DNA of 24,699 bases, taken from the IMG/VR virus record IMGVR_UViG_3300042691_051895, positions 1-24,699 of that record. One strand, written 5' to 3'. The translations under genes were made by a program, and so were the position numbers. Below are positions 1 through 24,699 of this stretch, piece after piece (the stretch's first letter is position 1; every line of letters begins with the position of its first letter). Under the pieces are notes generated by a model. That model worked only from the letters and a program-made list of their open reading frames with translations, was not told the DNA's origin and ran no database searches. This stretch comes from a virus.

Positions 1-1151
1 GAGCATGGTGGGAAGCAAACCCCCAAAGGGCCTTGGCTAACAATTCCGTAGCCTACAAGGAAAAGCCAGAAATCGGCACCTTCATGGAAGAGTGGCTGTC
101 GCTCTACAAGAGCAAGAGCGGTGAGCGTGGTATCTTCAACCGTGAGGCTACCCGCAAGACCGTGGAACGTCTCGGAGAACGTCGTGATGCATCCTATGAG
201 TTCGGGACTAACCCTTGCTCAGAGATCATCCTGCGTGATCGTGAGTTCTGCAATCTGACTGAAGTGGTTGTCCGTGTGGATGATACTGAAGAATCACTGA
301 AGCGTAAGGTGCGTCTTGCTGCGATTCTCGGTACGTTCCAAGCATCGCTCACTCACTTCCCATATCTCTCTTCGGAATGGAAGAAGAATTGTGAAGAGGA
401 AGCCCTGCTCGGAGTTTCACTCACCGGTATCATGGACAATCCCTTGATGTACGGAAAGAATAAGAATCTCAAGGACCTGTTGACGAATCTTCGCACTATC
501 GCATTCGACACCAATAAGGAATGGGCAAAGAAGGTCAAGATCAACCCGGCTGCAGCAATCACCTGTGTCAAGCCATCAGGCACTGTGTCACAACTTGTCG
601 ATGCCGCATCAGGTATTCATGCCCGCCATAACGAATACTACATTCGTACCGTGCGTGCAGACCAAAAAGATCCGCTGTGCAAGATGATGATTGATCTGGG
701 CTTCCCTCATGAGGCATGCGTCATGAAGCCCGATAGCGTGATGGTGTTCTCATTCCCGATGAAGGCTGTCGGATCTGTGACAAGAAACGACATGACGGCT
801 ATAGAGCAACTTGAACTCTGGTTGGATTATCAACGCTATTGGTGCGAACACAAGCCGTCAATCACTGTGACCGTCAAGGAGCATGAATGGATGGAAGTCG
901 GAGCGTGGGTATATGCCCATTTTGATGAAATAAGCGGTATTTCATTCTTGCCCCATTCTGATCACAGTTATCGTCAAGCCCCATATCAGGATTGTTCTAA
1001 GGAAGAATATGAAGGACTTTTGGCCAAAATGCCCCAAAATGTCGATTGGAAGCAGCTTTTTAACTATGAAAAGTCGGATACTACAAAAGGAACCCAAACT
1101 TTTGCCTGTAACGGCGATAAATGCGAATTGGTGGATTTAACAAATTCCTAA
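1..1151 (+). CDS. nrdJ: Class II (B12-dependent) ribonucleotide reductase, C-terminal part
   Basis: Reduces ribonucleotides to deoxyribonucleotides for phage DNA synthesis, in the cytoplasm. The reading frame is open from the window edge (first full codon at 3), so the gene is 5'-truncated; the TTG at 33 is an internal codon inside the conserved stretch NPQRALANNS. About 382 residues are visible. The active-site finger loop is NPCSE: Asn at 210-212, the presumed thiyl-radical Cys at 216-218 and Glu at 222-224. A second Cys 11 residues later (249-251, in FCNL) has the spacing of the redox partner. The phosphate-binding KPSGT lies at 570-584. The C-terminus carries a C-x4-C pair (1107-1124), the swinging dithiol arrangement of class II enzymes; class I enzymes end differently, which is why class II is preferred. 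Family membership is clear and the class is inferred. Codon use shifts from CGT/CTC-rich to A/T-rich after about 780. Confidence 0.9.
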   Translation, partial: AWWEANPQRALANNSVAYKEKPEIGTFMEEWLSLYKSKSGERGIFNREATRKTVERLGERRDASYEFGTNPCSEIILRDREFCNLTEVVVRVDDTEESLKRKVRLAAILGTFQASLTHFPYLSSEWKKNCEEEALLGVSLTGIMDNPLMYGKNKNLKDLLTNLRTIAFDTNKEWAKKVKINPAAAITCVKPSGTVSQLVDAASGIHARHNEYYIRTVRADQKDPLCKMMIDLGFPHEACVMKPDSVMVFSFPMKAVGSVTRNDMTAIEQLELWLDYQRYWCEHKPSITVTVKEHEWMEVGAWVYAHFDEISGISFLPHSDHSYRQAPYQDCSKEEYEGLLAKMPQNVDWKQLFNYEKSDTTKGTQTFACNGDKCELVDLTNS

Positions 1152-1183
1152 ATAGTGGTATCTACTACTAAGGAGATTTTCAA

Positions 1184-1990
1184 ATGGCGACATTTTACTG
1201 GAAGGGTGCCACCTCAACAGGGGCTACAGGGCAAAATTGGGGATTCACTGCTAACTGGCTAAATGCTGCGTTTGCAGGTGCTACAGTTTTCCCCAAGGGT
1301 GGAGATACTGTTATATTCGGGGCAAGTGCAATTTCATCTTGCCTTGTAGGTGGTCTATCCAATGGACTTTGGATCGGTTATACCGCAGGGGATGCAAACT
1401 CGGCAACAGATATCACTGTTGTGGTACAAGCCGGTTATGGGGTTACCCATCCAAATAACTTGACTCAATTAGGCTATTCATTCGGGGCTGGGGATGGATT
1501 GCAACTCAAGGTTTCCAACCTAAGCGTTGCCACTACCGCAAATCCAGCAGAAATTGCCATCAAGAATTTCCCGGTTAGTACCTACTCCATCGCTCATATC
1601 GATGGCCCAACTGCTACTTTCTACGCTTCAGGTACTTGGGAAAATGTCGTTGTTCGTAGAGGCTCTCTTGAAACGCAAGACTTGACCTCAGATCTAATTT
1701 CCATCGAAGGTGTCAGAGGAACAACCCCTTATTATGACACAACCGAAGGATATGGAGTAAACAAGGTCACTATCGGTGGAAATACTGATGTCAATGCCGT
1801 CGTTGCTTCCGTCAAGGCAACTAAGGAACAAATGACCATGAACGTCATCGCAAAGACCCCAATAGTCAATGCAATGGGTGTTACTGCCGCAGGGTATACC
1901 TACACCTCAGTGGCACAAGTCATTCGTCCAGCTGGTATGGAAAGAGAATACAACAGAATCAACAGAACTCTCAGATACAAGAGATCATAA
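1184..1990 (+). CDS. Beta-rich virion-type protein with N-terminal W-G/NW motif
   Basis: 268 aa, no function recognised. The N-terminus (residues 1-46) reads FYWKGA...QNWGFTANW...FPKGGDTVIF. This pattern (aromatic-W-x-G, then NW...NW, then P-x-GD-x-V-x-F) starts many secreted or surface beta-solenoid proteins of bacteria and some phage decoration or fibre proteins. The rest is rich in G, T, V, A and N with alternating hydrophobic residues, as in beta-structured virion proteins. The C-terminus is basic (MEREYNRINRTLRYKRS). No signal peptide or membrane segment is seen. The start is supported by AAGGAG about 9 nt upstream. It lies 32 nt after the reductase and 11 nt before the next small gene, so it is probably cotranscribed with both. 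A capsid decoration, fibre or adhesin role is a guess from composition. Confidence 0.75.
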   Translation: MATFYWKGATSTGATGQNWGFTANWLNAAFAGATVFPKGGDTVIFGASAISSCLVGGLSNGLWIGYTAGDANSATDITVVVQAGYGVTHPNNLTQLGYSFGAGDGLQLKVSNLSVATTANPAEIAIKNFPVSTYSIAHIDGPTATFYASGTWENVVVRRGSLETQDLTSDLISIEGVRGTTPYYDTTEGYGVNKVTIGGNTDVNAVVASVKATKEQMTMNVIAKTPIVNAMGVTAAGYTYTSVAQVIRPAGMEREYNRINRTLRYKRS

Positions 1991-2001
1991 AGGAGACGCA
2001 A

Positions 2002-2127
2002 ATGGACTTTTTCTTCGCAGACACACTAGGCAAATTTTTCTACACCGTTCTCGTTTTCGTTGCCGGTGCCGCAATTGGCCCAGCAATGTGGAAATGGGTA
2101 AGTGCCAAGCTTCCTTGGAATAAGTAA
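2002..2127 (+). CDS. 41-aa small membrane protein
   Basis: Begins at an ATG preceded by AAGGAG with 6 nt spacing; the SD overlaps the stop of the preceding gene, so coupled translation is likely. The product has an acidic N-terminus (MDFFFAD), one hydrophobic helix at about residues 11-29 (KFFYTVLVFVAGAAIGPAM), and a short aromatic/basic tail (WKWVSAKLPWNK) typical of the membrane interface on the cytoplasmic side. It has one predicted membrane span. No family is recognised. It is the last gene before a strong terminator. A role in lysis (holin-like) or envelope modification is possible but not shown; no lysis enzyme is adjacent. The ORF is reported because of its good ribosome-binding site and its position filling the gap exactly. 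Confidence 0.7.
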   Translation: MDFFFADTLGKFFYTVLVFVAGAAIGPAMWKWVSAKLPWNK

Positions 2128-2147
2128 ATAATTCAGCTTGGGTAAGC

Positions 2148-2174
2148 AAAAACCCCCCGAAAGGGGGGTTTTTT
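2148..2174. terminator. Bidirectional intrinsic terminator
   Basis: Layout is A5, C6, GAAA, G6, T6: a six-pair all-G/C stem closed by a stable GNRA-type GAAA tetraloop, flanked by a T-run on one side and an A-run on the other, so each strand has a stem followed by a U-tract. It separates the plus-strand reductase operon (stop at 2127) from the converging baseplate operon (last stop at 2176) and can end both. Confidence 0.95.
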
Positions 2175-2175
2175 A

Positions 2176-4551
2176 TTATAGACTATTTAAATTTTCTTTA
2201 GATTTCTTCACATAATCAACGGCTTTTATGCTTAGTTCATGCTTTAATGCTCTGATTACGTCAGATTGAAATATCGGTTGAGAGAAACATAACCCATGCA
2301 CACTTAATGGATTTCCCGGAGTTAGTCCACAGGGGAAGGGCAAATTATTCGTAATTCCAGTCCACCATATTGAATTTGCCGTATTCCAGTAATAATTATT
2401 CATGCAATTCTGTAAGAAATAGTTAGCATGTGCCAAAGTCGCCGTGGAATTGAACAAACTATTTCCGGGAGTTAGTCCCGGTCTTCCAAAATATTCTATT
2501 TCCAGAGCATTTCTGGTGATTGAACTTTCTATGTTTCGTATATCATAAGTCTGTCCTGATATATTTTTAGTCGGAACAGAAACGAAATAATAATATAATG
2601 CGTCCCACAACCAGATTTCAGATGGATATTTGAAATCTTCTGCAGAATAACCTTCATACGCCAATCTATAATCATTCTGGAATATAGATTTTATTTCATA
2701 TAAAGAAGAAGCATTCGTATCTTTTGTCTTCGTGCCAGTCCATTTCCATCTTGATATCGGACCACCTGCAGCTGAGTCTGGTAAATAAAATGCTGCAACA
2801 AAAGGTGAAATCACTACGGCAGCTATATTTTCTGGTATGTCTGAAGATTCAGCATAACCTAATTGTTGGGTTTGTCTGCATGCCCTATAGAATTCCACCC
2901 ACATTCTATTTGAAGTATATTGTATGTTATCAAGTAAAGAATTTTGTTCAAAATCTTGAGGGTATACAGATGTTACTCCATTGACAGATTGTATCAACTT
3001 TATAGCAGAGGAATTCCATGCAGAAATATTGGAATACCCTCCAGTTATCGAAGTCGGTGCAAAACAATAAGCAGCAGCACCATAAACATCGGCATTTGAT
3101 TGCGACTTCATCAATGAGGCAAATGCTTTTGCTTGTATCTTCTCGTCAAATTTTTCTCTCATGGTCTTATCATAAACAGAATCTGCTTGATAATAATAAT
3201 GAGTCCCGCCTGTTGGGAATGGGGAATATCTCATCAATCCGTGAGGAATTCCAAGATAGTTCGAAAAAGCTATACCTGTGGTCGCGTAGTGCAGAATTCT
3301 AGAACAACCTCTACTTCTCAAATAATTTGTTTGATCTCTCCATGATTGAATTGCTATTTGCTTATAAACCCCCATTGTGCTTCCGGATGAAATAGCTATT
3401 CCCAATCTTTGTGATTCTTGAATTACTGCTTGGTTTGTTAGCCATGAAGAATCTATAGAGGCTGTATCATTTCTGGAAAGAATTTCCAACCAAGGATATT
3501 CACAATTTATCATCACCGGTCCGGTTCTTTCCTCTTCAGTAAAACTTTCATATGCTGCAATCACGGCACCAAGTGTGTTTGATGCACTTCCACCTGCTGC
3601 ATTCGGATTCAGATACTTATATCTTGTTCCATGTTTTAAAATTTCATTTTTATAATAATTGAATTCTGGTTCATTTTTCAAGAATGCCAAAGAACTTTCA
3701 GGATCAACATATATTGATCTATTTGGTATAGCGGTATATGCTGCATATGTGCTTCCTGAAAGCCCAGATAATATTTTACTTGAATAATTGAGTGTTATTC
3801 CTTTTGTTCCTGTTTCTGGAAAAGACACGATTATCGAATGTCCAGTATAGGACACACCATCAATCAACCAATTGATGTTAACATCACTGAAAAAATGTCC
3901 ATTAAATGTCACGAATTCTGCGTTCAAATTTACATCAGTATTGATCGGGACGTTTCCAAATGTTGGATTTCCGGTGAAATAAATTGCAGGATTGTCTATA
4001 CATCTGAATGTTATCTGAGAAGATCCGGTTGCGAACCTATTCGTTTGTGTCAATCCTATATTTTTAATTCCAACCGTATTAAATGCCAATATCTGATTCG
4101 ATGCTGTTGGTGATGAGTATGTAATCGCCCCACCGTACAGCCAAGAATAAGTCACGGGAGAGGTGGCAGTGTATCCTTGAGTTATTCCTAAATTAAAGGT
4201 GGTTCCCCTGACGACATAATTTTCTGGATAATTGATTTCATCTTGATCACTTCTTTTTTGATATTCTAATGAAAAATTAGGAGAACGACCAACATCAAAA
4301 GTTATTGAATATTCCAAAGCATAAGAAAAGTCCGGTGTTGTCTTTTCACCTCTTAATTTCATGACTTTTGTGCCTTCAGTGGAATAATATGATTCAAAGG
4401 TCTGCCCCGGCAATAAATTGTTTACAACAACAAATGTTCCATCGGCTTGAACCGAAGACAGAATGTATTGGTCAAATCCCGGAGTGCTTATGTTTTCGAC
4501 AAGAACCGGATTGTTTACCTGAAAAAGGGTTATTCCTCTTGTAAAAGACAT
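2176..4551 (-). CDS. Tail fibre/tip-type protein with Ig/PKD-like region and possible enzymatic domain
   Basis: 791 aa, last gene of the baseplate operon. The ATG at 4551 is chosen over an upstream in-frame start at 4575 because AGAGGA lies just before it and the preceding gene stops at 4553. Residues 1-105 are beta-rich (N-terminal attachment-like). Residues 108-285 look like two Ig/PKD-type modules (VTYSWLYGG..., then VNINWLIDGVSY...). From about 290 the protein is mixed alpha/beta with strand-like segments ending in acidic residues (GPVMINCEYPW 344-354; IAAVVISPFVAAFYLPD 576-592; YPSEIWLWD 642-650), reminiscent of a TIM-barrel glycoside hydrolase, though I cannot name a family. The short motif GLTPGN occurs twice (692-697, 742-747). 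Position after gp6 and the wedge protein fits a receptor-binding or surface-degrading tail protein. Function is inferred. Confidence 0.7.
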   Translation of the reverse strand: MSFTRGITLFQVNNPVLVENISTPGFDQYILSSVQADGTFVVVNNLLPGQTFESYYSTEGTKVMKLRGEKTTPDFSYALEYSITFDVGRSPNFSLEYQKRSDQDEINYPENYVVRGTTFNLGITQGYTATSPVTYSWLYGGAITYSSPTASNQILAFNTVGIKNIGLTQTNRFATGSSQITFRCIDNPAIYFTGNPTFGNVPINTDVNLNAEFVTFNGHFFSDVNINWLIDGVSYTGHSIIVSFPETGTKGITLNYSSKILSGLSGSTYAAYTAIPNRSIYVDPESSLAFLKNEPEFNYYKNEILKHGTRYKYLNPNAAGGSASNTLGAVIAAYESFTEEERTGPVMINCEYPWLEILSRNDTASIDSSWLTNQAVIQESQRLGIAISSGSTMGVYKQIAIQSWRDQTNYLRSRGCSRILHYATTGIAFSNYLGIPHGLMRYSPFPTGGTHYYYQADSVYDKTMREKFDEKIQAKAFASLMKSQSNADVYGAAAYCFAPTSITGGYSNISAWNSSAIKLIQSVNGVTSVYPQDFEQNSLLDNIQYTSNRMWVEFYRACRQTQQLGYAESSDIPENIAAVVISPFVAAFYLPDSAAGGPISRWKWTGTKTKDTNASSLYEIKSIFQNDYRLAYEGYSAEDFKYPSEIWLWDALYYYFVSVPTKNISGQTYDIRNIESSITRNALEIEYFGRPGLTPGNSLFNSTATLAHANYFLQNCMNNYYWNTANSIWWTGITNNLPFPCGLTPGNPLSVHGLCFSQPIFQSDVIRALKHELSIKAVDYVKKSKENLNSL

Positions 4552-4552
4552 T

Positions 4553-5746
4553 TTATTCCTCTTCTGACAATCCACGCGACAGTGGATTCCCGTTTATTGG
4601 ATTTATTATTAATTGCTCTATCGGAGTCTGTGTTGATGTACCATCTCCGATATACCAATCGAATAGTATGCTTCCTGTGGCTTGACATGCTTGACTACAA
4701 GTAGTTCCTATGGCATCATTCGGTGAGTATAAACCGGGAACTGAATTCAATCTCCAGAAATCCTTAATTATTATTGATCCAAAGCTTGCGGAAGGTCCAC
4801 CGGCAATTTCAACATCCCATGATGGATAGACGAAGGTCGGATAGGACCAACCGGGTTTGGATAATATTCCCGTACACCCAGAACATTTTGGAAGAGTTGA
4901 AGTTGAATTTAGATTATACGGATAGTAATTAGCAACTATAGGCCATTCATAATCCTCGACAGGACCCGGATCATACCCGCCTTCTGCATATCTTTCCACC
5001 TTTTCATACAACCCAAGAAGTCCGGCAGGATGCAGGGTTTCCTTCACTACTGCTTCATAATACGGATTTGAATCATCGATCTCTGATGTCAATATGTAAG
5101 AGAAATCTTGCCACATCTTCCCATCTTGAATAACGCCCTGATTCAAATGACTTCCAACCATGGTATATCTTTCGGGGGAATACTCACCTGTAGATCCATA
5201 ATAATCAGAGCTGGACATCCAACCGAACTTACCGGCATTCAATCTCATAAGTTTTCTTTTTGGATAACTTATGTTGATAGTACCTGCACTTATCCCAAAA
5301 AGAGAAACCATTATGGAACGGAAAGCATCTTCATTTGACTTTCTCTGATAGACTTCTGTTCTAATATTTGTTATTGTTTTTCTTATATTTTCAGCTGATG
5401 GACGTAAATCCGGCTCTATGTCATAGATTCCCTTTATGTCGGGAGCATATGTTGCTATGAAATGAGGAAGAACATATTCTGGTGTTTCGTCTATGTCAAA
5501 CACCTTGCTTATATCCATCACATTCGTTCCGGTGTAACCAAAAGAATTTGTCATCCAATCATAGTATGATTGGAGAAAATCCACCATATTCGAATCCGAA
5601 TTTTTCATCCATTCAGGAACCTGTGCCCTGACTTGTATTGGATTGAAGTTCGTATTTTCTTTCACCAATACAGCGTCAGCCGCCTCCCGCATTTGGCGGA
5701 AGGTTGCTATAGATGAGCCAGAATTTCCTGTGAAGAAGAAAAACAT
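4553..5746 (-). CDS. Baseplate wedge/tail structural protein (possible gp7-position protein)
   Basis: 397 aa, between gp6-like and fibre-like genes, where T4-type phages carry further wedge proteins. Its ATG overlaps the gp6 stop (TAATG at 5744-5748) and no SD is evident, so translation probably couples to gp6. The N-terminal region contains VPEWMKNSDSNMVDFLQSYYDWM (residues 43-65), a pattern (P-E-W, then F-L-x-x-Y-Y-x-W) seen near the N-terminus of structural proteins of marine T4-like phages. A helical region follows (about 70-160), then a beta-rich C-terminal half with Cys pairs (CSGC, and CSQAC near 350-360). The C-terminus ends in acidic SEEE. It is much shorter than T4 gp7 (over 1000 aa), so orthology is uncertain; wedge or tail location rests on gene order. 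Confidence 0.7.
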   Translation of the reverse strand: MFFFFTGNSGSSIATFRQMREAADAVLVKENTNFNPIQVRAQVPEWMKNSDSNMVDFLQSYYDWMTNSFGYTGTNVMDISKVFDIDETPEYVLPHFIATYAPDIKGIYDIEPDLRPSAENIRKTITNIRTEVYQRKSNEDAFRSIMVSLFGISAGTINISYPKRKLMRLNAGKFGWMSSSDYYGSTGEYSPERYTMVGSHLNQGVIQDGKMWQDFSYILTSEIDDSNPYYEAVVKETLHPAGLLGLYEKVERYAEGGYDPGPVEDYEWPIVANYYPYNLNSTSTLPKCSGCTGILSKPGWSYPTFVYPSWDVEIAGGPSASFGSIIIKDFWRLNSVPGLYSPNDAIGTTCSQACQATGSILFDWYIGDGTSTQTPIEQLIINPINGNPLSRGLSEEE

Positions 5747-7494
5747 TAAAGTGTTATCGTTATATCAGTTTCTGAATTTTTGATGTAAGAAACAATCTCA
5801 TCTTTGGCGATGAAATTGTCATTCGGGAATTTAGCGTCTATTGTCAACTCATTTGTGGTGATGTTTGGATATATGGTGACTACACCATTTATCAAGTCAA
5901 CCTCGCCCACTGGAGAGGCATTTGCCGAACTTGAAAGATAGAGATACTTTCCATTATTTTGTGCGGTCACGGATCCACCGAATCCTGATAAGGAAACGCT
6001 GGAAAGTTCGCTCTTGAAATTCATCTTTCTTTCATTTGATATGGTAGAGGATGGCATAATTGCCCGAACTGTCAGGAACACTCCACTCGAAGTGACCTGA
6101 ACACCAGAATAAGCTGCTCTGATAATCTCAATTACACTTTGCTCTATTATGGAGTTATCGTACTTTTTGGTGCCATATGCGGTTTTCAGTGCGGTGCGAA
6201 TTGCCTGTTTAATTTGTCCGTTTATTGTCACCACTCCCGAATCTGGATGGGTTGCATTTATTTCAAGAATCACTCCCATCTCTATCGGAGGAAGATATTC
6301 CGGCAAAATGCTTACTACGGATTTGCTCTTCAACACAGATAAAACTTCGTTTATTTCATTTGCCTGTGTGAATGATGTGCTATCGCTCAATCCAATTATG
6401 CTTACGAAAACTCTTCCATAAGCGGGAGGAGTTGCCTCTTCGCCACCGAATACCTTATAGGTGAATTCCGGCAATCCACCAGAACCATAGCCAAGCTCGT
6501 TCAATATTGCATAATAATCATTCTTGGTTACCAGTCTATTTTGACGAGCAAATGATTTTGGTGCAAAGAACCGAATTTCATCTAAGTCTGGAGTGGAAAC
6601 TCCGCCCCTTGCCACAACCGAGATTTCTGTCGATGTTGTCGCTGTTGCTATTTGTTGATTTCTCGCATCAGAAACGAAAGTGATATTTGCCACTCCATTT
6701 CCAGCGGAACCAGATGAAACAAGGTAAGAGACATAGACGGTGTTTTGATCTGTTATCTGTTTTCCTGTGCTTAGATTTCCTATATCGTTGGAAGTGTAAC
6801 GACCGAAGTTTACATTATATCCGGTCTTTGTTCTTTCCACGAAAAACACCTCGGTATCCGGACCAACAACAGAATCTGGGTTGAGCAAATAACTGTCCCA
6901 TGAAATCAGATTATTTCCGTTCGCGTCTCCCACCTCGATGAGAATAGTTCTTGGATCTATCTCTATTCCGGGAAGTGAAAATGATTGAGTGGTCAGGTCA
7001 ACAGAAACGAGTTGTCTTATAGTTGCTGCTTTGCCCTCATAAACTTCAAAATAATCGGTTTGATATGTTCCCGGAGAAGATGCATTCACTCCCGTACGGA
7101 TAGATCTGGTGTTATAGAAAAAGTATGGTCTTCCGGCTATATCGGTGCCCCTGAATACCGAAAAAGGAGAGAGTGAGCTCACTGCCGAATTTACGTTATT
7201 CAATCTGACTGTAGCCTTTGCCGATGTGTAACTGGAAACCACATATCCCAGCGGCTTGGTCAGGGAAATCATGGAATTTTCCAGCTTTGCCGTGTCCAAG
7301 AACATCTCGTTGGCCATCATATTCGCATAGTATGCATAGTAAAAAGTATTATATGCCAAAAGATCCAATAGAGTACGAATACCCGATCCTTCAAAGTTAT
7401 AATCGGTAAAGGTATCCTGTTGTTTCAGGTAATTAACCAGTGAACTGCGTATCCCGTCAAATGTCAGGTCTGAGATTTGTATATTATTAGCCAT
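5746..7494 (-). CDS. 6: Baseplate wedge protein, gp6-like (baseplate J family)
   Basis: 582 aa, near the 660 aa of T4 gp6. Two copies of gp6 pair with gp7 in each wedge and link wedges into the baseplate ring. The N-terminus is typical of the family: SDLTFDGIRSSLVNYLKQQ, then TLLDLLAYNTFYYAYYANMMANEMFLDTA (about residues 38-70) and a PLGY element, followed by a central beta-rich region with ARGG (about 290) and FFAPKSFARQNRLVTKNDYYAIL (308-330), the hallmark of baseplate J/gp6 proteins. The ATG at 7494 is supported by AGAGGA lying at the very end of the gp25 gene, whose stop is 1 nt upstream. It sits between gp25 and the 397-aa wedge protein, as expected for the module. Confidence 0.9.
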   Translation of the reverse strand: MANNIQISDLTFDGIRSSLVNYLKQQDTFTDYNFEGSGIRTLLDLLAYNTFYYAYYANMMANEMFLDTAKLENSMISLTKPLGYVVSSYTSAKATVRLNNVNSAVSSLSPFSVFRGTDIAGRPYFFYNTRSIRTGVNASSPGTYQTDYFEVYEGKAATIRQLVSVDLTTQSFSLPGIEIDPRTILIEVGDANGNNLISWDSYLLNPDSVVGPDTEVFFVERTKTGYNVNFGRYTSNDIGNLSTGKQITDQNTVYVSYLVSSGSAGNGVANITFVSDARNQQIATATTSTEISVVARGGVSTPDLDEIRFFAPKSFARQNRLVTKNDYYAILNELGYGSGGLPEFTYKVFGGEEATPPAYGRVFVSIIGLSDSTSFTQANEINEVLSVLKSKSVVSILPEYLPPIEMGVILEINATHPDSGVVTINGQIKQAIRTALKTAYGTKKYDNSIIEQSVIEIIRAAYSGVQVTSSGVFLTVRAIMPSSTISNERKMNFKSELSSVSLSGFGGSVTAQNNGKYLYLSSSANASPVGEVDLINGVVTIYPNITTNELTIDAKFPNDNFIAKDEIVSYIKNSETDITITL

Positions 7495-7495
7495 T

Positions 7496-7900
7496 TCAAT
7501 CCTCTGTTAAGACTATAGACAGGTTTTGCGCATTAGCCAGACCCAGATCATTTGCCAATCTATATCTAATATTTATTCTTATGGAACCCGGACCATCCCT
7601 GATAACCTCAATATCATTATAGTCTACGACCACCCTCGGTTCGTATTGGCCTATCATGGATGTTATCATTTCGCGTACGGCTATGAGTGTTTCGAGTGTG
7701 TCGTTCTCGAAAAAGTAATAATTCAGACCCACACCAAATTCCGAAAAAGGTCTTTCTCCCGGTGAAGTCAACAAAATATTCTTTATGGATTGAGAAATGG
7801 AAGAAAGCCCACTCTTGGGCTTTACATCCTTCGTGATGCTATTCATGTCAAACTGAAGATCAAAATCCTTGAAGTTGGAAACTAGTGGTCTGGCTGACAT
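7496..7900 (-). CDS. 25: Baseplate wedge protein gp25-like
   Basis: 134 aa, almost the length of T4 gp25 (132 aa). gp25 belongs to the gp25/GpW lysozyme-like fold family and connects the wedge to the start of the sheath. Family features visible: DITKDV-type opening, SISQSIKNILLTSPGERPFSE (residues 35-55; the I-x-x-L-L-x-T-x-x-G-E-R-x-x-x conserved motif), the FGVGLNYYFFEN element, and the C-terminal half with E-P-R-V (about 92-95) and INIRYRL. The glutamate of the GER motif is present. The start has GGGAG about 8 nt upstream. It follows the giant hub-like gene by 15 nt and is closely coupled to gp6 downstream. Confidence 0.93.
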   Translation of the reverse strand: MSARPLVSNFKDFDLQFDMNSITKDVKPKSGLSSISQSIKNILLTSPGERPFSEFGVGLNYYFFENDTLETLIAVREMITSMIGQYEPRVVVDYNDIEVIRDGPGSIRINIRYRLANDLGLANAQNLSIVLTED

Positions 7901-7915
7901 ATGTTTTCTCCCCTA

Positions 7916-10900
7916 TTAGGTAGGGCATGGATGTGGCAATTCTCTGGATAGGGTCAATCTCATTATGTGGACATCCTTATTGAAAAGATGCTTTATGGTG
8001 CTTACCAACCAATAACCATGGAATCTTCCATAACCGGCACTGAGGGAAACATCCAGTTTTATGACATCTCCCACCCGGACGGACATATCACCTGCAACAT
8101 CGATGATGACCTTATTCGAGTTCAGGAGGGCCATCTGAGCTGTCCTGTATAGAGGGGCATCCAGAGGAGTCTCCCAGAAGGTCGCATTCGTCCTGTTGTA
8201 TTCCATGTACTTGGCAAACTTGGGACCTATGCAAGGACATGTGCAGTTGTAGGTGCTGTTTGGATCGTCCCAGACACAACCCAGCCAATCTTTTCCTAGA
8301 CCCGGATGGTTCTTGATCAGATCGCATTCATGAATCTGTTTTTCCAAAAGTTGCAGCTCAAGAGAAGAGGGTTCCTTTCCGAGGGGACCAGAAAGACCTG
8401 AAGCCCCTGTGAGCCCCTGTGCTAGTACATCCGGTCGGAGTTCTTGGCATGGACAGTTGCACAATGGATCTCCTGCCGTGCATCCTTCCGTTCCGGGGAA
8501 ACCGTTTGGATTCATGCATTGATATCCTTTGCATCCGTTTGCGTCTTGTTTGGCAAGAACAACGAATTGGCCTGCAAAGTTATTGTCAAAGATGCTATTC
8601 TGGAACCAATCTATGAGTTTGCTGGAAACCCATCGCTGATACTCCTGAATTTCTTCCAGTTCTCCGCCGATTCCTCCTACGAGAGACAGAAGAGATGGCA
8701 TGGAGTCTGAACTGAGCGAAACTAAGCCATATTCGGTTTTTCTTGAAATGTCCCAAAAATGAACTTCCTTATAATCCGGAAGAAATGTTCCTTCTCCTGT
8801 TGTTCCATCATCGTTTTCATATGTATAGGTTGCTCCACTTGACCCCGGGAAATTCTTACCCCAAATCAAAGTTCCGACTGGATATGAAATCGGGGGATAC
8901 TGTGTATATCTACTGGGACCACTTATACCACCAGAACCGCCAGTTCCCTCAATACCGATTATATGTGGAAAATCTGCAAAAAGATAAACATAATTTGAAG
9001 GATCTTCTGAAAGTATGGTCGCACTAACACTCGGAACTACTTCTTTATAGTAACCCTCTAGTGTATTTCCTCTACTAAATGGTTCATCTGTATTTGGTTT
9101 TACAGCTACATCCGTTTGGAAGCATCCAGAAATAAATTGTTCTGTGTCCGGCATAAGGAATAAAGGCCAAGGTGGATCACTGGAACAACCACCAGAACAT
9201 CCCGTCCCCCCAGTCCATGTTATTGGCTCTGCTACAAGAGAATTTTTGTTATAAAAACCAATTGCCGTGTTACCAGCGGAAACATTGTGTCTATTGTAGA
9301 AAGTACAGACTGCAACCGGAGGCAAGGAAACCCACATATCCCACCATGTCTTTGCTGGAAGAGATCGTTCCAGACGAGAAGCCATGAATATGTCCTGAAT
9401 TCCGTTTGGAACGAAAAGATCCGCTACCCCGTCCTTTGGTTTATAAAACAAAGAGTTTTGAGATGTTTTTAACCAAGAAGAAGAAGTTCCATAAGGACGA
9501 TTTAAATTAATGTAATCATAATTTAAATCACCTAGTTCTTGTTTCCCATCAGTATAAACCAAATTCATTCCTGCAAAATCATCCCTGTTTTTTATCTTTT
9601 TTACTGCCAAATCAAATCCATATGGATCTTGGCCTATAACAGAAATATTTGTTCTTGCGGATTGGCTACCAAATGGCCCAGCAGTTGCAAGAACAATGTA
9701 AGGAAGGAAATATTCACTACCATATCTTTTGTAAAATCCCTCCGGAATATCCTTGAGTGTATCTAAACCAATCGGTGTTTTGAATTCGACTCTGACATAA
9801 CTTTCCAATCCTTCCAGAATTTGATGTGGAGGAATTGTATCACCGAGGTCTCTCTTGAATAAACTAGAAGATTGTTTATACTTTTTATAATTAAATGATC
9901 CCGGCAATTCGTCAGCTGCCCATGGGTGATATAGTCTCACTTCCGGATCCCTGAAAATTGCATTTTCTGGACCTGTGTCACCGACACTACCGGTAACACC
10001 GGTTATTCGAATTCTACATCCATCACAATTTTTTGATAATTGTTTCAGTGCATAATTTGAAATTTTTTGAGGATTTTCAAAAATGTCTGCATCAGTTCTG
10101 TTTGAAAAACTTTCAAAATGCATTTTAAGTGGTATTACGATTTCATCACACGAACAATCACCGGCAAAACATGGTGGTTTTCTATTCAAACATGGTGGTT
10201 TTATGAGTGTGATCTCATAACTTACCAACCAGTTTTTATACCAAATTGGACCCTTTGGTTTTTCCTCATTTGCTTCTGAATATGGAAAATTTCCATATGG
10301 GCTCTCAAATGATTCCCAATAATCAGAAGATGTAGAATATCCATATTTTCTTTCATAATATGCGCTGGCCCCCCGAACAGCCTCATTATAATCAGTATAA
10401 GCCAAATAGCGTGGTGTACTGTTGACATTAATATTATTTCCGTCTACACTATAATCGTAAGCCCAAGTGTATCCGTTTCCAAATGGATATGGGCCTAATG
10501 CAGTATATACACTAAAAGACTGATATTTACTTCCTTTTATAGGCTTTCTTGTTATACTCTTGACATTAAATAAATTATTACCAGCTTTTAAAAATGAAAA
10601 ATCTAGATCTTTAGAAAAGAAAAATGCTTTTCTTGACCAATATTTTGAATAAAGCTCCAAAAACTCTTGCTTGAGCGTTCGAAGTTTTTCTATAGTAGCA
10701 TCTATTTGATCTCCCCATCGATCCAAAGAACTGATTTGAGATTCAACATTCTTAAGAGCCTGATGTGCTTCTTGCACCAATTTGACTTTAGCTGCAACAG
10801 TTTCTGGGTATTCCGTGGGACACAAACAATATCCGGTACAGCCCGCATATTCACATAAATCATTTCTATCAAGATAGGCAGCAGTATATCCATTCAAGGC

Positions 10901-12850
10901 TTCTTGATATTTTTTAATTCTTTCTTCTCTGGATACATAATTTTTAGCCAGAATTTGCTTCATTTTTTCATGTCTCTTGATCTCAAGATCAAAACGATAC
11001 AACACGAAATTATCAGGATTTTCTTCCAGATTCAAGAATTCTCCGAGAGTCAGATTATAAGGGCTCTCGTTCAGATTGTAACTCAATGTCATCCCGCTTC
11101 GAATCCATGGATCATTTGCATCAAAGGTCATTCCATAAGTGCTTCCATCTGCGGAAATTCCCATGGTTGGACCCACACCGATCTTTGCGGAATCGAAATT
11201 TATGGTATCGGTAAATGACCCTGCGGCAACAATCTCATAATTTGACAGATTGGACGAAGTGTTTCGGAGATTAAAAGACTTCTCGAAAGAGGGATCTCCA
11301 AATGCCACCGCAGTCGCTCCGCTGTATCCAATAGCTGCACTTATTCCGGTGAAGTCCGATGAATCACCTGCACAGCAGATCGAGCATTTATAGACTTTCC
11401 ACTTTTCCTTCAGGTTCTTCTTTCTTGCGTATTCTTCTCTGGCTTTTTGCAGTGGTTTCTTGACTTCCTTTTGAATCCATAGCAATTCCTGTCCGGAAAG
11501 ATCAGAAATGTCAAATTGATTCTGCCATAAGTCTTTTTCTGTTCGTGTTGAATATGTGTAACCATAATATTCCCAAGGAACTTGTTTTTCGCGGTTGAAG
11601 AATCCCGGGGAGAAATAACCGTAATTTTGTTCGATTACACGATTCTTCGGTAGGTTGTTCAATAGACTCTGATCTGAGCAATTTATGACACTTCCAACTG
11701 TCGATGCAAATTCCTGATTTGGTAACTTGGCCCACAGTTTTCCATCTTTGAAATAATCATACTTGACTTCATAAATCTTGTGAGCACCTGCACTGTCGAG
11801 ATATCTTGCATAAGGATCGGAATAGTTCGGATGCACACGCAAATAGTTGGAACCAAATGCGTATGAGCGAATCAGGTCCAAAAAGTCCGATTCGTCTGAG
11901 CTTGAGAACAGACCTTCCACGACACCATCAGATACCATTTTCTTGATGGAACTCGGGCAATCAAGATCCGCTCCTATCTTATATGTCTTCTTCGGTTCCT
12001 GCTTGACAAGCGTTTCAAGAGAATAGAAATTCCATGAATCCAATCCTCTCCAGAAGAAGAAATTCACTGCTTTGTCATTGTTATAATGTACCGCATTTTC
12101 CGCCAACATCTGAATCAATTGGTTGATTCTTGGCGGAGAAACCATCTTTCCCCACGGATAGAAGTTATAATTTCTCTTCAACCAAATCCAGTTCTTGGTG
12201 TTTTCTGAAAACACCGGTGTATTATACCCAGACAATTGATTCATTCTCGTCACAAGATACTGAATGAATCCCTCGCGGTCATATTGGATGCCCGGTGTTG
12301 GGGTCGTGGATGGAGGAGAAGAATTAAAGTTTCCTTGTTGATTTTCTTCCTCTTCTTCAGTCAAACTTCGAGAGATGGGCATGATCATGTCCTCATCGCC
12401 TTCGAAGTATTCGAAGAAAAGATAATTCAGAAGAGCAAATTCAGGTGAGGCCAATCTCAAACGAATTGATCTTGGAATGGAATTGGGTTCCATTACCGTA
12501 GACGTTTCGTTAGTCTCTTGTGAATAGGCATAAATCAAGAAATACAGTTTCTTGTTGAATCCCCCCTGAACTTCCTCATGGAATTCGAGTTCAAGGATAT
12601 CATATCCACCGAGTCCAATATAAGATCCAAGAGCAGATGCAAATGAGCCGTCAAAGTCTCGAATTACCGCTTCTCCTTTCACTGTCGGGGAGAATATGCT
12701 TTCCTCCACTTCCAATGAAACAAGACCGCATGTTCCGACATCGGGGTCTCTGCAATTTTCTTTTGGGTTCAGTGGAACCGGAGGCAGTGAACTGTTTGTT
12801 GAACTTTTTACTACCGCATTTTTTAGATTAAAAACGATTACATCGCTCAT
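7916..12850 (-). CDS. Giant baseplate hub-like protein (gp27-type ends, large cysteine-bearing insert)
   Basis: 1644 aa. The N-terminal region (about 42-110: LEVEESIFSPTVKGEAVIRD, then GGYDILELEF) and the far C-terminus (about 1575-1636: VRVGDVIKLDVS...GYWLVSTIKHLF...LTLSRE) resemble the split tail-hub fold of gp27 and gpD-type proteins. Between them lie roughly 1000 extra residues; T4 gp27 has 391. Visible parts: acidic/Pro linker (164-186), lysine-rich helical stretch (455-487), a probable coiled coil (about 615-740) interrupted by a Cys knot (C666, 671, 675, 677), beta-rich domains (750-1400), and a collagen-like GLTGASGLSGPLG (1479-1491). Cysteines total about 33, mostly clustered (489-493, 887-901, 942-945, 1218-1222, 1440-1468, 1509-1540). 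ATG overlaps the gp53 stop (ATGA). No lysozyme motif was found. Hub role is inferred from ends and position. Confidence 0.8.
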   Translation of the reverse strand: MSDVIVFNLKNAVVKSSTNSSLPPVPLNPKENCRDPDVGTCGLVSLEVEESIFSPTVKGEAVIRDFDGSFASALGSYIGLGGYDILELEFHEEVQGGFNKKLYFLIYAYSQETNETSTVMEPNSIPRSIRLRLASPEFALLNYLFFEYFEGDEDMIMPISRSLTEEEEENQQGNFNSSPPSTTPTPGIQYDREGFIQYLVTRMNQLSGYNTPVFSENTKNWIWLKRNYNFYPWGKMVSPPRINQLIQMLAENAVHYNNDKAVNFFFWRGLDSWNFYSLETLVKQEPKKTYKIGADLDCPSSIKKMVSDGVVEGLFSSSDESDFLDLIRSYAFGSNYLRVHPNYSDPYARYLDSAGAHKIYEVKYDYFKDGKLWAKLPNQEFASTVGSVINCSDQSLLNNLPKNRVIEQNYGYFSPGFFNREKQVPWEYYGYTYSTRTEKDLWQNQFDISDLSGQELLWIQKEVKKPLQKAREEYARKKNLKEKWKVYKCSICCAGDSSDFTGISAAIGYSGATAVAFGDPSFEKSFNLRNTSSNLSNYEIVAAGSFTDTINFDSAKIGVGPTMGISADGSTYGMTFDANDPWIRSGMTLSYNLNESPYNLTLGEFLNLEENPDNFVLYRFDLEIKRHEKMKQILAKNYVSREERIKKYQEALNGYTAAYLDRNDLCEYAGCTGYCLCPTEYPETVAAKVKLVQEAHQALKNVESQISSLDRWGDQIDATIEKLRTLKQEFLELYSKYWSRKAFFFSKDLDFSFLKAGNNLFNVKSITRKPIKGSKYQSFSVYTALGPYPFGNGYTWAYDYSVDGNNINVNSTPRYLAYTDYNEAVRGASAYYERKYGYSTSSDYWESFESPYGNFPYSEANEEKPKGPIWYKNWLVSYEITLIKPPCLNRKPPCFAGDCSCDEIVIPLKMHFESFSNRTDADIFENPQKISNYALKQLSKNCDGCRIRITGVTGSVGDTGPENAIFRDPEVRLYHPWAADELPGSFNYKKYKQSSSLFKRDLGDTIPPHQILEGLESYVRVEFKTPIGLDTLKDIPEGFYKRYGSEYFLPYIVLATAGPFGSQSARTNISVIGQDPYGFDLAVKKIKNRDDFAGMNLVYTDGKQELGDLNYDYINLNRPYGTSSSWLKTSQNSLFYKPKDGVADLFVPNGIQDIFMASRLERSLPAKTWWDMWVSLPPVAVCTFYNRHNVSAGNTAIGFYNKNSLVAEPITWTGGTGCSGGCSSDPPWPLFLMPDTEQFISGCFQTDVAVKPNTDEPFSRGNTLEGYYKEVVPSVSATILSEDPSNYVYLFADFPHIIGIEGTGGSGGISGPSRYTQYPPISYPVGTLIWGKNFPGSSGATYTYENDDGTTGEGTFLPDYKEVHFWDISRKTEYGLVSLSSDSMPSLLSLVGGIGGELEEIQEYQRWVSSKLIDWFQNSIFDNNFAGQFVVLAKQDANGCKGYQCMNPNGFPGTEGCTAGDPLCNCPCQELRPDVLAQGLTGASGLSGPLGKEPSSLELQLLEKQIHECDLIKNHPGLGKDWLGCVWDDPNSTYNCTCPCIGPKFAKYMEYNRTNATFWETPLDAPLYRTAQMALLNSNKVIIDVAGDMSVRVGDVIKLDVSLSAGYGRFHGYWLVSTIKHLFNKDVHIMRLTLSRELPHPCPT

Positions 12851-13743
12851 GCCAGAGATTCACTTTCTTTCAATATTGAACTCAAATAATTGTCATTCAC
12901 CTGTTGTAGGTATCCGTTTGGTATCACCGTCAATTGCTTATTGAATATCCATTCCTTTTCCTTGTCTTGCTTGAAGGAAACAGGTTTTATGTTTGGATAC
13001 GCCGACAGACCATTTGTCATGTAAAGATAAAGAATGGAAGTCGGTTCCGTGTAAATATCGACAGTCTGGTCTGATATCAACTTCCCATCGGTAATTGAAT
13101 AGTAAGCAGAAATGGTGACCATTTCTTTTGTATAATCATCCATTTTCATGAATGAAACGGCACCATCTACCTTATTTGTTTTCTTTATGAGAACTTGACT
13201 TTCCTCACCGTTTGGGGTATTGATGATGGAATAAGAATTATTTTGTGGTCTGATGATGATATAAGAATCGCCCTCGTTTATTTCCCCCGCAACCATTTTC
13301 ACATCAAAAGAATGCAGGAATTTATCGACATTCAGGACAATTCCAAAATTTTTCTTATCAAAAGAAACAAATCCATCAATTTTCTTTGCAACGTAATCGC
13401 CCGGTTTTATGTCCATCGTATATCTTGTGAAGAATGCATAATCGCCACTCACCTCAACCAATTCTTCAAGCCAGTTAGAATATGACACTGGCCATTGTTT
13501 ATAAACGTCTATGATATTGTTACTATTCAGCAACGACCAAAAATATTCAGGAGTTGCATATAATTCCTTGCTGACTTGATCGGGGGTCTTTCCGTCTTCA
13601 ACGACATATTGAACCCCGGCAGAATTGTAGCCTTGGTTGTCTTGGATTTTCAGATCCGGACGAGCAAAGATATACATGGATTCCAGAACCGTGCCATCTG
13701 GAAACTGGTAATTTGTCGTGGGAAATTCAGTGAAGTATTTCAT
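12847..13743 (-). CDS. 53: Baseplate wedge protein gp53-like
   Basis: 298 aa from the ATG at 13743, which overlaps the previous stop as TAATG. An alternative GTG at 13755 would add four residues; a GAGGAG lies only 2 nt before that GTG and 14 nt before the ATG, so the choice is uncertain, but family members begin near the MKYF-type start. gp53 joins neighbouring wedges in the baseplate. The diagnostic region is DGKTPDQVSKELYATPEYFWSLLNSNN followed by WPVS (roughly residues 50-85 of the ATG form): the LysM-like segment in which a short helix-forming D-x-x-S-x-x-L-Y is followed by Y-F-W-x-L-L-x-x-N. The C-terminal two thirds are beta-rich. It is followed by the hub gene with a 4-nt overlap. Confidence 0.88.
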   Translation of the reverse strand: MKYFTEFPTTNYQFPDGTVLESMYIFARPDLKIQDNQGYNSAGVQYVVEDGKTPDQVSKELYATPEYFWSLLNSNNIIDVYKQWPVSYSNWLEELVEVSGDYAFFTRYTMDIKPGDYVAKKIDGFVSFDKKNFGIVLNVDKFLHSFDVKMVAGEINEGDSYIIIRPQNNSYSIINTPNGEESQVLIKKTNKVDGAVSFMKMDDYTKEMVTISAYYSITDGKLISDQTVDIYTEPTSILYLYMTNGLSAYPNIKPVSFKQDKEKEWIFNKQLTVIPNGYLQQVNDNYLSSILKESESLA

Positions 13744-14561
13744 TAGATGCTGCACTGCTCCTCAAAGGCTTCGAAAACAGATAGAACTTGACCATTTGGG
13801 GCAGACCCAACATATACAACCGGTTCGATCTCACCCAAGACCATATTTACACCGACTCTAGCTGGGTATTTACCGTCACTTGAAACCGAAAGATAATCCA
13901 ATCCGGTCGAGTTAAATGCCATCATGGTGCAGGGTTTTGGTTGGAGGAAAAAATTATTTGTAACATCTGTTCCGCCCGCATTCAACACCCTGAATCTGAA
14001 TGCGGCTGGGGTTCTCATTTTTGAACCAAATTTTTTCGGCATTGATGCCGCATGCATTTCGTGAATGAAGTTTGATATTGCCAAAAAATCGTCCTGATCG
14101 TATGCAAATAACTCAAAAGAAAAAGAATATGCTCTTTTCTTCATTCCCTTGTATTGAATAGCCGTTAAATCTTTCGGAGTGCTGGAACCGCCAGTAATGT
14201 TATTATATTCCTCAAGGACACCACTGTCGCTAAATGTTACTGTTCCAAGAAGGTTTCCGATACCCATGTAAATAGTGTCGCCAAATACCATTCTCGCCTT
14301 GTCACCAAAACTACTGGTTTGCCAAAAGGTTGCCTCGTCCAAGTTAGAAGAATGTGTGCCGTGAGCCATCCCCGATTTTGGTGCCGGAAGAATAAAAGTT
14401 TTTCCATTCACTTCACTGTTTTTTATTTTTCTCCATTTTTCTATTTCATATGTTTCTCTTTTGGTTAAAGCCAGAAACAATGGAACAGCGGTGACTGGAT
14501 ACTTATTAAGGCTAGGGGGTACTCTGGTTCCCTGTGGGGTTGATCCTATTGCTACACTCAT
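13743..14561 (-). CDS. Probable baseplate tail-tube cap protein (gp48/gp54-like)
   Basis: 272 aa, first gene of the leftward baseplate operon. The central part has YSFSFELFAYDQDDFLAISNFI (about residues 148-168) followed by HAASMPKKFG, resembling the tube-like core of gp48/gp54 proteins, in which a strand pair is followed by a helix and an M-P-K/R-x-x motif; these proteins cap the baseplate hub and nucleate tail-tube growth. The N-terminus is polar and rich in Pro/Gly (GSTPQGTRVPPSLNKYP). The C-terminal half is beta-rich. The start codon at 14561 faces the gp4-like gene start only 10 nt away. No strong SD is seen; AAGG lies about 14 nt upstream. gp48 next to gp53 is usual in T4-like relatives. 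Moderate confidence in the specific name. Confidence 0.65.
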   Translation of the reverse strand: MSVAIGSTPQGTRVPPSLNKYPVTAVPLFLALTKRETYEIEKWRKIKNSEVNGKTFILPAPKSGMAHGTHSSNLDEATFWQTSSFGDKARMVFGDTIYMGIGNLLGTVTFSDSGVLEEYNNITGGSSTPKDLTAIQYKGMKKRAYSFSFELFAYDQDDFLAISNFIHEMHAASMPKKFGSKMRTPAAFRFRVLNAGGTDVTNNFFLQPKPCTMMAFNSTGLDYLSVSSDGKYPARVGVNMVLGEIEPVVYVGSAPNGQVLSVFEAFEEQCSI

Positions 14562-14571
14562 AGATAGTTTT

Positions 14572-15000
14572 ATGCCTTATAAAACGCGGTTTTATCCAAA
14601 AAATCCATCAAAATATGTAGGCGACCCAAATAAGATAATATGTAGATCTCTTTGGGAGAGAAAATTCTGTAAATATTTGGACGAAAACCAATCAATACTG
14701 AGATGGGCGAGCGAAGAATTGGCAGTCCCATACCTGTGCCCGGTCAAAAAGAGAGTTTGTATGTATTACCCCGACTTTCTATTTGAAAGCAATGAAAATG
14801 GGGAAGTGATGACTTATATCGTGGAGATAAAGCCAAAGAAGCAAACAAAGCCACCTGAAAACAAAAAGAAAAGAAGTTACGCCATGGAAATGGCGACTTA
14901 CATGATAAATAATTCTAAATGGGAATCTGCGACTCGTCTTTGTGATGAAAATGGCTGGAAGTTCAAAATTCTCACCGAAGAGGATCTTCACATAAAATGA
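14572..15000 (+). CDS. 4: Head completion/DNA-end nuclease gp4-like (PD-(D/E)xK fold)
   Basis: 142 aa, close to T4 gp4 (150 aa), which completes DNA-filled heads and is predicted to be an endonuclease. The ATG at 14572 is chosen instead of an upstream in-frame ATG at 14461 because homology-like sequence starts here (MPYKTRFYPKNPSKYVGDPNKI) and the longer form would run through the opposite gene. Motif: E29 in SLWERKF (helix A acid), then Y-Y-P-D with D68, then VEIK with E85 and K87, giving the E...PD...ExK active site for a metal-dependent nuclease. The stop overlaps the next start (ATGA at 14997-15000). The SD is weak. Confidence is high in the fold and good in the gp4 identity. Confidence 0.88.
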   Translation: MPYKTRFYPKNPSKYVGDPNKIICRSLWERKFCKYLDENQSILRWASEELAVPYLCPVKKRVCMYYPDFLFESNENGEVMTYIVEIKPKKQTKPPENKKKRSYAMEMATYMINNSKWESATRLCDENGWKFKILTEEDLHIK

Positions 15001-15566
15001 GTCAAATTCAAAACGTAATCGACTATATCGGAAAAATGGGAGTGCAAGACAGTTCCCGTTATGCTGTCGATTTTGATGGGGTTTATTATTCAGAATCAAT
15101 AGTTTCCCTTGATGCTCCCGGTCCAGAATATGAGTTCCTGAACATCAATTACTGGCAAGGAAATCCATATTTCAGAATGCCAATTGGACTAAAATTTAAG
15201 GAAGCATTGATCGTTGAAATGTTAGTCCCGGAAGTAAATACCCCAAATAGTCAGGGATACAATAATTTCATGAATAAATTGACAGATTACACAAAAGCAA
15301 ACTTTACAGTCCCCTCTTCCGGTGTTTACTTTGATAACAGTAACTCGACTCCCGAATTGAGCTCATTTTCTTGGAATAGAACAAATAAAGGCATGAAAAT
15401 AACTGTTACTGGGCTGGATAGGTATAATATGATCACAAAACAATATCGATACACGAATTGTTTTTTCGAAAAGATATTACCTCTCAAATTCGATGCATCT
15501 CGTCCAGAAGCACAAACAATAACAATGTCATTCTTGGTCGGAGGTATGGAAACCCCGCCGAAATAA
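14997..15566 (+). CDS. Tail-tube-like structural protein
   Basis: 189 aa, start overlapping the gp4 stop (ATGA). The sequence is beta-rich with a helix in the middle (NNFMNKLTDYTKANF, about residues 88-102) and a C-terminal strand pair of the type seen in tail-tube and tube-initiator proteins: GMKITVTGLDRYNMITKQYRYTNCFFEKILPLKFD...AQTITMSFLVGG (131-184), that is, an order of 'x-y-r-y-x-x-C-F-F-x-x-i' followed by 'a-x-t-i-x-m-x-F'. This resembles the gp19/gp54/gpV tube fold, but without alignment the exact counterpart in T4 is unclear. Its position just upstream of a chaperone-like gene with a frameshift mirrors the tube-then-chaperone order of long-tailed phages, which supports a tube role by inference. 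Confidence 0.6.
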   Translation: MSQIQNVIDYIGKMGVQDSSRYAVDFDGVYYSESIVSLDAPGPEYEFLNINYWQGNPYFRMPIGLKFKEALIVEMLVPEVNTPNSQGYNNFMNKLTDYTKANFTVPSSGVYFDNSNSTPELSSFSWNRTNKGMKITVTGLDRYNMITKQYRYTNCFFEKILPLKFDASRPEAQTITMSFLVGGMETPPK

Positions 15567-15578
15567 AAAAGGATAATC

Positions 15579-16295
15579 ATGATATCTGAAATTTTGAAAA
15601 ATTCGTTGCCATCATATGAAGTGACTCTACCGATAACAAAAAAGAAACACAAGTTTAGACCGATGACAGTGAAAGAGGAAAAAATACTTCTTCTTGCACA
15701 ACGATCCGAATCATTGCGAGAAATGGCATCGGCTATGGTCCAGATCATAAAAAACTGTTATGAGGATCTGAAAACACCCGAAAAATTGAGCATAGCAGAT
15801 GCAGAAAAGGCATTCTTGGCACTGCGTGGGAAGTCGATGGGAGAAGAGTCAACATTCACGATTAGATGCCCGGAAACCGGAGAGGTCATAAACATAAAAG
15901 TCAATCTTGAGACCTTTGATATTGAAAAGAAAAATATAAAAGATGGTAAGATAAAATTAACCGATGAAATGTTGGTCGTAGTCACTGAACCTACGATGGA
16001 ATATCTTCTTCAAAATGAAAAGTCCGAATCCGATGAAATGCGAAATCTTTTCAAGAATTGTTTCGTGGAATTACAAACTGCTGATAATGTTTACGTCAAG
16101 GATCAATTGACCGAAAAGGATCTTGATGAATTCTATGATTACATGACTCCGTTGCAGCTTAAAATGTTCTCTGATTACATAGAGTCGATACCAAGAGTCA
16201 AAAAAACAATCAAATACCACACAAAAGACGGTATTGATCGCCAGTTCTCACTATTTGGGATAGACAGTTTTTTCGGATATGCCTCAGCCACATAA
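15579..16295 (+). CDS. 26: gp26-like baseplate hub / tail-assembly chaperone-like protein (zero-frame product)
   Basis: 238 aa. The N-terminal part, LPSYEVTLPITKKKHKFRPMTVKEEKILLLA (about 10-40), is characteristic of the gp26 (T4 baseplate protein) family: a short beta hairpin 'L-P-x-x-K-K-x-x-F-R-P-M-T-V-K-E-E-K-x-L-L-x-A'. Then a helical segment (48-64), the region LSIADAEKAFLALRGKSMGEE (70-90), a beta section with RCPETGE (95-101) and an acidic C-terminal helical region. T4 gp26 works in baseplate hub assembly. AAGGA lies 7 nt before the ATG. Its last codons contain a heptamer T TTT TTC, after which the -1 frame stays open for 58 codons; the alternative product would be 290 aa. See the frameshift entries. 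Confidence 0.8.
   Translation: MISEILKNSLPSYEVTLPITKKKHKFRPMTVKEEKILLLAQRSESLREMASAMVQIIKNCYEDLKTPEKLSIADAEKAFLALRGKSMGEESTFTIRCPETGEVINIKVNLETFDIEKKNIKDGKIKLTDEMLVVVTEPTMEYLLQNEKSESDEMRNLFKNCFVELQTADNVYVKDQLTEKDLDEFYDYMTPLQLKMFSDYIESIPRVKKTIKYHTKDGIDRQFSLFGIDSFFGYASAT
16268..16274 (+). promoter_or_regulatory. Candidate -1 ribosomal slippery site T TTT TTC
   Basis: Read in the zero frame as AGT TTT TTC, the last seven bases fit the X-XXY-YYZ rule for -1 tandem slippage. The site lies 21 nt before the zero-frame stop (16293-16295) and inside the 58-nt window (16238-16295) where both frames are open. A small hairpin downstream (CTATAG 16296-16301 with CTATAG 16309-16314) is probably too weak and too far to be a classical stimulator. 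Confidence 0.6.
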
Positions 16296-16450
16296 CTATA
16301 GGTGAATTCTATAGATTAAATTTTCTCTTGACTCATGTATATAAATGGTCTCTGACGGATATAGAGAACATGATACCTTGGGAAAGAGAAGTTTATGTGG
16401 GGCAACTGAGGCAGTATTTAGAAGAGGAAAGTAGAAGGAACAGCTCATGA
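16274..16450 (+). CDS. -1 frame extension of the gp26-like gene (gp51-like/chaperone C-terminal domain)
   Basis: 58 codons after the slippery site, ending at a TGA whose first bases overlap the ATG of the next gene (ATGA at 16447-16450). The frame is open from 16238, yet contains no ATG/GTG/TTG before a TTG at 16328 without SD and an ATG at 16370 that would cut the coherent domain. The peptide (EFYRLNFLLTHVYKWSLTDI, then ENMIPWEREVYVGQLRQYL and EEE) is helical with aromatic-W-S-L followed by M-x-P-W-E-R, like the short proteins encoded after gp26 in T4-like cyanophages and the C-terminal part of frameshifted tail-assembly chaperones. Fused by -1 slippage it makes a 290-aa product with the upstream gene. 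Separate initiation is the alternative. Confidence 0.65.
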   Translation, partial: RICLSHITIGEFYRLNFLLTHVYKWSLTDIENMIPWEREVYVGQLRQYLEEESRRNSS

Positions 16451-17010
16451 ATGAACCATTCAGGACATTACCGAGACCGAGTGACTATAGAACCCAAGCA
16501 CCAAGAAGATCGCCGGGAGTGATGTCGAATTTTAGTACATTTAGACAAACGCTAAATGGAAGAGCGAATGTGCAAATGGCCGAAAAAATAGGACCAAATC
16601 CATTTAAAATGACCAATCTGGATGAAATGATTCAACAAAGCAGAAAACCAGAACCGAAAATAATGAAAAATGCTGCTATGTTGACCAGTGCTTTGGAAGA
16701 ACAACCCAGAATAACCGCAAAAACATCCACAAATTATGACTTGGGTCCCAAAGAAGTTCCTGAAATAAGCAATAAACAGCAGAACCTTTATAACATGACT
16801 TCAAAAACTATAGAAAAAAGAGAGGCTTCAAAAGAAGCCCCTCCGGTACAAACAATGGTCCAAAACCAAACTACTCCTTCACAAATGCCCGCAGGTGGGG
16901 CAGCTGGAAGGAGTAGTGGTGGTGGACGGGGACTCAGGCATCCTACCATAGATGATGCCATGTTGTCCGCCGCTATGCTGCCTCTTTGGAGGCAGAAATT
17001 TAACGGCTAA
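16447..17010 (+). CDS. Disordered virion-associated-type protein, unknown
   Basis: 187 aa, not recognised. The start ATG overlaps the stop of the -1-frame segment, so translation likely depends on ribosomes that finish that frame. The sequence is rich in Pro, Gln, Lys, Thr and Met with almost no hydrophobic core: low-complexity, probably disordered, with a Gly/Ser patch (GGAAGRSSGGGRGL, about 153-166) before a short helical C-terminus (TIDDAMLSAAMLPLWRQKF). No cysteines. Its place after the gp26-like/frameshift gene is where a tail length or assembly factor might be expected, but it is far too short and unstructured for a tape measure. A C-terminal docking peptide with a disordered spacer is a reasonable guess only. 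Its stop abuts the converging gp32 stop with no gap. Confidence 0.7.
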   Translation: MNEPFRTLPRPSDYRTQAPRRSPGVMSNFSTFRQTLNGRANVQMAEKIGPNPFKMTNLDEMIQQSRKPEPKIMKNAAMLTSALEEQPRITAKTSTNYDLGPKEVPEISNKQQNLYNMTSKTIEKREASKEAPPVQTMVQNQTTPSQMPAGGAAGRSSGGGRGLRHPTIDDAMLSAAMLPLWRQKFNG

Positions 17011-17023
17011 TCACTCGTTAGCC
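17005..17023. terminator. Hairpin across the abutting convergent stop codons (weak terminator candidate)
   Basis: GGCTAA, a seven-base loop, then TTAGCC. The stem includes the TAA stop of the plus gene (17008-17010) and the loop holds the gp32 stop (17011-17013). There is no good T-run on either side (minus side: GTTAAATTT), so termination is uncertain. It is the only structure available between two convergent genes with zero spacing. Confidence 0.35.
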
Positions 17024-17907
17024 AACTTCTCAAAGTAAGACATCGAATCCATCTCCTCGTCAGGCTGAGGAGCCGCTGCTGGCTTCTTTGAGGAGGGGCT
17101 AGGACGAGCCGCCTCTTCAGTAAGATCCTCGTCCTCGACCGTACGATCGTCTGTGGAGGTCTCTCGGATATTGCTTCCAATCACATCCTTGGCCTTCTTG
17201 GACAGCACATCATAAGGCTTGAAGTTCTTGGGGTCGCTGAACTCAGCAAGAGCATATTGCTTCTTCCAAAGAACCTCAAGCTTCTTGTCATCACCTTCGT
17301 ACAGAGCCGAAGCCGAATCGAACTCGGACTTATCGTAGTTGATGTATCCTGCCACGGTACGGATCTTCATGCGGAAGTTCGCACCCTGCCAGAAATCGAA
17401 CGGATTCATCGGATCCTCGTCCGGGAAGGCAGGCTTCATCGCCTCCTGAATCTTGTCGAAAATCTTCTTTCCGTACTTGAAGAGGAAGACCTTTCCATCG
17501 TTCTGGGGATTAGCCGGATCAGAAACCACCAGAATATTCGAGATGTACGAGAGCTTACGCTTACGGTCGCGAGCGATGTTCTTGTCGCTCTCGATACCCG
17601 AATTCCAAAGCTCGTTGTTCATCTCGCAGATCGGGCACTTCTGTCCGATCGCAGTGGGACAATTCTCAATGTACCAGCCACCCTTACCCTTGAATGCATG
17701 GGTGTAGGTCTTGGCCCACGGAATGTCCTCACCATCGACAGCGGGGAGGAAACGGATGATCGCAAAGCCGCTGCCGCTCTTGTCAATCTCCGGTCGCCAG
17801 AAACGATCATCCTTGTAATCCTTCTTTGTACCAAGATCGGCTTCTAGCTTCTTGGCAAGGGTGTCGATGCTGGACTTGCTACGCTTCTTGAAATCGCTAA
17901 ATGACAT
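17011..17907 (-). CDS. 32: Single-stranded DNA-binding protein gp32
   Basis: 298 aa (T4 gp32 is 301). Binds ssDNA cooperatively during replication, recombination and repair and organises the replisome. Near the N-terminus is the basic/Ser cluster KKRSKSS (7-13), matching the LAST motif used for cooperative self-contact. The zinc site is readable: H70, C83, C91, C94 (H-x12-C-x7-C-x2-C), as in the T4 core domain. The core continues with aromatic and basic residues to about 220. The C-terminal tail is Pro/Ala-rich then acidic (PQPDEEMDSMSYFEKLANE), the protein-recruiting end. AAGGA lies 6 nt before the ATG. Codon use is strongly biased (AAG, CGT/CGC, ATC, CTT), unlike A/T-rich neighbours, fitting very high expression. 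Upstream are a sigma70-like promoter and a probable autoregulatory leader; gp33 is next upstream as in T4, without gp59. Confidence 0.96.
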   Translation of the reverse strand: MSFSDFKKRSKSSIDTLAKKLEADLGTKKDYKDDRFWRPEIDKSGSGFAIIRFLPAVDGEDIPWAKTYTHAFKGKGGWYIENCPTAIGQKCPICEMNNELWNSGIESDKNIARDRKRKLSYISNILVVSDPANPQNDGKVFLFKYGKKIFDKIQEAMKPAFPDEDPMNPFDFWQGANFRMKIRTVAGYINYDKSEFDSASALYEGDDKKLEVLWKKQYALAEFSDPKNFKPYDVLSKKAKDVIGSNIRETSTDDRTVEDEDLTEEAARPSPSSKKPAAAPQPDEEMDSMSYFEKLANE

Positions 17908-17909
17908 AA

Positions 17910-17939
17910 TAGTTCCTTTTCCCCCGGGGACTACCCGGG
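17910..17939 (-). promoter_or_regulatory. gp32 mRNA leader hairpin / candidate pseudoknot operator
   Basis: On the mRNA strand CCCGGG, loop TAGTC, CCCGGG forms a six-pair all-G/C stem (17923-17928 with 17934-17939). The loop TAGT (17930-17933) can pair with ACTA (17910-17913), which lies between the SD (AAGGA, 17914-17918) and the ATG, making a possible H-type pseudoknot over the ribosome-binding site. T4 gp32 represses its own translation by binding nucleated at a leader pseudoknot; the same logic is inferred here. Confidence 0.55.
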
Positions 17940-17954
17940 CCTAGTGTTGGATGT

Positions 17955-17982
17955 ATTGTACCATGTATTGGAAGGAAATCAA
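17955..17982 (-). promoter_or_regulatory. sigma70-like promoter for gp32
   Basis: -35 TTGATT (17982-17977, 4 of 6) and -10 TACAAT (17960-17955, 5 of 6) with a 16-nt spacer, in the 76-nt gap between gp33 and gp32; the -35 starts within 2 nt of the gp33 stop. Predicted transcript start near 17948, giving a leader of about 40 nt that contains the hairpin described above. Confidence 0.6.
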
Positions 17983-17983
17983 G

Positions 17984-18205
17984 TCAGAAAGGAAGCTTAT
18001 TTTTTGTTTTTGGCAAGAAATTTAAGCCTTGTGCTTCTGTCTTGATTTTTTCCAATATTGGTTTTGATAAGTGCTTTACGACGGCTTCAGGCTCGACATT
18101 ATATTCTTCACATAAAGTCACAACTGCATCCATGTAGGATACATTCCATTTTTCGACATAAAGCTCTACGTTTCTTGAGAATTTGTTTTTTAAGTCTAAA
18201 ATCAT
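17984..18205 (-). CDS. 33: Late-transcription coactivator gp33-like
   Basis: 73 aa. gp33 links the phage sliding clamp to host RNA polymerase and activates late promoters together with gp55. The pattern FSRNVELYVEKWNVSYMDAV (9-28), then LCEEYNVEPEAVVKHL and KIKTEAQGLNFL, a compact set of helices with 'Y-M/I-D-A-V-x-x-x-C-E-E-x-x-x-E-P-E' and 'K-I-K-x-E-A-x-x-L-N-x-L', is that of gp33-type proteins in T4 relatives. The ATG at 18205 is preferred to a longer form reaching 18403, which would run through the opposite gene. It is shorter than T4 gp33 (112 aa) and ends in KTKNKLPF without an obvious acidic clamp-binding tail. Adjacent gp32 supports the call (T4 order 33-59-32). An extended -10 sits so close that the message may be nearly leaderless. 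Confidence 0.82.
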   Translation of the reverse strand: MILDLKNKFSRNVELYVEKWNVSYMDAVVTLCEEYNVEPEAVVKHLSKPILEKIKTEAQGLNFLPKTKNKLPF

Positions 18206-18212
18206 ACCCAAT

Positions 18213-18221
18213 AGTATACCA
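18213..18221 (-). promoter_or_regulatory. Extended -10 promoter for gp33-like gene
   Basis: TGG followed by TATACT on the minus strand, an extended -10 element; no convincing -35 at 16-18 nt upstream. The -10 ends 7 nt before the ATG at 18205, so the transcript would begin at or next to the start codon. No clear SD precedes that ATG, which is consistent with a leaderless or near-leaderless mRNA. Confidence 0.4.
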
Positions 18222-18272
18222 CATTCTACGAGGATATATAGGTATGATTCCAAGTTTTTTTGGAGAAACTTA

Positions 18273-19613
18273 ATGGCAGTCGATAATACCAATAATTTAC
18301 CAGTAGCAGTTGATGGATACGATGCAGTCATAGGAACCGATATTTTCGTTTCGGCTGGAGAAACAGCCCACGCACAAGTCATGAAAGTGGCATGGGGAGA
18401 CAATTCAACTGTAACCAGAGCAACAGTCGATACTCCGCTTCCAGTTAAAGTTTATGGATTAACTGGCCCCCTATCAACCGTAACAGTTACTGGTGCAGTC
18501 AGAGGACTTGGAACATTTACTGTCGGAAATACCGCTGGCTCTCCAGTTTATGTTACGGGAGGGGTCAATGCATTTGTTTATGGAATAACCGGAGCCACTC
18601 CGGTTGCAATAACTGGATCCGTAAGCATTTCTTCAAATGTGGGAATAACCGGAGTTGTAAATGTCACTGGTGGTCGTTATTTAAACTTGGCAAATGACAG
18701 TGTTACTGTAACGGGAAGTGTTGCAAGATCTTGGACAATCACAAAAGCGACAGATGGAATTGCAGTTTATGGCTCGGATGGCGGAACCGCAATATATGCT
18801 AAAATAGCTGGCTCTGATGGTACGGTAATAGGAGCATCTGGAAATGCTTTGAACGTCAATGTGATTGGAGCCGGAATCAGTGCAACTGTTTCTATCGGAG
18901 CAACAGTCGGTGTTGACAATGCTGCAGGAACCATTCTCAAGGTTCAAGGGGATGCTACTGGAACTCCTCTGCCTGTAAACGGAACCGTGTCGCTTGCGGC
19001 CAATACTCAAGTGCAAATCGATCCTGTGCAGACAGTAAAGGTAAATGCTCCTGTTTCTGCATTGAGTTATGCTTCTTCCTTCAATACGGCCACAGATGAC
19101 TTTAACAATTTTGAAAAATTATTCATCGCTCAAAATGGATCGAATAATCATACAGTAGCAGCATGGCTAAAATTCTTGTGGAATGCTTTTACTTACTCAG
19201 GAGGAGATGCAGTAAGCATAGGAAAGACGATTCAAGGAATCGATTCTGGAAATGTTTCAGTCAGCATAAAAAACAAAATAGCCAACAACATATACATGTG
19301 GCAACCAGATCTTTATGCCAGTGGTTTTTCTCAATTAGATGATCCAGCAATAAATGTTCCACTGGGTTATTCAGTATCAATCAGCCATGGAGTTTGGTTG
19401 AAAAATATAACCAATACATTTGTATCAACATCTACCGTTTACAATAAGAGAATAGGTATATCAAATATCTCCACCGGAAATCCGATCGGAATGATCCTTG
19501 AACCGGGCGAAACTATATTCATACCGTCAAGAATAACTTCTCTGTACGCCAAAATCTTGGACGTAACTGGAGATACCAGTCCTCATAAGGCAATTTCAAT
19601 AACTGCTCTATAA
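18273..19613 (+). CDS. Repetitive beta-structured virion protein (fibre-like)
   Basis: 446 aa. The ATG at 18273 is chosen because GGAGA lies 7 nt upstream; a longer frame to 18183 would overlap gp33. The first 60 residues are a polar N-terminal domain (MAVDNTNNLPVAVDGYDAV...). Residues about 55-280 are built of short beta repeats of the type 'V-x-V-T-G-x-V' (for example TVTVTGAV, PVYVTGGV, PVAITGSV, VVNVTGG, SVTVTGSV), as in trimeric phage fibres. From about 290 the character changes to a globular C-terminal domain (FNNFEKLFIAQNGSNNHTVAAWLKFLWN...) that could be a head or foldon-like part. No cysteines, no signal peptide. Next to another virion-type gene with 3 nt spacing. Fibre or decoration role is inferred from repeats; family not recognised. 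Confidence 0.75.
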   Translation: MAVDNTNNLPVAVDGYDAVIGTDIFVSAGETAHAQVMKVAWGDNSTVTRATVDTPLPVKVYGLTGPLSTVTVTGAVRGLGTFTVGNTAGSPVYVTGGVNAFVYGITGATPVAITGSVSISSNVGITGVVNVTGGRYLNLANDSVTVTGSVARSWTITKATDGIAVYGSDGGTAIYAKIAGSDGTVIGASGNALNVNVIGAGISATVSIGATVGVDNAAGTILKVQGDATGTPLPVNGTVSLAANTQVQIDPVQTVKVNAPVSALSYASSFNTATDDFNNFEKLFIAQNGSNNHTVAAWLKFLWNAFTYSGGDAVSIGKTIQGIDSGNVSVSIKNKIANNIYMWQPDLYASGFSQLDDPAINVPLGYSVSISHGVWLKNITNTFVSTSTVYNKRIGISNISTGNPIGMILEPGETIFIPSRITSLYAKILDVTGDTSPHKAISITAL

Positions 19614-19616
19614 TAG

Positions 19617-20627
19617 ATGTATCGTTATCAAATATCAACACCAACTCCTTCAGATGCGATATCAGAAGTATCGACTCGCATAGGAATATTCTTAGGTCTT
19701 GATTTTACGACAAATTTGACATTGGAACTGAATTCCAACAAGTATCTTTCAACGATACCATCTTTTTCGTTTTCTTCGGATTTCAATAAAGTCCTCATAG
19801 ACTATTCAAATTCACAGAATAGCACCGATATTTCCTTGTTGAAAGGGCTGTTTGATGGTCTCACTGCCGGGACAACCTTTACTGTAAGTGAGGCTTCTTA
19901 TTCAATAGACGGAGCAGGGTCTGAAGCAAATTTGGGAGGAACATATCAATTCTTAAGTTTTGTTGGAAATGTCATAGTTGCAGTGCCCGTTTCGATGACA
20001 AGTTTCAACCAAAGATTGTTGAGATATGAGCCCGACTATTTTGTGAATCCCCCTCAATTTGGATTATCTTTATCTCCCCAAGGCAGAGATGTTGATTATG
20101 TTATAGTAAATGCACTAGGGACTGATAAGGTAAATTCATTCGCAAAATTTGGAATTTATTCTGGTGATAAGGTAAAAATAACCGGAACACGATTCAACAA
20201 TAAAACATTCACGGTGAAAAATATTACCATTAATAAAGATGGTAGTGAACACATGATGGTCGAGGAAGGGTTGACTTTGGAGAGTTCTTTTGGAAACAGG
20301 GTTGGAATAGAACTCATCCAAACCAAAAAAGGAACCGCAAACATAATTGCTGCAACAGGCCCCACCAGTCTAGGCGGTTGTGGCGTTTATGTTCGTGGTG
20401 TCAAAATAGCTTGCTATGAAAACCAAACACAAAACCAATGCATAGCAAGAACAAGCATGCAAGATGGATCTCCATTTGTGTGGAGACAAACTACAGGATG
20501 CTCGTCTTTGCCGCCAACAATTACAATTACAACTAATACATTTTCTGCAGCAGCAGCCACCACAAATCCGCTGGCATCTTTGGCTAGTTTGGGATACTTT
20601 GGACCCGGTAATTCAGTAAGCCTTTAA
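19617..20627 (+). CDS. Unknown virion-type protein, cotranslated with the fibre-like gene
   Basis: 336 aa, not recognised. The start follows a double stop (TAA TAG) of the preceding gene directly and has no SD, pointing to translational coupling. The N-terminal half is Ser/Thr/Phe-rich beta structure (TTNLTLELNSNKYLSTIPSFSFSS). A mid region (about 185-235) reads like a small beta barrel or carbohydrate-binding-type domain (SGDKVKITGTRFNNKTFTVKNI). Near the C-terminus are four cysteines (CGVYVRGVKIACYENQTQNQC at about 266-286, and GCSSLPP) that may bind metal or link chains, followed by a Thr/Ala tail ending in a predicted flexible GPGNSVSL. Probably structural because of its partner and composition. 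The leftward tRNA-operon terminator follows 3 nt after its end. Confidence 0.7.
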   Translation: MYRYQISTPTPSDAISEVSTRIGIFLGLDFTTNLTLELNSNKYLSTIPSFSFSSDFNKVLIDYSNSQNSTDISLLKGLFDGLTAGTTFTVSEASYSIDGAGSEANLGGTYQFLSFVGNVIVAVPVSMTSFNQRLLRYEPDYFVNPPQFGLSLSPQGRDVDYVIVNALGTDKVNSFAKFGIYSGDKVKITGTRFNNKTFTVKNITINKDGSEHMMVEEGLTLESSFGNRVGIELIQTKKGTANIIAATGPTSLGGCGVYVRGVKIACYENQTQNQCIARTSMQDGSPFVWRQTTGCSSLPPTITITTNTFSAAAATTNPLASLASLGYFGPGNSVSL

Positions 20628-20629
20628 CT

Positions 20630-20663
20630 AAAAGGCGAGACTCCCCGTGATGAGGAGTCTCGC
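20630..20663 (-). terminator. Intrinsic terminator of the leftward tRNA operon
   Basis: Ten-pair stem GCGAGACTCC (20635-20644) and GGAGTCTCGC (20654-20663) with a nine-base loop. On the minus strand the stem is followed by CC then TTTT, so it ends leftward transcription from the tRNA operon; on the plus strand no T-run follows, although it may still stabilise or stop the rightward message ending at 20627. Confidence 0.75.
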
Positions 20664-20689
20664 ACCCTGACGGTCCTAAGCGGCATAAT

Positions 20690-20697
20690 TATTTATA
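20690..20697 (-). promoter_or_regulatory. Exact T4 late-promoter -10 box, orphan
   Basis: TATAAATA on the minus strand, the consensus T4-type late promoter box. It lies between the tRNA-Glu 3' end and the terminator, so a transcript would be only about 30-50 nt unless it read through. No minus-strand gene follows before 18205. It may be chance in an A/T-rich gap. Confidence 0.25.
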
Positions 20698-20705
20698 AAA
20701 CTCAA

Positions 20706-20781
20706 TACTCCCACGGGGACTCGAACCCACGACTTCTTCGCGTTGAAAGCGCGACGATTTAACCAGTTAATCTATGGGAGC
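20706..20781 (-). tRNA. tRNA-Glu (anticodon TTC), imperfect T-arm
   Basis: Acceptor GCTCCCA pairs with TGGGAGT (one G-T pair), T8-A9, D-arm GATT/AATC with GG in the loop, a perfect five-pair anticodon stem TCGCG/CGCGA around CTTTCAA (anticodon TTC, reading GAA), and a standard TTCGAGT T-loop. The T-stem has only three solid G-C pairs (GTGGG against CCCCG) and the variable region is long (about 7). No CCA is encoded. Third RNA of the leftward tRNA operon, just before its terminator. Could be partly degenerate. Confidence 0.8.
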
Positions 20782-20807
20782 GTTTGCCGGATTTCTCCGG
20801 CTTTTAA

Positions 20808-21080
20808 TTACTTATTGTTGCACTGATTGTGCAGATTCGTGATTTCACGACGAATCTCACGAATCTCATCGGCAAACATTTTTTCACGTTCACCTTCATC
20901 CTGTCCTCTAAATGCACGGTCGAGATCCCTCTCCAGTTCCTGAACCTTCAGGTAAGCCATGAGAAGAGCAATCGCACCACAAATAGCTGCATAAATGTGA
21001 TACTCGCTACCAGCAGCAGTAAGAAAAACAGCAGCAGCCAAAAACGCATACGAAGTGTTTCTATTTCCAAATCCAAACAT
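20808..21080 (-). CDS. Small membrane protein with cytoplasmic coiled coil
   Basis: 90 aa. Starts at 21080 behind a strong GGAGG (6 nt spacing); a longer in-frame start at 21158 would lie inside tRNA-Gly and is rejected. Residues 11-24 (YAFLAAAVFLTAAG) and 29-44 (IYAAICGAIALLMAYL) are two hydrophobic segments forming a hairpin with a short loop (SEYH). Residues 45-86 are highly charged and helical (VQELERDLDRAFRGQDEGER, then EIREIRREITNL), with heptad-like spacing suggesting a coiled coil in the cytoplasm. It is embedded between tRNA genes in an operon driven by a consensus host promoter, which suggests early expression. A holin/spanin-like or host-envelope role is possible, but no lysis genes are adjacent; no family recognised. 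Confidence 0.75.
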   Translation of the reverse strand: MFGFGNRNTSYAFLAAAVFLTAAGSEYHIYAAICGAIALLMAYLKVQELERDLDRAFRGQDEGEREKMFADEIREIRREITNLHNQCNNK

Positions 21081-21137
21081 TGTATACCTCCATGGTAAAA
21101 GTTTTGTACGAACCATAGTATTTATCCTCCGAACAAG

Positions 21138-21210
21138 AGCGGATGACCAGATTTGCACTGGCGACCATTTGATTGGAAATCAAATGCTCTACTGGCTGAG
21201 CTACATCCGC
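21138..21210 (-). tRNA. tRNA-Gly (anticodon TCC)
   Basis: Canonical 73-nt cloverleaf. Acceptor GCGGATG/CATCCGC has seven perfect pairs; T8-A9; D-stem GCTC/GAGC with loop AGCCAGTA; anticodon stem TTTGA/TCAAA around TTTCCAA (anticodon TCC, reading GGA); T-stem GCCAG/CTGGT with loop TGCAAAT (T54, G55 instead of T55). No encoded CCA. It is only 3 nt downstream of the tRNA-Arg-like gene. Confidence 0.93.
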
Positions 21211-21213
21211 AAA

Positions 21214-21289
21214 CACGGGCGGCAGGAGTCGAACCTGCATAAATCCAATTACGGTACTATTGCTTAGAAGGCAAAGCCGGTACGCCCGC
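21214..21289 (-). tRNA. tRNA-Arg-like (anticodon TCT) lacking a recognisable D-arm
   Basis: 76 nt. Acceptor GCGGGCG pairs with CGCCCGT (one G-T), T8-A9 is present, the T-arm GCAGG-TTCGACT-CCTGC is perfect, and TTGC-CTTCTAA-GCAA gives a four-pair anticodon stem with anticodon TCT (AGA). Between T8-A9 and the anticodon stem only about six bases remain, so no D-arm fits; instead about 20 nt sit between the anticodon and T stems, including TTGGAT, a D-loop-like string. First gene of the operon, with its 5' end within 2 nt of the expected transcription start. Confidence 0.65.
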
Positions 21290-21298
21290 AACAACTAC

Positions 21299-21326
21299 AT
21301 TATACCACAATCTAGGTATGTGTCAA
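21299..21326 (-). promoter_or_regulatory. Consensus sigma70 promoter of the tRNA operon
   Basis: -35 TTGACA (21326-21321) and -10 TATAAT (21304-21299), both six of six, spacer 16 nt, plus an extended TGG just before the -10. The expected transcription start (about 21291) lies almost at the 5' end of the first tRNA (21289), which would remove the need for 5' trimming. It points to early expression by unmodified host polymerase. Confidence 0.9.
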
Positions 21327-21364
21327 GCCCCCTACATACTAAGTCCATAATTTCAGGATGAATC

Positions 21365-24004
21365 ATGAGAAATTTTTACAATCAGCCAACGAATAAAATA
21401 TTCGATAAAATGTTCGGCAAAGGTGCTCGGCAGATTCAAGCGGATCCGACTTTAGATATTTCAAAATGTAAATGCTGCCAGTGCGATAAACTAGAGTGTA
21501 AAGGTTGTATTATAGGACATGCAATAACCGCAACCGCTGGTTGCTGTCCTTCGCAAGATGAAAGCCTGATATTTGAATATGAAAGACCAAATTATGTCGG
21601 GGGTGGTATGGAATGCTGCCCAGATTCTCAAGTTAGAAGATGTTGCTCCACTGGTAAAGAAGCTCAACCTAATGTTCGTTTTCTCTATAATTACGTTGGA
21701 AGATATTATAAATTTGATTTTGCCGCCGCAGGAAAAGATATAACAAAATGGCCCGGAAACGGCAGAGCAAGATTGTGTTCTCGCTGCGATCCGACCAGTC
21801 TTGATGCTGAAAGACCGGGTGAGCTAGGAAATTTGGCAAATGAAACTTGTATGGATTATCTCGATTCTCCTGCGGGGGGTTCAATTGATGATATATCTTC
21901 TACTGTTGATTCAAGCCAACCATGTTCCACAGGTGTAGGGGTTCAATTTTCTGGTTGTCAATGCATGGGAGACAAAGACACTCCTTTTGAAGACACAGAT
22001 AGAACTGGAAAACGTCTTTCGAGATATAGAAAACGACAGATGGAAAAAAATCCAGCGTATAGATGGATGCTGGATATAATGTGCTATGATAATGGCAATG
22101 TGGTAGCAAATCCTTATTACACTTATGATGAAACAGATTCTGGTCCACAAGAAGTAGTTCATTTTGAAAACGGAACTTTATACAATCATCTCTTGGGTGT
22201 AGTGCATTGTGAATATTGGTGGGAAATTGCAAGGTGTCCACAAAATCCAGATCACGGAGAATCGGGAGAGTTGCAGGTAGAAGTTTATGATGAAAATGGA
22301 CAACTTACCGGATACACTGCAGCGAATACTTCTCTCATAGCACCAAGATTCTGGATTTATGCTTGTTCTGGTGTTCCATTTTTTGATTTTGAACTCAAAG
22401 AAGCACTGGAAAAAAACTACATTTCTCCCGAAGAATACCAAGAAATAGTTTTGAACTTTGTAGATAGGAGAACGCCAAGACAAGAATTGATGACAAAACT
22501 CTCACAGGGTGGTTATTTCGATGTTGGTGATTGGCGGCAACAAGCGAATAATGAATTGAATGATCTGAAAGGAAGAACGTATACGTCTGCTGCATATTCT
22601 TCTTGTGATACAATCGCCTGTAGTAAGTCAAAGTATCTCGGTCCGGTGAGAAAAAAATTTTGGCAGGATAATATTGGAATCCCGGGAATGTCTATGCCCG
22701 GAAGATTGAATCCGGACAAGGCAAGACCAAATACTATAAGTCAAACACCCGGATCTGCGATAGAACAGGTTGTAAATGAACAGACGGACCCCACATTAAG
22801 AAATATACAATTGTTCCCCGAGTGCATAGAAGATCCTTGGAGTGGAAATTATCCAACGGAACCGGGTGTCGGTGCCAGCGCAGAAGCCGAACAGGAATAT
22901 GCAGATTTTCTGGCTTGGAAAGATGCTCAGTGGTTGTATATGCATGCTAAACCGGGCGGATGGGATTATGTCTGTGGCGGATATGCAGATCCTCTATCGC
23001 CAGATCCAACGATAAAAATTCCAGATTTACCGAGAAGAGTAAACAATACAGGCAATGCAATCGGTGGATGCCTCCAAGGATTAATCGGATACCCACAAAA
23101 AACTACCGTATTTGAAGGCGGATGTCCTGATATAGTTTGTGGAACCATAATAGATGATGTATATACACCATTTCCGTTGGTTGGTTGTACAGAAGCAAGC
23201 TGTTTGGCTGCGTCATGTTCAGAAACCTCACGTTGCGTTTCTTATCCAGAAAAAGGCGGAGGCCCTACCCCATGTACAGGATTTGCATTCTCGGCGAATT
23301 GCGATGGAATTAGATTCATCTATTATACAACAAAATTCAAATCACAATACGATGGGACACAAGAAGACATAGGTTACATGACATGTGATAGGACAATAAA
23401 TTCATATTTGTATAAAGTAAACAGAACAAAGGGAAATTATGGTGAATTTTGTCCACACCAATGCAGATCACTGACTATTCCAGAGACAATTGCAAATGCA
23501 GTTCCCGAGATTTATTCGAACAGGGCCTCGCATAATGAAATATGTGATGCAATAAAGAGAGGCCAGCCCGCCTTACAGTGCGATGGATTATTCTGTTTTG
23601 GCTCTTATGTACAAGAGGGTCCGACTGAACTTGGTTGTTGTGCGAAAATCGAAGCATCTCCTGCAAATGAAATTCCTCCATCGGATTCTACACATCCAGC
23701 ATTGAATAGAACCGCATGTCCAATCACGGCTGGCCCCGGAAACATTTATGACGGACAGTTCGGGCAAGTGGCTCCCCCTTATCAAGGTGTTGGGTGCTGT
23801 TGGAGATGTCCTTCTCCCGGAGAGTCGGGTACTCCTACATGTCTTGGTCTTCTGGGAGAAATTGATTGTTATGCCCAATCAACGCCTACAACGACAATGA
23901 GATGGAAAGGACAAATAAACGATTCAACTGTATGTTGTGATTTAAGCGACGACTGTGGGTGTGCAGAAAATCTAGAAAGTTGTTCTGGAAGTGGTCCGGG
24001 GTAA
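21365..24004 (+). CDS. 879-aa cysteine-rich protein, probably virion-associated, unknown
   Basis: Not recognised. About 54 cysteines (roughly 6%), many as CC, CxC or CxxC: C35, C37, C38, C40, C45, C48, C60, C61, C84, C85, C93 and C94 within the first 94 residues, and a second dense zone at the end (for example GCCWRC, VCCDLSDDCGC, ESC). The middle (about 240-560) is cysteine-poor, with Tyr/Trp-rich and helical stretches (SPEEYQEIVLNFVDRRTPRQ, about 359-378). Short Gly/Pro-rich loops throughout suggest an extended multidomain protein. There is no signal peptide or membrane segment (MRNFYNQPTNKIFDKMFGKG), so it is made in the cytoplasm, where disulfides are unusual; metal or cluster binding is a possible reason. 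AGGA lies 8 nt upstream. The style of its Cys motifs resembles that of the giant hub-like protein at 7916-12850. Structural role is inferred from size and company. Confidence 0.7.
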   Translation: MRNFYNQPTNKIFDKMFGKGARQIQADPTLDISKCKCCQCDKLECKGCIIGHAITATAGCCPSQDESLIFEYERPNYVGGGMECCPDSQVRRCCSTGKEAQPNVRFLYNYVGRYYKFDFAAAGKDITKWPGNGRARLCSRCDPTSLDAERPGELGNLANETCMDYLDSPAGGSIDDISSTVDSSQPCSTGVGVQFSGCQCMGDKDTPFEDTDRTGKRLSRYRKRQMEKNPAYRWMLDIMCYDNGNVVANPYYTYDETDSGPQEVVHFENGTLYNHLLGVVHCEYWWEIARCPQNPDHGESGELQVEVYDENGQLTGYTAANTSLIAPRFWIYACSGVPFFDFELKEALEKNYISPEEYQEIVLNFVDRRTPRQELMTKLSQGGYFDVGDWRQQANNELNDLKGRTYTSAAYSSCDTIACSKSKYLGPVRKKFWQDNIGIPGMSMPGRLNPDKARPNTISQTPGSAIEQVVNEQTDPTLRNIQLFPECIEDPWSGNYPTEPGVGASAEAEQEYADFLAWKDAQWLYMHAKPGGWDYVCGGYADPLSPDPTIKIPDLPRRVNNTGNAIGGCLQGLIGYPQKTTVFEGGCPDIVCGTIIDDVYTPFPLVGCTEASCLAASCSETSRCVSYPEKGGGPTPCTGFAFSANCDGIRFIYYTTKFKSQYDGTQEDIGYMTCDRTINSYLYKVNRTKGNYGEFCPHQCRSLTIPETIANAVPEIYSNRASHNEICDAIKRGQPALQCDGLFCFGSYVQEGPTELGCCAKIEASPANEIPPSDSTHPALNRTACPITAGPGNIYDGQFGQVAPPYQGVGCCWRCPSPGESGTPTCLGLLGEIDCYAQSTPTTTMRWKGQINDSTVCCDLSDDCGCAENLESCSGSGPG

Positions 24005-24009
24005 ACACT

Positions 24010-24186
24010 ATGTCATATCTTTCAAATTTAATGTCAGAAGATGATTTTTCATACTTGATGCACGGAAAAGTCCAGAATATGAAAAATGAAGAACCACCAA
24101 AATTCAGGGATTCTTCTACTCAGAAAGTAGAAAGAAAACCCTGTCCTTGCATGAAGAAACAAGTCAAAGAGACCCCTTCTTCTTGA
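24010..24186 (+). CDS. 58-aa protein with C-P-C motif
   Basis: Starts 5 nt after the cysteine-rich gene; GGGG overlapping its end is a weak SD, so coupling is likely. The sequence MSYLSNLMSEDDFSYLMHGK is helical and acidic, followed by a charged Lys/Glu/Pro linker and a C-terminal CPC (C45, C47) in RKPCPCMKKQ. The short pattern may bind a metal or interact with the cysteine-rich protein upstream. Not recognised. A longer in-frame form starting at 23959 would lie within the preceding gene and is rejected. Its last 23 nt overlap the end of the converging gene at 24164-24370. Confidence 0.6.
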   Translation: MSYLSNLMSEDDFSYLMHGKVQNMKNEEPPKFRDSSTQKVERKPCPCMKKQVKETPSS

Positions 24187-24370
24187 TGTCGAAGGTTGCA
24201 TTTGCATGGATCAGAATTTGGTCTGAACGAAAATGTCTGACAATTCCACCGTCCTCCAAGACAACGGTGAAGATGTCATTTTCTAAAGTTCCTCCGTCTC
24301 TAACATAGATTGCGTATCCTTCTCCAACAGGTGTAACAACAGGCACAGGATTTTTAAATTCCATAAACAT
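24164..24370 (-). CDS. 68-aa small beta-barrel-like conserved-type protein
   Basis: The ATG at 24370 follows GGAGG with 5-nt spacing; a TTG at 24382 in frame includes the SD itself and is rejected. The sequence reads FKNPVPVVTPVGEGYAIYVR...ENDIFTVVLEDGGIVRHFRSDQILIHANATFDI, with short beta strands and the layout 'P-V-x-V-x-T-P-x-G-E-G-x-x-x-Y-V ... V-V-L-E-D-G-G ... H-F-x-x-x-Q-I' that many phages show in small SH3/KOW-like proteins of unknown function. Basic C-terminus (KKKGSL). The gene sits immediately behind a hairpin with a U-tract, so its expression may depend on readthrough. It converges on the 58-aa gene with a 23-nt overlap. Confidence 0.75.
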   Translation of the reverse strand: MFMEFKNPVPVVTPVGEGYAIYVRDGGTLENDIFTVVLEDGGIVRHFRSDQILIHANATFDIKKKGSL

Positions 24371-24383
24371 ATAAACCTCCAAT

Positions 24384-24415
24384 AAAAAACAGGACAGGGT
24401 TTCCCCTGTCCTGTT
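24384..24415 (-). terminator. Terminator or attenuator hairpin upstream of the 68-aa gene
   Basis: Twelve-pair stem with loop bases 24400-24403 (TTTC on the plus strand, GAAA on the mRNA strand): 24388-24399 with 24404-24415. On the minus strand it is followed by a U-tract and then ATT and the GGAGG of the next gene. It ends the message of the 51-aa gene (stop at 24434) or attenuates entry into the 68-aa gene. No promoter is visible between hairpin and SD. Confidence 0.85.
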
Positions 24416-24433
24416 CTGATTAATAACCAGACA

Positions 24434-24589
24434 TCACTGAGTTACATTACCGAGGACATCGGCGATGAATCGAACGCCTGCCGCAAAGAACGGAAGGGTA
24501 GCGATCAGGAAGTACCAGTGACGCGGATTGCGCCAGCAGAAAACACACGGAGCAGCACCGGCGGTGCAAGTCTTATTAGTATCGTTCAT
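24434..24589 (-). CDS. 51-aa small membrane protein with CxxC
   Basis: Start at an ATG with AAGGAG and 7 nt spacing; an overlapping ATG three codons earlier is out of frame and stops at once (ATG AAA TGA). The product is MNDTNKTCTAGAAPCVFCWR followed by NPRHWYFLIATLPFFAAGVRFIADVLGNVTQ. It has three cysteines, including a CxxC (C15, C18) in the N-terminal part, and one hydrophobic segment at about residues 25-46. A Zn or redox site near the membrane is possible. Not recognised. The gene follows the partial gene at the window edge with a 21-nt gap and is followed by a strong terminator-like hairpin. Confidence 0.7.
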   Translation of the reverse strand: MNDTNKTCTAGAAPCVFCWRNPRHWYFLIATLPFFAAGVRFIADVLGNVTQ

Positions 24590-24610
24590 TTCATTTCTCC
24601 TTTGTAGAAA

Positions 24611-24699
24611 TTAGAAGTTGATAGTAATGCCGCCGGAGACAACACAATTGTTCTCGGGACGGAAGCTTTGGAGATCTTGCCACACCGGAAGATCAACGC
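24611..24699 (-). CDS. C-terminal end of an unidentified protein
   Basis: Truncated by the window edge; only the last 28 residues are visible, ending ...SGGITINF. One frame is open to the edge and stops at TAA (24611-24613), 21 nt before the next start, with the SD of the following gene in the gap. Another frame is also open, but it runs into the next gene's start region, so this frame is favoured. The final strand-like GITINF resembles the end of a beta-structured protein. Identity unknown. Confidence 0.45.
   Translation of the reverse strand, partial: VDLPVWQDLQSFRPENNCVVSGGITINF

Follow-up and report, generated by a model that had tools for sequence, protein, structure and literature searches.

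A conserved slippery heptamer and a predicted −1 frameshift in the gp26-type tail assembly chaperone gene of a divergent uncultured phage

Gene arrangement at the locus

The window analysed here is the whole of an IMG/VR virus record of 24,699 bases, and all features described below lie on its plus strand. A gp26-type gene (15579..16295), preceded by a Shine-Dalgarno (SD)-like AAGGA that was read directly (15569..15573), encodes in the zero frame a product of 238 aa, the short form TAC-N of a putative tail assembly chaperone (TAC). Near the end of the gene the codons run GAC AGT TTT TTC GGA, placing a slippery heptamer T TTT TTC (16268..16274) in the correct X XXY YYZ register, as had been claimed in a sequence-only reading of this DNA. 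Past the slip site the zero frame adds a short tail, GYASAT-stop (16275..16295), whose counterpart in the related locus L001 is AFASAT-stop. The stop codon TAA (16293-16295) does lie shortly downstream of the heptamer as that reading held, but begins 18 nt past it and not the 21 nt given there.

An upstream TGA (16235-16237) and the TGA at 16448-16450 bound the open stretch of the −1 frame, which begins at 16238. A ribosome entering it at the heptamer would add an extension of 58 codons plus the TGA (TAC-C, a gp51-like C-terminal domain; 16274..16450), with the peptide RICLSHITIGEFYRLNFLLTHVYKWSLTDIENMIPWEREVYVGQLRQYLEEESRRNSS encoded by codons 16274-16447, and the resulting long form TAC-NC would have 290 aa (coding join 15579..16274,16274..16450). 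The −1 frame stop overlaps the ATG of the next gene (16447, ATGA). Reading the frames bears out the 58 open codons and the overlapping start that had been reported, and also the claim that the frame has no plausible start of its own. Common start codons occur in it only within the conserved domain: a TTG and an ATG (MIPWERE...), both internal, and a GTG.

By itself, a heptamer within one window means little. In-register X XXY YYZ sites number 55 among the ∼7,500 codons of the window, TTTTTTC occurs four times, and in-window heptamer statistics are uninformative. The site stands out beyond chance because the −1 peptide has homologues and because site and register are conserved across relatives, as described below.

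A tail-tube-like gene (14997..15566) lies just upstream of the TAC gene; its syntenic counterpart in L001 matches phrog_45 (‘tail tube’, E 0.0013), and the window copy gave no family match in the profile search. A second in-register TTTTTTC falls within this gene (15461-15467, with 42 open −1 codons); it is not conserved in L001 and is probably a chance occurrence. On the downstream side, the ORF whose ATG overlaps the −1 frame stop (16447..17010) encodes 187 aa and has no family hit. Long genes follow the TAC gene in relatives, and the counterpart of this ORF has 441 aa in L001 and >1,300 aa in S-BM3. The C-terminal tails encoded by the window and L001 genes are similar (..AAMLPLWRQKFNG and ..AAVMLPIWRQGFVG, respectively).

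Family and fold assignments

Both parts of the predicted long form belong to known families. The gp26-type protein matches PF12322 (T4_baseplate) with an E-value of 2.6e-43 and 148.7 bits (cut-off 24.5), and phrog_150 with an E-value of 2.5e-42; the −1 peptide matches phrog_634 (‘baseplate hub assembly catalyst’, i.e. the gp51 family) with an E-value of 4.3e-21. When the extension is aligned with those of 31 relatives, residues F1, F18 and Y42 are invariant and L10, Y13, N17, P36, E38 and L46 nearly so; identity is 69% with L001 and 29–51% with the 30 others. The locus thus carries both features by which T4-type gp26/gp51 hub assembly chaperones are recognized, the PF12322 domain and the gp51-type C-terminal extension. 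It also has the layout of a frameshifted TAC gene, in which an in-register slippery sequence near the end of TAC-N leads into a conserved −1 ORF. The T4 proteins gp26 and gp51 appear in the literature as hub assembly chaperones, and gp51 is required yet absent from the particle (PMC3004832).

Structural comparison gives independent support. The TAC-N of the window, modelled with AlphaFold (pLDDT 90.3), matches the HK97 tail assembly chaperone 2ob9 (Z 7.2, 3.6 Å over 86 residues) and 3fgx (Z 7.2, 4.8 Å over 89 residues). These are its only matches above Z 2.5, and they cover only N-terminal residues 1–96 of TAC-N (∼90–95 residues); a Z of 7.2 is in a range where common arrangements can match, but it stands well above that of the following row, Z 2.5. 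Foldseek against the PDB returned nothing below E 0.001 for the same model, with the HK97 TAC at rank 9 (the match given Z 7.2 by the second aligner), and a sequence search of solved structures with gp26 returned chance-level hits only. On the strength of the modelled fold, gp26 is most likely a tail assembly chaperone.

Conservation of the slip site among relatives

Relatives were collected by two seeded scans of viral contigs, together with named phages, yielding 166 loci with both parts, of which 145 are distinct. The gp51-like frame is −1 relative to gp26 in all 166, with an in-register TTTTTTN at the junction. Among the distinct loci the heptamer is TTTTTTC in 142, TTTTTTT in two and TTTTTTA in one; the rare variants are found in L058, L059 and L064. 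The encoded proteins are just 25–59% identical to those of the window, and the slip site is kept nonetheless. In the closest relatives (L001–L003) gp26 is 57% identical and the codons are the same AGT TTT TTC, while the nearest deposited isolates are only ∼33% identical to the window's phage, which belongs to a divergent, uncultured lineage. The slip site is also present in 8/8 further distant relatives checked. Direct reading showed the identical arrangement in Vibrio phages D479, 1.081.O and ValKK3, Stenotrophomonas phage DLP6, Pseudomonas phage pf16, Pelagibacter phage HTVC008M, Methylophilales phage Melnitz-1 and Aeromonas phage phiAS5.

An alignment of 55 gp26 genes gives the three slip codons third-base conservation scores of 1.00, 1.00 and 0.98, ranks 1–3 of the gene, against a median of 0.58 among conserved residues. 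The residue preceding Phe-Phe is conserved in only 65% of these genes and its codon may be AGT, TCT, GAT, GCT, AAT or GGT, always with T as third base; of the 173 Phe-Phe pairs at other places in these genes, just three use TTT TTC. Fisher p-values treat related sequences as independent and are too small for that reason, but the third-base ranking does not rest on them.

The sequence-only reading had proposed that a real frameshift should show conservation of the heptamer and of the 0/−1 register, and that loss of the heptamer in close relatives would speak against one; TTTTTTN is in register in all 145 distinct loci, and no such loss was seen. It erred in expecting a gp26 frameshift fusion to be unusual for T4-type phages, since the slip site occurs in all non-T-even relatives examined. 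As judged from these sequences, the putative frameshift arrangement is the rule among the examined relatives outside the T-even group, and its spread suggests that the frameshifted single gene is ancestral.

The −1 frame as extension or separate gene

The −1 frame might be a separate small gene for gp51, translated either from a start codon of its own or through re-initiation coupled to termination of gp26. Many relatives could be taken this way: an ATG occurs in the −1 frame near the junction in 84/145 loci, and GenBank records enter gp51 as its own CDS. However, where present this ATG is usually a few codons past the slip site with no obvious SD, seven loci have GTG or TTG alone, and 54 have no ATG, GTG or TTG between the upstream stop and domain residue 13, hence no usable start ahead of the conserved core; P-SSM7 is one of the loci lacking an ATG. 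Homologues with their own ATG and SD had been named as evidence against frameshifting; the ATG half of that is common, but more than a third of loci lack any of the three codons and the slip site is in all. Moreover, homology reaches right to the slip site, a separate gene would give no need to keep that site, and T4 gp51 bears the extension on a full TAC-N domain. We regard a separate gene as very improbable.

The database entries themselves vary. The annotated gp51 CDSs of P-SSM7 and Vibrio D479 start inside the domain (∼30 codons), which also argues against a separate gene, and in S-BM3 gp51 is unannotated in the record, yet the −1 frame is there. The public gp51 CDSs L005:4789-4884, L169:2600-2692 and L173:3223-3360 begin at ATGs lying within the conserved domain; each is probably a piece of the −1 frame extension that has been mis-annotated. 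The separate cyanophage ORF mentioned in the sequence-only reading is best read as annotation of the −1 frame, with records placing the start at whichever ATG occurs.

Possible frameshift stimulators

Cyanophage relatives often have an SD-like GGAGGG or GAGGG ∼9–10 nt upstream of the heptamer, and the Glu codon creating this element is GAG in 88/129 cases at the site versus 911/3,231 elsewhere. Segments of 60 nt downstream of the heptamer have more structure than controls do (mean z −1.19 versus −0.21 and −0.41). No single consensus structure was found for all loci, only local hairpins that differ by clade, and these are possibly lineage-specific frameshift stimulators; L065 and L105 have a long stem 5–6 nt downstream. 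Strong hairpins starting 5–6 nt past TTTTTTC were seen in one cyanophage clade (L065, L105, L114 and similar loci), with other stems in other clades.

The window itself shows no clear SD-like motif upstream of the heptamer (TTT GGG ATA GAC AGT) and no significant RNA structure downstream, which counts against the frameshift reading. A possible weak hairpin 21 nt downstream (16296..16314) reaches z −1.7 at best, which is not significant, and is absent in L001, making its function doubtful. Slip strength might be tuned by lineage, most cyanophage relatives adding an SD-like element and some clades a downstream hairpin, while the window's lineage would use the bare heptamer or another stimulator; we offer this tentatively, as a suggestion somewhat more apt to fail than to hold. 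If true, the TAC-N:TAC-NC ratio would be under lineage-specific selection.

These elements bear on a second alternative, in which RNA polymerase slips on the six-T run to give mRNAs with inserted or deleted bases, so that the fusion is transcriptional and not ribosomal. Homopolymer runs can cause polymerase slippage, and the outcome in amino acids could look similar, but a run of six T's is short for such an event. Ribosomal slippage fits both the codon register, strictly X XXY YYZ, and the relatives' upstream SD-like elements and lineage-specific downstream stems, leaving the transcriptional route only a slim chance of being correct. Least credible, with next to no probability, is that a Phe-Phe dipeptide happens to have produced the heptamer and that the −1 ORF is decayed: common as in-register heptamers are in the window, conservation of site and register contradicts this, as does the identity of the −1 peptide to its counterparts in L001 and the 30 other relatives.

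Proposed mechanism and significance

We conclude that the locus is very probably one TAC gene with two readings, TAC-N and, via −1 frameshifting, TAC-NC. The programmed frameshift proposed in the sequence-only reading is supported by the conserved heptamer and register, the many relatives in which a separate ORF would have no start, and the TAC-like fold. Most ribosomes would terminate at 16295 to give the short form, while a minority would shift one base backwards at T TTT TTC and read on in the −1 frame as far as 16450, producing a long form that bears the extra 58-residue domain, homologous to the T4 gp51 C-terminus. The lambda mechanism is the best model for what follows, because gp26 looks like a tail assembly chaperone. 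If the two forms act as lambda gpG and gpGT do, the tape-measure protein would be coated by many copies of TAC-N and few of TAC-NC, the extra domain of TAC-NC would recruit tube or hub subunits, and both forms would be absent from the virion. The analysis shows an in-register slip site, conserved in relatives, together with homology for both domains and a TAC-like fold; in vivo slippage, its efficiency or ratio and the binding partners are inferred.

This reading would correct a common annotation error, whereby records of cyanophages and Vibrio phages call gp51 as a separate, truncated gene. It would also connect gp26 and gp51, T4 proteins that have long been puzzling, with a single frameshifted chaperone gene of relatives. 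The slip site, very clean and deeply conserved, lends itself to tests of how the short:long ratio controls contractile-tail assembly.

Comparison with known systems

The E. coli dnaX frameshift has an SD-like stimulator upstream of its slip heptamer, resembling the element ∼10 nt upstream in relatives, but it uses another heptamer and serves an unrelated function, and the window is without a clear element of this kind. Lambda slips on G GGA AAG, a different sequence, and, with a downstream gene of only 187 aa, the tape-measure gene of the window's phage is apparently not adjacent to the TAC gene, unlike in the lambda layout, a point against the proposed reading. The likeness is a −1 frameshift near the end of the TAC gene, which in lambda yields a minority long form, gpGT (PMC5009743). 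The G/GT comparison made in the sequence-only reading gains support from the conserved slip site and the TAC-like fold.

In T4 both gp26 and gp51 match PF12322, and gp51 runs on into the phrog_634/phrog_150 extension. Unlike in the window, genes 26 and 51 sit next to each other on opposite strands in divergent orientation, and the corresponding codons, GAG TTC TTT and GTG TTT AAG, are not slippery. T4 is thus the exception, with the short (gp26) and long (gp51) forms as two paralogous genes. Vladimirov and colleagues reportedly found frameshifting conserved in several T4-like groups, with T4 having 26 and 51 as distinct genes.

TAC-gene frameshifting in T4-like phages has been published (Vladimirov, Gautam and Davidson 2022, Virology 566:9, doi 10.1016/j.virol.2021.11.003, as cited in passages of PMC10885494 and PMC12846349). 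Citing that study, one such passage describes poly-T slip sequences as known from the TAC-N genes of T4-like phages (PMC12846349), and another says that some T4-like phages instead carry a short gene and a fused long gene (PMC10885494). As far as these passages describe them, the published genes share with the window a gp26-type TAC-N with a C-terminal extension, short and long forms and a poly-T slip signal. The phenomenon is therefore already known; what differs, and is new here, is its probable occurrence in a divergent uncultured lineage.
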